NCBI GenBank assembly: GCA_002050365.1
Contig: MWYZ01000080.1
Coordinates: forward strand, 1 to 64,000
DNA length: 64,000 bases
Direction: 5' to 3'
Source: Acidobacteria bacterium 28-1
GTDB taxonomy: Bacteria; Acidobacteriota; Blastocatellia; Pyrinomonadales; Pyrinomonadaceae
Shown: in pieces, positions 1-64,000 of the stretch
Layout: each line of letters starts with the position of its first letter
Numbering within the stretch: the first letter of the stretch is position 1
Made by a program: the position numbers and the translations under genes
The notes under the pieces: model-generated
Told to the model about the DNA's origin: nothing
The model's input: the letters and a program-made list of their open reading frames with translations, nothing else
Databases searched by the model: none

Positions 1-120
1 AATGATGTGCTAGTGGCACAAAGACAAAAACGCAAAGGAATGTCGTGGTCAAAGAATGGCTCAAGAAATTTAGCAATCGTGACGGCACATCTCAATCAAG
101 GCACGAATTATTTACAGTAA
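1..120 (+). pseudogene. C-terminal tail of a transposase-like protein, cut by window edge
   Basis: Frame 1 is open from base 1 to a TAA at 118-120 and encodes about 39 residues. The string KRKGMSWSKNGSRNLA resembles the C-terminal region of several IS transposases (UPF0236/ISLre2-like or ISKra4-like tails carry similar 'G-M-S-W-S' segments). It is followed at once by a PIN-domain remnant in another frame, as expected where an IS end has landed in a toxin gene. The 5' part is outside the window, so the family is not settled. Confidence 0.4.
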
Positions 121-284
121 CTAAAAATATGTCGGCAACCGTCCTGCAAAATGACGCGCTGATTGCTCGCAGCGAATACACGCACGATTGTTTTGTGGTC
201 ACGGAAAACGTGAAAGATTTTTCTCTTTTGCAAAAAGTGATGCCGAAGCTCGAAGTGATTCCAGCCGCCGATTTTTTCAGTTAA
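121..284 (+). pseudogene. PIN-domain toxin remnant (3' end only)
   Basis: The last ~50 codons of the ORF ending at 284 read NDALIARSEYTHDCFVVTEN followed by VKDFSLL. This matches the C-terminal part of VapC-like PIN domains: the 'NDALIA' helix, then 'vvTrNvkDF' with the last acidic active-site residue. The N-terminal half, with the first catalytic Asp, is missing. Upstream of about base 121 the sequence belongs to a transposase-like reading frame, so the ATG at 45 is not a credible start. I infer an IS-truncated toxin gene; no antitoxin partner is visible. Confidence 0.5.
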
Positions 285-610
285 AATCCGCGTGAGCTGC
301 ACATTGCGCAATGGTCACAAGGCTTGGCTGTCGGTTCATACGGGCAAGCCTTTTCCGTTTGCGAAGCATTGATAGTTTCGTCGGCGAGTTCTTCGAGGTC
401 GGCAAATTTTTCCTGGCTGGAATGAAATGATTTGTAATTTGGGACTTGGGATTTGGGATTTTGAATGGCAATTTGCAATTCGATGCGGTCTAATCTTTCA
501 TTAATTTTTTCGAGGCTAGATTGTAGAGAATAAAAATCAGCATTTTGCATTTCCGTTTGCAGGAGTCGCGCAATTTTTTCGGCAAGAATTTGAGTGTTTG
601 CGTTTTCCAT
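281..610 (-). CDS. small BMC-operon protein with a C-terminal four-cysteine motif
   Basis: 109 residues from ATG 610; the track's upstream start at 637 lies in repeat DNA. Residues ~1-50 are predicted helical/coiled (LEKINERLDRIELQ). A segment reading IQNPKSQVPNYKSF is translated intergenic-type repeat. The protein ends in CPYEPTAKPCDHCAMCSSRGF-like sequence, that is C-x8-C-x2-C-x2-C followed by SSRGF, suited to binding Fe-S or zinc. It is the last gene of the minus-strand microcompartment operon, 42 bases after a BMC-P gene. I do not recognise a named family. A redox or metal role for the compartment is inference; a targeting tail is the alternative. Confidence 0.6.
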   Translation of the reverse strand: MENANTQILAEKIARLLQTEMQNADFYSLQSSLEKINERLDRIELQIAIQNPKSQVPNYKSFHSSQEKFADLEELADETINASQTEKACPYEPTAKPCDHCAMCSSRGF

Positions 611-619
611 CTTTAGATT

Positions 620-643
620 TGTAATTTGAAATCTCAAATTACA
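620..643. repeat. short hairpin between BMC-P and Cys-tail genes
   Basis: TGTAATTTGA / TCAAATTACA are perfect inverted arms of 10 bases around a 4-base loop. They lie directly upstream of the small Cys-tail gene on the minus strand. The words are the same 'AATTTG' type used in other intergenic hairpins of this window. Confidence 0.6.
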
Positions 644-652
644 GAAAATCGG

Positions 653-937
653 CTATTTTTCATTCGGCAATAAATCGATATAATCAACCACGCCGACAAT
701 CGCCGAATCAATCGCCGCGCCCGCTTTGCCCGTCGAAGCGGTTGACGCGCTCCAGCCTTCCTGCACGATTAAAACCGTATCGCCAATTCCAGCCGAAACC
801 GAATCGAGCGCAAGACAAGTGTAATCCATATCCGCACCTTCGGGCGTGATTTGCCGACAAAGCATCACCCGCGAACCTTCATAACGCTGATTCTTTTGCG
901 TGGCGACGACGTTTCCGATAACTTTTGCAAGAAGCAT
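653..937 (-). CDS. BMC-P pentameric vertex protein (EutN/CcmL family)
   Basis: 94 residues, the usual size. It begins MLLAKVIGNVVATQKN, the family's opening strand, and ends in the typical 'DSAIVGVVDYIDL' segment. BMC-P proteins form pentamers that cap the vertices of the polyhedral microcompartment shell. This is the third of three non-identical BMC-P genes in the operon, after a hairpin-containing spacer of 72 bases. Having three different vertex proteins is known for the fucose/rhamnose-type loci of Planctomycetes and Verrucomicrobia, which fits the neighbouring aldolase. Confidence 0.92.
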   Translation of the reverse strand: MLLAKVIGNVVATQKNQRYEGSRVMLCRQITPEGADMDYTCLALDSVSAGIGDTVLIVQEGWSASTASTGKAGAAIDSAIVGVVDYIDLLPNEK

Positions 938-949
938 TTTTTATAATTG

Positions 950-1015
950 ATAGTGGATAATGGATAATGAAAATCATTCGCGCAAACATTATCCATTATC
1001 CATTATCCACTATCC
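950..1015. repeat. heptanucleotide hairpin between two BMC-P genes
   Basis: The left arm ATAGTGGATAATGGATAATG and right arm CATTATCCATTATCCACTAT (with an extra repeat unit) are inverted tandem copies of a GGATAAT-type heptamer. The right arm overlaps the 3' end of the upstream BMC-P gene (minus strand) and supplies its TAG stop. In the transcript it would fold into a long stem between two shell-protein cistrons. Confidence 0.75.
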
Positions 1016-1288
1016 GTTATTAAAGACGTGCGAATCTGAATCAACAATTCCGACAATCGTACAATCGGTCGGTGTCGAATCGCGTTTAAAAGGAAAGCTC
1101 GCTTCTTTGCCGCGACACCAGAAAACCAATTCGCCCGCGCCCGCGCCAACCGCGTCGAGCGCGACTTGCGGTTTACCTTTCGGTTTCAAATTAGCGTCCA
1201 AAGTTTGCACGATTAAAAACTTGCGCCCTTCGAGCGATTCGTTTTTGACGGTTGCGACAACCGTTCCGATGACGCGAGCTAACTGCAT
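1010..1288 (-). CDS. BMC-P pentameric vertex protein (EutN/CcmL family)
   Basis: 92 residues beginning MQLARVIGTVVATVKNESLEG, with the conserved 'VALDAVGAGAGELVFWCRG' core strand-loop and a 'DCTIVGIVD' ending. It is a vertex pentamer of the microcompartment shell. It starts with no intergenic base after the DoxX gene (stop at 1289), so the two are translationally close. The last codons and the stop fall in the hairpin repeat that follows. Sequence divergence from the other two BMC-P proteins suggests they are not interchangeable. Confidence 0.92.
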   Translation of the reverse strand: MQLARVIGTVVATVKNESLEGRKFLIVQTLDANLKPKGKPQVALDAVGAGAGELVFWCRGKEASFPFKRDSTPTDCTIVGIVDSDSHVFNNG

Positions 1289-1690
1289 TTAATTTTTAAT
1301 TTTGCCGAAATGCGAAACTGCCAACGTGATAAAAACTGCAATGAGCAAAACGCTGTATTCCGCGCCATTTTTGCCTGCGCCGACGACAAACCAGCCTTCT
1401 TTCAAATGAACGAGTAAAATTCCGCACAACAGGTGAACGGCGAAAATTATCGCCAACGGCGCGACGTAACGACCAATTGCCAGAAGAACGCTCCCGACAA
1501 TTTCAAAACTCGTGATTGCCCACGCTAGATAAAAGCCAAGCGGAAAATTATTAAGCGTTAAGAATTCGCCAAAGTCATCTACAATTCCGAAATAAATTCG
1601 CGCAATTCCGTGAATCAACATTAATAATGCGACAGTAATTCGCAAGAAAATCAACGCAAAATTTCGGCTTTGTTCAACCTTCATTTTCAT
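1289..1690 (-). CDS. DoxX-family small integral membrane protein
   Basis: 133 residues with four predicted membrane segments (about 12-33, 50-68, 72-95 and 108-127) and the DoxX-type opening FLRITVALLMLIHGIARIYFG. DoxX/YphA-type proteins are quinone- or respiration-associated membrane proteins whose exact roles vary. The start overlaps the end of the upstream BMC-P by 17 bases (an alternative ATG at 1684 gives 11), and the stop abuts the next BMC-P start. It is therefore embedded inside the shell-protein run, an unusual place for a membrane protein. A link between compartment metabolism and the membrane is inference only. Confidence 0.82.
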   Translation of the reverse strand: MKMKVEQSRNFALIFLRITVALLMLIHGIARIYFGIVDDFGEFLTLNNFPLGFYLAWAITSFEIVGSVLLAIGRYVAPLAIIFAVHLLCGILLVHLKEGWFVVGAGKNGAEYSVLLIAVFITLAVSHFGKIKN

Positions 1691-1952
1691 TCACATCAAT
1701 CGTATCAATCACGCCGACAATCGCCGAATCAACCGGACAATCTTTGTTGCCTTCCGCCAAACGCGCCGACGAACCGGCAACAATCAAAACTTTCTCGTGA
1801 AAGCCCGCGCCGACCGTATCAACCGCAACGACATAACCGCTCTGGTCTGTGCCGTCGAGATTTAACGGCTTGACGATGAGAAGTTTTTTACCGGAAAGCC
1901 TTTCGTCCTTTTGCGTGGCGACGACTGTTCCTAAGATTCTGGCAATTATCAT
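1674..1952 (-). CDS. BMC-P pentameric vertex protein (EutN/CcmL family)
   Basis: 92 residues, MIIARILGTVVATQKDERL at the start and 'DSAIVGVIDTIDV' near the end; the middle carries 'VAVDTVGAGFHEKVLIV'. It is the first of the three vertex proteins in transcription order, directly downstream of the BMC-H gene and separated from it by a hairpin repeat. Its 3' end overlaps the DoxX start. Family assignment is firm; the substrate of the compartment is not determined by this protein. Confidence 0.92.
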   Translation of the reverse strand: MIIARILGTVVATQKDERLSGKKLLIVKPLNLDGTDQSGYVVAVDTVGAGFHEKVLIVAGSSARLAEGNKDCPVDSAIVGVIDTIDVNENEG

Positions 1953-1955
1953 TTT

Positions 1956-2030
1956 AGTGAATAGTAAATAGTGAAAAGTGAATAGTCGAGAACAAAAACT
2001 TTTCGCTATTCACTTTTCGCTTTTCACTTA
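1956..2030. repeat. heptanucleotide hairpin between BMC-H and first BMC-P
   Basis: AGTGAATAGTAAATAGTGAAAAGTGAATAG (left) faces CTATTCACTTTTCGCTTTTCACTTA (right): degenerate tandem heptamers of the GTGAATA/GTGAAAA kind in inverted orientation. The right arm includes the TAA of the BMC-H gene. Such a stem between the major facet protein and the minor vertex protein could affect their relative mRNA levels (inference). Confidence 0.7.
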
Positions 2031-2306
2031 TTTAAGTCCAAGCGGTAAAACATCGTCAACGCTGCCGTGCGGACGCGGAATAACGTGGACGCTAACGAGT
2101 TCGCCGACCCGCCGCGCCGCCGCCGCGCCTGCGTCGGTTGCCGCTTTGACCGCCGCGACATCGCCGCGCACGATCGCCGTTACAAAACCCGCGCCGATTT
2201 TTTCGTATCCGACGAGATTTACATTCGCGGCTTTAACCATCGCGTCTGCCGCTTCAATCATCGCCACCAAACCTTTACATTCAACCATTCCTAATGCTTC
2301 TTGCAT
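2028..2306 (-). CDS. BMC-H hexameric shell protein (PduA/EutM-like)
   Basis: 92 residues with a single BMC domain: residues 5-25 ([19 protein letters not shown]), pore loop IGAGF at 37-41, then '[19 protein letters not shown]' and '[10 protein letters not shown]'. BMC-H hexamers tile the facets of the shell and their central pore passes metabolites. A good ribosome site (AGGAGA, 7 bases before ATG) fits a highly expressed structural protein. It is the only BMC-H in the window; others may lie elsewhere. A short C-terminal tail, [12 protein letters not shown], follows the domain. Confidence 0.95.
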
Positions 2307-2325
2307 TCAAGTTTCTCCTAAATTT

Positions 2326-2916
2326 TTATGATTCAAAAACAATTCCCAGATAAATTTCATCAACGCTCAAATCGCAATCGAGTGATTCGAGCCTTAGTGT
2401 TTCACCGTCAACATATTCACTTTGAAACCAAAATTTTTCGTTGTGTTTGGCGTAAAGAGTAACAAATTTCTTTATTTGCGAAACTAAAATATATTCCCGC
2501 AAACTTTCGATTGATTTATATGCTTTAAATTTTTCTTCTCTATCGTAATTTTCAGTCGAAGGCGAAAGAACTTCGACAATTAAAGTCGGATTGACGAGCA
2601 ATCTCGATTTTCCTAAATCTTCGTAAATCGGCTCTCCACACAAAGCTGAAACATCACCGAAACGATACGGTAACATTGCCGGAACTTTTATTCTCACATC
2701 GGATTGAAAAACCAAACAACCTTTTGGATTTAACTCTCTACGCAACAAAAAAATAATTTGACTTCCCAAAAGCGAATGTTCGGGACTTCCGCCGCTCATC
2801 TCAATCACTTCGCCGTCAAAGTATTCGTAACGTCCTTCGGCGTTAAAATCAAACTCCAGATATTCTTCCAGAGACATTTGTTGACTTGTAATCGGAATCG
2901 CAGACATAACTTTCAT
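2326..2916 (-). CDS. Uma2-family (DUF820) PD-(D/E)xK nuclease-like protein
   Basis: 196 residues. The family signature is clear: MSLEEYLEF near the start, 'GRYEYFDGEVIEMSGGSPEHS', a 'DVSALCGEPIYED' strand, then 'PTLIVEVLSPSTENYDREEKFKAYKSI', giving the acidic and Lys active-site residues of the restriction-endonuclease fold. Family members are abundant and scattered in Acidobacteria and cyanobacteria; their function is largely unknown. The start overlaps the aldolase stop (ATGA, 4 bases) and the gene lies between the aldolase and BMC-H. It is probably a passenger insertion rather than a compartment component. Confidence 0.85.
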   Translation of the reverse strand: MKVMSAIPITSQQMSLEEYLEFDFNAEGRYEYFDGEVIEMSGGSPEHSLLGSQIIFLLRRELNPKGCLVFQSDVRIKVPAMLPYRFGDVSALCGEPIYEDLGKSRLLVNPTLIVEVLSPSTENYDREEKFKAYKSIESLREYILVSQIKKFVTLYAKHNEKFWFQSEYVDGETLRLESLDCDLSVDEIYLGIVFES

Positions 2917-3713
2917 CCAATGTTAGCGGCTTGCGCCAGCAGTTCAATCAGTTCTTCGCGCGTGAAAGAAATTTTTTCACCGTTCGAGTTTCCATCATTT
3001 ACCGATTCCGCGTCAAGCGAACATTTTATATCAGTGTGTTCTAAGTATCCGCACGTCTGACATCTGGCTGCTTGGGTTAAATAACCGGCTTTCTCTCTGA
3101 TGTTAATAAGTTTTTCGATAGCGTCTTTCGGTAGATCATTTGCGCCGCCGAGAGTTTTAGCGAGGATAGCAATTTTCGCCGTATGCTCTAAAGTTTCTAA
3201 TCTATCGAAGGCTTGCCACAAATCTTCGCCATACGCGACCGCACCGTGATTCGCCATCAAAAGCGCGTTATGATGCGCGACGAACGGCTTCATTGATTCG
3301 GTTAATTCGCTCGTCGAGGGCGTTCCGTAATCGGTTAAAGGAACACAACCCAAAGTTAAAATAACTTCCGAAAGAATCGGCGCGTCAATCGCTAAACCCG
3401 CAACGGAAAACGCCGTTCCGTGCGGCGGATGCGCGTGGCAGACGGCGTTGATGTCGGGACGCATTTTGTAAATAAGCAGGTGCATCGCCAGTTCTGACGA
3501 CGCTTTTTTGTCGTTCAAAGCCTTACCGTCCAAAGCGGTTAAAGCTAAACCGTCTTCGGTCATTCGCCCTTTTGAAACTTGCGTCGGCGTGGCGAGAATT
3601 CGATTTTCGTCTAGGCGAATGCTGACGTTGCCATCGGAAGACACGACATAGCTTCGCTCATAGAGCAATTTCCCGACTTCGATAATAAGTTTTCGCGCCT
3701 CTCTCTCGTCCAT
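2913..3713 (-). CDS. class II aldolase (fuculose/rhamnulose-phosphate aldolase type) with putative BMC encapsulation peptide
   Basis: 266 residues. The class II aldolase/adducin fold spans about 1-200, with catalytic Glu74 (SSELAMH), zinc ligands His93 and His95 (HAHPPHG) and His156 (MANHG). Such enzymes split fuculose-1-P or rhamnulose-1-P to dihydroxyacetone phosphate and lactaldehyde, the toxic aldehyde kept inside the shell. After the enzyme comes a linker with Cys208-x2-Cys211 and Cys221. A final amphipathic helix, FTREELIELLAQAANIG, has the look of an encapsulation peptide. Known fucose/rhamnose compartments carry such tails on this aldolase. It starts directly after the preceding gene's stop. 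The exact sugar phosphate is not provable here. Confidence 0.88.
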   Translation of the reverse strand: MDEREARKLIIEVGKLLYERSYVVSSDGNVSIRLDENRILATPTQVSKGRMTEDGLALTALDGKALNDKKASSELAMHLLIYKMRPDINAVCHAHPPHGTAFSVAGLAIDAPILSEVILTLGCVPLTDYGTPSTSELTESMKPFVAHHNALLMANHGAVAYGEDLWQAFDRLETLEHTAKIAILAKTLGGANDLPKDAIEKLINIREKAGYLTQAARCQTCGYLEHTDIKCSLDAESVNDGNSNGEKISFTREELIELLAQAANIG

Positions 3714-4127
3714 TTAGTATTCGACACAGTTCTCGATGTAAAGTAAATTGTGAATTGCTTTTGACTCGCGTTGTAAAAATCCCATCCCTTTTATCACTTT
3801 TTCTAAACTTCTTATTTGACTATCAAGTTCCTTGAGTTCTTGACGATAGTTTTCTCCCTTTCGAGAGGAATTTTTATAGTGTCTAAAAATCGCTTTTGAT
3901 TTTGCTATTTCCTTTGTGAGGTCATTGTAGGTTTTATAATCAAAATACTTTTTGCATTGAGTCTCCGCCAAATTATTTTTTATTTCTTTTGGCTCAAATG
4001 AAACAATTATTTGCTTAATCTCATTTGGTTGAATTTCGTTTGCAGCAAACCAATTAGAAACCGTTAATCCGAGCAAAAAAGTCAAACAAAATGTAAAAAT
4101 TCTTATTCTGACATTGTTAAAGCACAT
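3714..4127 (-). CDS. small membrane-anchored protein of unknown function
   Basis: 137 residues from ATG 4127, chosen because AGGAGG lies 5 bases upstream; the track start at 4268 lies in repeat DNA. An N-terminal hydrophobic segment (about 8-26, FTFCLTFLLGLTVSNWFAA) is an uncleaved signal or anchor. The remainder is helical and charged and ends in NCVEY. It abuts the aldolase start, so it may be co-transcribed with the BMC operon. Not recognised; it shares the anchor style of the neighbouring 113-residue protein and of the TonB-domain protein at 8566. Confidence 0.6.
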   Translation of the reverse strand: MCFNNVRIRIFTFCLTFLLGLTVSNWFAANEIQPNEIKQIIVSFEPKEIKNNLAETQCKKYFDYKTYNDLTKEIAKSKAIFRHYKNSSRKGENYRQELKELDSQIRSLEKVIKGMGFLQRESKAIHNLLYIENCVEY

Positions 4128-4147
4128 AACTTCCTCCTCACAAAAAT

Positions 4148-4217
4148 TAAACCACAGATTAACACAATTAAACGGCGATGAGAAAATCTTTGTCCGTTTG
4201 TGTTTATCTGTGGTTAA
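4148..4217. repeat. imperfect hairpin repeat (ACCACAGAT type)
   Basis: AAACCACAGATTAACAC and GTGTTTATCTGTGGTTAA face each other about 30 bases apart. The 'ACCACAGAT...ATCTGTGGT' word is a common intergenic repeat style in Acidobacteria and Planctomycetes. It lies between two small secreted-protein genes on the minus strand. Confidence 0.6.
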
Positions 4218-4236
4218 TTCTTCCGTATCTAAAAAG

Positions 4237-4578
4237 TTATTTGACTCGACGCGGTTCACTAATACCATCCGACCCTAGAGTATTCGGTATCGGTGGCGGA
4301 ACAAACTCGCCCATACCGTCACTATTCAACTCATAGGTTGCCGAAAACCTATCAATCTTTCGCTGCGCTTCGTTTCTCAGACGAAGATTTTCATCGCGCA
4401 ATTGTTGATTTTCAAGTTCCATTTGACGGTCATACTGCTGATGATTTCTTTTCCAATTACGGCTTTTGAATTGAAAGCTCGGCGCGGCAACCGTAACAAA
4501 GAAACTGGCAACAAACAGTCCCACGGCAAACGTTAAGAAAAATGGAACGATTCTTTTCACAAATCCTTTACAACACAT
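4237..4578 (-). CDS. small membrane-anchored coiled-coil protein of unknown function
   Basis: 113 residues. The N-terminus MCCKGFVKRIVPFFLTFAVG has a basic patch and an anchor helix (~10-32), then a charged coiled-coil with LENQQLRDENLRLRNEAQRK (~55-75), and a Pro-rich end (VPPPIPNTLG). A GAGAGG ribosome site lies upstream. The anchor is of a kind seen in TonB-like proteins of this group, but no TonB domain follows, so it may be a truncated relative. It sits between rex and the BMC operon on the same strand. Confidence 0.55.
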   Translation of the reverse strand: MCCKGFVKRIVPFFLTFAVGLFVASFFVTVAAPSFQFKSRNWKRNHQQYDRQMELENQQLRDENLRLRNEAQRKIDRFSATYELNSDGMGEFVPPPIPNTLGSDGISEPRRVK

Positions 4579-4646
4579 AAAATTTACCTCTCGATTATTT
4601 AAAAATTATTGCTACTTATAATAGCGTAAAAAACGGCGAAAAAGTT

Positions 4647-5294
4647 TCAATTTTTCCCGTTGGAATTTGTCGGCTGCGCCAAAAAATATGAAAGGCTTTC
4701 AAGCGAAATCGTCAAATCAACAGTTTTTACTTTCACATCTCCTTCAACCTTCAACGGTGTCGGCGCAAAATTCATCACCGCTTTGATTCCCGCTTTCGTA
4801 ATTATTTCCAAAACGCTTTGGGCAACCGCCGCGGGAACGGCGATGACTGCAACATCTATCTTATCTCTTTTGGCGATGCGAGCAAAGTCTTTGATGTCAA
4901 AAATCTCCACGTCGCCAATCTTCTGTCCGATTTTCTCTTTGTCTGCATCAAACATCGCGGCAACCGAGAAATTCGTCTGCGTTAGACCGTAATAATCCGC
5001 CAAAGCTGTTCCAAGTCTTCCCGCGCCGATAATCGCTACGCAATGTTCTGTATTGAGTCCGAGAATTTTTGTCAAATGCTCGCGCAACTCATCAACGTAA
5101 TATCCGACACCGCGCACACCAAACTCACCGAAATACGCCAAATCCTTGCGAATCTGCGCCGAATTTAAATGAAAACGCTTTGCCAAACCGTCGGATGACA
5201 CTGTTTTTACATTTTCCGCCGCTAGTGCGTTCAGACAGCGCAAGTAGATGCTCATCCGGTTAGTGGTTAATTCAGATATTTTTTCGACCTTCAT
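4647..5294 (-). CDS. rex: redox-sensing transcriptional repressor Rex
   Basis: 215 residues from ATG 5294 (MKVEKISELTTNR); the longer track start adds 22 unlikely residues. An N-terminal winged helix has the Rex signature 'LNSAQIRKDLAYFGEFGVRGVGYYV'. A Rossmann NAD(H)-binding core follows with 'AIIGAGRLGTALADY', then a C-terminal domain-swap helix. Rex dimers release DNA when the NADH/NAD+ ratio rises and so control fermentation and respiration genes. It lies just upstream of the BMC operon on the same strand, so a redox input to that operon is possible. I found no clear Rex operator by eye. Confidence 0.92.
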   Translation of the reverse strand: MKVEKISELTTNRMSIYLRCLNALAAENVKTVSSDGLAKRFHLNSAQIRKDLAYFGEFGVRGVGYYVDELREHLTKILGLNTEHCVAIIGAGRLGTALADYYGLTQTNFSVAAMFDADKEKIGQKIGDVEIFDIKDFARIAKRDKIDVAVIAVPAAVAQSVLEIITKAGIKAVMNFAPTPLKVEGDVKVKTVDLTISLESLSYFLAQPTNSNGKN

Positions 5295-5374
5295 CTCTAT
5301 TAAAAGATTATATTCTTTAAACGTAAAAAGTGAAAAACTTCGCAACCTAATGATGAGCAAAAAGTTTTGTGTCG

Positions 5375-5423
5375 TTGCCCTTAAAATGAATATCTTTTAC
5401 AATTTATGTTTCAAGCGTGAAAC
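5375..5423 (+). promoter_or_regulatory. putative promoter plus palindromic operator upstream of the 5440 gene
   Basis: TTGCCC (5375-5380), a 17-base spacer and TACAAT (5398-5403) make a plausible sigma-70 promoter. The expected transcription start falls at the palindrome GTTTCA-AGCG-TGAAAC (5408-5423), just before the AGGAGG ribosome site. A dyad over the start site suggests repression, perhaps autoregulation. Seen by eye only. Confidence 0.45.
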
Positions 5424-5439
5424 GCTAGGAGGCAAAAAT

Positions 5440-5718
5440 ATGTCCAACACGACTTCGGAAAAACCCAGATTCAGCGAGTTGACCGAACTCGGTATCAAAT
5501 TTTATAAAGAGAAATTAAAACCTTTGCTTGAACCCGACCATAATGGCGAATTTGTCGCCATCGAGCCTTATTCGGGCAAATATTTTTTGGATAAAGACAG
5601 CACTCAGGTTGCGCTTAAAGCTCTGGCTGAAATGCCTGATAAAAAATTTTATTTTGCGCGAATCGGTTATGAATATGCTCATAAAATCGGAGGCTCGTGG
5701 TTGAAGAAAAAGGCATAG
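5440..5718 (+). CDS. small protein partnered with an aspartic-protease-like gene
   Basis: 92 residues from ATG 5440, preceded by AGGAGG; the track start at 5248 is inside rex. The sequence has no signal peptide or membrane segment. Motifs such as 'GEFVAIEPYSGKYFLDKDSTQVALKALAEMPDKKFYFARIGYEYAHKIGG' resemble the small soluble partners (DUF5678-like, unsure) that precede clan AA aspartic proteases in cyanobacteria and Acidobacteria. It overlaps the protease gene by 22 bases, so the two are translationally coupled. Function unknown; a toxin-antitoxin-like pair has been the usual guess for such couples. Confidence 0.65.
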   Translation: MSNTTSEKPRFSELTELGIKFYKEKLKPLLEPDHNGEFVAIEPYSGKYFLDKDSTQVALKALAEMPDKKFYFARIGYEYAHKIGGSWLKKKA

Positions 5719-6056
5719 TCAATGAAAATTTAGAAGCAGTTTTGCAAGTTCGGCTGACAAATGGAGCAACTATCGAATGCGTTCTCGACACGGGTTTTAA
5801 CGGCTCAATACTTTTACCGCGAGAATTTGTGGAAACTAATGCAATGCTTTTCGTCGGGCGCGAGAAAGTTATGATGGTTGAAGAAATTTCAACAGAGATT
5901 GATACGGCTATCGCGGAAGTAAATTGGCTTGACGAAGAATTTTCCATTCGTATATTCATTAGCGAAACTAACGAATCCCTAATCGGAACACAAATGCTCT
6001 CCGACACGCTTTTAGAAATTGATTACAAAAATCGAACAGTGAAAATTACAAAATGA
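5697..6056 (+). CDS. retropepsin-like clan AA aspartic protease
   Basis: 119 residues starting at GTG 5697 with GGAGG 3 bases before it. It has the catalytic loop 'CVLDTGFNGSILLP' (DTG motif, Asp at about 31) and the C-terminal 'LIGTQMLSDTLLEIDY' strand typical of single-domain retropepsin-like proteases, which act as homodimers. The gene overlaps its upstream partner and its stop overlaps the ruvA start (ATGA). The natural substrate is unknown; the tight coupling to the 92-residue partner suggests a two-gene module that was inserted upstream of ruvA. Confidence 0.8.
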   Translation: MVEEKGIVNENLEAVLQVRLTNGATIECVLDTGFNGSILLPREFVETNAMLFVGREKVMMVEEISTEIDTAIAEVNWLDEEFSIRIFISETNESLIGTQMLSDTLLEIDYKNRTVKITK

Positions 6057-6673
6057 TTTCATATCTTTCAGGCAAACTATTAGAAAAACAGGCGACGGCG
6101 GTGATTATAGAGGTCGGCGGTGTCGGTTATGAAGTTACGATTCCGCTTTCAACCTTTTACGATTTGGGCGAAGTCGGCGAAAACGTGTCGCTGCGCATTT
6201 TCACATACGTCCGCGAAGACACGTTGCAGCTTTTCGGCTTCCGAACTCTGCGCGAGCGCGAGCTTTATTTGAAGCTGATTTCCGTGCAGGGAATCGGCGC
6301 AAAATCCGGTATTTCGATGTTGTCGGGCTTGAGCGCGGACGAAATTGTAACAGCGATTCGCACGGATAATCTAGCGCGTCTGACTTCAATTCCGGGTGTC
6401 GGCAAAAAAACGGCGGAACGAATGGTTATTGAGCTGCGCGATAAATTAAATGAATTTACCGCGCAATCAACTCAGGAAAGAATTGCAGCCGGCGGCAAAC
6501 AAACCGAATTGCCTGCCGACGCGGTTTTCGATGACGCACTTTCCGCTCTTGTAAATCTCGGCTACCAACGCAACGCGGCGGAGAAAGCGTTAAACCAAGC
6601 GATAAAAGACGGAACGGAAATTTCCGTTCAAAAATTATTGCGAAAGAGCTTGCAGCTTTTAGCGAAAGGTTAG
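6053..6673 (+). CDS. ruvA: Holliday junction branch migration protein RuvA
   Basis: 206 residues, the normal length. It has an N-terminal OB fold (MISYLSGKLLEKQATAVIIE), two helix-hairpin-helix motifs at 'LISVQGIGAKSG' and 'LTSIPGVGKKTAERM', and a C-terminal three-helix domain that contacts RuvB ('DALSALVNLGYQRNAAEKAL'). RuvA tetramers bind the four-way junction and load RuvB. The start overlaps the protease stop. Its partner ruvB follows only after an inserted xisH-xisI pair, so the usual ruvA-ruvB adjacency is broken. Confidence 0.97.
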   Translation: MISYLSGKLLEKQATAVIIEVGGVGYEVTIPLSTFYDLGEVGENVSLRIFTYVREDTLQLFGFRTLRERELYLKLISVQGIGAKSGISMLSGLSADEIVTAIRTDNLARLTSIPGVGKKTAERMVIELRDKLNEFTAQSTQERIAAGGKQTELPADAVFDDALSALVNLGYQRNAAEKALNQAIKDGTEISVQKLLRKSLQLLAKG

Positions 6674-6677
6674 TGAG

Positions 6678-7090
6678 ATGGCGCAACTCGATAAAATTCA
6701 CGATGCCGTGAAAAACGCCCTTATCAAAGATAGCTGGACAATTACGGCTGAAAATTTCCAGATGCGCTTTAAAGAATTGAAACTTTATGGAGACCTCGAA
6801 GCGCATAAAATCTTTGCGGTAAAAGGAACGGAGAAAATCGTCGTTGAAGCAAAAAGTTTTTGGGTGTTTCGGCAATGTCCGAATTTCAAAAAGCACTCGG
6901 ACAATACCGAATTTACAAACAGGTTTTGTCGCAGCTAAAACCGGAAGTCAAAGTTTTTCTGGCAATCGCCGAATCAATTTATAATAAATTTTTCGTCGGC
7001 GAAGGCATTCAGTTTATAATCGAACGCGAGGAAGTTGCTTTTTTCGTTGTCAATTTGGAGAGCGAGGTGATTGTTAAATGGATAAATTAA
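6678..7090 (+). pseudogene. xisH: xisH-like gene with a one-base frameshift
   Basis: The first frame (ATG 6678) reads HDAVKNALIKDSWTITAENF through 'GTEKIVVEAKSF', the XisH N-terminal half. The second frame continues 'MSEFQKALGQYRIYKQVLSQLKPEVKVFLAI' to 'VIVKWIN' at 7090, the C-terminal half. They join if one T is added to the T5 run at 6857-6861, restoring a ~137-residue protein, the normal XisH length. XisH with XisI was first described as needed for excision of the Anabaena fdxN element, and pairs occur widely without that element. It may be a true mutation, a sequencing error in a homopolymer, or slippage. Confidence 0.75.
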
Positions 7091-7419
7091 GCGAATACAA
7101 AGAAACGGTTAAAAATATTTTAAATTATTACGTCGAGCTAGACCGCAAAACACCTGAGCCGAATATGGAATATTTTCTTATCGCCGATGACGAAAACGGA
7201 CAGTATCTATGGAAAACAATCGGCTGGGAAAAAGACAAACACGTTGATTTGACGACGGTTTATATTCGCCTGAAAAACGACAAAATTTACATCGAAGAAG
7301 ATTGGACGGAAGAAGGAATTGCCACGGATTTGCTCCGCGCAGGCATTCCTAAAAAAGACATTGTGCTGGCATTTCATGAGCCTTCACTCAGGAAATACAC
7401 GGAGTTTGCCGTCGCATAA
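7078..7419 (+). CDS. xisI: XisI family protein
   Basis: 113 residues, full length. Characteristic segments are an opening of MDKLSEYKETVKNILNYYVE, 'IGWEKDKHVDLTTVYIRLKNDKIYIEED' and 'TEEGIATDLLRAGIPKKDIVLAFHEP' followed by 'FAVA' at the end. It overlaps the 3' end of the xisH frame by 13 bases and ends 3 bases before ruvB. XisI proteins occur with XisH; molecular function is not established beyond the fdxN excision phenotype. Intact while xisH is frameshifted. Confidence 0.85.
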   Translation: MDKLSEYKETVKNILNYYVELDRKTPEPNMEYFLIADDENGQYLWKTIGWEKDKHVDLTTVYIRLKNDKIYIEEDWTEEGIATDLLRAGIPKKDIVLAFHEPSLRKYTEFAVA

Positions 7420-7422
7420 AAA

Positions 7423-8466
7423 ATGACTGAAGATTTTGAAAACAATGATAATCGCGACGGCAACGCCTTTGACGAAGAGCGGCAGATTGAACTTTCCTTG
7501 CGTCCGACGCAGCTTGCCGAATATATCGGACAGCGTAAAGTGAAGGACAATCTGCGGATATATATTAAAGCCGCGCTCAAACGTCGCGAAGCTCTCGACC
7601 ATATTCTGCTGTTTGGTCCGCCCGGTACAGGCAAAACTACTTTATCAAATATTGTCGCCACCGAAATGGCGGCGGAACTCAAATCAACCGCCGGTCCGAT
7701 TATCGAAAAAGCTGGAGATTTAGCCGCGCTGCTGACGAATCTTGCCGAAGGCGACGTGCTTTTTATAGACGAAATTCACCGCTTAAATCCAGCAATCGAA
7801 GAAGTTCTCTATCCGGCGATGGAAGATTATCAACTCGATTTGATGATTGGACAAGGCACGGCGGCGCGTTCGATAAAATTAGAATTGCCAAAATTTACTC
7901 TGGTCGGCGCAACGACTCGTCCGGGTTTGATTACTGCGCCGCTGCGTGGCAGATTCGGCATCGTTTTTCACCTCGATTTTTATAATGTCGAAGATTTGCA
8001 GACGATTGTTACGCGCTCGGCAAATATTTTGAGCGTTGAGATTGAAGAAACTGGCGCCAAGGAAATTGCCCGCCGTTCGCGCGGAACTCCGCGCATTGCC
8101 AATCGGCTTTTGAGACGCGTTCGTGATTACGCCGAAGTAGATTACGACGGACGCATCACGGAAGCGGTCGCCAAAGACGCGCTCAACCGAATGGAAGTTG
8201 ACATCTACGGTCTTGACGAAGTTGACCGCAAACTTCTTTTGACGATTATCGAAAAATTCGACGGCGGACCGGTCGGCTTGGGAACAATTTCAGCCGCGAT
8301 TTATGAAGAAAAGGATTCGATTGAGGAAATTATCGAGCCTTACTTGATTCAAACCGGTTTTCTCAATCGCACGCCACGCGGTCGAATGGTAACACGCCTC
8401 GCTTATGAACATTTCGGTTTAAACAATTTGTTGAAAAAACCCGACGCGCCCGGTTTGTTTGAGTAA
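7423..8466 (+). CDS. ruvB: Holliday junction branch migration helicase RuvB
   Basis: 347 residues, normal length. The AAA+ core has Walker A GPPGTGKT (65-72), Walker B '[10 protein letters not shown]', sensor 1 '[13 protein letters not shown]' and the arginine finger region '[15 protein letters not shown]'. A C-terminal winged helix ends in '[16 protein letters not shown]'. RuvB hexamers pump DNA through RuvA-bound junctions using ATP. The acidic N-terminal extension (about 20 residues) is slightly longer than in E. coli. It follows xisI with a 3-base gap. Confidence 0.97.
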
Positions 8467-8565
8467 TCGGATGAATCAAGAACAGAAATTTCTTGTCGTA
8501 ACGGCGAAAATCGTGTTATAAAAGTTATGTGAAATAGTTTTTATTGTTGCGAATTATAAACGATT

Positions 8566-9138
8566 ATGCGAAAAACTATAATTGGATTTTTAACTTTTTG
8601 TTTTACATTACTCATCGGGTTAAGCGTTTATAATGCTTGGTATCCCCCTGCTCATAACTCGGTTCAAGAAGTTCCCCTTACCGTTGTAAATAATTCTGTT
8701 GAATCCGTGCAGAATAAAGCGGAAAATGAATACGCCGCAGTCGAATCTTATAAAATTGCTTCTTGTATTAACCCGAATTCTTTTAAGCATATCGCCTCGC
8801 GGAAAATCCCAACTATAAAAGGCGGCGTTGTCAATCAATGGGTAATCTGCGGGACTTTACCTGAATATCCTGAGACTGCACTGGATAGAAATATATCCGG
8901 CGAGGTATTTGTAAATGTTTTAATTGATGAAAGCGGAGAATTTGCAGAAGCATCTATTAAGAGCGGACATCCTTTATTCCATCAAGCGGCATTAAAAGCA
9001 GTTCATCAAACGAGAACCGCCCCAATTTTGTTAGGTGGGGAATTTATGAAAGCACGGGGAGTTTTGGTATATCAATTTGATAGTGAACGCGGCGTATCAT
9101 TTCTGAGACGCTTTTCAATCAAAAATTCTGTTCGATAA
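8566..9138 (+). CDS. TonB C-terminal-domain protein, membrane anchored
   Basis: 190 residues. It has one N-terminal anchor helix (about 5-25), a ~75-residue linker, and a TonB C-terminal fold with 'LPEYPETALDRNISGEVFVNVLIDESGEFAEASIKSGHPLFHQAALKAV'. Such proteins transmit proton-motive energy to outer-membrane receptors, or are small TonB-like proteins without an ExbBD partner, as here. It stands alone between ruvB and the convergent gyrA. A candidate promoter (TTGTCG-17-TTATAA) lies before it but is weak. Confidence 0.8.
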   Translation: MRKTIIGFLTFCFTLLIGLSVYNAWYPPAHNSVQEVPLTVVNNSVESVQNKAENEYAAVESYKIASCINPNSFKHIASRKIPTIKGGVVNQWVICGTLPEYPETALDRNISGEVFVNVLIDESGEFAEASIKSGHPLFHQAALKAVHQTRTAPILLGGEFMKARGVLVYQFDSERGVSFLRRFSIKNSVR

Positions 9139-9253
9139 ATTTTTTGCGCTGACCACCTAAATTTCTCTTATTCCCCGCCGATTTTCCGCCTACACGAAGA
9201 AATAAAGCCATTCTTATTTGAGTCTGCATCGTTCGTATCTGATTTTGATTAAA

Positions 9254-9284
9254 TAAAAACGGGCGAGAAATTATTCTCGCCCGT
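9254..9284 (-). terminator. rho-independent terminator of gyrA
   Basis: On the minus strand ACGGGCGAGAA pairs perfectly with TTCTCGCCCGT (11 bp, 4-base loop) and is followed by TTTTTATTTA. It begins 25 bases after the gyrA stop codon. Confidence 0.85.
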
Positions 9285-9308
9285 GCAAATTTGATTAACT
9301 TTTCGAGT

Positions 9309-12300
9309 TTATTCTTCGCCGTCTTCATCTTCCGAAACATCAATCAGAGACGCGCTCGTTACCATATCGCCGTCGTTCATACGGATTAAAGTTACGCCTT
9401 GTGCGCTTCTGCCTGTTTGCCGGATTTTGTCGGTGTCGAGGCGGATGAGTTTGGCTTGCTGCGTGATAATGATTACTTCCGAATCTTCGTCAACCGGAAA
9501 AACTGCGACGACCTTGCCGGTCTTTTTCGTCGTTTTCATATTGATTACGCCTTTGCCGGCGCGGTTTATTAGACGATAAGTGCCGACTTTGGTTTGTTTG
9601 CCGAACCCTTGTTCGGAAATCGAAAGCATTCTCTCCGTTTCGTCTTTGGAAACGGCGCACGCCGAGACGACGAAATCATCTTTCCGCAGATTTATTCCGC
9701 GCACGCCGCGAGCGACTCTTCCCAAAGAACGCGCATCTTTTTCGTCAAAGCGAATCGCCATTCCGTCGTGCGTGGCGATGAAGATTTGTTTCGTGCCGTC
9801 GGTCACGAAAACATTCAGTAATTCATCGTCGTCGTCAATGTTGATGGCGTTGATGCCGTTGGCGCGGATGTTTTGATATTGCGACAACGCAGATTTTTTA
9901 ACGATGCCTTTTTTCGTCACCATCGTTACATAAACTTCGTCGGCGAAATCCTTGACGGGCAAAACTTCAACGAGTTTCCGCTCAGTTGACATACTTATCA
10001 AATTGACAATCGCCTTGCCGCGGGCGGCAGTGTCGCCTTCGGGAATTTCGTGGACTTTGATTTTAAAGACTTGCCCGTCATCGGTGAAAATCATCAGAAA
10101 ATCGTGCGTCGAAGCCGTGAAAAGATGATTCACAAAATCTTCGTTTTTCGCCTTCGCGCCGAAGCGACCTTTGCCGCCGCGCGCCTGCGTCGAATATGCG
10201 GTAACCGGCGTGCGTTTGATGTAGCCGGCGTTGGTCACTGTTATTGCAACTTCTTCGTCGGCGATTAAATCTTCAATTTTCAGTTCGATTCCGGCATCAA
10301 CAATCTCGGTTTTTCGCGCATCGCCGAAATTTCTTTTGATTTCTTTTAATTCGTCAACGATGACTTGTCGAAGCAATTGTTCATTTGCCAGGATGCTTTC
10401 GAGTTCGCTGATGAATTTTAGAATCGCTTCGAGTTCGTCAATAATTTTTTGACGTTCGAGAGCCGACAAACGACGCAGTTGTAAATCGAGAATCGCTTGC
10501 GCTTGAATTTCGCTGAGCTGCAAACCGCCAACGACCTTTTGTAAATCCTTCAAAAAAGATTCCGTCGTTTTATCGCTCGGTGCGCCGCGCCATGTTTTAA
10601 CTTCCGTTAAGTTGTCGAAATTTCCGGTCATCCACGCCCGTGCTTCTTCAATCGAACGTGAGTTACGAATCAACGGAATAATATAATCGAGCGCGTCAAT
10701 CGCCTTCTTCAAGCCTTCCAAAACGTGCGCTCTGGCTCGCGCCTTTCGCAATTCAAACTCTGTTCGGCGACGAACGACCTCACGGCGAAATTCGACGAAC
10801 GCTTCGAGAATCTGCTTGAGATTCAAAACCTTCGGCTGTCCGTCAACAATCGCAATGTTGATAATGCCGAACGACATTTGCAGCGGCGTGAGTTTGTAAA
10901 GTTTGTTGAGAACCACTTGCGGCACGGCATCGCGCTTGAGTTCGATGACGACGCGGATACCTTCACGGTTCGATTCGTCGCGGATTTCCGCAATGCCATC
11001 GAGCCGTTTTTCGTTGACGAGTTCGGCGATTTTTTCGATCAGCCGCGCTTTATTCAGTTGATACGGAATTTCTGTTACAACCACCGCGTCGCGTTCCGAA
11101 TTTCCGCGCCCAACACGGTCAATCGCCGCTTTCGCCCGCATCTGCAAAATGCCGCGTCCTTCGCGGTAAGCGCGGTGAATTTCCTCGCGTCCGTAAATAA
11201 ACGCGCCCGTCGGAAAATCCGGTCCCGGAATGATTTCAATAAGTTTATCAATTGAAATATCAGGATTTTTAATCAGCGCAACGGTCGCATCAATTACTTC
11301 CGTCAAATTATGCGGCGGCATCTTCGTCGCCATCCCGACCGCGATGCCTTCCGAACCATTGACCAATAAATTCGGAAAACGCGCCGGCAAAACTTTCGGC
11401 TCTGATAAAGATTCGTCATAATTCGGCTGAAAATCTACAGTTTCCTTTTCGATGTCAGCGAGAATTTCGCCGGTCAGCTTCTGCATTCTCACTTCCGTGT
11501 TGTGATTTACAAAACCGTTCGCTACAAACGAATGACAATCGCTGTCAACCCGAAGCGAATAAACTCGTCGTTCGCCTGCATCTTCAATTTCGGCAATCGG
11601 GTCGAACAAATAATTTGTTTCGGCTAAATTTTTTATCCACGCAAAATCATTCGGACTAAGAGCAGTTTCAAGACGGGAAAAAGATTTCGGCAAACGCGGC
11701 AAACGGTCAAAGTTATGTCGTTCCAGCCAACTCTTTTCGGCAAAAGCATTGGCGCGAACAAAGCCCGCGAGATGCGGCACAAAATCGGTTTTCGATAATG
11801 CAATGCCCGAAAATGCAGACACGACAATTTCCAATGCTTCTCTTTTCACATTTGAAAAGAAACCGATTTTCTCAGCGAACTTTTGCAAATTTTCCTTGCC
11901 CGTGATGCACAACCGATGCGTTTTGCGTCCATGTGATGCATCCCAAAAAAAGCTTGCGGCAATGCCGAAACGCAACAAAACAACTTGCGTTTGCTTGAGC
12001 ATCACCGCGCTATTTGAAGTTAAGGTTACGCGCATTAAACTTTTGCCGGATTTCTCAACGCTTCCGTCACCTTCATAAAGACCACGCAAAAACGCTGAAA
12101 CGACTTCTTTCGGCGAACGAAGAATCGCTTCGGGCATTTGCTTCTCGTGTGATTTGCCGCCCATGCCGAGATTTTGCAAAAGTCCGACGATATGTTGGCT
12201 AACAACCTGCATCTGCCACCATTTCTTTTTGCCGTAACCGTGCGGCTCGCGCAGCCAACGATGCAAGCGGCAAGTCGGGAAAACTCTTTCCCAAGCCGCG

Positions 12301-14483
12301 ACAAATTCATCGGCAAACTCACCTTCGGCATTGACAAAATCAATGCAGTTTTTGCGGCTCGAACCTTCCGCCGTCAACGCGCCCAGCAGAAAAGCTAAAT
12401 CGGCGTTCAAAGTTTCTGGACTTTCGTGAATCTCTGTGCGCAAATTTTTGAAACTCGGCAGATAATTTTTAAGCGTGATTTCTTTTTTCGTCCAAAGCGT
12501 TTCGCTTCGGTCAATAACGAGAAAATCACCTTTCTGCAATTTATCAATAGTTTTCCAAACAAAGTGCGGGCGATTATTTTGCGCCGTTTCCCAAACCAGA
12601 AGCGGATGGTTTGCCGTTCCCGTAATTTCATAGCCGCGATTAGTTTTGACGCGAAACGTCGGATGCTCGCCGCAATCGAACCATTTGCTCGCCCGGTTCA
12701 TTTTTTGATTATGCGAAAGAACATTAATGTTTGTATCTTCGTTTTTTGAGATTTTTTCGATTCGCTGCAAACCTTTATTTGTAACTGTAAGTGTATTGCC
12801 TGCAACACAATAACGCATTGCCGCCGCATTGTCGCCGTCAATCGAGCCGAAATTCCCTTGCCCGTCAACCAGCATATAACGCAAAGAAAATTCCTGCGCC
12901 ATTCGGACAATTGTTTCATAAACGGCGGTGTCGCCGTGCGGATGATATTTTCCGATACAATTTGAAACGGCGCAGCCTTGAAGTAAAAATTCGTGGCTTT
13001 CATCTTCGATTTGAATGTCGAAAGTTTCGGCAAGTTCACCATTATCAGAAACGGAAACGACATCTAAAAGACTGTAATTTTCAATTAGATTTCGCAAATT
13101 TCCCGCCAGCGACGAGCCGATGCGTTCGAGTTTCGGCAAAATTCCCCAAGCTTCGATTTGCCGGTATGACAAAGTTTTTTCGAGCAAATCGCTTGAATAG
13201 CGAATCTTTGCATTTGTCTGATATTTAATTCCCGCACGAAACTTTTTGCCATCTTTATCCAAATACCAACCGCCGCCAAGATGTTTCGCGGAAAGCTCCC
13301 TCCAAATTTGTTCGCTTGGGACACATTCGGTTTCGAGATTTAATCGGCGATTTTGCCAATTAGTGAGATTGAAAGCATTTTCTTGCTTGCGGCTGATTTT
13401 CAGATGCGGTTTTATCCAACTCGCCAGAAGCGAAGCATTTTCGCCTGTCGCCGTCAATATGAAAGCAGCAAGATTTGTTTTTCTGTTGTTCGGCAATCCT
13501 TCGGTGATGACCGCGTGAATTCCGCTGTCGGCAAGCATCGTTTGAAGTTGTGAACTCAAGTTTTTTGAAGTTGTCGAAAGAACGATTTCGCGCTTGCCAT
13601 TTTGATTTCGCAGAAAGCCGTCGCCGTCAATAAATCCGGCGATGAACGGCGCGAAAAGCCGACGGTCTTGCAAAATCCAAGACGGAACTGACTTGTCGTT
13701 GCATTTGCTTTCACAAATTTCAAACGCTTCCTGAAAACTGCTAAAACGAAGCGTGTGCTGCAATTGATGATGCGTCTTTTGCGGTTTTTTCTCGCTCCAA
13801 TAAGCATTAATTGATTTCTCCGCGCATACCGCAGCCACAAATTCAAGCGGCTCGCGGTCAACCATCGAAATTCCGACACGGCTTGAGCGTCCGCGGTCGG
13901 TTAAATAACCTTCCGCCACCAATAAACCGGCGGTGTAAGCTAATCCACGTTTTTTACTATTATGATGTGTTTCGGGAAAGCCCAAACTTCTAGGGCTTGA
14001 AACTAAAACCCGTTTGCCTTTCAAATTCTTCGCCTGTTCCCAACGAACTTCGTAATTTTCGCCGAGAACCCGAAACTTTTGGTCAGGCGTAACGGTTAAA
14101 GTCAAATTGTTGGAAAGCGAAACATCTATTACACGGCTCGGCGGATTATGAAACGCTTCGACGACGCGGCTCGTGTAGCCGTTCGGCATTAAAATCTCTT
14201 CGCCGACTTCGACGTTCTCAATCTGTTTCAATCCCTTTTTGGTGTGAACTAATGTTCTGGCAACAAAACAATCCCCAACGACGCGAGCCGATTTTTTATA
14301 CGGTTTATTGTGATAGTTGCCGAGTTCCTGCATCGCCCAAAGCACTCGGCGATGAACGGGTTTTAAACCGTCGCGCACGTCCGGCAGAGCGCGTCCGATG
14401 ATAACCGACATTGCGTAATCGAGATACGAACGCCGCATCTCGTCTTCGATATTAACTTGATTGCGTTCTAAAATTGTGTCCAT
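9309..14483 (-). CDS. gyrA: DNA gyrase subunit A containing two inteins
   Basis: The 1724-codon ORF spells a normal GyrA of 850 residues interrupted by two 437-residue inteins. Exteins: residues 1-71 (MDTILERNQ to ARVVGD), 509-558 (CIGKYHPHGDTAVYE to AAAMRY, which ends with the catalytic Tyr558) and 996-1724 (TEVRMQKL onward), including the six-bladed C-terminal domain with its GyrA-box-like 'QARGGKGRFGAK' and an acidic tail. GyrA with GyrB introduces negative supercoils and is essential, so both inteins must be removed after translation. At the quinolone positions equivalent to E. coli Ser83/Asp87 there are Thr and Glu. It ends in a strong terminator; gyrB is not in the window. Confidence 0.97.
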   Translation of the reverse strand: MDTILERNQVNIEDEMRRSYLDYAMSVIIGRALPDVRDGLKPVHRRVLWAMQELGNYHNKPYKKSARVVGDCFVARTLVHTKKGLKQIENVEVGEEILMPNGYTSRVVEAFHNPPSRVIDVSLSNNLTLTVTPDQKFRVLGENYEVRWEQAKNLKGKRVLVSSPRSLGFPETHHNSKKRGLAYTAGLLVAEGYLTDRGRSSRVGISMVDREPLEFVAAVCAEKSINAYWSEKKPQKTHHQLQHTLRFSSFQEAFEICESKCNDKSVPSWILQDRRLFAPFIAGFIDGDGFLRNQNGKREIVLSTTSKNLSSQLQTMLADSGIHAVITEGLPNNRKTNLAAFILTATGENASLLASWIKPHLKISRKQENAFNLTNWQNRRLNLETECVPSEQIWRELSAKHLGGGWYLDKDGKKFRAGIKYQTNAKIRYSSDLLEKTLSYRQIEAWGILPKLERIGSSLAGNLRNLIENYSLLDVVSVSDNGELAETFDIQIEDESHEFLLQGCAVSNCIGKYHPHGDTAVYETIVRMAQEFSLRYMLVDGQGNFGSIDGDNAAAMRYCVAGNTLTVTNKGLQRIEKISKNEDTNINVLSHNQKMNRASKWFDCGEHPTFRVKTNRGYEITGTANHPLLVWETAQNNRPHFVWKTIDKLQKGDFLVIDRSETLWTKKEITLKNYLPSFKNLRTEIHESPETLNADLAFLLGALTAEGSSRKNCIDFVNAEGEFADEFVAAWERVFPTCRLHRWLREPHGYGKKKWWQMQVVSQHIVGLLQNLGMGGKSHEKQMPEAILRSPKEVVSAFLRGLYEGDGSVEKSGKSLMRVTLTSNSAVMLKQTQVVLLRFGIAASFFWDASHGRKTHRLCITGKENLQKFAEKIGFFSNVKREALEIVVSAFSGIALSKTDFVPHLAGFVRANAFAEKSWLERHNFDRLPRLPKSFSRLETALSPNDFAWIKNLAETNYLFDPIAEIEDAGERRVYSLRVDSDCHSFVANGFVNHNTEVRMQKLTGEILADIEKETVDFQPNYDESLSEPKVLPARFPNLLVNGSEGIAVGMATKMPPHNLTEVIDATVALIKNPDISIDKLIEIIPGPDFPTGAFIYGREEIHRAYREGRGILQMRAKAAIDRVGRGNSERDAVVVTEIPYQLNKARLIEKIAELVNEKRLDGIAEIRDESNREGIRVVIELKRDAVPQVVLNKLYKLTPLQMSFGIINIAIVDGQPKVLNLKQILEAFVEFRREVVRRRTEFELRKARARAHVLEGLKKAIDALDYIIPLIRNSRSIEEARAWMTGNFDNLTEVKTWRGAPSDKTTESFLKDLQKVVGGLQLSEIQAQAILDLQLRRLSALERQKIIDELEAILKFISELESILANEQLLRQVIVDELKEIKRNFGDARKTEIVDAGIELKIEDLIADEEVAITVTNAGYIKRTPVTAYSTQARGGKGRFGAKAKNEDFVNHLFTASTHDFLMIFTDDGQVFKIKVHEIPEGDTAARGKAIVNLISMSTERKLVEVLPVKDFADEVYVTMVTKKGIVKKSALSQYQNIRANGINAINIDDDDELLNVFVTDGTKQIFIATHDGMAIRFDEKDARSLGRVARGVRGINLRKDDFVVSACAVSKDETERMLSISEQGFGKQTKVGTYRLINRAGKGVINMKTTKKTGKVVAVFPVDEDSEVIIITQQAKLIRLDTDKIRQTGRSAQGVTLIRMNDGDMVTSASLIDVSEDEDGEE
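11499..12809 (-). other. GyrA intein 2 (Y^T site), LAGLIDADG type
   Basis: 437 residues, GyrA precursor 559-995. Block A starts CVAGNTLTVTNKG. Block B is EITGTANHPLL, with the conserved T-x2-H. The endonuclease motifs are 'FLLGALTAEGSS' and 'FLRGLYEGDGSV', both retaining the acidic residue. Block F/G is 'VYSLRVDSDCHSFVANGFVNHN', ending His-Asn before Thr. The insertion point is immediately after the catalytic tyrosine, the same site as the mycobacterial GyrA inteins. All standard splicing residues are present, so splicing and homing activity are expected (inference). Confidence 0.95.
12960..14270 (-). other. GyrA intein 1 (D^C site), LAGLIDADG type, non-canonical
   Basis: 437 residues, precursor 72-508. 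Block A starts CFVARTLVHTKKG. Block B reads LTVTPDQKF, where the usual histidine is Gln. The endonuclease motifs are 'YTAGLLVAEGYL' and 'FIAGFIDGDGFL', both with acidic residues. Block F/G is 'TFDIQIEDESHEFLLQGCAVSN', ending Ser-Asn instead of His-Asn, with +1 Cys of 'CIGKYHPHGD'. It splits GyrA just before the quinolone-resistance region. Two of the residues that normally assist splicing are replaced. The intein must still splice because gyrA is essential, so compensation elsewhere is likely. Confidence 0.93.
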
Positions 14484-14538
14484 TAAATTTTCCTTGTTTT
14501 GTCATTACTGATTTGAAATTTTTACTCTTTGTGAAAAG

Positions 14539-14626
14539 GTGTGAACTTAAATAAAAACTTGTTTTTCACACGACTTAAATGTATTATTATTTTACAGGTT
14601 TTGAGCTTGTTTAGCAAACTGTAAAA
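14539..14626 (-). promoter_or_regulatory. gyrA leader with two inverted repeats
   Basis: Within the 518-base gap upstream of gyrA there are two dyads: GTGTGAA (14539-14545) with TTCACAC (14565-14571), and TTTTACAG (14590-14597) with CTGTAAAA (14619-14626). They lie in AT-rich DNA where the gyrA promoter is expected. No -35/-10 pair could be fixed by eye, and the binding protein is unknown. Supercoiling control of gyrA is general knowledge, not seen here. Confidence 0.3.
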
Positions 14627-14704
14627 CCCGTGCAAGCCGCACAAAATCAACTGTTTCCCGCATAATTTTCAATTCGATTTCATCTCTCGAAAACAACTCT
14701 AAAA

Positions 14705-14917
14705 ATGACTACTGAAAGCGAAAAAGACAACCGCCGCATTGGAAGATTTTCTCAACGTTCGATGCGGAAATCGGCGAATTTGTGAGAGTTATGAGCGAGC
14801 AATGCGATGTTTCGATTACCTTGGTCGTATCCGGCAAGCATTTCGGTCAAGATGGCATTCCACGGCTGCACATCGAATTCATTTACCGCTTTTTTCCGCT
14901 CGAAGGAATTGAATAGG
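14705..14917 (+). pseudogene. possible small gene remnant, frameshifted
   Basis: ATG 14705 opens MTTESEKDNRR. A different frame then reads HWKIFSTFDAEIGEFVRVMS through 'LVVSGKHFGQDGIPRLHIEFIYRFFPLEGIE' to a TAG at 14915-14917. The second stretch looks like real protein (amphipathic helix then strands), but it has no start codon of its own after the frame's last stop. Adding one base near 14734-14737 would join the two into about 70 residues. I recognise no family. It could be noncoding; the rest of this 518-base gap holds gyrA leader dyads and a hairpin repeat. Confidence 0.3.
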
Positions 14918-15002
14918 AAATTACGAATTTCAAATTACGAATTACGAATTAAAGCAAGATGCAAATATTCGTAATTCGTAATTTGAAATTCGTAATTCGT
15001 TT
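14918..15002. repeat. heptanucleotide hairpin (ATTACGA type)
   Basis: AAATTACGAATTTCAAATTACGAATTACGAATT is mirrored by AATTCGTAATTTGAAATTCGTAATTCG across a 16-base loop. It consists of tandem heptamers of ATTACGA with variants and abuts the stop of the beta-helix gene. A transcript of this would form a ~30-bp stem. Confidence 0.85.
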
Positions 15003-16663
15003 TAAAGGCAGCTCCACTGATTTCCGACTACCATCGCCGGCGCGCCGGTTCCGCCTGTCTGACACGGCGTTGTATTGCGGCGACAATTTGAGCAATAGAC
15101 CATCGAACCGTTCGGCTTGCCCGCCGGCAAAGCGTTTTGCAGAAATGAAGGCATTTGAACCGGCATTGCGAATTGAACATCTGTGCCGAAAAACGTTGAA
15201 TGACCTTTCACTTTACCTTCTTCAGGTTGTCCGGTCATAAAAATGACAGTCGCGCGGTCAAATTTGTTGCTTGGAGCGGCAGTCAAACAGCTTGAAGTAT
15301 AACCGTCGTAACAAAAGCGGTCGCCGGTCGAATAAACGCGCAAGCGTTCGTCGGCTTGAAAAGTTTTCGATAAGTAGAGATTGCCGGTCGATACGAAAGT
15401 TCGCCGGGCGTTAATAATAATCGGGTCGCCGAAAATACAGTTGACCAGCGTCATCGGGTAAGAATAATCGCCGACGTATTGGATATTCTTCGGGTTATAA
15501 ACGATTGAATTGGTCATCGATTCGCATTGTGAATTAAGAATTGTGATAACCGCGTTGTCAAGGATGCTGATAAAAGTTCCGCCGACAGCACCTTGAAAGC
15601 CACCGCTGAAAGTATCTTGAATAAGAATCATTCCTGCCCGTTCAAAATACATCGAATCAGCATTTGCCGTCGGCGTGCGCTTTGGATTCATAAACATACT
15701 GCCTTCGATTTTCCAATCGGAATTAATTACGTTTGCATAAATACCAGCGTCGCGGTTATAGACAAACAAACAGTGGTTGAATTTTACGTAATCAAACTGC
15801 CAAGCAAGTTTGGTCACCGGCAAGCCGTGAGCGTAAAAACCACGATAAAAATTTTGAAAAGAAACGCGCTCGAAATAAAAGTTTTGCGACGACATAAATG
15901 CGCCGACCGCTTCCACGCCATAAGTGTTATCAAAACTTTCGCCGTAAAGCTCTAAATCTTTAATAACAATATTTTCGACGCATTCGCCGATGCGGAAAAG
16001 GGCGCGATTCGTCCCGCGTAATTTTATACGGCTCGGATTTTTACCGACGACGTTATTGGTCGGCGCAATAGATTTAATGCCGCTAATACCTTGAATGATA
16101 ATCCCGGACGGCAGAGCGACCGGCGACGTAATAACAAAATCGCCTTCGGGAATCTGCAAAGTTCCGCCGTTTCGTGACGCGATGTAAGCCATCGCGCTTT
16201 TAAAGGCAATCGTATCGTCGGTCGTGCCGTCGCCGACTGCGCCGAACTCTTTGATGTTATAAATTCCCGGAGTGGCGGGCGTAGCGAGCCAATTGTAGGT
16301 GATTTGTCCGGCGAGTTGGTCACCTTTAAATGAAACGCGATAAAGTTTGTCCTCGCCCGAAAAGCACCATTTGTAATCGTTCGCGCTGGCACGCATGGCG
16401 GCAGTCGCACCGGTTTGCGTAACCCGCGCCGTCGTATCGTTGCTGCCGCAACCCGAAATTTTCATCGGCGTGGCGGTGTTTAAATCAGTAATGGTAATGT
16501 TGGTTTCCGGCGAAACATAGCGCAAAGCGCAAGTCGTTTGCGTCTGCGTTTCAGGAACGTTGAGAAACAAGTTGTAGCCTTCAAATTTGTTTTGCGCGAA
16601 GGTCGAAAAAGCGGAGAGTAAAATAAAAATAACGAGCAATGTGATTCGGTAATTTTTCAGCAT
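15002..16663 (-). CDS. secreted parallel beta-helix protein (pectate lyase 3 / GH28-like)
   Basis: 553 residues from ATG 16663 (MLKNYRITLLVIFILLSAFS), which gives a clean signal peptide cut after 'FAQ'; the 640-residue track start runs into other DNA. At about 133-165 is the Pectate_lyase_3 entry motif 'IYNIKEFGAVGDGTTDDTIAFKSAM'. Many beta-helix rungs follow. The C-terminal ~30 residues carry 'GSMVYCSNCRRNTTPC', a Cys-containing tail seen on other exported acidobacterial proteins. Substrate unknown: a polysaccharide-active enzyme or an adhesin. It stands alone. Confidence 0.75.
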   Translation of the reverse strand: MLKNYRITLLVIFILLSAFSTFAQNKFEGYNLFLNVPETQTQTTCALRYVSPETNITITDLNTATPMKISGCGSNDTTARVTQTGATAAMRASANDYKWCFSGEDKLYRVSFKGDQLAGQITYNWLATPATPGIYNIKEFGAVGDGTTDDTIAFKSAMAYIASRNGGTLQIPEGDFVITSPVALPSGIIIQGISGIKSIAPTNNVVGKNPSRIKLRGTNRALFRIGECVENIVIKDLELYGESFDNTYGVEAVGAFMSSQNFYFERVSFQNFYRGFYAHGLPVTKLAWQFDYVKFNHCLFVYNRDAGIYANVINSDWKIEGSMFMNPKRTPTANADSMYFERAGMILIQDTFSGGFQGAVGGTFISILDNAVITILNSQCESMTNSIVYNPKNIQYVGDYSYPMTLVNCIFGDPIIINARRTFVSTGNLYLSKTFQADERLRVYSTGDRFCYDGYTSSCLTAAPSNKFDRATVIFMTGQPEEGKVKGHSTFFGTDVQFAMPVQMPSFLQNALPAGKPNGSMVYCSNCRRNTTPCQTGGTGAPAMVVGNQWSCL

Positions 16664-16689
16664 ATTTAGAAAGTAAAATGGAATTTTTA

Positions 16690-16820
16690 TGTGTAAAATC
16701 GGCGCGACTTTGCGCGGCTTTTGCTTCTTCGAGATTTGCCCCAACCGATGTTCCGGCATCAAGCAGTTGGCTGATAAGATTTTTGCTAACATCTGATTTC
16801 TTTTCCAAAAATTTGCACAA
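16690..16820 (-). pseudogene. fragment of a four-helix-bundle (23S IVS-type) protein
   Basis: Minus-strand frame ending in the beta-helix gene reads LISQLLDAGTSVGANLEEAK and 'AAQSRADFTHKNSI'. This is the diagnostic middle of the four-helix-bundle family (the 'QLLRSGTSIGANYREAQRAESRADFIHK' consensus). After that the frame runs out of homology where the beta-helix signal peptide begins, and the N-terminal helix is only partly present. It is a truncated remnant, about one third of a ~120-residue protein. Confidence 0.55.
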
Positions 16821-16934
16821 CTAAACGATTCTAACGGCAAAAACAAATGTTCATTCCCTGATATCAACAATTTTCCGATGAGAAACAACTTCATCAAGTT
16901 TGTCCTCGTCCTCAACTTTATCATCGGTCATATC

Positions 16935-16997
16935 GTCTTTACTTTTTACTTTTTACTTTTTATTTTTTATTTTTTGCTTTAAACTTTTTACTTCTAA
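16935..16997. repeat. heptanucleotide tract (TTTTACT) forming the 3' end of nrdR
   Basis: TTTACTTTTTACTTTTTACTTTTTATTTTTTATTTTTTGC contains at least five degenerate 7-base units. The nrdR stop and the last codons ([10 protein letters not shown]) are made from it. Confidence 0.7.
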
Positions 16998-17460
16998 TAG
17001 ATTTATCACGCGCCCGCACCAGATTTTTAAGTTCGGTCATAAATTCCGATACGTCTTCAAACTCCAGATAAACCGACGCGAAACGGACATACGCTACTTT
17101 GTCGAGTTCTTTGAGTCGGCGCATTATGATTTTGCCCATCTCGCTGGTTGGAAGCTCGCGGTCGGCTGAATCCTGCACGTTTTTTTCGACCGAATCAACG
17201 ATTGATTCGAGCTGCGAAGAAGAAATCGGACGTTTTTCGCACGCGCGGAGCAAGCCAGCCAAAATTTTATTGCGCTCGAAAATTTCGCGTTTGCCGTCCT
17301 TTTTGACGACCATATACGGAATTTCGTCAATTCGTTCGTAAGAGGTGAAACGCCGGGAGCATTGCAAACATTCGCGCCGCCGACGGATTGCATCGCCGTC
17401 TTTGGCTTCGCGCGAATCAACAACTTTGTCTTCTAAAAAACCGCAAAATGGACATTTCAT
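16960..17460 (-). CDS. nrdR: transcriptional repressor NrdR
   Basis: 166 residues. A zinc ribbon is formed by MKCPFCG (Cys3, Cys6) and '[14 protein letters not shown]' (Cys31, Cys34). An ATP-cone follows with '[28 protein letters not shown]'. NrdR senses ATP/dATP and represses ribonucleotide reductase genes. The family is usually ~150 residues; the extra C-terminal Lys-rich tail comes from the heptanucleotide tract. No nrd gene is nearby. A tract of degenerate CAGTTATCAGTT repeats lies just upstream (17461-17530). Confidence 0.95.
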
Positions 17461-17532
17461 AATCAGTTATCAGTTATTAATAATCAGTTGTCAGTTACCA
17501 GTTTGTTGACTTTTGATTGCTGACCGTTGACT
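17461..17532. repeat. degenerate CAGTTAT/CAGTTGT heptamer tract
   Basis: AATCAGTTATCAGTTATTAATAATCAGTTGTCAGTTACCAGTTTGTTGAC and a further 'GACCGTTGACTG'. The tract lies between nrdR and the flippase-like gene and encodes the latter's last ~12 residues (SQRSAIKSQQTGN). Confidence 0.65.
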
Positions 17533-18570
17533 GTTTTCTTGCTCAACTTCTTCAACTGCATGTTCGGAATCGAGCAGACTCCGAAACCGCGCAATGCTCA
17601 TATCGCCGTGCAAAAAGTAGTAAATTCCGAAAAAGACGGCGGGCGCGAAATAAACGAGATGCATCGCAATCGAAGTTGCCATCGCGTCATTTTGGTCAAC
17701 ATTCAAAAACACTAAACCGCTCGCCGTTGCCGCGTGAAACGCGCCGGCTGCGCCGCCCGGTGTCGGCACAACCGAACCGATTGCCGCCCAACCCATTACA
17801 AATAAAGAATCTGTGAAACTGAGCGGCAAATCGAACGCTAATAAAACCAACCACGTCGGAATGGCGATCGAAAACCAGAGCAGAATTGTCCAAAAAACTA
17901 TCGCAACAATTTCACGCCAATCTTTTAAAACTTGTAAAGACTTAGCGAGTTGATTTAAAAGACTCAGAAAAATCCTTTGGATTCGTTTGGGAATGAAGCT
18001 TTTGTCTGATGCTCGTTCAAACCAAGCAATAAAGCGCGCGGCAAATTTCTGATAAAAATATAATATTAAAAATCCGAACGCCACGCCGATGAGCATTAAA
18101 TTCCCGACAAGTTTGACGTAACCGAATTCGGTTTCGCGTCCTGCCGGAGCATCAAACCAAATAAGATTAATGGAAAAAAAACATATCAAAGACGCGAGGT
18201 CAAAGATTCTTTCGACGCCTAAGGTTATCAACGCGGTTGAGGGGCGTACGCGCCGGTCGCGCATCGGCAGCCACATCGGACGAACGATTTCGCCGATTCT
18301 GCCGACGAGAAAAACCGCCGCGTAACCAACTGTCGTCGTCGCAAAAAGCTCCTTCAAAGAAGTTTCGGTTATCGGCGCAAGCAAAACTTTCCAGCGGATT
18401 GCCCGCAGAAAATAACCAAAACAAACACCTAAAGTCGCTAGAGCCAAATAAAAAGGGTTTGCCCGCCGCAGACTTTGGCTTACTTCCTGCCAATCGAGAT
18501 TGCGCCCGAAAAACCAAAAGATAAAAACGGCGAATAAAAATAGTAGTATAAATTTTAGAGATTTTCGCAA
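17491..18570 (-). CDS. lysylphosphatidylglycerol synthase TM-region/flippase-like membrane protein (UPF0104)
   Basis: 359 residues starting at TTG 18570. It is an integral membrane protein with about eight segments and carries the UPF0104/AglD signatures 'FFGRNLDW', 'GYFLRAIRWKVLLAP', 'VGYAAVFLVGRIGEIVRP', 'ERIFDLASL' and 'VVPTPGGAAGAFHAATASG'. Members act in lipid or glycolipid transfer or flipping, but the substrate here is unknown. No fused LPG-synthase domain is present. The last dozen residues are repeat-derived and probably dispensable. Confidence 0.85.
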   Translation of the reverse strand: MRKSLKFILLFLFAVFIFWFFGRNLDWQEVSQSLRRANPFYLALATLGVCFGYFLRAIRWKVLLAPITETSLKELFATTTVGYAAVFLVGRIGEIVRPMWLPMRDRRVRPSTALITLGVERIFDLASLICFFSINLIWFDAPAGRETEFGYVKLVGNLMLIGVAFGFLILYFYQKFAARFIAWFERASDKSFIPKRIQRIFLSLLNQLAKSLQVLKDWREIVAIVFWTILLWFSIAIPTWLVLLAFDLPLSFTDSLFVMGWAAIGSVVPTPGGAAGAFHAATASGLVFLNVDQNDAMATSIAMHLVYFAPAVFFGIYYFLHGDMSIARFRSLLDSEHAVEEVEQENSQRSAIKSQQTGN

Positions 18571-18798
18571 ATGCTTTTCCGACCTTGCTTGATAAAATTC
18601 AGAAGCTAAAAAGCGTGTAACACACCGCTAAAAACTCAAGATACAGTATTATGCTAAAAAACTGTAATGTATATTGTGGTTTAATCTGGAAAGACTAAAA
18701 AAATCTTTATTGGAACTTTTCTTTTTCGGCTCTCGTAAAAAATTCTTGACAAGGCAAGTTTTTCGGCTTTGTTGCTTTAATTAAAGGCAAGCGGGTTC

Positions 18799-19410
18799 TT
18801 GGAGAACAAAGCGTTGGAAGCATTAAAAGCAGTAGCAACAACCGCTAATGGAGCGGAACTTGTGCGGCGGTGTCGCGCCGGTGACGGCACGGCTTGGGAA
18901 GAAATTGTTTCAACTTTTTCGCGGCGAATTTTTAATCTCGCGTATCGTTTTACATCAAGCATCGAAGCCGCCGAAGATTTGACACAGGAAGTTTTCGTGC
19001 GGATTTACAAAACGCTTGAGCAATACGATGCGAAACAAGGCGATTTGACAAATTGGTTGATGCGGCTCGCCAGAAATTTGATAATTGACGATTATCGGCA
19101 TCGGCAGCGCAATCCGCAAAATTCCTACGCCGACGACGTCGAAGACCATACGTTTCATCTTCGCGCAATCGGAACATCGGCGCATAAAGAAATTGAGCGG
19201 CGCGAATTGGCGAAACAAGTCCAGGACGGAATTGATAAACTGCCGCCCGATTTGAGAACGTGCGTAATTTTGCGCGACATTGAAGAATTGAGTTATCAGG
19301 AAATTGTGGATTTGCTGAAAATTCCCGAAGGCACGGTTAAATCGAGAATAAATCGCGGGCGAATTGAATTGGCGAAGATTTTGCGCCGAATGCGAGTTGT
19401 AAATATGTAA
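18799..19410 (+). CDS. ECF-type RNA polymerase sigma factor
   Basis: 203 residues from TTG 18799; a second TTG at 18814 has GGAG 9 bases upstream and may be the true start (198 residues). Sigma region 2 reads 'RIFNLAYRFTSSIEAAEDLTQEVFVRIYKTLEQYD'. Region 4 reads 'LPPDLRTCVILRDIEELSYQEIVDLLKIPEGTVKSRINRGR'. The next gene encodes its probable anti-sigma factor. A TTGACA at 18746-18751 may be the -35 of its promoter, but the -10 is unclear. Such RpoE-like pairs usually report envelope stress (inference). Confidence 0.9.
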   Translation: MENKALEALKAVATTANGAELVRRCRAGDGTAWEEIVSTFSRRIFNLAYRFTSSIEAAEDLTQEVFVRIYKTLEQYDAKQGDLTNWLMRLARNLIIDDYRHRQRNPQNSYADDVEDHTFHLRAIGTSAHKEIERRELAKQVQDGIDKLPPDLRTCVILRDIEELSYQEIVDLLKIPEGTVKSRINRGRIELAKILRRMRVVNM

Positions 19411-19487
19411 AATGAAAATTAATTGCAGATGAACGCGGATAAATTTCATCTGTGAATTAGATAAAACCGATGTAAAAGTTTTGAGTT

Positions 19488-20288
19488 ATGAATTATGAAA
19501 ACGAAAAATTAATAAACTGTTCAAAGTTCGAGGCATTTTTGACCGATTATTTAGATAACGCTTTGGACCGGCAGACGAAAGTTGCGATGGCTGAACACGC
19601 TCTTCGCTGTCCTCTCTGCCACGCGCTCCTCAACGAAGTGAGAACTGCCGTTGAAGTTTGCCGAGAAATTGCCGCACCGAAGTTTTCAATGACGCATCTC
19701 GAAGCCAGAATTCTTTCGATGACCGCGCCTGAAACGGCGATGGCGTGCGCGGATTTTGAAGACTATTTGACTGATTATTTGGATGGATTTCTTCCCGCGA
19801 CAGTTTTTCATCGTTGGGAACGCCACGCCGTTTTGTGCGAAAAATGCACGGATTTGCCGGGCGAAGTCGTTCGCTCGATTGCTGCTTGCTACACTTATAA
19901 AACTGACGAACTACCGATTCCCGAAGGTTTGAACGCGAAGATTTTGCAAGCGACGATTGGAACGGAACGGGCGAAAGACGTTCAAGCAACTTGGATCTCG
20001 CAGTCAATCGAATGGCTGCGCGGATTGAGTTTCCCGGTCCCGATTCCGCAACTCGCGCCCGTCGCAATGATTATGATGTTCGCGGCTTTAATTTTCAGCC
20101 AGACTGTTTCCGCCGACGGTTCGATTAGCGGAATGTACCAAAAGAGTTTTGAACTCGCGGGTCAAACTTACAAACAAAGCACGGATATTATGTTCGGCGA
20201 AAAACCCGTCGAACCGCCCATCAAGCAAAAATCTAACCAAGAACCGATTCAAGGAACTTATATTAATAACGAGGGAAACGAACGATGA
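19488..20288 (+). CDS. anti-sigma factor with two tandem zinc-finger (zf-HC2) domains
   Basis: 266 residues. Two copies of the anti-sigma zinc-finger pattern C-x25-H-x3-C-x2-C are visible: Cys11/His37/Cys41/Cys44 and Cys87/His113/Cys117/Cys120, both preceded by 'FxxxLTDYLD'-type helices. A membrane segment follows (about 190-210, LAPVAMIMMFAALIFSQTVS), then an exported tail of ~55 residues. It is expected to hold the ECF sigma at the membrane. The duplicated finger, with identical spacing, is unusual; one copy suffices in most anti-sigmas. Its stop overlaps the next start (ATGA). Confidence 0.82.
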   Translation: MNYENEKLINCSKFEAFLTDYLDNALDRQTKVAMAEHALRCPLCHALLNEVRTAVEVCREIAAPKFSMTHLEARILSMTAPETAMACADFEDYLTDYLDGFLPATVFHRWERHAVLCEKCTDLPGEVVRSIAACYTYKTDELPIPEGLNAKILQATIGTERAKDVQATWISQSIEWLRGLSFPVPIPQLAPVAMIMMFAALIFSQTVSADGSISGMYQKSFELAGQTYKQSTDIMFGEKPVEPPIKQKSNQEPIQGTYINNEGNER

Positions 20289-21052
20289 ATTGTGCATATC
20301 ACGGGCAAAATGTGGCGGTTATAAATTGTAACGGATGCGGAAAACCGCTGTGTCCGTCGTGCGACCACCGCATCAAAGGTTTTCCTTTTTGCCAAGACTG
20401 CATTGTTTCGGGCGTAGAACTTCTGCGGAATTATAATCATTCTTCTTACGCGCCGATTATCAAAAGGCAGACTTCGCCGCTGGTCGCCGCGCTTTTATCA
20501 TTGGTTTGTCCCGGACTCGGCGCGGCTTACAACGGACAAACGACAAAAGCGTTGGTTTATTTCGCCGTGTTCGTCGGACTTTTTCAGATGGCGGTTTTGA
20601 CGGGCGGAATGCCGCTTTTCGTGCTTGGATTTATGGGAATGTGGCTGTTTGCCGCGCTCGATTCGTGGCGCACGGCGCGTCTGCTTCGCTCCGGCGTTAC
20701 GCCGAATAATGCGGAAGACATTATCGTGCAGAGATTCGCCAGCAATCCAAAACTTTGGGGAATTGTTCTAACCGCGCTTGGAGCATCTTTTTTTCTCAAC
20801 GCATTTTTTAATATACGTTTTTTAATGCGCGGAATTTTGCCCGTTTTATTAATTAGCATGGGCGTTTACCTGCTTCGTGATTTTGTGTTTAAATCAAAGA
20901 AAACCAAGCAAAAATGGGCTGATTACACGACGCGGACGAATGCGCCGACGTATGCCACCGCGCATGGCGACGCAAGTTTTCGTGCCGACGATTTTGACAC
21001 GCAGAATGATTTTGCAACCGAAAAACGAGTTTCGACGTGGAAAAACAAGTAA
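20285..21052 (+). CDS. B-box zinc-finger membrane protein
   Basis: 255 residues. The first 40 residues form a B-box-like zinc site (Cys3, His6, Cys15, Cys18, Cys23, Cys26, Cys36, Cys39) in MNCAYHGQNVAVINCNGCGK and 'CPSCDHRIKGFPFCQDC'. About four membrane segments follow, including 'LVAALLSLVCPGLGAAYNGQTTKA', a TM2/DUF5683-like 'PGLGxxYNG' turn. The C-terminal ~50 residues are polar. It is translationally coupled to the anti-sigma, so it probably belongs to the same stress operon. Function unknown. Confidence 0.75.
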   Translation: MNCAYHGQNVAVINCNGCGKPLCPSCDHRIKGFPFCQDCIVSGVELLRNYNHSSYAPIIKRQTSPLVAALLSLVCPGLGAAYNGQTTKALVYFAVFVGLFQMAVLTGGMPLFVLGFMGMWLFAALDSWRTARLLRSGVTPNNAEDIIVQRFASNPKLWGIVLTALGASFFLNAFFNIRFLMRGILPVLLISMGVYLLRDFVFKSKKTKQKWADYTTRTNAPTYATAHGDASFRADDFDTQNDFATEKRVSTWKNK

Positions 21053-21152
21053 GGAATTGTGTATGATGGAAAAACGACGGCTTTCGACATCTTTAAATTA
21101 TTGAGAGCTATCGGACGGTTAAAAATTTTAAGTATTAAGGATTATTAAAATT

Positions 21153-21365
21153 ATGCCAATTTGGTTAAAAGCCGCCGGAAAATGGGGAAGCATCTTCGCC
21201 ATTTTGGCTCTGGTCGTAACATTATTAAAACAGATAATCGCGTTCATCGGTTTTCTAACATTTGCCATTAAAGTTTTAGTCATTTTGGTCTTTGTCGCGC
21301 TGATTGGCGCGGTTGGTTTTATGATTGTCCGAAGTTGGAACACCAACCGTCAGGCAAAAAATTAA
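21153..21365 (+). CDS. small two-helix membrane protein
   Basis: 70 residues with two hydrophobic helices (about 12-32 and 38-62) and basic ends (MPIWLKAAGKWG, NTNRQAKN). An AAGGATT ribosome-site-like stretch lies 9 bases before the ATG. It follows the sigma/anti-sigma/B-box operon by 100 bases on the same strand and is probably expressed with it. Not recognised. Confidence 0.6.
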   Translation: MPIWLKAAGKWGSIFAILALVVTLLKQIIAFIGFLTFAIKVLVILVFVALIGAVGFMIVRSWNTNRQAKN

Positions 21366-21395
21366 GCCGAAAGACTAGATACTTTTTATATCTGA

Positions 21396-21455
21396 ACGCG
21401 AGCAATCACCAAAATATTCGGGATATTTGCTTTTAGGTGATTGCTTGTGTTACCT
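21396..21455 (+). repeat. nested inverted repeat in the leader of the M23 gene
   Basis: AGCAATCACC ... GGTGATTGCT encloses a second dyad AAATAT-TCGGG-ATATTT. It is followed by 'TGTGTTACCTTTTTAC'. It could be a terminator for the small membrane gene or part of a structured leader of the 21655 gene. The remainder of this 289-base gap (to 21654) has another short stem, GTGTGTTCGTTCACAC, and no convincing ORF. Confidence 0.45.
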
Positions 21456-21654
21456 TTTTACTTTCCAAAACCAAAAAATAAGCAATGCAATTTTGGTAAA
21501 ACCCCTAAGAAGGTTTTGTGTGTTCGTTCACACGAAAACTTTCGACAAGGACATCGCGTCAGTCGCCGTATGGCTGTGCTTTCGTGATTCCAAGCATTTG
21601 AAAATCATAAGTTTCCAAATGCGTAAAATCATAAAATAAGGAGCAACAAGCATA

Positions 21655-22491
21655 ATGCACAAAGACGACAAGTTTTATACTTTTCTATCATCGCATTTAA
21701 TCAATTTTAAAAGTTACGTTAAACAGGAAGAAATTTCCAAAAAAATTTTTCAGATAAGCATCGTCGGCTTCATTCTAATAGCTGGCATTTTAACAATCAG
21801 TTTTTCAGGTTTTATAAACACTAATATATTCGCCGAATTACATTTAACTTTTCAAGACAAGCCCGCAAAAATTACTCAACAAATCCAAAAATCCAAAACA
21901 GCCGCCGAATACAAATCAATCAATTACATGCGTCCTGCGTCTTCTGAGTACATCGCCATCAACAGCGGCGGACCGATTGGTAACTTAACGGAAGACGAAT
22001 CGGAATCTGGTGAAGCAACGATTGAAAGTCAGCTTCGCCTAATTGAAACGACCGGCAATCCGGGATTTCTACCGACGATGTGGGCGCATTTAGGCAAAAT
22101 AAATAACGAATTCGGTTATCGCCGCAATCCGTTCAGCGGGCGCGGTTACGAATTTCATGCAGGAATGGATATTGACGGCGACCGCGGCGACGTAATTGCT
22201 GTACCTGCCAACGGCATCGTGACTCGCGCCGGTTGGGAAGGCGGTTACGGTAATATGATTGAGGTTGACCACGGCAACGGCTTGACCACCCGCTACGGAC
22301 ATCTGTCTCGAATCGGAGTTCAGCCGAACGACACCGTTCAGCGCGGACAACTTATCGGTCTTATCGGTTCGACGGGACGCTCGACCGGTCCGCATCTGCA
22401 TTACGAATTGCGCTTAAACGATAAACCAATCAACCCGCGCCGTTTTCTGCCGCCCGAACCGGCGGAAATCAGAGCATTAAACGCAGAATAA
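21655..22491 (+). CDS. M23 family metallopeptidase, membrane anchored
   Basis: 278 residues; AAGGAG ribosome site. A membrane anchor at about 33-53 is followed by a ~90-residue linker and a LytM/M23 domain (145-265). Zinc ligands are His168 and Asp172 (EFHAGMDI) and His249 (GPHLHYE), with His247 catalytic. M23 enzymes cut peptidoglycan cross-bridges or, as NlpD/EnvC-like proteins, activate amidases; with all ligands present this one should be active. It sits alone and ends in a strong terminator. Confidence 0.9.
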   Translation: MHKDDKFYTFLSSHLINFKSYVKQEEISKKIFQISIVGFILIAGILTISFSGFINTNIFAELHLTFQDKPAKITQQIQKSKTAAEYKSINYMRPASSEYIAINSGGPIGNLTEDESESGEATIESQLRLIETTGNPGFLPTMWAHLGKINNEFGYRRNPFSGRGYEFHAGMDIDGDRGDVIAVPANGIVTRAGWEGGYGNMIEVDHGNGLTTRYGHLSRIGVQPNDTVQRGQLIGLIGSTGRSTGPHLHYELRLNDKPINPRRFLPPEPAEIRALNAE

Positions 22492-22510
22492 TTATTAAAC
22501 CAAACGCATA

Positions 22511-22545
22511 AAAAGCGAGTCTAAATCAGACTCGCTTTTCTTTTT
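22511..22545 (+). terminator. rho-independent terminator after the M23 gene
   Basis: AAAAGCGAGTCT pairs with AGACTCGCTTTT (12 bp, loop AAATC), followed by CTTTTT. It starts 20 bases after the stop codon. Confidence 0.9.
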
Positions 22546-22636
22546 GCTGCAAAGGTCATAGGATTTTTTCAGTTTTATGAGTAAAATCATCTTATAATGT
22601 TAAATAAATCTGAACGAAAAGGAACTTGAATAGAAA

Positions 22637-24835
22637 ATGCGTAATAAGCTAAACATTTTTTCAACATACATCTTGATGTTTGCCGTTTTATTGTCGTCGG
22701 TATCGTCTGCGTTTGCCTTTCCCGAAGAAGGAATGTTCACGCCCGACCAAATCGGCAGACTGCCGCTCTCAAAAAAGGGTTTGAAAATAAAACCGTCTGA
22801 TATTTATAATCCGAACGGCGTTGGATTGTCCGATGCCGTTGTGCGTCTCAGCGTCGGCTGCACGGCGGAATTCGTCTCGCCCGAAGGTTTGATTTTGACT
22901 AATCATCATTGCGGCTTCGATGCTCTTGTTTCGGCTTCAACGCCACAAACCGATTACGTCGAGTTAGGTTACAAAGCCGATTCGCGGACGAATGAATTGC
23001 CCGCCAAAGGATATTCGGTATTTATGACGCAGCGCGTTGAAGACGTAACGGCGAAAATTAATCGAGGCGCGGAAAATTTAACGGGTGATGCTCGCGCCCA
23101 AATGATTAAAAAAAACACCGAAGAACTTCAACAACAAGAGCAATCTAAAGCACCAACGGGTTCGGTAATTCGCATTCAATCGTTAAACAGCGGATTTTTT
23201 CATTATTTGTATCAAACAATGCAGATAAAAGACGTTCGCGTCGTTTACGCGCCGCCGAGAAATATCGGCGTATTCGGCGGCGACCCGGACAATTTTGAAT
23301 GGACACGGCATACGGGAGATTTTACTTTTCTGCGTGCATATACCGCACCCGACGGCTCGTCTTCTGAGTATTCGCCGAACAACATTCCCTTCAAACCGAA
23401 AAAGTTTTTGACGATTAATATCGGCGGAGTCAAGGAAAACGATTTTGTTTTCGTCTTAGGTTATCCGGGCGGCACAACGCGCTATCGTGAAAGCCAATCA
23501 ATTGATTTTGCGGAAAGCACCAATTTCCCTTTTCTCGCTTCATATCTGCAGGCGCGGAGTGAAGCACTCGGCAAAGTTGGTGAAACGAATGAAGAAAAGC
23601 GTATAAAATTTCAATCCGACCGAGCTGGTCTGGACAATTACCGCAAAGTTTATGAAGGCAGCAGCGTGGCTTTGAAACGGAACGACACGAGTGTCAAAAA
23701 ACGCGCCGAAGAAGCGAAGTTTGCCGCTTGGATAAACGCCAATCCGCAGCGTCAAGCTAAATACGGTGAAGTTTTACCGAGTCTTACACGTATCTCCAGC
23801 GAGTATTATCCGACGGCGCAGCGCGATTTAATTCTGCGAACACTTCCGCCGACAGCAACACCTGTTTTTAAACAAGTCTACGAGGCGGTGTTAACCGTTC
23901 AGCAAGGCAAAACTTTAACGCCGGCTGAAAAACAGCAGAAACTTACCGAGATTCAAAAGGTTTATCAAACGCGCGAGCCGATTCTCGAACGTGAAGTTCT
24001 CAAATTTTTCTTAAAGGAAATGGCGGAATTGCCAGTCAATCAAAAGTTTCGGGCGGCGGAAAATCTTTTCAATAAATTTGAAGGCAAAGAACGCCGTTCA
24101 GCCGAAGAAACGTTTGCGGAATCAATCGCTGAAAGAGAAAATTTCGACACGCCAGAAAAAGTCATCAAACTTTACGACCTATCGCTGAGCGATTTACAGA
24201 AAAGATATCCTAATATCGTTGAATTTATGACGGCTTTAGGTCAAGAAAAATCGGCGGTAATGGCGCGAACGGCGAAATTCAATGGTGAAATTGACCGCCT
24301 GAGATTGCTTTATCAACAAGGAATGGCGGAAATGAAAGGCATTCAACCTTACCCGGACGCGAATTCGACTTTGCGATTCACATACGGCAATGTCAGAGGC
24401 TATAGTCCGCGCGAAGCCGTTACATACAGCCCATTCACTACGCTTAGAGGAATGATTGAAAAAGACAGCGGCGAAATACCGTTCGATGTTCCGCAAAAAT
24501 TGATAGATCTGCAGCGCGCGAAAGATTTCGGCAGATTCGGTGTCGGCAACACTGTTCCCGTTAATTTTCTGGCAACCACCGACATCATCGGCGGCAATTC
24601 GGGAAGCCCGATTATGAACGCTTTCGGCGAGCAGGTCGGCATCGTCTTTGACGGCAACTACGAAGGCTTAGGCAACGATCTTTTCTATAACGAGGCTGTC
24701 GGACGCACAATTGCCGTTGATATTCGCTATGTTCTTTTCGTTACGGAAAAATTCGGCGGCGCAGGCTGGATTCTCGGCGAGATGAATATCAAAGGTAGAA
24801 CTCCGGTCAAAGCAAGAAGTGCTGCAACTGAGTAA
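22637..24835 (+). CDS. S46 family dipeptidyl-peptidase (DPP7/DPP11-like)
   Basis: 732 residues with a signal peptide (cut after about 28, SSAFAF). The N-terminal catalytic His lies in 'LILTNHHCGFDA' (His90/91). The nucleophile is Ser655 in 'GGNSGSPIMNAFG', followed by 'GIVFDGNYEGLGNDL'. S46 enzymes are periplasmic or surface exopeptidases that release dipeptides; they are known from Bacteroidetes and proteolytic Acidobacteria. The helical insert between the two barrels is present. With the S9 peptidase downstream it suggests growth on peptides. Confidence 0.95.
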   Translation: MRNKLNIFSTYILMFAVLLSSVSSAFAFPEEGMFTPDQIGRLPLSKKGLKIKPSDIYNPNGVGLSDAVVRLSVGCTAEFVSPEGLILTNHHCGFDALVSASTPQTDYVELGYKADSRTNELPAKGYSVFMTQRVEDVTAKINRGAENLTGDARAQMIKKNTEELQQQEQSKAPTGSVIRIQSLNSGFFHYLYQTMQIKDVRVVYAPPRNIGVFGGDPDNFEWTRHTGDFTFLRAYTAPDGSSSEYSPNNIPFKPKKFLTINIGGVKENDFVFVLGYPGGTTRYRESQSIDFAESTNFPFLASYLQARSEALGKVGETNEEKRIKFQSDRAGLDNYRKVYEGSSVALKRNDTSVKKRAEEAKFAAWINANPQRQAKYGEVLPSLTRISSEYYPTAQRDLILRTLPPTATPVFKQVYEAVLTVQQGKTLTPAEKQQKLTEIQKVYQTREPILEREVLKFFLKEMAELPVNQKFRAAENLFNKFEGKERRSAEETFAESIAERENFDTPEKVIKLYDLSLSDLQKRYPNIVEFMTALGQEKSAVMARTAKFNGEIDRLRLLYQQGMAEMKGIQPYPDANSTLRFTYGNVRGYSPREAVTYSPFTTLRGMIEKDSGEIPFDVPQKLIDLQRAKDFGRFGVGNTVPVNFLATTDIIGGNSGSPIMNAFGEQVGIVFDGNYEGLGNDLFYNEAVGRTIAVDIRYVLFVTEKFGGAGWILGEMNIKGRTPVKARSAATE

Positions 24836-24858
24836 TTACAAAGGTAAATAATTATTGG

Positions 24859-24900
24859 AAAGCGCGGCGTTTTTAACAAATTTCGCTGCGTTTTTCTTTT
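24859..24900 (+). terminator. probable rho-independent terminator of the S46 gene
   Basis: AAAGCGCGGCG pairs with CGCTGCGTTTTT (one G-U pair, 14-base loop), followed by CTTTTTC. It begins 24 bases past the stop. Between here and 25113 nothing else was seen. Confidence 0.55.
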
Positions 24901-25113
24901 TCAAATATGAAATTAAGAAATATAAATTTAGTTAAATGAGGAAAATCAGACACTTTTTACACTATCTCGGCTTGTATAGCATAAACAGTTGTAGAAAATC
25001 CGTCTCGCCTGTACACCCGCACTGCCAATACAACGAATGTCTTTGGTCTTAACATCAAATCCGAACTATAATCTAAAAACCCCTAAAAATTTTACTAGGA
25101 GATTCTAAAATAA

Positions 25114-27234
25114 ATGATGTTTAAGACAGCTACCGCCCTTTTAATTTTTATGAGCTTGAATGCCGGTGCTTACGCGCAAACGAAAATTGAGTATCCGCAA
25201 ACGCGTAAGGTCGAGCAGTCGGACGATTATCACGGAACAAAGATTTCCGACCCGTATCGTTGGCTCGAAGATGATAATTCAGCCGAAACAAAGGCTTGGG
25301 TTGAAGCCCAAAACAAAGTTACCTTCGATTATCTGAATCAAATTCCCGAACGCGCGAAAATCAAAGCGCGTCTGACCGAGCTTTGGAATTACGAAAGATA
25401 TTCCGCGCCGTTTAAGCAGGGCGGCAAATATTTTTACACCAAAAACGACGGGCTGCAAAACCAATCGGTCTGGTATGTCGCTGAATCCGCGGGCGACAAA
25501 GGTCGCGTTTTGCTCGACCCGAATACGCTTTCCAAAGACGGCACGGTTGCCTTAAATGGTTCGTCAATTTCCGACGATGGCAAATTGCTGGCTTACGGTT
25601 TGTCCTCGTCCGGTTCGGATTGGATAGAATGGCGTTTCAAAAACGTCGAAACCGGCGAAGATATGGCGGACGTTTTGAAGGACATCAAATTCTCCGGCGC
25701 GTCTTGGACGAAAGACGGCAAGGGCGTTTTTTATTCGCGCTTTCCGGCGACCGATGAAAAAGCAAAATTAACCAGCCTCAATTACAATCAAAAAATTTAT
25801 TATCACAAACTCGGCACGCCGCAATCGGAAGACGGCTTGATTTACGAACGCGCTGACGATAAGGAAATGGGAGTCGGCGGCGGCGTTACCGAAGACGGCA
25901 AATATCTTATTGTCTACGTTTCAAAAGGCACTTCGCCGAAAAATCAGATTTATTATAAGGATTTGAGCAAACCGGATTCGCAGGTTTTGCCGCTGATTGA
26001 TAAATTTGAATCGAGCTACGGTTTTATCGGCAATGACGGCTCGATGTTTTATTTCCTCACTGACAAAGACGCTTCTCACGGTCGCGTGGTGGCGGTGGAT
26101 GTTTCCAAACAAGATAAAGAATGGAAGGAAATTATTCCCGAAGGACGCGAAACGCTCGGCGACGTTAATTTTGTCAACAACCAATTTATTGGAAACTATC
26201 TGAAAGACGCTTACACACAGATTCGCATTTACGATATCAAAGGAAAATTTCTCCGCAACGTCGAACTTTCGGGTATCGGCACGGCGGGCGGCTTCGGCGG
26301 CAAGCGCGATGATACGGAAACCTTTTATACTTTTTCAAGCTATGCGACACCGCCGACGATTTACCGCTACGATATGAAAACCGGCAAATCGGAAGTGTTC
26401 CGCAAAGCCGGCGTGAAAATCAATCCAGGCGACTACGAAGTCAAACAAATCAAATATAAAAGCAAAGACGGTACGGAAGTTCCGATGTTAATCGTTTACA
26501 AAAAAGGCTTAAAAATGGACGGCATGAATCCGACTCTGCTTTACGGCTACGGCGGTTTCAATATCTCTTTGACACCGAGCTTTTCCGTTTCGCGTCTGGC
26601 GTGGATGGAAATGGGCGGCGTGTTTGCTGTTGCAAACTTGCGCGGCGGCGGCGAATACGGCAAAGAATGGCACGAATCGGCAATTAAAACTAAACGTCAA
26701 AACGCCTTCGATGATTTCATCGCGGCAGCTGAATATCTGATTTCCGCGAAATACACCAGCCCGAAAAAACTCGCCATTCAAGGCGGCTCGAACGGCGGCT
26801 TACTCGTTGGCGCGGTTTTAAATCAACGTCCCGAACTTTTCGGCGCAGCACTTCCCGCCGTCGGCGTTATGGATATGCTCCGCTTTAACAAATTCACCGC
26901 CGGACGTTACTGGACTTCCGATTACGGCTCGCCCGACAACCCTGAAGAATTTGCGGCGATTTATAAATATTCGCCGCTTCATAATCTGAAAAAAGGCACG
27001 AAATATCCGGCAGTTTTAGTCACAACGGCTGACCACGACGACCGAGTTGTTCCCGCGCACAGTTTCAAATACGCGGCGACTTTGCAGGAATCGCAAGGCG
27101 GCGACGCGCCGGTTTTAATCCGCATCGAAACCAAAGCCGGACACGGCGCAGGCAAACCGACTTCCAAGCAAATCGAAGAGATAGCCGATATCTACGGATT
27201 CCTGATGAAAAACTTGGAAATGAAAACGAATTAA
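25114..27234 (+). CDS. prolyl oligopeptidase (S9A), secreted
   Basis: 706 residues with a signal peptide (AGAYAQ). The N-terminal strand 'GTKISDPYRWLEDDNSAETKAWVEAQN' and a seven-bladed propeller are followed by the alpha/beta hydrolase. The triad is Ser559 (GGSNGG), Asp642 (ADHDDRVVP) and His677 (KAGHGAGKP). It cleaves short proline-containing peptides. An ATG pair at the start leaves one residue of doubt. It follows the S46 peptidase with its own ~280-base gap, so it is separately transcribed. Confidence 0.96.
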   Translation: MMFKTATALLIFMSLNAGAYAQTKIEYPQTRKVEQSDDYHGTKISDPYRWLEDDNSAETKAWVEAQNKVTFDYLNQIPERAKIKARLTELWNYERYSAPFKQGGKYFYTKNDGLQNQSVWYVAESAGDKGRVLLDPNTLSKDGTVALNGSSISDDGKLLAYGLSSSGSDWIEWRFKNVETGEDMADVLKDIKFSGASWTKDGKGVFYSRFPATDEKAKLTSLNYNQKIYYHKLGTPQSEDGLIYERADDKEMGVGGGVTEDGKYLIVYVSKGTSPKNQIYYKDLSKPDSQVLPLIDKFESSYGFIGNDGSMFYFLTDKDASHGRVVAVDVSKQDKEWKEIIPEGRETLGDVNFVNNQFIGNYLKDAYTQIRIYDIKGKFLRNVELSGIGTAGGFGGKRDDTETFYTFSSYATPPTIYRYDMKTGKSEVFRKAGVKINPGDYEVKQIKYKSKDGTEVPMLIVYKKGLKMDGMNPTLLYGYGGFNISLTPSFSVSRLAWMEMGGVFAVANLRGGGEYGKEWHESAIKTKRQNAFDDFIAAAEYLISAKYTSPKKLAIQGGSNGGLLVGAVLNQRPELFGAALPAVGVMDMLRFNKFTAGRYWTSDYGSPDNPEEFAAIYKYSPLHNLKKGTKYPAVLVTTADHDDRVVPAHSFKYAATLQESQGGDAPVLIRIETKAGHGAGKPTSKQIEEIADIYGFLMKNLEMKTN

Positions 27235-27325
27235 GTTTAGCTGTTAAAAATTCTATTAAGAAGCGGAAAGTGTAAATCATATTTTATTACGACTTTTCGT
27301 TTCTTATACAAAAACAAAACTAAAT

Positions 27326-28546
27326 GGGTTCTTCGGAATAGCTGAAAGATGTTAGTTAACAACTGACAGATAAAAAGCGCAGCTATCAGTTATCATTTTT
27401 AGCTATTCCGAATAATAAATTAACCTTTCTCTTTTGTCTTCGTATTATTTCTAAATTTACAAACCTTTAAAGCCTAACGGTATCTTTGATTTAAAAAGTA
27501 ACAAATATTTAAAAAAATGTTGTTGACAGGTAGGGCTTAGACAGGCCGTCTGAGATTGCTCATTGGGTGACCAACCCGAGTGCTTGGCTTAAAGAAAAAC
27601 TTCGCTTACAGTGGAAACCGATGCCGTCACTTTCAACTTGGCAAACATTGATTGCCAACCACCTAGATGCCTCAGAGTTTGATAAAAAAGTATGTCAGTA
27701 TTTTCAGAGTTTGAGTTCCGAGCAACAGCAATTACTTAATTTAGATGGCAAAGTGGTTTGCCGTGCGATTGCCAAAGAAACCAATAAGCAGTTGTATTTA
27801 GTAGCTTTACAAGCAAGCGGGAACAATCCGGTGGTTGAGCAAACGGCACTGGCAAAAAGGAAAATGAAATTAGTGCGGCAAACCGCTTGTTGGAAAAAGC
27901 CGATTTTGTTCAATAAAATAGTCAGTGGCGATGCGATTTTTGCTCAACCAGAGCTGTCGCAGAAAGCGGTTGAAAAAGGCGGCGAAGATCTGTGGAAATT
28001 GCGAGCCAAGCAAGGTCGGATTTACGATCAGGCGAAGAACTATTTTGAAAGCCAAGCAGATAAATAGGTTGGCAAAGCGAGCAGTTTGGAGAAAGGAGAC
28101 GGACGCATTGAGGAGCGCGAGATTCTGAGCAGTTGCCGTTTAGCGCACAAAATAGAGTTTCCATATCTCACCCGAAGTGTTCCGCATCAGACGCAAAAGT
28201 GAACCAGTAAAGACAGGCAAGCAGAGTGAACAAACGATTTACGGAATGACATCATTGCCGGTAGAAGCGTTCGGAGCAAAACAGTGGTTGAGTTTGACCA
28301 GACATCATTGGAGCATCGAGAACGGCTTGCACTATCGGCGGGACGTCACTTTTAAGGAAGACAAAGTAAGGCAAACATCGCCGCGCGGCGGACGGGTTCT
28401 GGCAATGGTGAATAATCTGAGCATTGGAATCTTGAGAAAACCAGGTTGGGAAAATATCGCCAAAGCAGGCCGACATTTCAGCGCAATGATAGATGAAGCC
28501 TTGCGTTTGATATTGCTTCCGATAAAACTCCTACTTTGAATAACCC
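27326..28546 (+). mobile_element. degenerate ISAs1-like insertion sequence
   Basis: Imperfect terminal inverted repeats are visible: GGGTTCTTCGGAATAGCTG at the left and, inverted, GGGTTATTCAAAGTAGGAG at the right end. They enclose ~1.2 kb holding a broken ISAs1-type transposase. No target-site duplication could be recognised. The left end also contains a longer hairpin, TTCGGAATAGCT ... AGCTATTCCGAA (27330-27411), with an inner AACTGA/TCAGTT stem. It lies between the S9 peptidase and purA. Confidence 0.65.
27531..28539 (+). pseudogene. ISAs1/H-repeat family transposase, disabled
   Basis: Homology runs across three pieces. Frame 0 up to 28067 has 'NLDGKVVCRAIAKETNKQLYLVALQA' (the DGK active-site strand) and 'AQPELSQKAVEKGGEDLWKLRAKQ'. 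After an in-frame TAG at 28065-28067 the same frame goes on with 'EKGDGRIEEREI'. A frameshift then leads to the frame of 28177 with 'VFRIRRKSEPVKTGK' and 'LTRHHWSIENGLHYRRDVTFKED' (final catalytic Glu). The N-terminal ~60 residues are absent or degraded. Confidence 0.8.
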
Positions 28547-28561
28547 CTATCTCCAAGCCTT

Positions 28562-29875
28562 TTAGTTATTAAACCAACTTTCCATCACCGAATCTTGCAG
28601 AATAATTGTTTGGTCGCGTTCCGGTCCCGTCGAGATTAAGCCGATTTCGACATTGATTGAGTTTGACAAAAATTCGACGTATTCACGGGCTTTTGCTGGC
28701 AAATCTTCGATTTTCGTTACGCCCAAAGTCTCTGATTTCCAACCTTCCAAATTTTCATAAATCGGTTTGATTTTATCTAATTCCTGCGAAACTGCGGGAA
28801 ATGTTTCAACTCTTTCGCCGTCAATCTCATAGCCGACGCAAACTTTTATTTTGTCTAAAGTGTCAAGCACATCGAGTTTTGTCAGCGCGAGCGAATTAAA
28901 ACCGTTGAGTTCCGCTGCGTATTTCGTCGCCACCGCGTCAAACCACCCGCAGCGGCGCGGACGTTTCGTAACCGAACCGTATTCGTTGCCGCGCTTCCGA
29001 ATCAAGTTCGCCATTTCTTCTTCCTCGTCTAACATCTCCGTTGGAAATGGACCCTCGCCGACGCGCGTGGCGTAAGTTCGGACGATTCCCAAAACGCCTG
29101 TGATGTGATGCGGCGGAATGCCCGCCCCGACCGACGCGCCGCCCGCCGTCGGATTTGACGATGTAACATACGGATAAGTTCCGTGGTCAACATCGAGCAA
29201 GGTCGCTTGTGCGCCTTCGAGCAGGATTTTTTTGTTCTGCTTTTTGGCTTCCGAGAAAAAGTGTGAAGTTTCGGCGACAAACGGACGCAATCTTTCAACT
29301 AGAGGAGCAATCTCTTTGAAAATCTCGTCAGCGTAAAGCGGCGGTTGTCCGTAAAGAACGATAATGCGATTGGCTTCTTCTAAATTTCTTTCGATTCGCA
29401 TTTTCAAAACTTCGGGAACGAGCGCGTCAGCGACACGGATGCCGCGTCTGCCCGCTTTATCTTCATAAGCCGGTCCGATTCCGCGCAAGGTTGTGCCGAT
29501 TTTTTCATTTCCCAGACGTTCTTCGGAAGTATGGTCGAGAGCGCGGTGATACGGCATTATCAAATGCGCTCTTGAAGAGACTTTCAAGCGTTCGGGCGTG
29601 ATTGAAATTCCCTGCGCGGTCATTTGGTCAACTTCTTCAAAAAACGCTTTCGGGTCAATCACCATTCCATTGCCGAGAACGCAAGTGCTGTCTTCGTGAA
29701 TAATTCCCGACGGCAGAAGCCGCAGAACAAACGCTTTTTCGCCGACGTAAACCGAGTGTCCGGCGTTGTGTCCGCCTTGGTAACGCGCCACGATGTCGAA
29801 GCGGTCAGCTAATAAATCAACGACTTTTCCCTTTCCTTCATCGCCCCATTGCGCGCCGATAATGACAATTATCAT
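28562..29875 (-). CDS. purA: adenylosuccinate synthetase
   Basis: 437 residues, normal length. The GTP/IMP site is 'IIGAQWGDEGKGKVVDLLA' (residues 6-24), followed by 'GGHNAGHSVYV', 'GNGMVIDPKAFF', 'GTTLRGIGPAYEDKAGRRGIRV', 'LLEGAQATLLDVDHGTYPYVTSSN' and 'GSVTKRPRRCGWFDAVA'. It joins IMP and aspartate using GTP in AMP synthesis. Upstream is a TTAACAT heptamer hairpin, then a GNAT gene; no other purine gene is nearby. Confidence 0.98.
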   Translation of the reverse strand: MIIVIIGAQWGDEGKGKVVDLLADRFDIVARYQGGHNAGHSVYVGEKAFVLRLLPSGIIHEDSTCVLGNGMVIDPKAFFEEVDQMTAQGISITPERLKVSSRAHLIMPYHRALDHTSEERLGNEKIGTTLRGIGPAYEDKAGRRGIRVADALVPEVLKMRIERNLEEANRIIVLYGQPPLYADEIFKEIAPLVERLRPFVAETSHFFSEAKKQNKKILLEGAQATLLDVDHGTYPYVTSSNPTAGGASVGAGIPPHHITGVLGIVRTYATRVGEGPFPTEMLDEEEEMANLIRKRGNEYGSVTKRPRRCGWFDAVATKYAAELNGFNSLALTKLDVLDTLDKIKVCVGYEIDGERVETFPAVSQELDKIKPIYENLEGWKSETLGVTKIEDLPAKAREYVEFLSNSINVEIGLISTGPERDQTIILQDSVMESWFNN

Positions 29876-29956
29876 TTAACATTTAACATTTAACATTAAT
29901 CATTTATCATTTTCAGCCGTTTGAAATTTAACTGTTAAATGTTAAATGTTAAATGT
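29874..29956. repeat. heptanucleotide hairpin (TTAACAT type)
   Basis: ATTTAACATTTAACATTTAACATTAATCATTT faces TTTAACTGTTAAATGTTAAATGTTAAATG across a short loop. It consists of four to five heptamers per arm. The right arm supplies the stop codon and last residues of the acetyltransferase gene. Confidence 0.85.
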
Positions 29957-30497
29957 TCTTCCTCCATTCTTCCGCCAGCATTCCGTAAATCGCCATATCA
30001 TAAAAGCGCGTGTGCCTCCATTGCGATTGGCGCAGAACGCCTTCGAGCGTAAAATTTAATCTTTCAGGAATTGCATGGCTTTTGATGTTTTCCGTCGCGC
30101 AATGAATCTCGATACGATTCATTTTTAATTCATCAAACGCATATTCTATCAATACCTTGCAAGATTTTGTAACGATGCCTCTACCCTCGTAGTCTTGTGC
30201 AATCCAATAACCGATTTCCGTGCGCTTGCTGCCCCAATTGAAATTTACAAAACCAATTGCGCCAACGATTTTTTCCCGGTAAAAAATGCCGAATGTCTGG
30301 CTCGTCTTTTCGGCAAATGCTTTTTGAGTTCGATCGATAAACTCATCTGCACTTTCGAGCGAATAATCTCCGGTTACCCAATGCAAAAAAGGTTGCAGAT
30401 GTTTGTAATTTGCTTTGACCGCCGCGAAAATCTCTGCGGCATTATCTTTGATAAACGGACGCAACTCAATTTCGTCGGTAATCTGAAATTTTGTCAT
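29949..30497 (-). CDS. GNAT acetyltransferase, RimJ/RimL type
   Basis: 182 residues. It shows an N-terminal 'IELRPF' strand, 'GIFYREKIVGAIGFVNFNWGSKRTEIGYWIAQDYEGRGIVTKSCKVLIEYAFDELKMNRIEIHCATENIKSHAIPERLNFTLEG', with the acetyl-CoA loop at 'YEGRGIVT'. Members acetylate N-terminal amino groups of ribosomal or other proteins, or small molecules. It follows glgA without any intergenic base and so is probably co-transcribed with it. Substrate unknown. Confidence 0.9.
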   Translation of the reverse strand: MTKFQITDEIELRPFIKDNAAEIFAAVKANYKHLQPFLHWVTGDYSLESADEFIDRTQKAFAEKTSQTFGIFYREKIVGAIGFVNFNWGSKRTEIGYWIAQDYEGRGIVTKSCKVLIEYAFDELKMNRIEIHCATENIKSHAIPERLNFTLEGVLRQSQWRHTRFYDMAIYGMLAEEWRKNI

Positions 30498-31919
30498 CTA
30501 ACTCCGAGTCATGTTGTAAAGCTGAACATATTTTCGTGCCGCGTTTTCCCACGAATTATCTGTCATCATTCCGTTCCACTGAATTTTTCGCCACGTTTCC
30601 GGCTCATAGTATGTAAACAATGCTTCGTAAATCTTCTCCAAAAACTTATCTGCGCTAAATTCTCTGAATTTGAATCCGTTGCCCGTGCTGCTCACACGGT
30701 CAAAATTCTCAACCGTATCGTCAAGTCCGCCGACGGCGCGAACAATCGGAACGGTTCCATATCGTAAGCTGTACATTTGATTCAAACCGCACGGCTCAAA
30801 ACGCGAAGGCATCAGAAAAACGTCCGCACCCGCTTCGATTTGGTGCGCCAAAGTTTCGTTATAACCGATGTAAATTCCAACTTGCTGCGGCGCGTAATTT
30901 TTTAATTTTTGCAGAAAGTCTTCGGATTCACGCTCGCCCGAACCAAGCGCAATAAAATATGCGCCCGTCGCTAAAATCTCGCCGACGGTTTGCCGAATCA
31001 ATTCAAAACCTTTCTGCGAAGTCAGCCGGGTTATGCTGGCAAAAATTGGCTTGTCTAGATTTTCGGGTAAAAAGAATTTCTGCAGCAAAGAGCGTTTGCA
31101 CATCCGTTTGCCGCTCAGATCCTGCGCGTTAAAATGTGCGGGCAAATCCGAATCGGTTTCGGGATTCCAAACGTCGTAATCAACGCCGTTGGTGATTCCA
31201 ATCAATCGGTCAGAACGCTGGCGCAAAAGCCAGTCAAGTCCATAACCGTTTTCCGCCATTTGAATTTCGTAAGAATAGCGGCGCGAAACCGTCGAGAGCA
31301 TATCCGAATCCGCAAGTCCGGCTTTAAGAGCCGAAGCCGCGCCGCCGGTTGAAAAAGCGTTGCGCGAAAAGTCGTCACCGAAACCGAGTTTCCAAAGCTC
31401 TTCCGTCCCGAACGCACCTTGATAAGCCATATTGTGAATTGAAAAAACCGTCCGCGTGTTGTGCCAATAAGAATCCCAACGCCGTAGTTTCGCAATCTCG
31501 ATTGCCGCAAAACCGCAATGCCAATCATTTAATTGAACGATGTCGGGAGCATTTCCGATTCGTCGCAGCAAAACAATTGCCGCGTGATTGAAAAAAGCGA
31601 AACGTTCATAATCTTCCCGATAACCGTAAATCGAATCGCGGAAAAACATCTCCGGCGCGTGAATCAAAAACGTCGGCGAGCCGTTCGCTTCGCTGTAATA
31701 AACTTGCGTTTTATAATTCTGCCCGCGCCAGACAACCCACAAATCGTCAATTGCCAAATGCTCAATTAAGTTTTCTTTGGTTTGGCGATAAAGCGGCGTA
31801 ATAAGGAGCGAATCAACGCCGACTTGCCGCAATGCTTTCGGCAAAGCACCGGCAACGTCTGCCAAACCGCCTGTTTTTGAATATGGAACTGCTTCCGCAG
31901 CTAAAACTGCAACACGCAT
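30498..31919 (-). CDS. glgA: glycogen (starch) synthase, ADP-glucose type
   Basis: 473 residues, GT5. It has the N-terminal ADP-glucose site 'AVPYSKTGGLADVAGALPKAL', the 'NDWHCGF' and 'FSIHNMAYQGAFG' segments, and the C-terminal 'SRFEPCGLNQMYSLRYGTVPIVRAVGGLDDTV' with the catalytic Glu. It extends alpha-1,4-glucan from ADP-glucose. There is no glgC or glgB beside it in this window. The next minus-strand gene is a GNAT with zero spacing. Confidence 0.97.
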   Translation of the reverse strand: MRVAVLAAEAVPYSKTGGLADVAGALPKALRQVGVDSLLITPLYRQTKENLIEHLAIDDLWVVWRGQNYKTQVYYSEANGSPTFLIHAPEMFFRDSIYGYREDYERFAFFNHAAIVLLRRIGNAPDIVQLNDWHCGFAAIEIAKLRRWDSYWHNTRTVFSIHNMAYQGAFGTEELWKLGFGDDFSRNAFSTGGAASALKAGLADSDMLSTVSRRYSYEIQMAENGYGLDWLLRQRSDRLIGITNGVDYDVWNPETDSDLPAHFNAQDLSGKRMCKRSLLQKFFLPENLDKPIFASITRLTSQKGFELIRQTVGEILATGAYFIALGSGERESEDFLQKLKNYAPQQVGIYIGYNETLAHQIEAGADVFLMPSRFEPCGLNQMYSLRYGTVPIVRAVGGLDDTVENFDRVSSTGNGFKFREFSADKFLEKIYEALFTYYEPETWRKIQWNGMMTDNSWENAARKYVQLYNMTRS

Positions 31920-31923
31920 TTAC

Positions 31924-32373
31924 TTATTGTGCGAAATCAATAACCATTGTCGTTCCAGCCATCGGAGTATATCTAGCTTGCGGCAGCGGATACGGCGACA
32001 GATTTGCCATCACTGAAAAATCGCCGTTTTCCTTCCAATCTTTCGGAATGACCTTCGCTTTGAGCGTAATAAGATTCGTTCCTCTTTTGACCTTCTTCCG
32101 CGTCATCATTCTGAAACCACCGGAATCGGTAACATTAAACCCGATTGCCACACTGCCTTCATCCATTGATTCGAGCGTATATTCGATTTCAATCGTAAAT
32201 TCATTTTCCGCGCCGTCAATCACCGGTGAAGCGGCAGTAATATTGACAATGCGAATTTTGTCTGGGTTTTCCTGCTTTGATTGACCCGAATTCTGAGCGT
32301 TTGCAGTTGTCGCCGAAAGGCTTGCAACCACCGCAAAAAGAAAGAAAATAAAAATATATTTTGATTGCTTCAT
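31924..32373 (-). CDS. secreted protein of unknown function
   Basis: 149 residues with a signal peptide (MKQSKYIFIFFLFAVVASLS to 'TTANAQ'). The mature part looks like a single Ig-like beta sandwich: 'IRIVNITAASPVIDGAENEFTIEIEYTLES' and 'LITLKAKVIPKDWKENGDFSVMANLSP'. It ends 4 bases before glgA on the same strand, so it may be the first gene of a glgA operon. An inverted repeat (TCGTGAATAG/CTATTCACGA) precedes it. Confidence 0.7.
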   Translation of the reverse strand: MKQSKYIFIFFLFAVVASLSATTANAQNSGQSKQENPDKIRIVNITAASPVIDGAENEFTIEIEYTLESMDEGSVAIGFNVTDSGGFRMMTRKKVKRGTNLITLKAKVIPKDWKENGDFSVMANLSPYPLPQARYTPMAGTTMVIDFAQ

Positions 32374-32419
32374 TTCAAAAACCTCACTTAATGAATTCTA
32401 ACCGTTCGGTAAAAAAGAA

Positions 32420-32466
32420 ATCGTGAATAGAAAATCGTTCACATTATAACGACTCTATTCACGATT
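32420..32466. repeat. hairpin repeat between rho and secreted-protein gene
   Basis: TCGTGAATAG (32421-32430) pairs with CTATTCACGA (32455-32464), with more CACGATT/CACAATT heptamer-like units following. It lies after the rho stop region and may act as a terminator-like stem for rho on the minus strand. Confidence 0.55.
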
Positions 32467-32489
32467 CACAATTGACGATTTATGAAAAT

Positions 32490-33950
32490 CTAGCTTTGCA
32501 TCGAAGCGAGAAACTCCGAATTAGCTTTTGTTTTACTTAATCTTTCTAAAACAACTTCCATTTGTTCGACGGGCGAAAGCGGATTAAGCACGCGGCGCAT
32601 AACCCAAATCCGTGCTAGGTCTTCTTTGTTGATAAGCAATTCTTCTTTGCGCGTTCCGCTTCTCTGCAAATCAATTGACGGGAACAGGCGTTTGTCTGAA
32701 AGCCGTCGGTCGAGATGAATCTCCGAGTTACCGGTTCCTTTAAATTCTTCAAAGATAACGTCGTCCATCCGCGAGCCGGTATCAATCAAAGCCGTCGCAA
32801 TAATCGTCAGACTTCCGCCTTCTTCGATGTTACGAGCCGCGCCAAAAAATCGTTTCGGACGTTGCAAAGCGTTTGAATCAATACCACCCGACAGAATTTT
32901 TCCACTCGGCGGAACAACCGCGTTGTGCGCTCTTGCCAGACGAGTAATCGAATCAAGCAGAATAACGACATCGCGTTTGTGTTCAACCAGGCGTTTCGCT
33001 TTTTCGATGACCATATCGGCGACTTGCACGTGGCGCGTCGGCGGTTCGTCAAAGGTTGACGAAATAACTTCGCCTTTGACCGAGCGCTGCATATCGGTTA
33101 CTTCTTCGGGGCGTTCGTCAATTAGCAGAACAATCAAGGTTACTTCCGGATGATTCTCCGTCACCGAGTTGGCGATTGTCTGCAGCAGCATCGTTTTACC
33201 CGTGCGCGGCGGCGCGACGATAAGAGCGCGTTGTCCTTTTCCAATCGGCGTAACTAAATCAATCACCCGCGCCGAAATATGTTCGGCATCGGTTTCCATA
33301 TTTAGCTGCTCATCGGGGTAAAGCGGCGTGAGATTATCAAAGAAAATCTTTTCGCGCGAATGTTCAGGGGCTTCAAAGTTGATTGCTTCGACTTTTATCA
33401 GCGCGAAATAACGCTCGCCTTCTTTCGGCGGACGAATCTGACCGCTGACGGTATCGCCGGTGCGCAAATCAAATTTGCGAATCTGCGAAGGCGAGACGTA
33501 AATATCGTCCGGTCCCGGCAAATAGTTGTATTCGGGAGCGCGAAGAAATCCGAAGCCGTCGGGCAGCGTCTCCAAAACGCCCTCCGAAAATATCAAACCG
33601 CTTTTTTCGGTCTGCGCGGCGAGAAGTTTGAATATCAACTCCTGTTTACGCATTCCCGACGCGCCTTCAACGCCCATTTCCTTCGCAATATGCGTTAATT
33701 CGGAAATAGACATATCTTTTAATTCGGCTAAATCCAAAGTAACGCCGTCAACAGGCAAATCTGTTTTTTTGCCCCTTTCGTTATTTGCTTTATCCTTTTC
33801 GTTATTTGCGTTATTGGAAGTCTCAGCGGCATTGGAAGCTTCAGCGTTTTCAGAGGCGGGGATTTCCGCGTCTTCATTGGTTTTGTCAAAACCGTTTTCT
33901 TCGTATTTACCGACCCGACTTGTTCTAGTCCTTGTTGTTCTGGTTGCCAT
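32490..33950 (-). CDS. rho: transcription termination factor Rho
   Basis: 486 residues. An N-terminal acidic, Asn/Ala/Glu/Lys-rich insertion (about 20-70) precedes the Rho N-terminal helical domain ('[38 protein letters not shown]') and the cold-shock RNA domain ('[14 protein letters not shown]'). The RecA-like ATPase has Walker A '[15 protein letters not shown]', Walker B '[16 protein letters not shown]' and the Q/R loops. The N-terminal insert is a feature of Rho from high-complexity phyla. The gene has a ~230-base leader. Confidence 0.97.
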
Positions 33951-34096
33951 TTTTTTATCCGTTCGTTTTAGGAAGTTTTTTAGCAGTTTTCCAAGATTAA
34001 ATCTTTATGATAAACGACGCTAATTAATGCCTTTTGATAAAAGTTAGAAATGCTCGAATCTTGGAAATAATTGTATGGAATTCCGTTGTGATGCAA

Positions 34097-34122
34097 ATAT
34101 AAATTAATCCTTTTGGATTAAT
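34097..34122 (-). terminator. possible terminator between engB and rho
   Basis: On the minus strand ATTAATCC-AAAA-GGATTAAT is followed by TTATATTTG. It is a weak AT-rich stem in the 231-base gap. The rest of that gap is AT-rich rho leader without other features. Confidence 0.35.
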
Positions 34123-34181
34123 AAAACCCTTGAGTTAATTGGGAATAATTAATTATTACTATATTCACCCGAATAAATCAA

Positions 34182-34769
34182 CTAAAATTTATCTTTTTCC
34201 AAAGAATTTCCGATTTCCCGCCAAACTTCGTCTCTGCCTTTTCCCGTCAGCGCAGAATACGAAATAATTTTGCTTTCCGGCAGAGAATTTTCAATCTCCT
34301 GCAAACTCGTTTTTAACCGATTATTCGACAGTTTATCAGCCTTAGTTGCGACAATGAGATGGTTTTTTTGATGATAAACCAGCCATTCGTGAAGCTGCCG
34401 GTCGAGCGTCGTCGGAGCGTGGCGCGAATCTATGAGTTGAATTGACAAAACGAGTTCCTGCCGCTTTCCGAGATATTCTTCCGCCATTTTGCCCCAATCG
34501 GCACGCATCGTTTTCGACACTTTCGCGTAACCGTAGCCGGGTAAATCGGTAAAATAAAACGCTTCATTTATCAAAAAAAAATTTATGCTCTGCGTTCTGC
34601 CGGGTGTGTTTGATGTTCTGGCTAAGCCTTTGCGTTGCAAAAGCGAATTAAGAAGGCTCGATTTGCCGACATTTGAACGTCCGAGAAATGAAATTTCCGG
34701 CAAATCGTCCGTTGTCCAATGGCTCTCGTTAAACGCGCTTTTGATGAATTCGGCGGAAGTGATCTTCAT
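34182..34769 (-). CDS. engB: ribosome biogenesis GTPase YsxC/EngB
   Basis: 195 residues from ATG 34769; the track's start three codons earlier is a TTG. G motifs are G1 'LGRSNVGKSSLLNSLL', G2 'TSNTPGRTQSINFF', G3 'DLPGYGYAKV', G4 'VATKADKL' and G5 'SALTGKG'. The protein acts in 50S ribosomal subunit assembly. It is transcribed toward rho and is divergent from the DUF389-like gene. Confidence 0.95.
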   Translation of the reverse strand: MKITSAEFIKSAFNESHWTTDDLPEISFLGRSNVGKSSLLNSLLQRKGLARTSNTPGRTQSINFFLINEAFYFTDLPGYGYAKVSKTMRADWGKMAEEYLGKRQELVLSIQLIDSRHAPTTLDRQLHEWLVYHQKNHLIVATKADKLSNNRLKTSLQEIENSLPESKIISYSALTGKGRDEVWREIGNSLEKDKF

Positions 34770-34844
34770 TCGTTGCAAATCATTTTGTATAAACTCTATA
34801 ATTCTACAGCCAAAACTAAGTTTAACAATTCAGGGAGCAAATTT

Positions 34845-35760
34845 ATGCGTCTTGTAAAAATCTCTGCGCCAAAAGGAAAAGGCACAAATGTCGCGCAAGC
34901 AGCTTTTTCAGTCGGCATCGAACAAGTATTCTATTCAAACGGTTGAAACTCACCTCGCCGCCGGCGAACCGCAAACGAAAGACGTGGTCGACATTGAAAC
35001 TTCTACGCCGAAGGCAAAACATTTTATTGACGCGTTGCTGGCGGCTGATTTTTATAATTCCGAAGAATTCTCAATCGCCATTCGGCAACCGCGCTCAATT
35101 ATTTCCGGCGACAGTTTGCGCGAATTAACCGAACCTCTTGTTGTGCCGGCGACTGATATTTTTGAAGAACTCTGGCAGTTCAGCCATATCACCGTCGGCT
35201 TTGTCGGACGTAATTTCATTGCCGCTTGCCTTTTGGCTTACGGTTTAATCCACCAACAAATTCTTTTAATGATTGCCGGATTATTATTTCTCCAACTGCT
35301 GCCGATTCTGTTGGCAATCGGCTTCGGCGCGTGGACACGGACGTGGAAACTTGTCGGTCAAAGCGCGTCGGCATTCATCGTCGCTATTATTTTGTTGACT
35401 CTCGGCGGAGTTTCGGTTGCTGCTTTGACAAATCCGCCGCTAAAATATGACGAATTCAATTCAACGTTTGTCGGTTTTCTAATTTCGCTCGCCGTCGGCA
35501 TTGCGGCAGGTTTAGCAAATTCCGACGACGTTGGCAGGCGCGAATTTCTAGGACTCGCGGCAACCGCGCAAATCGCCATCATTCCCGTCTGGTTCGGAAT
35601 TTGTTTTGTCTTCGGTTTTCCGACGACAACCGGTCAAGATGAAATTACGACTCGCGCTCTTGGTTTCGGATTGAATATCCTGACGATCATCATCGCTTCG
35701 CTTGCAACCTATATTTTGCTCGGCGCGACAAATCGCCGTTTGCCGGACGATTCTCGTTAA
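34845..35760 (+). pseudogene. DUF389-like membrane protein with a probable frameshift near the start
   Basis: ATG 34845, preceded by CAGGGAG, opens MRLVKISAPKGKGTNVAQAAFSVGIEQV, the ferredoxin-like N-terminus usual for DUF389/TIGR00341 proteins, but this frame stops at 34946. The long frame (track ATG 34888) continues 'SIQTVETHLAAGEPQTKDVVDIETSTPKAKHFIDALL'. Removing one T at 34929-34930 joins them into a 304-residue protein. The rest has about six membrane segments and divergent DUF389-like character. Alternatively translation begins at 34888 (AAGGAAAAGG lies upstream) and the gene is intact but shorter. Function unknown. Confidence 0.6.
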
Positions 35761-35773
35761 ATATGCTTTTAGT

Positions 35774-35851
35774 AAATTTCGCCGAGTTTGTTCTCGTCAT
35801 TCGGTTACCGAGGGGTGAATTGATAGTGGAGGGGTGAAATCGGCGAAATTT
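35774..35851. repeat. inverted repeat in convergent gap
   Basis: AAATTTCGCCGA (35774-35785) is mirrored by TCGGCGAAATTT (35840-35851), with two direct GAGGGGTGAA copies inside and a further TTTCGCCGAAATT at ~35889. It lies between two converging genes and could act as a bidirectional stem. Confidence 0.5.
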
Positions 35852-35925
35852 TCAGATGTGGAAAGTAAATTCGCGGTTGCTATTTATTTTTCCGTTCGAA
35901 ATTTTCGCCGAAATTCACCTGCCAT

Positions 35926-36366
35926 TTAAGCATTTTTCGACATTTCTCTACTCGCTTCTATCCAACGTTTCATTGATTCGCGTGCTTTGGCAAGTTTTTC
36001 TTTCGCGTCCGGCTGACGCATAATCAATTTTTCGAGATTTCCCAAAATATTCGGATTGCCCATTGTTTCCCTTAACTCAGGCAAAAACGGTTCTATCTTA
36101 GAAAATACGACAAAGTGTTCGCCGTGCGCGTCCGTAAACATTTCCTCGTCAATCGCGCCATGATTGACGAACGAAGCTGCCATATCCCAGTAAGTAACTA
36201 CCATTCGATAATACGCCGATGTTTCCTTGTTCAAAATCGCTTGTATAATTTCTGCCGCGCTTTCAGGGAAAAAGGAAATCATCCAATTTCGCGCCTCGCG
36301 CATTGTGGCTTCGCGCCGTAAATCATACAGTTTTAGAATTAACTCAGCCGATTCTGCCTTGCTCAT
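35926..36366 (-). CDS. conserved hypothetical cytosolic protein
   Basis: 146 residues, all helical by eye, no signal peptide, with 'AILNKETSAYYRMVVTYWDMAASFVNHGAIDEEMFTDAHGEHFVVFSKIEPFLPELRE' as the best-ordered stretch. It resembles DUF4760-type proteins in the 'nhGaIdee' segment but the match is uncertain. It has an AAGGAGAAAAATT ribosome site. It is separated from glnE by a divergent region with degenerate repeat words (36440-36540, AACTTGAAACTTTGAACC...). Confidence 0.6.
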   Translation of the reverse strand: MSKAESAELILKLYDLRREATMREARNWMISFFPESAAEIIQAILNKETSAYYRMVVTYWDMAASFVNHGAIDEEMFTDAHGEHFVVFSKIEPFLPELRETMGNPNILGNLEKLIMRQPDAKEKLAKARESMKRWIEASREMSKNA

Positions 36367-36540
36367 AATTTTTCTCCTTAAGTGTTTTGATAAATTAAAT
36401 TGTTGCGGGAAATTGATTCAATTTGAAAAGTAGAATGAAACCGTTGCAAAGTCAAAGACGAGCTTAAAAGTTTCTGGTTACAAGTTAATGAACCACAACC
36501 GAACTTGAAACTTTGAACCGAAAACTTGAAACTTAATACG

Positions 36541-39306
36541 ATGTCTCTGCCCGAAAAAATCGAATCCTTCATCAAAAACCTGCCCGACGCGGAAGGCGCA
36601 CGGCGTTTCTATCAGCAGTTTGCGGAGAAGTTCCCCGCCGAAGAAAGAAAGCTCGCCAAAAACGAGGGTTTGCTCTCCGACGTTTTGACGCTGGCTGCTT
36701 TCAGCCCTTTATTGGCAATGACGATTCTGCAAAATCCAGGTTATATTTCTTGGCTCAATCGGCAGCGAATTTCGTCGAAAGTGCGCGGCAAAGATGAGAT
36801 TCTTGAATCGCTGGCGCGATTTGCACTGACCAATACAAATGTCGAAACAAATATTTTGCTGGCGCGTTTTCGCCGCCGCGAACTGCTTAGAATTTATCTG
36901 CGCGACATCCGCAATCTCGGCGCAATCGCCGAAATCACCGAAGAAATTTCCAATCTCGCCGACGCGATTTTAGAATACGCTCTGCGTTACGCTCGTCAAG
37001 AACTCGACAATCGTTACGGTTCGCCGCTTGAAACTGATAAAAAAACTCGTATCAAACAAGCCAGATTTTGTATCGTCGCACTGGGAAAACTCGGCTCAAA
37101 TGAATTAAATTACGCTTCGGATATTGATTTGCTTTTTCTCTATTCAAACGACGGCACAACCAGTGGACAAGGAACGCGCTGCGCAATTACTAACCGCGAG
37201 TATTTTGTAAAATTAGCGGAATTTGTCACGAAAATCGTCGGCGGTCAGACGGGCGAAGGCGCGGCATATCGCGTGGATTTGCGCTTGCGACCGCACGGGC
37301 GCGTCGGCGCGTTGGCAATTTCGTTTGATGAAGCAGTTAATTATTATAAAAAATCGGCGCAGAGTTGGGAACGCCAAGTCTTGATTCGCTCGCGTTCGAG
37401 CGCAGGCGCGGCGGAAGTTTTTCAAAAATTTTTCGAGCAGGTTGAATCGAGCGTTTTCTGGACGGATGAAACGGTGGAAAACGCCCTTTCCAACGTGCGT
37501 TTGTCGAAGGAAAAAATTAATCTCGAAAAGACTTCCGTCAAAAATTTCAACGTCAAATTGGGAACGGGCGGAATCCGCGAAATCGAGTTTATCGCGCAAG
37601 CCTTACAACTCGCTTTTGCGGGCAAAGACAAATGGCTTCGCGCCGCGCATACGCTGATAAGTTTGAGTCGTCTTGCCGATAGAAAACTTCTTTCAGAAGC
37701 CGAACTGACTGAACTTTTTGAGGCTTACGAATTTCTGCGGCGGCTCGAACACCGCTTGCAAATGGAAAACGGATTGCAGACCCAATTGCTTCCAAACGAC
37801 GCTGACAAGCGTTTTTTAATAGCGCGGCGAATGAACTGCGCGGATTTGGATGAATTTGAAAAAGCGCTTGAGCTTCACACTAAAAACGTCAATCTGATTT
37901 TCTCGCGCGTCTTTCAAGAGGGAGAATTTGAACAGTCGCAATCACGTCGAAACACAGAAAATACGCCGGCGGTTTTTTATCAAAACTTGCCGTCTGCTCA
38001 AAGCGGATTGAACACAATCTTTTCATCGCTGGAAAAATCAGATGCCGAAATTGATGTGAGCGATAAAACTTTAGAAACGCTTAAACTACTTTCGGAAACA
38101 TCGCCGCATTTTGCCGAAATGATTGCGTCGAATCCAAATTTGATAAGAAATTTGCCGACCTCAAAAGATGAATTAAACGAACAAAATTATCGAGAAATTT
38201 TTCTCTCCGCTGTCGGGCGAGAATCGAATTATAAAAACGAATTGGCGGTTTTGAGAAAAATTTGGTCGCGGTTTTTATTAGAAATTGTAGTCTTCGACAT
38301 TTTTGAAAAAATCCCGCGCCAAAAAGCCAAACGCCTGCAAACCAATTTAGCCGAAGCCAGCATTGAAACCGCGCTTTTTATCACTCGGCGCGAACTCGAA
38401 AGACGATTTTCGGTAGAAGTTGACGAATTCCCCTTCGCAGTTTTGGGATTAGGCAAGCTTGGCGGCGGCGGAATGGATTACGGCTCGGATTTAGATTTAA
38501 TTTTAATCTACGACGATGAAAAATCCGTTTTGGTAAAAGATTCGTCTCACACCGAATTTTACAGCCGCGCTGTCGAGATTTTCGTTACCGTACTTTCGAG
38601 CCTAACCCGCGACGGACATCTCTATCGCGTGGATTTACGCTTGCGTCCTGACGGCAAAAACGGTGCGACTTCCACAAGTAAAACGGCGTTTTTGAATTAT
38701 CTGGAAACGCGAGCGGCGATTTGGGAATGGCTCGCGTATGTCAAATTGCGCGGTGTGGCGGGTTGTTTGAAATTAGCAAAGGAAACGGAGTTTGCGGCAC
38801 GAAAAATTATTCACCAAAACGCTCAGCAATTGAAGATTCAAGATTTAGAATTCAAGACCTTAAGAGAAGAAATTTGGCGCATTAGGGAACGGCTCGAAAC
38901 GGAAAAAGCGGGTGGGCGAAGAGGTAAGGAGATTGACATAAAATTCGGCGCGGGCGGAATGCTTGACGTTTATTTCGCCGTCCGGTTTTTGCAATTACGC
39001 GCGAATGTTCCGGACGACGCGGAAACGCGGACGACTGATTTTATGCTCAAAAAACTTTTTGAAAGCGAATTTTTAGAAAAAGAACCGTTTGAAAATTTCT
39101 CAAACGGTTATGCATTTTTGAGCGAACTCGACCACAATTTGCGTTTAACCGTCGGGCGTTCAAGTCAGCTTCCGCTGGCTAATCAAACTGCTTTGCAAAC
39201 GATTGTTAAACGAATGAAACTCGAATCAATTAAAGATTTGCTCGAACAATTAACTTTCCATCGTCTGAACATTCGCGCAGCTTTTGAAGCGATTCTCAAA
39301 AGTTGA
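36541..39306 (+). CDS. glnE: glutamine synthetase adenylyltransferase/deadenylase
   Basis: 921 residues from ATG 36541; the track's TTG start lies in repeat words. Two nucleotidyltransferase cores are present: N-terminal 'ALGKLGSNELNYASDIDLLFLY' (deadenylylation) and C-terminal 'LGLGKLGGGGMDYGSDLDLILIYDD' (adenylylation), each followed by 'YRVDLRLRP' strands and a helical domain. It tunes glutamine synthetase in answer to PII and glutamine. Neither glnA nor glnB is in this window. A short insert, 'QQLKIQDLEFKTLREE', near the end looks like repeat-derived text but keeps frame. Confidence 0.96.
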   Translation: MSLPEKIESFIKNLPDAEGARRFYQQFAEKFPAEERKLAKNEGLLSDVLTLAAFSPLLAMTILQNPGYISWLNRQRISSKVRGKDEILESLARFALTNTNVETNILLARFRRRELLRIYLRDIRNLGAIAEITEEISNLADAILEYALRYARQELDNRYGSPLETDKKTRIKQARFCIVALGKLGSNELNYASDIDLLFLYSNDGTTSGQGTRCAITNREYFVKLAEFVTKIVGGQTGEGAAYRVDLRLRPHGRVGALAISFDEAVNYYKKSAQSWERQVLIRSRSSAGAAEVFQKFFEQVESSVFWTDETVENALSNVRLSKEKINLEKTSVKNFNVKLGTGGIREIEFIAQALQLAFAGKDKWLRAAHTLISLSRLADRKLLSEAELTELFEAYEFLRRLEHRLQMENGLQTQLLPNDADKRFLIARRMNCADLDEFEKALELHTKNVNLIFSRVFQEGEFEQSQSRRNTENTPAVFYQNLPSAQSGLNTIFSSLEKSDAEIDVSDKTLETLKLLSETSPHFAEMIASNPNLIRNLPTSKDELNEQNYREIFLSAVGRESNYKNELAVLRKIWSRFLLEIVVFDIFEKIPRQKAKRLQTNLAEASIETALFITRRELERRFSVEVDEFPFAVLGLGKLGGGGMDYGSDLDLILIYDDEKSVLVKDSSHTEFYSRAVEIFVTVLSSLTRDGHLYRVDLRLRPDGKNGATSTSKTAFLNYLETRAAIWEWLAYVKLRGVAGCLKLAKETEFAARKIIHQNAQQLKIQDLEFKTLREEIWRIRERLETEKAGGRRGKEIDIKFGAGGMLDVYFAVRFLQLRANVPDDAETRTTDFMLKKLFESEFLEKEPFENFSNGYAFLSELDHNLRLTVGRSSQLPLANQTALQTIVKRMKLESIKDLLEQLTFHRLNIRAAFEAILKS

Positions 39307-39410
39307 TTGTAACAGTTTTGAAAAGTGCGACAATGCCGAATTTGAGGGGAACTTTTTCCGCTTAAAATCATCTTTGTCTGTTTCATATCTTCATTTATAA
39401 GGAAAAACCA

Positions 39411-40106
39411 ATGAAATTATTTTCACTTTTTAGAGTTTTGTTAGTTTCGTTTGTTTTAGCGACGGTTTCTATCGCTTCGGCACAAGAATCAAATGAAAGC
39501 TCGATAGAAATTTTAACGAACGCCGACGTTGTTTTGATGTCAAAAACAAATCTTTCGAAAACGCTAATCATCAACAAAATTAAGGATTCAAAGGGCGCAT
39601 TCGATGTATCGGTGCAGGGTTTGGTCAATTTGAAAAACGCGGGCGTTGACGAAGAAATTATCGAAACGATGTTGGAAAAAAGCCGCCTTCTGCGGGAAAA
39701 AGTTTCCGTCGGCACAGCAACGCCGGGTTTTTCCGACAGTCAAACCGTCCTCGAATCCGTGCCGCCGATTGTGAAGAACCCCGCCGACGCGGTGCATTCC
39801 GCTAAAACCATCGCCATCGAAAAATCTTCGCTTAATCCTTCGCGGCAGGCTCTCGAAAAAGAACTATTGAAACGCAAGGATTGGCAGAAACTCAACTTAA
39901 ATATCGTGCGCTTTAAGGAAGCGGCGGATTTGCGTATCGAAATCGGGCGCGTGCCGCTCTCGCTCGTTACGCACCGTTACGTTTTCCGCATTTATGACAA
40001 CCGCAGCGGCACGGTGATTGTCGCGGGCGAGACGACATCGTGGGGTTCGCTGGCGAAAAATCTAGCGCGGCATATCTCGATTAAATTGGGCGACGCGGCT
40101 CAATAG
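39411..40106 (+). CDS. secreted protein with a small helical repeat domain, unknown function
   Basis: 231 residues with a signal peptide (to 'SIASAQ'). Residues ~34-95 form a domain, 'LTNADVVLMSKTNLSKTLIINKIKDSKGAFDVSVQGLVNLKNAGVDEEIIETML', shared with the next protein. A C-terminal part, 'LRIEIGRVPLSLVTHRYVFRIYDNRSGTVIVAGETTSWGS', looks like a beta fold. AAGGA lies before the start. Together with the following gene it forms a paralogous pair; function unknown. Confidence 0.72.
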   Translation: MKLFSLFRVLLVSFVLATVSIASAQESNESSIEILTNADVVLMSKTNLSKTLIINKIKDSKGAFDVSVQGLVNLKNAGVDEEIIETMLEKSRLLREKVSVGTATPGFSDSQTVLESVPPIVKNPADAVHSAKTIAIEKSSLNPSRQALEKELLKRKDWQKLNLNIVRFKEAADLRIEIGRVPLSLVTHRYVFRIYDNRSGTVIVAGETTSWGSLAKNLARHISIKLGDAAQ

Positions 40107-40245
40107 GATTTTCGGCAAAAAACTTCATCGCTTTGTCTTGTAAAATTTTGATTTAAGCGTTTAAATCAGCCAGATTTGAGAATTACAACTCTCTCCAATA
40201 AGTCGGAATAAGTATAAAATTTTAAGAAGTTTAGGAGTATCAAAA

Positions 40246-41121
40246 ATGAAAAATCTTCGGTTTTTACAATTTTTCTTGGTTGTCGCGTTTTGTTTAGGCG
40301 CGACTTTCGTCGCCGAAGCGCAAGACGAAACGATGACCAATGATGAAGTAATTTCCTTAACCAGCGCCGGTTTGAATAAATCGCTTATCGTTAATAAAAT
40401 CCGCACCTCGAAATCGAAATTCGACCTTTCGACCGATGCGTTGATTAGGCTGAAAAAAGCGGGCGTAGCTGACGATGTCGTCGCCGCGATGCTGGAAGCG
40501 AAAAGCGGAGCAACGACGGCTTCGAGCGTCGCGCCGGTCGGAACAGCCAGCGGCAATCCAAATGACCCGATGTCGCCGCACGATTTTGGAATTTATATGT
40601 TTGAAGAAAAAAACGGCGAAAAAACGATGACCCAGTTGATGCCAAATGTATCGGCGCAGAACCGCACGGGCGGTGGACTTACGGCGGCGATTACGCCGTT
40701 CGGTCTGGGTAAAACCAAAACCAAAGCGAACTTGCCGGGCATCACGGCGAAACTGCAAATCAAAGAAGCGCAGCCGGTTTTTTATTTCTACCTTGACACC
40801 AAAAGCGGCGGTTTGAATACTTCGAGCGGCATTCCTTCGACTCCGAACGAATTTACGCTGATTAAATTCAACGTCCGCAGCGACAACCGCGAAGTAACGA
40901 TTTCCAAGCAAAACGCTTACGGCGGCAAAGGCGGTCTTTCGGACGAATACGTCATTCCGTTCAACGCGGAAAATATGGGCAACGGCATTTTCAAGGTTAC
41001 GCCGACCGCTAGTTTAAAAAACGGTGAATACGGTTTTTATCTAATCAATTCGGGCGGCTCAAACACGAGCGCAGCGGTCGGCGCAAAATTTTTCGATTTC
41101 GGCGTGCGATTAACTCCGTAA
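40246..41121 (+). CDS. secreted paralogue sharing the helical domain, unknown function
   Basis: 291 residues with a signal peptide (to 'FVAEAQ') and a TAGGAG ribosome site. Residues ~30-85, 'MTNDEVISLTSAGLNKSLIVNKIRTSKSKFDLSTDALIRLKKAGVADDVVAAML', align throughout with the domain of the preceding gene. The C-terminal ~180 residues form an unrelated beta-rich domain ('ITAKLQIKEAQPVFYFYLDTKSGG', 'FGVRLTP'). Same strand, 139 bases apart, with its own terminator after it. Function unknown. Confidence 0.72.
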   Translation: MKNLRFLQFFLVVAFCLGATFVAEAQDETMTNDEVISLTSAGLNKSLIVNKIRTSKSKFDLSTDALIRLKKAGVADDVVAAMLEAKSGATTASSVAPVGTASGNPNDPMSPHDFGIYMFEEKNGEKTMTQLMPNVSAQNRTGGGLTAAITPFGLGKTKTKANLPGITAKLQIKEAQPVFYFYLDTKSGGLNTSSGIPSTPNEFTLIKFNVRSDNREVTISKQNAYGGKGGLSDEYVIPFNAENMGNGIFKVTPTASLKNGEYGFYLINSGGSNTSAAVGAKFFDFGVRLTP

Positions 41122-41143
41122 GTTTTCGAGCGAAATTAAATTT

Positions 41144-41183
41144 CAAGCGTCGCCTCATTTGGTTGAGCGACGCTTTTCTCTTT
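41144..41183 (+). terminator. rho-independent terminator after the 40246 gene
   Basis: AAGCGTCGC pairs with GCGACGCTT, with further CTCA/TTGAG pairing across a small bulge, followed by TTCTCTTT. Confidence 0.75.
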
Positions 41184-41255
41184 AAGAGTAATTGTTGCTA
41201 AAAATCAAAGCGACAAGTTATGCTAAAAGTGAATCTAACATTAGAATTTAGATTA

Positions 41256-42359
41256 ATGAAACCTTTCAAAATCAGAAACATCGAAATCAATCCGCCGCTC
41301 ATTCTCTCGCCAATGGCGGGCGTAACCGATTATTCGTTTCGCCGCCTGGCGAAAAGCTGCGGCGGAATCGGATTGACTGTTTCCGAATTTATTTCCGTCG
41401 AAGGTTTGACGCGCAACAATCCGAAGGCGAGAAGGCAGATGCGTTTTTGGGAAATGGAACGCCCGTTTGCCGTGCAGATTTTCGGCGGGCAATTTGAGCG
41501 AATGGCGTTGGCGGCGGAAATGGCGGAAGATGTCGGCGCGGATATTCTCGACATCAATTGCGGCTGCCCTGCGCCGAAAGTCGTTAAAAACGGTGGCGGT
41601 TCGGGGCTTTTAAAAGATTTGCCGCGTCTGGAGAAGATTCTCAAAGAAATAAAAAAAGTGATTACGATTCCGCTGACCTTAAAACTTCGCGCCGGTTACA
41701 CCGATTCGACGATTAATTGCATCGAAGTTGCAAAGATGGCGGAAGATTGCGGCGTGGAACATATTCAACTGCACGGGCGCACGAAGGAACAAGGTTATAA
41801 AGGTTTGGCGAATTGGGATTTGGTGCGCGAGATGAAAAAAGTTGTTTCGATTCCGGTTTCAGGCAGCGGCGATGTCGTCTCCATTGAAGGCGCGTTAAAG
41901 AAATGGCGTGAAACCAATTGTGACGGGATTTTAATCGGGCGCGGCGCGATGCAGAATCCTTGGATTTTTCGGCAAATCGAAGACGTTTTAGCCGGACGCG
42001 AGCCGTATCAGCCGACTTTGGAAGACAAACAAAAAGTCTTGCTCGAATACTTTGAAATGCTGCGCGAAGATATGCCGGAACTTCCCGCTATCGGCAAAAT
42101 GAAGCAACTTGCGGGGCAATTTACGAAAGGCTTAATCGGCGGTTCGCTGTTTCGTCAAACGCTTTATCATTCGCATTCGGTCGAGGAAATTCTCGACAAC
42201 ATCGGCGTTTATTTTGAGACATTAAACGCGGGCGAAATCTACGGCGACGGTTCGGTTGAAACCGCCGCGCCAGCAATTGATTCGTGCGACGGTTTTTCGG
42301 AAGAAAAATCCGAGTGTTTAGTTGAAGTCGGTTCTTGTGATGCGGCAATCGCCACTTAA
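41256..42359 (+). CDS. dus: tRNA-dihydrouridine synthase (DusB type)
   Basis: 367 residues from ATG 41256 (MKPFKIRNIEINPPLILSPM); the track ORF adds 12 unlikely residues. The FMN barrel has 'LSPMAGVTDYSFRRL', 'VQIFGGQFERMALAAEMAEDVGADILDINCGCPAPKVVKNGGGSGLL' with the catalytic Cys, then 'LKLRAGYTD', 'QLHGRTKEQGYKG', 'VSGSGDV' and 'GILIGRGAMQNPWIF'. It reduces uridines in the tRNA D-loop using NADPH. The C-terminal ~30 residues are acidic and extra. Confidence 0.94.
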   Translation: MKPFKIRNIEINPPLILSPMAGVTDYSFRRLAKSCGGIGLTVSEFISVEGLTRNNPKARRQMRFWEMERPFAVQIFGGQFERMALAAEMAEDVGADILDINCGCPAPKVVKNGGGSGLLKDLPRLEKILKEIKKVITIPLTLKLRAGYTDSTINCIEVAKMAEDCGVEHIQLHGRTKEQGYKGLANWDLVREMKKVVSIPVSGSGDVVSIEGALKKWRETNCDGILIGRGAMQNPWIFRQIEDVLAGREPYQPTLEDKQKVLLEYFEMLREDMPELPAIGKMKQLAGQFTKGLIGGSLFRQTLYHSHSVEEILDNIGVYFETLNAGEIYGDGSVETAAPAIDSCDGFSEEKSECLVEVGSCDAAIAT

Positions 42360-42380
42360 AATTTTTAGGAGATTAGTATT

Positions 42381-43226
42381 ATGAATATCTTTAAAGTATC
42401 GGTTTTTTTCGTTTGTCTGGTTTTTCCCACCTCTGTTTTTGCCCAAAAAATGAAAGCCGAAGACGTGCTGGCAAAGCATTTAGAATCAATCGGCACGGCG
42501 GACATTCGCGTTTCGATCAAAACCCAAATTGTGGTTGGCGATGCGTTGGTTAAGTTTATATCGCCGAGGAATACTGATGTTCAAGGCAGAATCGTGCTGG
42601 CTTCGGCTGCTGAGAAAAACTTTTTAGGAATGAGCCTTAACGCCATCGAATATCCACAGGAGAAATTCAGCTTTGACGGCAAAAATGCAAAAGTTGGTTT
42701 TATCAAAGACGGCTTTCGCTCGAAGTTGGGTAATTTTGTTGTCGCCAACGATTTGCTACTCGAAGAAAGTCTGCTTGGCGGAACGCTTTCGACTTCTTGG
42801 GCGTTGCTCGATGTCGCTGCCAAAAAGCCGAAACTTTCCTTTGACGGCACGAAAAAAATTGACGGCAAAGAGGTTTATGTTTTGGGTTATTCGCCAAAAG
42901 GCGGCGGCGATGTTGACATAAAATTATATTTCGATAAAGAAACTTTTCGCCACGTTCGCACCGAATATAAACGCACTTCTTCCGCCGCAATCGGTCTCAG
43001 ACCGGAACAATCAAGCAGATTCAGCGAAAGCCGTTTGAAGATAACGGAAGATTTTTCGGACTTTAAGGCGGAGAAAGGCTTGACCTTGCCGCACAACTAT
43101 CGTCTGTTTTATTCGACTATCGGACAAAACGGAACAACCGAAATCGAGTGGAATTTTAATTTAACGGAATTTTCCTTTAACCAAAACCTCGCTCCGAATA
43201 CTTTCGTTATTGAGGCGACTAATTAA
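42381..43226 (+). CDS. secreted LolA-fold-like protein of unknown function
   Basis: 281 residues; signal peptide to 'SVFAQ', and TAGGAG ribosome site. The mature part, 'KAEDVLAKHLESIGTADIRVSIKTQIVVGDA' followed by beta strands and 'VYVLGYSPKGGGDVDIKLYFDKETFRHVRTEYKRT', resembles the outer-membrane lipoprotein-sorting (LolA/LolB-like) half-barrel. It is the first of three exported proteins in a row; the third (43788) has the same style. No lipobox. Confidence 0.65.
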   Translation: MNIFKVSVFFVCLVFPTSVFAQKMKAEDVLAKHLESIGTADIRVSIKTQIVVGDALVKFISPRNTDVQGRIVLASAAEKNFLGMSLNAIEYPQEKFSFDGKNAKVGFIKDGFRSKLGNFVVANDLLLEESLLGGTLSTSWALLDVAAKKPKLSFDGTKKIDGKEVYVLGYSPKGGGDVDIKLYFDKETFRHVRTEYKRTSSAAIGLRPEQSSRFSESRLKITEDFSDFKAEKGLTLPHNYRLFYSTIGQNGTTEIEWNFNLTEFSFNQNLAPNTFVIEATN

Positions 43227-43230
43227 ATTT

Positions 43231-43698
43231 ATGAGTTTGAAAAAGTTTTTCTTAACAGCAGCGTTGCTTTTGCTAACCTCACATTTTTGTTTTTCTCAAA
43301 CCATCAACAAAAATAAAACAGTCCTAGCTTCTTCCAATCAAGCCGCGCAGACTATTAAGTCTTCGCCCGCTTACGCCGAAGTCCTGCTGAGAAAAACCGA
43401 GCGCGAATCGGAGCTCGAAGAATTTTTGCTTGATTACACGGAAGAATTTCCGAAGGTCAAAGAAATAAAATTCGAGTTAGGTTTATTGAACAAAGAGATG
43501 AATAAAATTTTGGCGGTTAATAGCGCGGAGTCTGGAAAACTCACTTTGGCTTTGGGAAAACTGATAGTGCGAAAAATCGAACTTGAAACTGATTTGTGGA
43601 ATCTGCGGCGGCAATATAATGACGACCATCCGGAAGTCAAACGCGCGAAACGCAAGGTTGAAGTGTTTGAAAAGGCGGTAAAAGAAGTTCTGCTCTGA
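43231..43698 (+). CDS. secreted coiled-coil protein of unknown function
   Basis: 155 residues from ATG 43231 (MSLKKFFLTAALLLLTSHFC), signal peptide ending near 'CFSQ'. The mature region is helical, with 'LRKTERESELEEFLLDYTEEFPKVKEIKFELGLLNKEMNKIL' and 'LETDLWNLRRQYNDDHPEVKRAKRKVEVFEKAV'. This recalls the periplasmic coiled coil of chain-length proteins ('HPEV..AKRK') but without membrane helices. It follows the LolA-like gene by 4 bases. Confidence 0.65.
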   Translation: MSLKKFFLTAALLLLTSHFCFSQTINKNKTVLASSNQAAQTIKSSPAYAEVLLRKTERESELEEFLLDYTEEFPKVKEIKFELGLLNKEMNKILAVNSAESGKLTLALGKLIVRKIELETDLWNLRRQYNDDHPEVKRAKRKVEVFEKAVKEVLL

Positions 43699-43702
43699 AT
43701 AG

Positions 43703-43767
43703 TCTCGAGTCTTGAGTCTGAAGTCAAATGAATTGTTCGAGTTGACTTCAGACTCAAGACTCAAGAC
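43703..43767. repeat. heptanucleotide hairpin (GACTCAA type)
   Basis: GAGTCTTGAGTCTGAAGTCAA is mirrored by TTGACTTCAGACTCAAGACTCAAGAC with a 14-base loop. It is the intergenic spacer between two exported-protein genes. Confidence 0.85.
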
Positions 43768-43787
43768 TTAAAACTCAATAAAAATTT

Positions 43788-45311
43788 ATGAAACGAAGTT
43801 TGTTTTTAATAATTTTAATTCCCACATTTCTCTGCGTAGCAAACGTTGCGGCGCAATCACCAAGTAAGATTCTAAAGCAAGCGAACAAGGTTTTGGGCGG
43901 CGAGAAGGTTTTGCAGACGGTTCAGTCTTGGCAAAAGGCAGGGAAAATTACGCGACTAAAAGACAACGCGAGCGGCTCTTTCCAGATGCAAACGGCGCAG
44001 CCAAATTTTTACAATTCAAGATTTGATTTAAACGGTTTTGAAACGGAAGTCGGCTATAACGGAAAGTCTGGCTGGATGCGCGATTCACGCGACGGCTTGC
44101 GGACTTTGACCGGGGAGGCGAGCCGCGATTTTGCGGCTGAAGCTAATTTTAGGAACGCACGTTGGCTCGATTATAAAAAGCAAAAAGCTAAAATTACGAG
44201 CGGCGGAAAAGCCAATCTCAACGGCAACGCGGCGAATGTTTTGACGCTGACCACGGCGAAAGGCGTTTCGATAAAAATGTATTTTGACCAAACGACCGGA
44301 TTGTTAATCCGCGAAGAAATTCCTGCCGGAGATTTAATAAAAACTTTCGATTACGGCGATTATCAAGCGGTGAACGGCGTGAACGAACCTTTTACGATAA
44401 ACGCGAAAATTGGCGAAGACGCTTACGAAATCAAACTCGAGCAAGTTACGCACAACCAAACAATTGCTAAAGAAAACTTTGACTTCCCAAAAATCTCAGG
44501 CGAACCGCTGCCCGATATTCCCCGCCTTTTAATGGAACTCCAGAAAAACGAAGACAAGATTGACGAGATTTTAGAAGATTATTCCTATACGCAAAAAAGC
44601 ATCAAGCGCGAACTCGGCAAGGACGGCGTTTTGCGTGAAACCGAATCGGAAACTTTTCAGCTTTCGTTTCACAAAGGCAATCGAATTCGGCGACTCGTTG
44701 AGAAAAATGGTAAGCCTCTCTCGGAAAAAGAGCAGGCGGACGAAGATAAAAACGTGCAGAAGCGCGTGGCTGAAATCGAAAAAGAGATAGCCAAAAAAGA
44801 AGCGCGAGCCGTTTCGCAGACGGCGAACGGAACGCCTGAGGAAAACAATCAGCGCATTTCGACCGCCGAAGTTTTGCGGGCTTCACGGCTGGTCAATCCG
44901 CGCCGTGAACGATTTCGCGGGCGCGATGTTGTGGTTTTCGATTTTGAGCCGAATCCCGATTTTGATTTTAGGAACGCGAAAAGTTTTCTGAAATTTTTCG
45001 GCAAAACGGCAGGCGTAATGTGGATTGACGAGCAGGACAAACAAGTGGCGCGGCTCGAAGCATTTTTGTTCGACGACTTCAAAATCGCCGGCGGTTTGCT
45101 CGCCAATCTAAAAAAAGGCGCGTCGTTTGCGCTCGAACAAGAGCGCGTCAATGACGAAATCTGGCTGCCATCGGTCGCGGACATTAACCTTTCCGTCAAA
45201 GTACTTCTGGTCAAAGGCATTAATGTCAATCAAATTTTGAAGTCTTATAATTATCGAAAATTCAAGACGGAAGTTAAAGACTCGAAAGTTGATGAGATAA
45301 AAAATCCTTAA
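43788..45311 (+). CDS. secreted LolA-fold-like protein, two-domain, unknown function
   Basis: 507 residues; signal peptide to 'NVAAQ'. The N-terminal half (about 25-235) has the lipoprotein-sorting style: 'VLGGEKVLQTVQSWQKAGKITRLKDNASGSFQMQ', 'NVLTLTTAKGVSIKMYFDQTTGLLIREEI', then 'FDYGDYQAVNGVNEPFTI'. The C-terminal half, with a charged coiled coil (~315-345), carries a second beta domain with 'VMWIDEQDKQVARLEAFLFDDFKIAGGL'. It probably handles lipid or binds outer-membrane material (inference). Confidence 0.65.
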   Translation: MKRSLFLIILIPTFLCVANVAAQSPSKILKQANKVLGGEKVLQTVQSWQKAGKITRLKDNASGSFQMQTAQPNFYNSRFDLNGFETEVGYNGKSGWMRDSRDGLRTLTGEASRDFAAEANFRNARWLDYKKQKAKITSGGKANLNGNAANVLTLTTAKGVSIKMYFDQTTGLLIREEIPAGDLIKTFDYGDYQAVNGVNEPFTINAKIGEDAYEIKLEQVTHNQTIAKENFDFPKISGEPLPDIPRLLMELQKNEDKIDEILEDYSYTQKSIKRELGKDGVLRETESETFQLSFHKGNRIRRLVEKNGKPLSEKEQADEDKNVQKRVAEIEKEIAKKEARAVSQTANGTPEENNQRISTAEVLRASRLVNPRRERFRGRDVVVFDFEPNPDFDFRNAKSFLKFFGKTAGVMWIDEQDKQVARLEAFLFDDFKIAGGLLANLKKGASFALEQERVNDEIWLPSVADINLSVKVLLVKGINVNQILKSYNYRKFKTEVKDSKVDEIKNP

Positions 45312-45339
45312 CCCAATTAGATTTTTCGCTCTTTCCTAC

Positions 45340-45412
45340 ATTTACCATTTACCATTAATCATCTATCATTCAAACGTAATCTGATAAATGTTCAATGGTA
45401 AATGATAAATGA
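45340..45412. repeat. heptanucleotide hairpin (TTTACCA type)
   Basis: TTTACCATTTACCATTAATCATCTATCATT faces AATCTGATAAATGTTCAATGGTAAATGATAAATGA. The end of the right arm contains the coaD start codon (ATG 45409). Confidence 0.8.
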
Positions 45413-45906
45413 GTTTACGCCGCGCCATTTTTCCCGGTTCATTCGACCCTTTAACGAACGGTCATCTCGACATTATAAGGCGCAGTTTGCCGCTCTTCGA
45501 TGAAATCATCATCGCCGTTTTAAATAATCCAGAGAAAAATCCGATGTTTTCCGTTGAGGAGCGATGCGAGATGCTGCGGGAAATTCTGTCCGAAGTCGAA
45601 GCCGGCAAATGCTGTCTGACAGTGGACAGCTTTTCTGGTTTGACCGCCGATTTCGCCAAGAAGAAACGCGCGGCGGCGATTGTGCGCGGCATTCGCGCCA
45701 TTTCTGATTATGAATATGAACTGCGAATGGCGTTGATGAATCGACGACTCGAACCCGAAATCGAAACGGTTTTTCTGATGGCGGCGGAAGAGTATTCTTA
45801 CGTTTCTTCAAATTTGATGAAACAAATTTTCACGCTCGGCGGGCGCGTCGAAGGCTTAATTCCCGCGCTGGTCGAAGCAAAGATGCGTGAGAAATTGAAG
45901 AAGTAA
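45409..45906 (+). CDS. coaD: phosphopantetheine adenylyltransferase
   Basis: 165 residues. The nucleotidyltransferase motif is 'IFPGSFDPLTNGHLDII' (T-N-G-H), followed by 'AIVRGIRAISDYEYELRMALMNRRL', 'ETVFLMAAEEYSYVSSNLMKQIFTLGG'. It makes dephospho-CoA from 4'-phosphopantetheine and ATP. The ATG lies inside repeat DNA and there is no good ribosome site; MSLRR is nevertheless the natural start. The VOC gene follows after one base. Confidence 0.96.
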   Translation: MSLRRAIFPGSFDPLTNGHLDIIRRSLPLFDEIIIAVLNNPEKNPMFSVEERCEMLREILSEVEAGKCCLTVDSFSGLTADFAKKKRAAAIVRGIRAISDYEYELRMALMNRRLEPEIETVFLMAAEEYSYVSSNLMKQIFTLGGRVEGLIPALVEAKMREKLKK

Positions 45907-45907
45907 A

Positions 45908-46291
45908 ATGAAGAAAATAAAAAAATTATTGATTCTCAGAGTGCAACACGCGCAAATTACCATTCCGAACGGCGCGGAAATGAAGGCGCGAGAATTTTAT
46001 TGTGAGTTGCTGGGCTTAAAGGAAATTCCGAAACCCGAAGTATTACAAACGCGCGGCGGATTTTGGCTCGAAATCGGCGGTTTTCAAATCCACGTCGGAA
46101 CGGAAGATAACTTCGACCGAACCAAGACCAAAGCACACGTTGCTTACGAAGTGGAAAATTTAGACGCTTGGCGCGAAAAATTTACTGAAAGCGGCGTTGA
46201 GATAATAGAAGGAATTCCGATTCCGCATTACTCGCGTTTTGAATTTCGTGACCCGTTCGGAAATCGTGTAGAATTTTTAGAAAGTTTTTGA
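45908..46291 (+). CDS. VOC (glyoxalase/bleomycin-resistance) superfamily protein
   Basis: 127 residues with the two beta-alpha-beta-beta-beta modules: 'VQHAQITIPNGAEMKAREFYCELLGLKEIPKPE' and 'AHVAYEVENLDAWREKFTESGVEIIEGIPIPHYSRFEFRDPFGNRVEFLE'. Metal-ligand candidates are His14 and the late Glu. Reaction unknown. It is probably co-transcribed with coaD. Confidence 0.85.
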   Translation: MKKIKKLLILRVQHAQITIPNGAEMKAREFYCELLGLKEIPKPEVLQTRGGFWLEIGGFQIHVGTEDNFDRTKTKAHVAYEVENLDAWREKFTESGVEIIEGIPIPHYSRFEFRDPFGNRVEFLESF

Positions 46292-46362
46292 AAAATTCCC
46301 GTAAATTTTATGGTTGCTTTTGCACGACTAAATGATTTTAGCAAGTAAGGAGATTCAATAAA

Positions 46363-47367
46363 ATGAAAACAGCATCAGCATTTTTGTTTATTATTTTGTT
46401 TTGCATTGTTCAAATTTATTCTCAGCAACCGACTGATAGCGATGAGGTAATTAGGGTTGACACTTCGCTAGTAGTCGTGCCGACCAGAGTAACCGACCGC
46501 CGCAACCGAAACATCACCGATTTAAAGAAGGAAGATTTTCGTCTTTTCGAGGACGGCATCGAACAAACTATCGAAAGTTTTGAAGATGTTTCCGCACCTT
46601 TCACCATCGCCTTAGTGCTTGATGTCAGCGATTCGACGACGAATAAACTACAAAGTATAAAGGCGGCGGCAATCGCGTTTTTAGATCAATTGCGCCCGAA
46701 CGACCGCATATTAGTTTTTACCTTCGATAAATACTTGAATAAAATCGCCGACGGAACGGTGGAAGATTTGGGGAACGTCCAAAACTCCATCGCTTTTTCT
46801 CAAACGGGCGGCGGCACAAGTCTTTATGACGCAACGACAAGCATCAACGTTGATTACTTCGGAAAAATTGGCGGAAAAAAAGCGATGATTATTTTTACCG
46901 ACGGCATTGATACGACAAGCGTTCATCAAACTTTCGCTCGCTCCGTGCGTTTAGCGGAAGAATCCGACGTTTTAATTTACCCGATTCAATATGAAACCGT
47001 CGAAGAAGTTTTAAGGTCGAAACCGAAAATAACCGATATGCAGTCCGGCGCAAATGTTCAATTCGTCACGGCGAAAGGCGAACCGTTACCGGCGGCATAT
47101 AAACATGGAACTTTGTATCTGCGCTCGCTGGCAAACGGCACGGGTGGAACATTTTTTTACGCCGACACGATTAAGAATCTACAAAAATCGTTCGCCAAAA
47201 TCGCTCAGGAACTCGGTCAATTTTACGGTTTAAGTTATTACCCGCAAAATCAAACAGCAGACGCTAAAAGACGAAAAATAAAAGTAACGGTTAGCGTGCC
47301 GAACGCAGTCATCGAACCGCGCAAAACGTATATTTTCAATGAATTGAGAAAAAAAGTAAAAAATTAG
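46363..47367 (+). CDS. secreted VWA protein, VWFA-related acidobacterial domain
   Basis: 334 residues; signal peptide to 'IYSQQ'; AAGGAG ribosome site. After 'VIRVDTSLVVVPTRVTDRRNRNITDLKKEDFRLFEDGIEQTIESFEDVSAPFTIALVLDVSDST' comes a von Willebrand A domain with the MIDAS residues DVSDST, 'TGGGTSLYDA' and 'IFTDGIDTTS'. This architecture is the family named for Acidobacteria, where many paralogues occur. Function unknown; adhesion or protein-protein contact is likely. It supports the taxonomic placement. Confidence 0.88.
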   Translation: MKTASAFLFIILFCIVQIYSQQPTDSDEVIRVDTSLVVVPTRVTDRRNRNITDLKKEDFRLFEDGIEQTIESFEDVSAPFTIALVLDVSDSTTNKLQSIKAAAIAFLDQLRPNDRILVFTFDKYLNKIADGTVEDLGNVQNSIAFSQTGGGTSLYDATTSINVDYFGKIGGKKAMIIFTDGIDTTSVHQTFARSVRLAEESDVLIYPIQYETVEEVLRSKPKITDMQSGANVQFVTAKGEPLPAAYKHGTLYLRSLANGTGGTFFYADTIKNLQKSFAKIAQELGQFYGLSYYPQNQTADAKRRKIKVTVSVPNAVIEPRKTYIFNELRKKVKN

Positions 47368-47414
47368 CCGTTGCTTTTTGCTTGTACTCTCACCCTAAAT
47401 TTTCGAAAGATTTT

Positions 47415-48605
47415 ATGACTAACTTTCCCGTCTCCGCAAACGTCGCCAAAATGAAGATGTCTTCCACGCTGAAAGCCGGACAAACGGCGGCTAATCTGCG
47501 CGACCAAGGTTTTGACGTGATTGATTTGACTTTGGGCGAGCCGGATTTTCCCACGCCCGAATTTATCAAAGAATACGCCTGTGAAGGTTTGCAGAAAAAT
47601 TTGACGAAATACACACCGACCGCCGGGCTGAAAAGTTTTCAGGAATCAATTGTCGAATTTTACGCGGAGGAATTCGGCGCGAACTTTTCACCGAAAGAAA
47701 TCATCGCCACCGACGGCGGCAAGCAGGCGCTTTTTAACGCCGCCTGCACCTTATTAAATCCGGGCGACGAAGTTTTAATTCCGAAACCGTATTGGGTAAC
47801 TTTTCCCGAAATTGCTAATTTCATAAACGCGAAAAGCATTTTTATCGAAACCGAAGAAACGAATTTTATTTTAACCGCCGAGCAAGTCAAAAATTCAATT
47901 ACCGACAAGACGAAACTTTTAATCGTCAATTCGCCGAACAATCCAACCGGAAGAGTTATTCCCGCCGATGAGATGCGACGGATTATTGAAGTTTGCGCGG
48001 AGAGAAATGTTTATGTTCTAACCGATGAATGTTATCTGTTTTTCGCCTATCCGCCCACCGAAGTTTTTACATCCGCGAGTTTGCCCGAAGATTTGCGACA
48101 ATTTGTTTGCGTTGCGGGTTCGTTTTCAAAAACATACGCGATGACGGGTTGGCGAATCGGTTATACGATTGCGAATGAAGATTGGACGCGAGAGATGACA
48201 AAACTTCAAAGTCACTCGACTTCGCATCCGACATCTTTCGTCCAATACGCTTGCGGGCGGGCGATGGAAAATCACGCAGGTTCAAAAGCGGCGGTGGGTG
48301 CAATGCTTGCCGAATATGAACGGCGAAAAGACTGGCTGATTCCCGCTTTGCAAGCAATCGAAAATTTCAAATGCGCGATGCCCGAAGGCGCGTTCTACGC
48401 ATTCGTTGACGTAAGAAATTTATTAGGCGACCGGTTCAAAACTTCCGCCGATTTCGCCGATTTTTTATTAAATAAATCTCATGTCGTCGTTACCGACGGT
48501 GAAGGTTTCGGCGCGGACGGATTTTTGCGATTTTCTTATGCGACTTCGATGGAGAATTTGCAAAATGCGGTTGAGCGAATTAGGAAAGTTTTAGAACAAT
48601 TGTAG
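47415..48605 (+). CDS. class I aminotransferase (aspartate aminotransferase type)
   Basis: 396 residues from ATG 47415 (MTNFPVSANVAKMKMSSTLK); the track start is a TTG upstream. PLP fold type I: 'VIDLTLGEPDFPTPEFI', 'IIATDGGKQALFNAACTLLNPGDEVLIPKPYWVTF', 'NSPNNPTGRVIP', 'DECYLFFAY' and the Lys motif 'GSFSKTYAMTGWRIGY'. It transfers an amino group between aspartate (or related) and 2-oxo acids. Stand-alone gene. Confidence 0.95.
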   Translation: MTNFPVSANVAKMKMSSTLKAGQTAANLRDQGFDVIDLTLGEPDFPTPEFIKEYACEGLQKNLTKYTPTAGLKSFQESIVEFYAEEFGANFSPKEIIATDGGKQALFNAACTLLNPGDEVLIPKPYWVTFPEIANFINAKSIFIETEETNFILTAEQVKNSITDKTKLLIVNSPNNPTGRVIPADEMRRIIEVCAERNVYVLTDECYLFFAYPPTEVFTSASLPEDLRQFVCVAGSFSKTYAMTGWRIGYTIANEDWTREMTKLQSHSTSHPTSFVQYACGRAMENHAGSKAAVGAMLAEYERRKDWLIPALQAIENFKCAMPEGAFYAFVDVRNLLGDRFKTSADFADFLLNKSHVVVTDGEGFGADGFLRFSYATSMENLQNAVERIRKVLEQL

Positions 48606-48613
48606 TCGAATTT

Positions 48614-48719
48614 AAATTTCACCGCCGAGACGCAGAGGTTTCGCAGAGGAACGCGGAGATAAATTGAAAATCTCTGCGCCGGCTCTGCGAGAATTCTCTG
48701 CGTCTCGGCGGTGAAATTT
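48614..48719. repeat. large GC-rich hairpin (CACCGCCGAGACGCAGAG type)
   Basis: AAATTTCACCGCCGAGACGCAGAG is perfectly mirrored by CTCTGCGTCTCGGCGGTGAAATTT, with a second pair TCGCAGAG/CTCTGCGA inside. This word is a familiar interspersed repeat of several high-complexity bacterial genomes. It separates the aminotransferase and aldo/keto reductase genes and could also terminate transcription. Confidence 0.85.
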
Positions 48720-48761
48720 TGCGATTAAGTTTAAACAATAAAAACAACAAGGGGAATTTTT

Positions 48762-49715
48762 ATGAAATACAGACAATTAGGCGACAGCGATTTACAAATT
48801 TCGGAAATCAGTTTGGGGTCGTGGCTGACTTATTCCGGCGGAGTCGAACGCGAAGCAGCCGAACAATGCGTTCGCAAGGCTTTCGAGGTCGGCATTAATT
48901 TTTTCGACACGGCGAACATTTATGGCAAAGGCGCGTCCGAACTATTTTTGGGCGAAGTGTTAAAAAATGTTCCGCGTGAATCATATATTTTGGCGACGAA
49001 GTTGTATTTTCCGATGACTGAAACCGACAGCGGTTTATCACGCGTGCAAATTCATAAACAACTAAACGATTCGCTTCGCAGATTGCAGACCGATTATGTT
49101 GACCTTTATCAATGTCATCGTTACGACGAAAACACGCCGCTCGAAGAAACAATGATTGCTTTGACGGAAGTCGTGCAGGAAGGCAAAGCGCGTTATATTG
49201 GTTTCAGCGAATGGAACGCCGAACAAATCAAAGCCGCGATTGAGATAACCGGAATTGAGAAATTCATGTCTAGCCAGCCGCAATATTCAATCTTGTGGCG
49301 TGAACCGGAAGCGGAAGTTTTTCCCGTTTGCGCCGAAAACGGCATCGGGCAAATTGTCTGGTCGCCGCTCGCGCAGGGCGTTTTAACCGGAAAATATAAA
49401 GCCGGGCAACCGATTCCGCAGGATTCTCGCGCGGCAAATGATTTGATGAACGTGTTTATTGACCGTTTATTGACCGAGCCGATTTTGAACGCAGTCGAGA
49501 GATTGCGCCCGATCGCCGCCAGCGAAAATCTTTCGCTGGCGCAGTTTGCTCTGGCTTGGGTTCTTCGTGATAAACGAGTTTCTTCGGCAATCATCGGCGC
49601 TACTCGCCCCGAACAAGTCGCTGATAACGCAGCCGCCTCGGGCGTTCGCCTTTCACCGGAAACTTTAACGGCAATTGATGAAATAATAAAGTCGGTTATT
49701 CTTAGTGCTGATTAG
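48762..49715 (+). CDS. aldo/keto reductase
   Basis: 317 residues. The NADPH-dependent (alpha/beta)8 barrel has the catalytic tetrad in 'FFDTANIYGKGASE' (Asp, Tyr), 'ILATKLYF' (Lys) and 'VDLYQCHRYD' (His). 'LSLAQFALAWVLRDKRVSSAIIGATRPEQVADN' is the cofactor clamp. It is closest in style to the potassium-channel beta-subunit/YghZ group. It has an AAGGGGAATTTTT leader. Physiological substrate unknown. Confidence 0.93.
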   Translation: MKYRQLGDSDLQISEISLGSWLTYSGGVEREAAEQCVRKAFEVGINFFDTANIYGKGASELFLGEVLKNVPRESYILATKLYFPMTETDSGLSRVQIHKQLNDSLRRLQTDYVDLYQCHRYDENTPLEETMIALTEVVQEGKARYIGFSEWNAEQIKAAIEITGIEKFMSSQPQYSILWREPEAEVFPVCAENGIGQIVWSPLAQGVLTGKYKAGQPIPQDSRAANDLMNVFIDRLLTEPILNAVERLRPIAASENLSLAQFALAWVLRDKRVSSAIIGATRPEQVADNAAASGVRLSPETLTAIDEIIKSVILSAD

Positions 49716-49785
49716 GCAAAATTCTTTTCTAAATTATGTGAATCGACACTAAAAAGAAAAATCAGTTTAATATAAAAGTTAATCG

Positions 49786-49906
49786 TTAGTCGGGAGCGCA
49801 GGCATCTTGCCTGCCACGGCGCCAAGCAATCTAAAATTGCCGATTATCAACCGTTTTAGATTGCTAATGCAATCCTGGCAGGCAAGATGCCTGCGCTCCC
49901 GACTAA
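49786..49906. repeat. REP-like 121-base hairpin element
   Basis: TTAGTCGGGAGCGCAGGCATCTTGCCTGCCA (49786-49816) is a perfect inverted match to 49876-49906 over 31 bases. An inner AGCAATCTAAAA/TTTTAGATTGCT stem is also present. The GGGAGCGCAGGCATCTTGCCTGC core is itself near-palindromic. It looks like a non-autonomous REP/BIME-type element mobilised in trans by a RAYT transposase; none is seen in the window. Confidence 0.85.
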
Positions 49907-49944
49907 AACACTTTTTTGGATTAACTGTTTGGTACTGATTCACA

Positions 49945-50026
49945 TAATTTAAAATTCAAGATTTAAGATTAAAATTCAAGTTTCGATCCTTCAATCCTAT
50001 AAATCAAGAATCCTAGATCTTCAATC
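49945..50026. repeat. degenerate AT-rich repeat words
   Basis: AATTTAAAATTCAAGATTTAAGATTAAAATTCAAG and 'CAAGAATCCTAGATCTTCAATCTTA' contain decayed TTCAAGA/TTTAAGA heptamers. No gene. Together with the REP-like element they fill the 311-base gap. Confidence 0.5.
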
Positions 50027-51196
50027 TTATTTGAGGCGTGGTCGGTCACGATACCACGGCGTTTTGAAGCGGAAGAGATTAGCGATGGTGCGCGTCGGGC
50101 TGAGCAGCATACGGCTGAAAATAATAACGTAAAAGTTGTCTGTTCGGCGCTCGATGCGTTCCATCACAAAGCGGTCGATAGCATCCTCTGCGATGAGCAT
50201 TGCCGTTCCGCCGAGCGGAGTCGTCACAAGGTCTTCGTAGGTTTGTTTGCCTTTTAAGCCGACGTTACCGATTGAGGCTTGACTGATCGGTCCGATTTCA
50301 AACTGCGTACTCCACGCGGCTGACCACACCAACGCTTTCATACGGCTTCGCCAATAATCCGCCGATTTGCCGAAACGCTGTTTCAATCCTTTTGGGTCAT
50401 TTTGGACTTGTATAAAACCAGTGAATGAGCCTTGCATCGGATGTGCGATATAGTTCGTAAAAAATCTGCCGCCGTCCGCCCAACCGTGCAAGGATTTTAC
50501 CGATTTAATGTAATCGCCGAAGAAATTGCCTTTTAGTTCGCGCCGCGTCTTTGCCTGCGTGAAGGCATAACCGTGCTGTATGGCGAGAAACATCAACGAC
50601 TGCTTAATCGCCGAACGCCACCGAAAACTTTGATCAATTTTATTTGCGGTATCATCCAGCGCATCTTCATCGTTAGAAAACGAGTTTGCGCCTTGTGATT
50701 TTGAAGCGGAATAATAAATACGTTTGTCTTTTTCAGACTTGCTTTCTTTTTGATTAAACGAAAAAGATTTGACGTTTAAACCGTCGGTTGGACGAAAATA
50801 CTGGGAAGAATTTCTAATAAAAATATCCGGCTGAAAAATTAGACGTGGATTTTTTGCCCAATCGCCGGATAATAATTCTCTGTAACGACGTTCTAAATTA
50901 ATGTTCGACTTTGTATTCGGCGCGGCTTTGTCATATTGTTCGCGCCCGCGCGTGGCAGAGATGTTTGCGCGAATGTAATATTTTGAAGACGAATCTTCCG
51001 AATTGTCGTCGTTGAGATTTTCTCCCAAAACAATTTCGCCATCTGTTTGTGGCTCGATTTCTAATGTTTTCGATTGCAGTTCGGAAGACGAAATTTGCCG
51101 CCAATCTTTATCTTGGGCAAAAACAGTTTGTGAGCAAACTACAAACAAAATCAAAAAGGAAAGCGGAAAAAATCGCTTTACATTATTTAAAGACAT
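50027..51196 (-). CDS. large secreted protein of unknown function
   Basis: 389 residues; signal peptide to 'TVFAQ'. A polar region (30-180) precedes a more ordered part: 'GDYIKSVKSLHGWADGGRFFTNYIAHPMQGSFTGFIQVQNDP' and 'WSTQFEIGPISQASIGN', which recall DUF3943-type outer-membrane-associated proteins. It ends in a basic tail. It lies downstream of the ABC transporter operon but 246 bases away, so it is probably independent. That gap (51197-51442) shows no recognisable feature. Confidence 0.6.
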   Translation of the reverse strand: MSLNNVKRFFPLSFLILFVVCSQTVFAQDKDWRQISSSELQSKTLEIEPQTDGEIVLGENLNDDNSEDSSSKYYIRANISATRGREQYDKAAPNTKSNINLERRYRELLSGDWAKNPRLIFQPDIFIRNSSQYFRPTDGLNVKSFSFNQKESKSEKDKRIYYSASKSQGANSFSNDEDALDDTANKIDQSFRWRSAIKQSLMFLAIQHGYAFTQAKTRRELKGNFFGDYIKSVKSLHGWADGGRFFTNYIAHPMQGSFTGFIQVQNDPKGLKQRFGKSADYWRSRMKALVWSAAWSTQFEIGPISQASIGNVGLKGKQTYEDLVTTPLGGTAMLIAEDAIDRFVMERIERRTDNFYVIIFSRMLLSPTRTIANLFRFKTPWYRDRPRLK

Positions 51197-51442
51197 CCTT
51201 TGTTACCTCAATATAGAATAAATTTCACCGAGTAAGACGCGCGAGAGCATTAGTTATGGGAAAGGCTGCATCGGTGTTGCAGATAAACTAAAAGCGCAAA
51301 TCTTCTTCTGCAGTTTATATTAAATCATTTGTTAAATTAACAAAAATCCATTGTCAAGTAAATTCAATAATTTCTTTATTAAAATCAGAAAAGTGTCGAC
51401 TGCTCGGTCAACGTCTAATAGGCAAATTTTAATTTTTACAGG

Positions 51443-52945
51443 TTACTTTCCGCCCGTCATCAGCAAACCGATTTTCTCTTTGCTCGTCGTTTTCGGGTTG
51501 ACTTCACCGACGATTTTCCCTTTGTGAAAAACTAGCAACCGGTCAGCCAGCGCGGTAACTTCTTCAAGTTCGGCGGAAACTAATAGCACGGCGGTTCCCG
51601 CATCGCGCAAAGCAATTAATTTGCGATGAATAAATTCGATTGCTCCGATGTCCACGCCGCGCGTCGGCTGCGAAACGAGCAGCAATTTCGGCTTTAATCC
51701 AAACTCTCTGCCGATAATTAATTTTTGCTGATTTCCGCCCGACAGTGCTTTGGCTGAAAGTTCCGCGTTCGGCGGGCGCACGTCAAAATTTTCGATAATT
51801 TCTTTAACCCGACGGTCAATCGCCGAATCAATCAAAAATCCGCTTGCGCTTGCCACCGGCGGGCGATAATGAACACCGAGCATCGAATTTTCCGCCAGAT
51901 TAAAATCGAGCAGAAGCCCGCGCCGGTGGCGGTCTTCGGGAATATGCGCGATACCGAGTTCTTTGTGCTGTCGTGCCGAGATGTGGGTGATGTTTGTCCC
52001 TTCAAAATAAATCTTTCCGCTTAAATTTGCGGTCGGAATTAAACCGGCAATTGCTTCGATGAGTTCAGTTTGACCGTTGCCTTCGATTCCCGCAATGCCG
52101 ACAATCTCACCGGTTTTGACTTCAAAAGAAACGCCGCCCAACGCCGCGCCGTGCGCGTTTTTGACCGAGAGATTTTCGACGGTTAAAATCGCTTCTTTCG
52201 GCTGCGCGTCGGTTTTCTCGACGCGCAGCAAAACATCGCGCCCGACAATCATTCGAGCCAAATCCTTCGCGCTCGTCTCTGACGTTTTAACTTCGCCGAC
52301 CGTTTTACCGTCGCGCATTACGGTTACAGAATCCGAAATCGCCAACACTTCTTCGAGTTTGTGCGTGATGATAACGACGGTTTTTCCCTGCTCTCGCATT
52401 TGACGCAGAATCTGGAAAAAATCTTCGGTTTCCTGCGGCGTTAAAACCGCCGTCGGCTCGTCTAAAATCAAAAGCTGCGCGTTGCGGTAAAGTGCTTTTA
52501 ATAATTCGACGCGCTGCTGTGCGCCGACTGAAATGTCCTCGATTAACGCTTTCGGATTTACGCCCAAACGCAATTCATTTGACAAAGCCAAAATGTCTGC
52601 GTTCGCCTTGTCTAAATCAAGATTTGCCGCGCCGCCCGTTTCCGCACCCAAAATGATATTTTCGGCAACCGTCATCGTATCCACCAACATAAAATGCTGA
52701 TGCACCATTCCAATTCCGAGCGCGATTGCGTCGTGCGGATTTTTTATCGAAACGGGTTTTCCGTCAATTAAAATCTCGCCGCTGTCAGCCGTGTAAAAGC
52801 CGTAAGCGACGCGCATAACAGTAGATTTGCCCGCGCCGTTTTCGCCGACAATCGCGTGAATCGTGCCTTTTTCGATTTTAATGGAAACCTTGTCGTTGGC
52901 GACGACGTTGCCGAATGTTTTGGTTATATTTTTTAGTTCGAGCAT
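51443..52945 (-). CDS. ABC transporter ATPase of the BMP/nucleoside uptake type (two ATPase domains)
   Basis: 500 residues. The first ATPase has '[19 protein letters not shown]' and signature '[14 protein letters not shown]', with Walker B '[15 protein letters not shown]'. The second has the degenerate Walker A '[19 protein letters not shown]' and signature '[15 protein letters not shown]'. This pattern is the YufO/RbsA-like subfamily serving BMP-type nucleoside importers. It follows the doc gene by 3 bases in one operon with the BMP binding protein. No permease gene follows here, so those must lie elsewhere or be missing. Confidence 0.95.
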
Positions 52946-52948
52946 TTT

Positions 52949-53344
52949 TCAAATTCTCTCAACTCGGCTTCGCAACCAATTCTCAATTTCATCAGTTTGC
53001 CAAACATCCGATTCAACATTTAAGGAAAGCTCAATGATTTCGATTAACCCGAAATTCAAAACGAAACCGTTTAGTTCGAGAAAAATTTGCGTCAGATGTG
53101 TTGCCGTACGTTTATTTCCGCCGAGCCAGGGATGGTTTTTAATAAGTCCAAAACAAAGCGTCGCGGCTTGCCGAATAACATCGGCACTTTCATATAAAGC
53201 GGCGTGTTTCGGACGAGCCAATGCCGATTCAATCAATGTTTTATCAAAAATTCCAATTCGGCTTTCACCATAAAATCTCATCAAATCACAGTTATGTTCA
53301 ACTGCTTCCAGATATGTGAGATAGATGAACCTTTTAATCGCCAA
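52949..53344 (-). CDS. doc: Doc/Fic-family death-on-curing toxin
   Basis: 131 residues. The Fic/Doc fold has 'IFDKTLIESALARPKHAALYESADVIRQAATLCFGLIKNHPWLGGNKRTATHLTQIFLELNG'. The motif NHPWLGGNKRTA corresponds to H-x-F-x-x-x-N-K-R of Doc, with the catalytic His. Doc phosphorylates elongation factor Tu in the best-studied case. The gene overlaps the antitoxin by 11 bases and ends 3 bases before the transporter ATPase. Confidence 0.9.
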   Translation of the reverse strand: MAIKRFIYLTYLEAVEHNCDLMRFYGESRIGIFDKTLIESALARPKHAALYESADVIRQAATLCFGLIKNHPWLGGNKRTATHLTQIFLELNGFVLNFGLIEIIELSLNVESDVWQTDEIENWLRSRVERI

Positions 53345-53600
53345 GCCGTTTTAGCTCCTCATTTACTTCACGATTTTCGTCCAAAAGGCGTTTTGAAATG
53401 GCTTTCATTTTGGATGAAGGAGATGTAATTTCACTTTCAATTTTTCCATTTTGATATGTTAAAACTACTAATGAATTTTTGGCTAAATCTTGCGCCTCGA
53501 TTATTTCTTGCGGAATCTCAACCACCCACGAATCCCATTTGGGTTTGTCGATTTGAACTTCTTCTGCTTCGGTTTGTTCAATTTCTAAAATCTCAGGCAT
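53334..53600 (-). CDS. antitoxin partner of Doc (AbrB/Phd-type, unsure)
   Basis: 88 residues from ATG 53600, which has AAGGAG 6 bases before it; the longer track start is inside the BMP gene. The sequence 'DSWVVEIPQEIIEAQDLAKNSLVVLTYQNGKIESEI' is a SpoVT-AbrB-like swapped-hairpin style. It is followed by a charged helix, 'KAISKRLLDENREVNEELKRLGD', likely to bind the toxin. Overlap with doc and position upstream are typical of antitoxins. No operator dyad was identified. Confidence 0.7.
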   Translation of the reverse strand: MPEILEIEQTEAEEVQIDKPKWDSWVVEIPQEIIEAQDLAKNSLVVLTYQNGKIESEITSPSSKMKAISKRLLDENREVNEELKRLGD

Positions 53601-53646
53601 TATTTTTCTCCTTGTGATGAAATAATTATAGCACCGGATTATTAAG

Positions 53647-54702
53647 CTACTTTGCCATCGCGTCCGTAACTGTGATTTCGCCCGCCACAATCTTGCCTCT
53701 CGCTTCTTCTACTCGCTGCAAAATTTCCGGCGAAATTAAATTTCTATTATTCTCGTCCATCATGTAAGCCACGCCGTCTTTGTCGAGTCCGAAGACGTGA
53801 AAGCCGCCTTTGAAATTGCCGCCGAGAACTTCTTTGACGACATCGTAAACCGCGTTATCCACGCGCTTGACCATCGAGGTTAGAACGAATCCGGGTTTCA
53901 CGCCGTTCTGGTTAGAGTCAACGCCGATGACAAATTTATTCGCTTCGCCCTCGGCGTTTTTGCCAAATCGCTCAACGGCGTCAAACGCGCCCAAACCGGA
54001 ATTTCCCGCCGCCGTAAAAATCACGTCCGCACCTTGATTGATTTGCGAAAGCGCAAGTTCTTTTCCTTTGCCCGGATTGTTCCATGCCGAATCAGTTACG
54101 CCGACATAATTAGCGATGACGGTTGCATTTGGATTAACCGATTTTGCGCCCTCTTCGTAACCGGTTTTGAAACGATGAATAAGCGGAATATCCATCCCGC
54201 CGACAAAACCCAAAACGCCGGTTTTAGATTTTTGCGCGGCAATCATTCCGACCAGGTATGAGCCTTCGTGTTCGCGGAAAACGAGTGAGGCAACGTTTTG
54301 TTTCGGCGTTTTGCCGTCTTTTTCAAAAATCACGCCGTCCACAATCGCAAATTTGATTTCCGGATAATCGTCGGCGACTTTTTGCATAATCGGACCTTGC
54401 GCGAAACCGATGCCGATTATCAAATCGAAATTCTTTTCGGCAAAAGCCCGCATCGCCGGCTCAATCGAAGTCGGATTGCCCGGCTCGACATCGTAGAGAC
54501 AAATCGGCAAATCTCGTTCGGCGCGCCGCACGCCTTCCCAAGCCGCCGCATTAAACGAACGGTCATTTTTGCCGCCGATGTCGAAGACGATGCCGACTTT
54601 CATTTGGCAATCTTTTTTTGCTTCAGTTTTTGTTCCGCAGGAAGAAACGCCGAAAACTATCAGAGAAGCGACGAGCAGAAAATATAAATTTTTGATTTTC
54701 AT
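53647..54702 (-). CDS. BMP-family nucleoside-binding lipoprotein of an ABC importer
   Basis: 351 residues; lipoprotein signal with lipobox 'GVSSCG' (Cys22). The PBP fold has 'KVGIVFDIGGKNDRSFNAAAWEGVRRAE', 'GIGFAQGPIMQKVADDYPEIKFAIVDG' and 'ADVIFTAAGNSGLGAFDAV' followed by 'FVIGVDSNQNGVKPGFVLTSM', the BMP nucleoside-binding set. It is the first gene of the operon BMP-antitoxin-doc-ATPase. With the nucleoside phosphorylase upstream it suggests purine/pyrimidine nucleoside salvage. Confidence 0.95.
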   Translation of the reverse strand: MKIKNLYFLLVASLIVFGVSSCGTKTEAKKDCQMKVGIVFDIGGKNDRSFNAAAWEGVRRAERDLPICLYDVEPGNPTSIEPAMRAFAEKNFDLIIGIGFAQGPIMQKVADDYPEIKFAIVDGVIFEKDGKTPKQNVASLVFREHEGSYLVGMIAAQKSKTGVLGFVGGMDIPLIHRFKTGYEEGAKSVNPNATVIANYVGVTDSAWNNPGKGKELALSQINQGADVIFTAAGNSGLGAFDAVERFGKNAEGEANKFVIGVDSNQNGVKPGFVLTSMVKRVDNAVYDVVKEVLGGNFKGGFHVFGLDKDGVAYMMDENNRNLISPEILQRVEEARGKIVAGEITVTDAMAK

Positions 54703-54795
54703 ATTTTATCTTTTCTACAGAGAACACATAGGTTTAACGAGGAAACGTTTAAATTTATCATAAAAATCCCTTTTAAAACTCTACGTCCTCTGTGG

Positions 54796-56112
54796 CTAAA
54801 TTATTTCTTTAATCAACTCAAATTTTCCAGAAGGTTTTCCGTCATCAATTTTATATGCATTCGCCAATTTTTTATAGATTAGATGCGTTTGCGTTTTGTT
54901 TCGACAAAAAATTACGCCCAAAGTTTCGCCCGATTTTACTCGATCGCCGAGTTTCTTTACGCATTCGTAGCCAACCGCGAAATCAATTTTATCTTCGACC
55001 TTAATTCTGCCGCCGCCAATTCGAGAAATGCTTTCGCCAATTGCGCCCGCGTCAATTTCAGCGATAAAACCCGTTTTTTCAGTTTTAATTTCAACTTCAA
55101 TTAAATTTTTGTCGAGCAAAGTTTCAGGGTTATCGCAAATTTCAGCCGCTCCGCTTTGGCACTCGATGTTTTGGCGGAACTTTTCCAATGCCGCACCCGA
55201 ATCCAAAACACTTTGAACTTTGAACTTTGAACTTTGAACCGTTTTTTCAACGCCGCACAAAATTAACATTCGCGCCGCTAATTCGATTGAAAGTTCGAGC
55301 GTCTGGTGCATCTGCTTATCAATTTCACCGCGTAGAATCTTAACGCACTCAAAAACTTCGAGCGCATTTCCGACGAATTTTCCGAGCGGCTGATTCATAT
55401 CGGAAATTACGGCTTCGGTTTTCACGCCGAAAGCGTTTCCCGTTTGGCACAACGCGGCAGCAAGATTCTTTGCGTTATCGAGATTTTGCATAAATGCGCC
55501 GCTTCCCGTTTTGACATCCAACACGAGCGCGTCCAAACCTTCCGCCAATTTTTTCGACATTATCGAAGCAACGATCAGCGGAATTGATTCGACCGTCGCC
55601 GTCGCGTCACGAAGTGCGTAAAGTTTTTTATCGGCAGGCGCGATTTTCGCCGTTTGTCCCGACATTGCAAAGCCGCAAGTTTTAAGCGTTTCTTTAAATT
55701 CTTCGGTTGAAAGGTTGACGTTGTAACCTCTTATTGCTTCGAGTTTGTCGAGCGTTCCGCCTGTGTGTCCGAGCCCGCGCCCGGAAATCATCGGAACGAA
55801 AATGCCACACGCGGCAGCTATCGGCGCAATTATCAAAGAAGTTTTATCGCCGACTCCGCCCGTCGAATGTTTGTCGGCAAGCGGCACATCAATCTCAGAG
55901 AAATTTAAACGCTCGCCCGAATTTAACATCGCTTCGGTCAAAGCATTTTGCTCTTCCTGTGCCAAACCGCTCATAAACATCGCCATCAGCAACGCCGACG
56001 TTTGATAATCTGCCCAAGTTTCATCGGTTACGCCCCTAATAAAAGCGTTTATTTCTTGGCGCGATAAAATTTCACCATCGCGTTTTTTGGCGATAATTTC
56101 TTGCGGTTTCAT
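54796..56112 (-). CDS. pyrimidine-nucleoside (thymidine) phosphorylase with repeat-derived insert
   Basis: 438 residues. The family core has 'SGERLNFSEIDVPLADKHSTGGVGDKTSLIIAPIAAACG', 'MISGRGLGHTGGTLDKLEAIRGYN' and 'LDVKTGSGAFMQ', and the C-terminal barrel-sandwich domain. It phosphorolyses uridine or thymidine to base and (deoxy)ribose-1-phosphate. At about residues 291-301 the protein reads TVQSSKFKVQSVLD, encoded by TTTGAAC heptamers (55209-55240). The insert sits in a loop and keeps frame. Normal members are ~430 residues. Confidence 0.93.
   Translation of the reverse strand: MKPQEIIAKKRDGEILSRQEINAFIRGVTDETWADYQTSALLMAMFMSGLAQEEQNALTEAMLNSGERLNFSEIDVPLADKHSTGGVGDKTSLIIAPIAAACGIFVPMISGRGLGHTGGTLDKLEAIRGYNVNLSTEEFKETLKTCGFAMSGQTAKIAPADKKLYALRDATATVESIPLIVASIMSKKLAEGLDALVLDVKTGSGAFMQNLDNAKNLAAALCQTGNAFGVKTEAVISDMNQPLGKFVGNALEVFECVKILRGEIDKQMHQTLELSIELAARMLILCGVEKTVQSSKFKVQSVLDSGAALEKFRQNIECQSGAAEICDNPETLLDKNLIEVEIKTEKTGFIAEIDAGAIGESISRIGGGRIKVEDKIDFAVGYECVKKLGDRVKSGETLGVIFCRNKTQTHLIYKKLANAYKIDDGKPSGKFELIKEII
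55209..55240. repeat. in-frame heptamer tract inside the phosphorylase gene
   Basis: ACTTTGAACTTTGAACTTTGAACTTTGAACC: four tandem TTTGAAC units within coding sequence, translated on the minus strand as SSKFKVQS. It is the same kind of word found in intergenic tracts (for example 36510-36538). Confidence 0.85.
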
Positions 56113-56210
56113 TGAAGAAAATTTAGAAACTTATTTTATGCGATTCGGTCGAAAACTGTGTTCAAAATTTTGTTTATTTTTTCGCCGATTTCGGGCATAA
56201 TAAATTTACT

Positions 56211-56705
56211 ATGAAGATGAAATATATCACAGCCGCTTTTGCTTTCGCCGTAACTTTTGGTTTTTCCGTTTTGGTTATTGGAATCCCGCAGGAAAATTAC
56301 GCAATCCGATTTTTTGCGATTCGAGCAGACAACGAAACGGGACGGCAGATTTCTTTTCTCCTGCAACGAGACGACGATAACGGTCGTGAGATGGACGCGA
56401 ATTTTAAGTTTGCACCTTCGCCCGCCCGATTCGCTGAAGCAGTCAACCAATACGTCAATGATTCCGAAAAAATTGACGACGCAAACTTGCCGCTGGATTT
56501 CAGAAACGTCTGGCTCGAACATCTGAAAGCGTGGCGGGCGCAAGCCGATTTTCTGAAACAAAGTAATCTTTCAGACGAAAAAATAACGGAAGCGGAATTT
56601 CTTCAAACGTATCGCTATCAAAATGCAGAGATAAGAAGAACCTGGTTTGACGTTTTGGACGTTGCCAGAGACTACGGCGCGGTTATTCCTCGCAATGCGT
56701 ATTAA
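56211..56705 (+). CDS. small exported or anchored protein of unknown function
   Basis: 164 residues; N-terminal hydrophobic segment (5-24, MKMKYITAAFAFAVTFGFSV). The rest is soluble and helical: 'FAPSPARFAEAVNQYVNDSEKIDDANLPLDFRNVWLEHLKAWRAQADFLKQ' and 'AEIRRTWFDVLDVARDYGAVIP'. It is divergent from the phosphorylase gene (98-base gap) and convergent with ispF. Not recognised. Confidence 0.65.
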   Translation: MKMKYITAAFAFAVTFGFSVLVIGIPQENYAIRFFAIRADNETGRQISFLLQRDDDNGREMDANFKFAPSPARFAEAVNQYVNDSEKIDDANLPLDFRNVWLEHLKAWRAQADFLKQSNLSDEKITEAEFLQTYRYQNAEIRRTWFDVLDVARDYGAVIPRNAY

Positions 56706-56718
56706 AAATAACCGGAAC

Positions 56719-57207
56719 TTAATTTTTCCGATTGTTTTTCCCCAGCAAAATTACTGCTTCTGCTTTAATTGCCTCGCGTCTGCCAACTGCGTCAACCTTT
56801 TCTCCCGTTTTAGCCTTTACGCTCACGCAGTCAATTTCAATCTCCAAGTTTCGCGCCAGATTCTCGCGCATTTTATCAATGTGTGGACGGAGTTTCGGCT
56901 TTTCCAGATTGATAATCGAATCAACATTGACGACCGAGAAACCTTTTTCTTTCATCAAGCGCACAGCTTCCGCGAGAAAAACTAAACTGTCGGCGTTTTT
57001 CCATTTCTCGTCAGTATCGGAAAAATGCGAGCCAATGTCGCCCAACGCCAATGCGCCGAAAATCGCGTCGGTTACGGCGTGAAGAAGCGTGTCCGCGTCG
57101 GAATGTCCGACCGCGCCGAAATCAGATTCGATTCGCAAGCCGCCTAAAATTAACGGTTTATCCGCTTCGAGCCGATGAGTGTCGCTGCCGAATCCGATGC
57201 GAAACAT
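56719..57207 (-). CDS. ispF: 2-C-methyl-D-erythritol 2,4-cyclodiphosphate synthase
   Basis: 162 residues. The metal-binding start is 'RIGFGSDTHRLEADKPLILGGLRI' (Asp9, His11), followed by 'GAVGHSDADTLLHAVTDAIFGALALGDIGSHF' (His, Asp) and 'VSVKAKTGEKVDAVGRREAIKAEAVILL'. It forms the cyclic diphosphate of the MEP isoprenoid pathway. ispD lies 400 bases upstream on the same strand, separated by a small coiled-coil gene. Confidence 0.96.
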   Translation of the reverse strand: MFRIGFGSDTHRLEADKPLILGGLRIESDFGAVGHSDADTLLHAVTDAIFGALALGDIGSHFSDTDEKWKNADSLVFLAEAVRLMKEKGFSVVNVDSIINLEKPKLRPHIDKMRENLARNLEIEIDCVSVKAKTGEKVDAVGRREAIKAEAVILLGKNNRKN

Positions 57208-57252
57208 AAATTTTTAGCGTTAGATATATTCGGAAGGAGTAAGAATAAAATT

Positions 57253-57546
57253 TCAAATAAAGTTCTTCTGAAGCCCTTGCACTTCCTTCGACCAAGCCGA
57301 AACTTCTTCGCGCAAAATTTTGACATCGGCGCGAACATTATAAGCGAGATTTAAACTTTCGTGAGACATCGCTTGCAGGCGGTCAATTCGCGCATCGAAG
57401 CTCATCATTTCCAGACGCATATCTTCAAATTTAGCGTTCATTTCTTGTCGCAACTCGACAAATTGTTTGCTTGTTTCTTGCTGCAAATTATTGATTGCGT
57501 CAAGCACCGTTTGTAAATTCGGTAGGGTATCTTCTTCAGAGTCCAT
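57253..57546 (-). CDS. small coiled-coil protein
   Basis: 97 residues, nearly all heptad-patterned helix: 'LQTVLDAINNLQQETSKQFVELRQEMNAKFEDMRLEMMSFDARIDRLQAMSHESLNLAYNVRADVKILREEVSAW'. No membrane segment. Such short proteins are frequent in this phylum and in cyanobacteria; function unknown. It lies between ispF and ispD, on the same strand. Confidence 0.6.
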   Translation of the reverse strand: MDSEEDTLPNLQTVLDAINNLQQETSKQFVELRQEMNAKFEDMRLEMMSFDARIDRLQAMSHESLNLAYNVRADVKILREEVSAWSKEVQGLQKNFI

Positions 57547-57606
57547 AATAATTTTACCTTGCCCGCATTATAGCAAAATCCATTAAAAGAAAACACGAAT
57601 TTCCGC

Positions 57607-58284
57607 TTAAAATTGTTGCAGCAAAATTTCCGCTAAAATAAAATCTTCGGGCGCGGTAATTTTGATATTCTTCGCGCTTCCTTCGACCGTTGCGACTTTA
57701 TAACCTAATTTCTCGACTAAGAAACATTCGTCGGTCGCTGTTTCACTCACATCGCTTTGGGCAAACGCTCGTTGCAAAATGTCGAACTGAAACGCTTGCG
57801 GAGTCAAAGCGCGTCTTAATTGTTTGCGGTCAATTGTGCCGACGATTTTGCCGTCGCAGATTTCCTTTATCGTATCCGTAACCGCCGCGACCAAACAAGC
57901 CGCGCCGGTTTCCCGCGCTTGTTCGATTGTTCGAGAAATTTCTTCGCTCGAAACCAGCGGACGTGCGCCGTCGTGAATGGCAACGATTTCCGTTCGTTTA
58001 GAGTCAATTGAGTTTAATCCATTGAAAACCGATTCGGTTCGTGTTTGTCCGCCCGCAATTGTTTTCGCAAGTTTTTTCAGATTAAATTTTTCGGCTGTTT
58101 TTTTAAAATTTTCGATTTCTTTAAAAGGCAAGACGAGAACGATTTCGTCAATCGACGGACAAGATTCAAAACGCTCTAAGGTATGAATGATAAGCGGTTT
58201 TCCGAGAATTTCGAGAAACTGTTTGAGTTTCTCTGCTCCGAAGCGCGTGCCGCTGCCGGCGGCGACAATAATGGCTATGTTCAT
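57607..58284 (-). CDS. ispD: 2-C-methyl-D-erythritol 4-phosphate cytidylyltransferase
   Basis: 225 residues from ATG 58284 (MNIAIIVAAGSGTRFGAEKL); the longer track start is translated TTTACCA repeat. The CTP site is 'VAAGSGTRFGAEKLKQFL', then 'VAIHDGARPLVSSEEI', 'DTIKEICDGKIVGTIDRKQLRRALTPQAFQ' and the Lys/Asp motif 'TDECFLVEKLGYKVATVEGSAKNIKITAPEDF'. MEP pathway step before ispE/ispF. It begins right at a hairpin repeat. Confidence 0.95.
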   Translation of the reverse strand: MNIAIIVAAGSGTRFGAEKLKQFLEILGKPLIIHTLERFESCPSIDEIVLVLPFKEIENFKKTAEKFNLKKLAKTIAGGQTRTESVFNGLNSIDSKRTEIVAIHDGARPLVSSEEISRTIEQARETGAACLVAAVTDTIKEICDGKIVGTIDRKQLRRALTPQAFQFDILQRAFAQSDVSETATDECFLVEKLGYKVATVEGSAKNIKITAPEDFILAEILLQQF

Positions 58285-58360
58285 AATGGTAAATGGTAAA
58301 TGGTAAATGGTAAATGTAAAAACATTCTTTGATTTACCATTTACCATTTACCATTTACCG
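58285..58360. repeat. heptanucleotide hairpin (GGTAAAT type)
   Basis: AATGGTAAATGGTAAATGGTAAATGGTAAATG is mirrored by ATTTACCATTTACCATTTACCATTTACC. Four perfect heptamers per arm with a 15-base loop. It sits between ispD and the PIN-TRAM gene. Confidence 0.92.
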
Positions 58361-59509
58361 CTATTCAAGTTCTTCAATAGTCGTCGTCTGCCGCAATTCG
58401 CGAGTTGCTTTGCGAAACCCGGTCGAGCGCGATTCGTGGATGTTGTTTGAAGTTTCGTAATTTTCTTCTCTCTCCTTTTCTTCCCAAAGTCGTCCGAAAA
58501 TCATTTTGCCCGCCGTCGTTTGCAGAACGCTGGTAACGGCAACGTCCGCCGTTTTGCCGATTAAACGCCTGGCGTTATCAACGACAACCATTGTGCCGTC
58601 ATCCAAATAAGCTACGCCTTGATTGTATTCTTTGCCTTCTTTCAAAATGAAAACGCGCATCGCTTCGCCAGGCAAAACCACAGGTTTTAAGGCATTGGCG
58701 AGTTCGTTAATATTCAGAACGCTCACGCCGCGCAGTTGCGAAACTTTATTGAGATTAAAATCATTGGTTACAATTACGGCTTCGAGTTGCGTGCCTAGTT
58801 CGATAAGTTTCAAGTCAACTTCTTTAACTGCCGGGAAATCGGTTTCGACAATTTGAATATCAATCTGGCTGTTATTCCGAAGCCGCTGCAGCATATCGAG
58901 TCCGCGCCGTCCGCGTTGGCGTTTGCTTGAGTCGGGCGAATCGGCGACTTGTTGCAATTCGGTCAAAATAAATTGCGGGATAATTAAAGTTCCGCCTAAA
59001 AATCCGGTTTCCGCAACATCGGCGATGCGACCATCAATAATCACGGAAGTATCGAGAATTTTATAATCGCGCTTCGGCAAGTTTTTATCGCTGAAAAGTC
59101 CGCCGAGAACCGACAAATCGATAAATTCGCCTTTCGCCGCCCCGACCATCAAACCGATGTAACCCATAAAAAACGCAAGTGAAATCGTAAGAAAAGTCTG
59201 CATCTGAGCGGGAACGGCTTCGACCTTTTGAATGGAAATCAGAATGCCGATAAGAAATGCGCCGAGAATGCCGAGAATCGAACCGATTGCCGCGCCGATA
59301 AGCGTTTTCAGAGTGGCGCGTCGCGTCCGCATCTCGAAACCGATGATTATCAAAGCGATAATCGCGCCGAAACCCGCCGAAAGAATGCGCCGCGATTCTT
59401 CGCTCAGGTCGCCGAATCTTTGCGTGACGGCAAACGGAATCAGAATATAACCAGCCGACGCGAGAAGCAGTATAAATCCTATTCTAATTATGAGAATATC
59501 CAATTTCAT
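58361..59509 (-). CDS. membrane PIN-TRAM domain protein (YacL-like)
   Basis: 382 residues. Four N-terminal membrane helices (about 5-25, 42-62, 70-92 and 108-128) are followed by a PIN nuclease domain ('YKILDTSVIIDGRIADVAETGFLGGTLIIPQFILTELQQVADSPD', 'AVIVTNDFNLNKVSQLRGVSVLNINELANALKP', with the acidic residues intact). A C-terminal TRAM RNA-binding domain follows (PGEAMRVFILKEGKEYNQGVAYLDDGTMVVVDNARRLIGK). The architecture is that of YacL/PilT-like proteins; physiological target unknown. It lies upstream of ispD on the same strand, as yacL often does. Confidence 0.93.
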   Translation of the reverse strand: MKLDILIIRIGFILLLASAGYILIPFAVTQRFGDLSEESRRILSAGFGAIIALIIIGFEMRTRRATLKTLIGAAIGSILGILGAFLIGILISIQKVEAVPAQMQTFLTISLAFFMGYIGLMVGAAKGEFIDLSVLGGLFSDKNLPKRDYKILDTSVIIDGRIADVAETGFLGGTLIIPQFILTELQQVADSPDSSKRQRGRRGLDMLQRLRNNSQIDIQIVETDFPAVKEVDLKLIELGTQLEAVIVTNDFNLNKVSQLRGVSVLNINELANALKPVVLPGEAMRVFILKEGKEYNQGVAYLDDGTMVVVDNARRLIGKTADVAVTSVLQTTAGKMIFGRLWEEKEREENYETSNNIHESRSTGFRKATRELRQTTTIEELE

Positions 59510-59592
59510 TGCTGCAAGATTTTATCACGAAATTTATTTAACTGATAATTTAAATTGACGGCTCGAACAATCAATCGTCGTTTATTCAATCA

Positions 59593-59691
59593 TCAAAATT
59601 TACCCGTTCCGCCCGACCGTCCGATTGGATTTCCGCCGTGGGTGATAAGTGCAACCTTTTCGGCAAAAGCGTGAACTGAATAAGTCGGCAT
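59593..59691 (-). pseudogene. N-terminal fragment of an SDR oxidoreductase
   Basis: A 32-codon ORF starting at ATG 59691 reads MPTYSVHAFAEKVALITHGG followed by 'NPIGRSGGTGKF' and a TGA. The part 'FAEKVALITxGGNPIGR' is the opening strand and NAD(P)-binding loop of short-chain dehydrogenases (TGxxxGIG). The rest of the ~250-residue enzyme is absent; the DNA after it belongs to the PIN-TRAM leader. A remnant seems most likely, a translated short peptide less so. Too short for the ORF track. The rest of the 59510-59756 gap shows nothing. Confidence 0.5.
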
Positions 59692-59756
59692 AATTTTTAT
59701 GAACAAAAATAGCGTGAAAGACAGTGAGAGTTTTAATTTTTATATTCGCTGTAAAT

Positions 59757-61340
59757 TTATTTTTCGGTTGCAAATTCGTTCTCGAAGTTTATTTTTTCGC
59801 TCCGGAAGATTTCCGCCCCCGATTTTTGTATCGAATGCACGTCCCATTTTTCATCGCGCCGGTCGGGGAAATCCGTGCGGAAATGTCCGCCGCGCGATTC
59901 TTCACGCCACAACGCTGCCGTTGCCACCAGTTTTGCCAAAGTTACGAAATTACGCGAGGACCTGCCGAGATTAGCCTTAGAAATTTGTTCAAATTCCTGA
60001 AGTGCGCGTTTCAAACCCGGCTCATCGCGCAGAATCCCGACTCGCTCCCACATTACGCGCTTGACGCGCTTTCGCACGGCGGTCGAAATTCCAGATTCCA
60101 GATTCCAGATTCCAGATTGTGAATCCGATTTTGAATTTTGAATTTTGAATTTTGAATTCTCCAATGCGGCTTCGCCTGCTCGCGCACCAAAAACCAAGCC
60201 TTCGAGAAGCGAGTTTGAAGCCAAGCGGTTTGCACCATGGACGCCCGTGCAGGCGACTTCGCCCGCTGCGTAAAGTCCTGCAATCGTTGTGCGTCCGTGC
60301 AAATCGGTGCGAATGCCGCCCATACAGTAATGCGAAGCGGGCGACACGGGAAGCATATCCGTGGCGATATTTAAATTATAAAACTTGCACGTTTCGTAGA
60401 TTTTCGGAAAGCGATTTTTTAAAAATTCTTCCGTATGTGCGGTCATATCGAGAAAAACCGTTCGAGTTCCCGTGCGGCGCATTTCCGCCACGATTGAACG
60501 ACTGACGACATCGCGCGGCGCGAGTTCGAGTTTTTCATCATAACGCGACATAAAGCGTTCGCCTGAAGCGTTTCGCAAAATTCCACCTTCGCCGCGCATC
60601 GCTTCCGACAACAAAAATCTCGGTGCGTTTTCCAAATTCAAAGCCGTCGGATGAAACTGTATAAATTCCATATCCGCCATTTCTGCGCCTGCAAAATATG
60701 CCATCGCCATTCCGTCGCCGGTGGCGACCGGCGGATTTGTCGTGTGCAGAAATAATTGTCCCGCGCCGCCCGTGCAAAGAATTACGGCGCGGGCGTAAAT
60801 TTCTCGCGGCGCACGCAAGATAGGGTCGAGAAAGCGAACGCCGACGCATCGTCCGTCCTGCACAATCAAACTTTCCGTATTGGCAAACGGCATCAACAGA
60901 ATCATTTTTTCCTGCCGTGCGCGGGCAATTAAAGCGCGGACGATTTCCTTGCCCGTCGAATCGCCGTGCGCGTGCAGAATTCGTCGGCGCGAATGCGCGG
61001 CTTCTTTTGTGAAAACAAGCCGCCCGCCTTCGCGGTCAAACTCAGTTCCCCATTCGATAAGTTGCTGAATATATTTTGTGCCTTCGACGACAAGCGTTTC
61101 GACCGCTTTTTCATCACACAAACCCGCGCCCGCGTAAAGCGTGTCTTCTTCGTGAAGTTCCGCGTTGTCGTCGTCCGAAAGAACCACGGCGACACCGCCT
61201 TGCGCGTATTCGGTGTTCGACTCACTCGTCTTATCTTTGGTTAAAACCGTAACCCGCGCACCTGTTTGGGCGAGTTCAATCGAAGCGCGAAGCCCGGCGA
61301 CTCCGCTTCCGATGACGATAAAATCAGTTTCCAGCGACAT
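59757..61340 (-). CDS. nadB: L-aspartate oxidase with a repeat-derived insert
   Basis: 527 residues. The FAD site is 'FIVIGSGVAGLRASIELAQTGARVTVLTK', followed by 'NTEYAQGGVAVVL', 'HSRRRILHAHGDSTGKEIVRAL', 'FIQFHPTAL', 'SHYCMGGIRTDLHGRTTIAGLYAAGEVACTGVHGANRLASNSLLEGLVFG'. It oxidises aspartate to iminoaspartate for NAD synthesis. Between the catalytic part and the C-terminal helical domain, residues ~393-420 read ENSKFKIQNSKSDSQSGIWN then 'LESGISTA', encoded by two heptamer tracts. They keep frame in a surface linker. No nadA/nadC in the window. Confidence 0.95.
   Translation of the reverse strand: MSLETDFIVIGSGVAGLRASIELAQTGARVTVLTKDKTSESNTEYAQGGVAVVLSDDDNAELHEEDTLYAGAGLCDEKAVETLVVEGTKYIQQLIEWGTEFDREGGRLVFTKEAAHSRRRILHAHGDSTGKEIVRALIARARQEKMILLMPFANTESLIVQDGRCVGVRFLDPILRAPREIYARAVILCTGGAGQLFLHTTNPPVATGDGMAMAYFAGAEMADMEFIQFHPTALNLENAPRFLLSEAMRGEGGILRNASGERFMSRYDEKLELAPRDVVSRSIVAEMRRTGTRTVFLDMTAHTEEFLKNRFPKIYETCKFYNLNIATDMLPVSPASHYCMGGIRTDLHGRTTIAGLYAAGEVACTGVHGANRLASNSLLEGLVFGARAGEAALENSKFKIQNSKSDSQSGIWNLESGISTAVRKRVKRVMWERVGILRDEPGLKRALQEFEQISKANLGRSSRNFVTLAKLVATAALWREESRGGHFRTDFPDRRDEKWDVHSIQKSGAEIFRSEKINFENEFATEK
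60083..60165. repeat. two heptamer tracts inside nadB
   Basis: ATTCCAGATTCCAGATTCCAGATTCCAG (four ATTCCAG units) and GATTTTGAATTTTGAATTTTGAATTTTGAATT (four TTTTGAA units), separated by ~10 bases, both in frame in nadB. They are the same classes of heptamers that lie between genes. Confidence 0.9.
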
Positions 61341-61436
61341 TACGAAACTTTAGCAAATCTCGAAGTTTAAAGTCTAAAGTTCAATGTCGAAACCATCTGT
61401 GTTTGTTTGCGTTTGAATAAAAATTAATTTTTATAC

Positions 61437-61464
61437 TTGACAACTACGAAAAGTTTCGTATAAA
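61437..61464 (+). promoter_or_regulatory. promoter with BlaI-type operator for the blaI-M56 operon
   Basis: TTGACA (61437-61442), a 16-base spacer and TATAAA (61459-61464) form a near-consensus promoter. Between and into these lies TACGAAA-AG-TTTCGTA (61445-61460), a perfect 7+7 dyad. A BlaI/MecI-family repressor bound there would block polymerase, as in the known bla/mec operators, although the operator sequence differs. The gene starts 30 bases downstream. Confidence 0.7.
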
Positions 61465-61493
61465 GTCTAAATCGAAGTTTATCGTAAAAGAAA

Positions 61494-61883
61494 ATGGCAA
61501 AACAAAACCAACCAACCCAAGCCGAACTAGAAATCCTCTGCGTAATTTGGGAGCGCGAAACGGCGACCGTCCGCGAAATTTTTGAAGTTATCAATCGGCG
61601 AAAACCGACGATTTACACAACCGTTTTAAAGCTGCTGCAGATTATGGACGAGAAAGGACTTGTCGAGCGCGACCGGACAAATCGAGCGCACGTTTATCGC
61701 GCGAAAATCAAGCAAAGCGATACGGGCAAACAAATGTTAAGAGACGTTGTGCAAAAGGTTTTTGGCGGCTCGGCGTTAAAATTAGTGCAGCAGGTTTTGG
61801 AAACGGAAACGACATCGGCAGAAGATTTGCGCGAGATTCGCAAAATGATTCGGGAAGCCGAAAAGAAGGGAGAATCAAAATGA
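61494..61883 (+). CDS. BlaI/MecI/CopY-family winged-helix repressor
   Basis: 129 residues. The winged-helix part has 'PTQAELEILCVIWERETATVREIFEVINRRKPTIYTTVLKLLQIMDEKGLVERDRTNRAHVYRAKI', and the C-terminal dimerisation helices 'MLRDVVQKVFGGSALKLVQQVLET'. BlaI dimers repress their own operon until cleaved by the M56 partner. The stop overlaps the partner's start (ATGA), the usual arrangement. A dyad that suits it lies in its own promoter. Confidence 0.92.
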   Translation: MAKQNQPTQAELEILCVIWERETATVREIFEVINRRKPTIYTTVLKLLQIMDEKGLVERDRTNRAHVYRAKIKQSDTGKQMLRDVVQKVFGGSALKLVQQVLETETTSAEDLREIRKMIREAEKKGESK

Positions 61884-63913
61884 TTTTAGAAAATTTAGCC
61901 GATTCACAGTTGATTGAAAATCTCGGTTGGACGCTTCTGCATTCCGTTTGGCAAATTGCATTCGTCGCGTTGTGGCTTTTTTTAGCGTTGCGCGCTTTCG
62001 CCAAATCTTCGGCAAACTCGCGTTATCTGGTTTCACTTTTCGCGCTTGGTTTAGCATTTCTTATTCCGCTGACAACTTTTGTTTGGCTGTCGCAAAATTC
62101 GGCGAATGTGAGACACGGCTTTATAAATACCGACACTAAAAACGCGGTGACCATTAACGAAACATTTCAGCCAACGGAAGATGTTCCGCCGCTTAAAAAC
62201 ATAAGGAGCGCAAACTCGGCAAGTGAGAATTTTTTTATTTCCGTAGAAAATTTGCAAACCGGTTTTACGGAAAACTTCTCTGCTCTTTCGCCGATTTTGG
62301 TTGGTTTGTGGTTTTTGGGAATTATACTTTTCGCCATTCGTTTGTTTGGCGGAATCTGGCAGCTTCACATTTATAAAACACGCGAAAATTCATCGCCAAA
62401 CGAAAATTGGCAAGCGAAATTCGCAGATTTGGGCGAGCGATTAAAAATTAAACAGCGAGTTAAACTCTTACAATCAAAAATCGTCGAAACACCAATGGTT
62501 ATCGGCTGGCTCAAGCCTGTAATATTAGTTCCGACGAGCGTTTTTCTCGGTATAAACCCGCAGGAACTCGAAGCGATCCTCGCGCATGAACTCGAGCATA
62601 TTCGCCGCTACGATTATCTCGTTAATTTCGCCCAAAATTTTGTCGAGATTATGTTTTTCTATCATCCTGCGGTGTGGTGGATTTCCGCCAACATCAGACG
62701 TGAGCGCGAATGCGCGTGTGATGACGCGGTAGTGCGGACGCTGGAAAATTCGCAAATTGTCTATGCCAATGCGTTGGCTAATCTTGAGGAATTTCGCCAC
62801 TCGGCGAAACAAACCGCGTCGCCTGTTTTGGTGGCGGCAAACGGAGGTAAATTAATGAAACGAATTGAAAGAATAATAAACAATAAAAACGCCAAGATAA
62901 GCGCAAACGGAAATTCACTTTGGTCGGCGAGTTTGGCTTGCGGGCTTATCTTGGCACTCGTGTTAGGTATATTTTCGGCGATGCAGCAGTCATCTGTCAA
63001 TGCCCAAACGAAAATAAACGACGTGAAAGGGCGAAAGATGGCAGTCGGTTTTGTCTCGATTCCGCCCGTTGACCGAATGGAAAATCCGCCGAAAGACGCG
63101 GACGCGACAGCGCGACTTTTAATTGAAAAACTAAAAGCGCACCAAGTTCCGGCAATCGGATTCGTGCATGGTCAAATGATTTCCGACGGAGAAAAAATGT
63201 ATCCGGTGCGGGCGGAAATCGTGCGAACCTGGCGCGATGCCGGATTTGAAATCGGCATCGGCGGCTATAAACACATCTGGTTTTACGACACGCCGTTTGA
63301 CGAATACGTCGCCAACGCCGAGAAAAACGAGCGCATCACAAAGCAGATTTTGGCTGAGAAAAATTTGCCGCTGCGTTATTTCAGTTATCCCTTTTTAAAT
63401 AATGGAAAAACGACTGAAGATAAAAATCGTTTTGAAAATTGGCTGACGACGCGCAGTTTGCGCTCGGTCAAATACACTTTCGACAATCAGGAATGGATGT
63501 ATTCGTTCGCCTACGACGCGGCGCGAAAGGATAACGACGTGAACACGATGAAGGAAATCCGCGTTGAATATCTCGATTACATGACGAAAATGACCGAGCA
63601 TTATGAAGCATATTCGCAAGAGATGTTCGGACGCGACATCGCTCAAACTTTAGTGTTAACGCCGAGCCGTTTAGTTACCGACACGGCTGATGAATTTTTT
63701 GGATTTTTGGCGAAACGCGGCTACAAATTCGTTTTGATGGACGAAGCGCAGTCGGATGAAGCATATCAAACAAAAGAAGCGTTAGTTGACAGCAAATCGG
63801 GAATTTCTTGGTTTGAACGCTGGCAGATGGCGCAAGGCAAAAAATTGCTCGACGAGCCGAAAGTCAGCAAAACGGTGTGGCGAATCTGGCAGGAAATGAA
63901 AGACAAAAAGTAA
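61880..63913 (+). CDS. BlaR1-like M56 metallopeptidase fused to a degenerate polysaccharide-deacetylase-like domain
   Basis: 677 residues. The N-terminal part has four membrane helices and an M56 zinc protease with 'LAHELEHIRRYDYL' (His236, Glu237, His240) and 'RRERECACDDAVVRTL'. A further helix at ~350-375 ('SLACGLILALVLGIFSAM') exports the C-terminal domain (388-677). That domain has 'AVGFVSIPPVDRMENPPKDADATARLLIEKLKAHQVPAIGFVHGQ', 'WRDAGFEIGIGGYKHIWF', 'LRYFSYPFLNNG' and 'FLAKRGYKFVLMDEAQSDEAY', the order of acidobacterial NodB-type deacetylases. The catalytic Asp-Asp and the H-x3-H motif are not intact. It probably senses envelope or sugar ligands and cleaves BlaI (inference). Confidence 0.82.
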   Translation: MILENLADSQLIENLGWTLLHSVWQIAFVALWLFLALRAFAKSSANSRYLVSLFALGLAFLIPLTTFVWLSQNSANVRHGFINTDTKNAVTINETFQPTEDVPPLKNIRSANSASENFFISVENLQTGFTENFSALSPILVGLWFLGIILFAIRLFGGIWQLHIYKTRENSSPNENWQAKFADLGERLKIKQRVKLLQSKIVETPMVIGWLKPVILVPTSVFLGINPQELEAILAHELEHIRRYDYLVNFAQNFVEIMFFYHPAVWWISANIRRERECACDDAVVRTLENSQIVYANALANLEEFRHSAKQTASPVLVAANGGKLMKRIERIINNKNAKISANGNSLWSASLACGLILALVLGIFSAMQQSSVNAQTKINDVKGRKMAVGFVSIPPVDRMENPPKDADATARLLIEKLKAHQVPAIGFVHGQMISDGEKMYPVRAEIVRTWRDAGFEIGIGGYKHIWFYDTPFDEYVANAEKNERITKQILAEKNLPLRYFSYPFLNNGKTTEDKNRFENWLTTRSLRSVKYTFDNQEWMYSFAYDAARKDNDVNTMKEIRVEYLDYMTKMTEHYEAYSQEMFGRDIAQTLVLTPSRLVTDTADEFFGFLAKRGYKFVLMDEAQSDEAYQTKEALVDSKSGISWFERWQMAQGKKLLDEPKVSKTVWRIWQEMKDKK

Positions 63914-63996
63914 AAAGTAAAAAGGCAAAAGTTAAACAAAGTCGTCAGTTATTAATTTGAAAGTTTATAACTGACGACTATTTACTTTTTACTTTC
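63908..63996. repeat. nested heptamer hairpin after the M56 gene
   Basis: AAGTAAAAAGTAAAAAG faces CTATTTACTTTTTACTTTCG, and inside them GTCGTCAGTTAT faces ATAACTGACGAC. It starts just before the M56 stop codon (the final DKK and TAA are part of the tract). Confidence 0.85.
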
Positions 63997-64000
63997 GCCG

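Follow-up and report, generated by a model that had tools for sequence, protein, structure and literature searches.

How NADH and electrons are balanced in sealed bacterial microcompartments (BMCs) is an open question, and a small protein encoded near one end of the window studied here may bear on it. The window comprises the first 64,000 nucleotides of contig MWYZ01000080.1 (GCA_002050365.1) of Acidobacteria bacterium 28-1, a metagenome-assembled genome of the Pyrinomonadaceae. The gene of interest, here termed the tail gene, spans positions 281–610 of the minus strand, with an ATG at 610 and a stop codon at 281–283, and its ORF translation is 109 amino acid residues long. The product ends in KACPYEPTAKPCDHCAMCSSRGF, whose pattern C-x8-C-x2-C-x2-C-SSRGF places four cysteine residues at the extreme C-terminus, as a sequence-only reading of the window had claimed. 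What would such a protein do in a BMC? We consider it probable, at roughly 60%, that it is an accessory component of ACI-type BMCs, that is, a small encapsulated or shell-tethered protein with one metal site, slightly favored to be of the [4Fe-4S] type, that would serve as a redox center.

An ACI-type BMC operon on the minus strand ends with the tail gene. It begins with a gene for the NADH-sensing redox repressor Rex (4647–5360; NCBIfam PRK05472, E 6.3e-76), and genes for a class II aldolase, a BMC-H and three BMC-P proteins follow. Its position 3′ of the BMC-P genes agrees with the earlier claim that it closes a shell operon. The aldolase (2913–3713, minus strand; PF00596, E 1.5e-46) carries a C-terminal encapsulation peptide (EP), KISFTREELIELLAQAANIG, which was assigned by its form. 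The BMC-H hexamer shell protein is encoded at 2028–2306 (minus strand; PF00936, E 9.5e-30), and the BMC-P shell vertex proteins are encoded on the same strand at 1674–1952, at 1010–1288 and at 653–937 (EutN/CcmL; PF03319, E 1.8e-20). The last of these is the paralogue found ahead of the tail gene in almost every locus. Also on the minus strand, a small protein with a hydrophobic N-terminus followed by a charged, helix-like part (4237–4578) had no Pfam match and recurred between Rex and the aldolase (cluster 19, in 11 loci). A putative nuclease of the Uma2 family (2326–2916, minus strand; PF05685) and a DoxX-family membrane protein (1289–1690, minus strand; PF07681; present in 4 of the compared loci) are sporadic insertions. 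The search for a Rex operator returned only weak sites with 3 mismatches.

In the main text of the BMC catalogue, the ACI locus of Acidobacteria is described as containing a class II aldolase (PF00596) with C-terminal EP, a BMC-P triplet, BMC-H, a satellite aldehyde dehydrogenase and "several proteins of unknown function," with the tail protein left unnamed (Sutter et al., 2021, PMC8217296). We found no paper that describes the tail-protein family; the main text of this catalogue mentions none, and the gene may be drawn without a name in its diagrams. Similar to the ACI type, the window contains a PF00596 aldolase with C-terminal EP, a BMC-P triplet and at least one BMC-H, and the same genome has an aldehyde dehydrogenase beside BMC-H genes on a satellite contig (G000:C73). 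By its predicted gene content, the window locus thus matches the ACI type. The hydroxyacid dehydrogenase of ACI loci (PF00389/PF02826) was not found in the BMC loci of this genome, an absence that is not final as the locus contig is incomplete; PF02826 matches were on contigs C17, C56 and others, not on C24 or C73. Since a class II aldolase and an aldehyde dehydrogenase of the acylating type are encoded in ACI loci, NADH and CoA chemistry is expected inside. We know of no proven substrate for the ACI BMCs of soil Acidobacteria. Beyond the ACI type, related tails also adjoin detached BMC-P genes in other families. The aldolase itself possesses a CxxCGYLH...C motif before its EP (3021–3062, minus strand), which was found in 31 of 34 Pyrinomonadaceae-like loci and not in several other families. 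For this reason, the motif was rejected as a general partner site of the tail.

The AlphaFold model of the window protein contains three helices, at residues 2–20, 23–50 and 64–87. Residues 1–20 (551–610) are predicted to form a putatively amphipathic, EP-like helix. It is followed by a coiled-coil helix of residues 23–50 (461–544), which is modeled confidently (pLDDT ~93 at residues 31–40) and whose weak Pfam and PDB matches were all of the coiled-coil type; an N-terminal coiled coil had been proposed from the sequence and is indeed there, as it is in other Pyrinomonadaceae-like members. Then come a linker (residues ~50–62; 425–463), a conserved H-[PS]-S motif with the second helix beyond the first 20 residues (residues 63–87; 350–424; alignments A1 and A2) and the four-Cys tail (residues 89–109; 284–346; alignments A1, A2, and A4). 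The tail is modeled with low confidence (pLDDT ~60–66), and the pTM of the model is 0.28. Searches of Pfam, NCBIfam, PHROGs and PDB with the whole protein returned coiled-coil noise only, the profile searches found no BMC domain in it, and Pfam and NCBIfam families do not cover it.

The linker is translated heptamer-repeat DNA, which bears out the suggestion that repeat DNA lies between the coiled coil and the tail: its heptamer pattern had 146 near-matches (≤2 mismatches) in the same genome, vs. 0 for the reversed control. The linker also has the highest sequence entropy among the protein segments and the tail the lowest, the mean column entropy falling from 2.7 bits to 0.54. Tandem repeats of these heptamers (TTTGGGA/TTTTGGA) are abundant in the genome (e.g., G000:C30:39245-39276), and at least one is within a coding sequence. 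Similar short tandem repeats are known in cyanobacteria.

When 84,980 species genomes were scanned with the window protein, a search that divergent tails would escape, 37 relatives were identified, all of them acidobacterial by record title. In the 35 aligned orthologues from Pyrinomonadaceae/Blastocatellia (A1), all four cysteines, KPCD and RG were kept. Across six families of the class (A2; 26 tails), the invariant residues were the four cysteines and the penultimate glycine only. In 396 Acidobacteriota genomes, a model built on the tail alone recovered the members from the class as well as 36 weak matches from other classes, of which CVIEPAVPCDHCGYCKSHGH is an example, and 97 distinct tails were read in Acidobacteriota. 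In the phylum-wide alignment (A4), the first, second and fourth cysteines and the penultimate glycine were invariant. The middle cysteine that varies was replaced by serine or threonine in seven distinct tails from a few lineages, and the following glycine was kept in all seven. Thus, the cysteines, whose conservation in relatives had been set as a check, are the most conserved residues in all three alignments. Moreover, TGT and TGC codons were mixed at all four cysteine positions, so selection acts on the protein. The tail is judged not to be a chance sequence, because it is kept in 35 aligned orthologues with mixed cysteine codons. The histidine of CDHC was rejected as a metal ligand, as it varies to N, R, Q, E, and D.

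The rest of the protein varies among lineages. In other classes, the minimal form is ~66–75 residues long and comprises an N-terminal helix, a disordered linker rich in proline, alanine and glycine, often an H-x-S motif, and the Cys tail. Its N-terminal helix is exemplified by MTEDELRGLVREAIARHL, and the same end reads M[TN][ED]xELRxLVRxAIARH. Because other-class members are as short as ~66–75 residues, Pyrinomonadaceae-like members have, on the sequences compared, elaborated the protein with the coiled coil. This coiled coil is lineage-specific in these alignments, as is the repeat; what is shared widely is the N-terminal helix and the Cys tail. Since other classes lack the coiled coil and the repeat-derived linker, these were rejected as the functional core. 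Judged by eye, the linkers of other lineages seem to have taken up different repeats.

In some lineages, the minimal form is extended by a coiled coil or a TIGR02536-like domain. The tail is fused to such a domain in two other members of the class, genomes G275 and G227 (loci L059:7945-8595 and L127:2044-2772). Although this N-terminal domain resembles TIGR02536 ("eut_hyp," an ethanolamine-utilization protein), the match of L059 (E 7.5e-10, 38.8 bits) is far below the family cut-off of 152.6; L127 is homologous to L059, and the window protein has no match. Family f10 showed weak signs of a TIGR02536-related domain. A plasmid search with the fusion form of the tail protein returned no match. 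At L059, the next gene encodes a GlpX-type class II fructose-bisphosphatase, which also stands behind BMC-P and the tail gene in L060 and L063.

BMC cargo is recruited via terminal amphipathic helices. The hydrophobic moment of the N-terminal helix of the tail proteins was at about the 91st percentile of shuffled sequences in A1 and at the 77th in other classes. When compared with the EPs of the aldolases, this helix did not score above shuffled controls.

Tail genes are tightly linked to BMC-P genes. Among the 89 tails with upstream sequence, 87 were preceded by a BMC-P gene no more than 1.5 kb away on the same strand; the other two belong to genomes of one genus in which the tail gene is relocated. 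The weak other-class matches with upstream sequence were all directly behind a BMC-P gene. In families f3, f5, f6, and f7, BMC-P lies away from the aldolase/BMC-H locus and the tail gene stays with BMC-P. The sequence-only reading had raised the question of whether the tail is found mostly outside BMC loci; almost all of its occurrences are at BMC loci, immediately behind BMC-P. In the relocated cases (L064 of G259 and L065 of G373), the tail gene is ~27 kb from the BMC locus, and its usual downstream neighbor, which is on the opposite strand, still adjoins it.

The tail also co-occurs with BMC genes. PF00936 was found in 173 of the 396 Acidobacteriota genomes; a credible tail was present in 71 of these 173 and in none of the 223 PF00936-negative genomes. 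In 80 BMC-positive genomes, a retrained model identified 14 more tails with E values of 1.2e-5 or lower; 13 were strong, and the weakest, in G393 (E 1.2e-5), is at an unchecked position, so the count is 13–14. In 80 BMC-negative genomes, the same model gave no match below E 0.0068. In total, at least 84 of the 173 sampled BMC-positive genomes carry a tail. About half of the BMC-positive genomes had no tail match, and these may possess other BMC types or unrecognized tails. In family f3, three genomes of genus g15 lack BMC genes and also the tail, and two sister genera have both. Six low-scoring matches in PF00936-negative genomes (E 0.007–0.04) were judged to be chance, four of them, all in family f46, on the basis of coordinates and low score alone; the matches in f46, G041, G204, and G347:C21 were rejected as chance.

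Could the gene be a hitchhiker in the operon, or a spurious ORF, with no role in the BMC? Its linker of translated repeat DNA, its absence from the BMC-bearing Pyrinomonadaceae genome G291 and its distance from the BMC locus in the two genomes of one genus would fit such an explanation, which is nevertheless contradicted by conservation and co-occurrence: the 97 distinct tails share invariant residues with synonymous change, nearly all stand beside BMC-P, and BMC-negative genomes contain no credible tail. We therefore find it scarcely credible. Another explanation is that redox-switchable disulfides between the cysteines, or mixed disulfides joining them to shell or cargo, control assembly or permeability. 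Rex, a redox sensor, heads the locus, the BMC-P of 1010–1288 (GELVFWCRGKEASFPF) and the aldolase also carry cysteines, and three-Cys forms exist, which a disulfide model tolerates. However, the fixed x7/8, x2, and x2 spacing and the mostly small residue in CxxC[GAS]xC suit metal ligation better, and the CxxCGYLH of the aldolase does not track the tail outside Pyrinomonadaceae-like loci. Disulfide switching is thus improbable.

The four-Cys tail is probably a metal site, for either Fe-S or Zn. The core pattern of ferredoxins is CxxC[GA]xC, and the tail contains it; its glycine is kept in the three-Cys forms, and Rex heads the operon. These observations count for an Fe-S redox center, whereas the loss of the middle cysteine in several lineages counts against it. 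Ferredoxins tolerate substitution of this cysteine, which is an aspartate in Pyrococcus furiosus ferredoxin. No 4Fe-4S Pfam family matched the tail protein, which has the local CxxC[GA]xC pattern alone in common with ferredoxins. The best PDB match of the tail profile, a weak one, was the structural zinc loop of an alcohol dehydrogenase (5vm2, E 0.015), and one member weakly matched L-idonate dehydrogenase at the tail (NF007375, E 0.063). The tail shares [IV]EPGxPCxxCxxC with the zinc loops of MDR alcohol dehydrogenases (PDB 5vm2, 1e3j, and 6dkh), and its profile resembles their four-Cys loop, [IV]EPxxPCxxCxxC. The tail may accordingly be a structural zinc knuckle in an assembly linker, whose EP helix and Zn-folded tail would hold different partners, at the BMC-P vertex or on the aldolase cargo, with no electron transfer. 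A linker protein would be in keeping with a gene that is tightly linked to BMC-P and not to an oxidoreductase, as well as with the coiled coil and the variable linker. In MDR enzymes, however, the loop sits inside a large enzyme and the fourth cysteine is downstream (CxxCxxC-x7-C), whereas in the tail protein it is upstream, the protein ends there and no enzyme domain is present. Moreover, a middle serine or threonine suits Zn poorly, and the similarity is weak, with no Pfam alcohol dehydrogenase family matched. On balance, the zinc linker is rather unlikely as a whole; given a metal, Fe-S is slightly favored from the sequence over Zn, which is a serious rival.

In the preferred reading of a tethered redox center, the N-terminal amphipathic helix would act as an EP and hold the protein against the inside of the shell, probably at or close to the BMC-P vertices. 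The flexible linker would then present the four-Cys motif, which would hold one metal site, slightly likelier a [4Fe-4S]-type cluster than zinc. This cluster may serve as a tethered redox or electron-relay center for the NADH- and CoA-linked aldehyde chemistry inside. The earlier suggestions that the protein connects shell and redox chemistry, or that it is a cargo adaptor, are likewise inferences. It is possible, though doubtful, that the tail proteins are a previously unrecognized family of EP-tethered mini-ferredoxins, each with a targeting helix and a ~20-residue cluster tail. If true, electrons could enter or leave the organelle through such clusters at the BMC-P vertices.

Accessory Fe-S proteins of BMC loci, some of them in the shell, include PduT, GrpU, and PduS, and the BMC-H protein PduK carries a tetracysteine motif at its C-terminus, a possible FeS ligand (PMC6325248). 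Similar to PduK, the tail protein has a C-terminal Cys motif with a proposed Fe-S site; different from PduK, it has an EP-like N-terminus instead of a BMC-H shell domain. It can also be likened to PduT, GrpU, and PduS as an accessory redox-metal protein of a BMC locus. However, the metal is in the shell pore in PduT and GrpU and in a flavoprotein in PduS, whereas the tail protein would carry its metal on a tethered tail of unrelated fold. The tail protein is thus a candidate lumen-facing metal site. The tail gene behind BMC-P, found in about half of the sampled BMC-bearing Acidobacteriota genomes, is a marker for the locus type, and the ~70-residue protein offers a simple construct for testing and for reuse in placing metal centers in engineered shells.

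The window begins at the contig start, and its bases 1–127 exactly overlap another contig, as at an assembly-graph (k-mer) junction. The tail gene is outside this 127-base overlap and is syntenic with its relatives. Window 1–127 equals C23:327-453 and window 1098–1224 equals C23:1-127 in reverse complement (L132, G000:C23:1-453), exactly 127 bases each. Contig C23 starts in BMC-P and enters transposase-like sequence; the left end of the window may therefore be misjoined or polymorphic. At G000:C25:92-217 (L011 and L079), the 3′ end of the tail gene occurs a second time in decayed form, with a stop codon in frame, and adjoins a 29-base stretch that is also present at window 100–128. Finally, an ORF at 45–284 (plus strand) spans the contig junction and reaches the tail gene, and its end looks like a protein fragment, perhaps of the PIN type.
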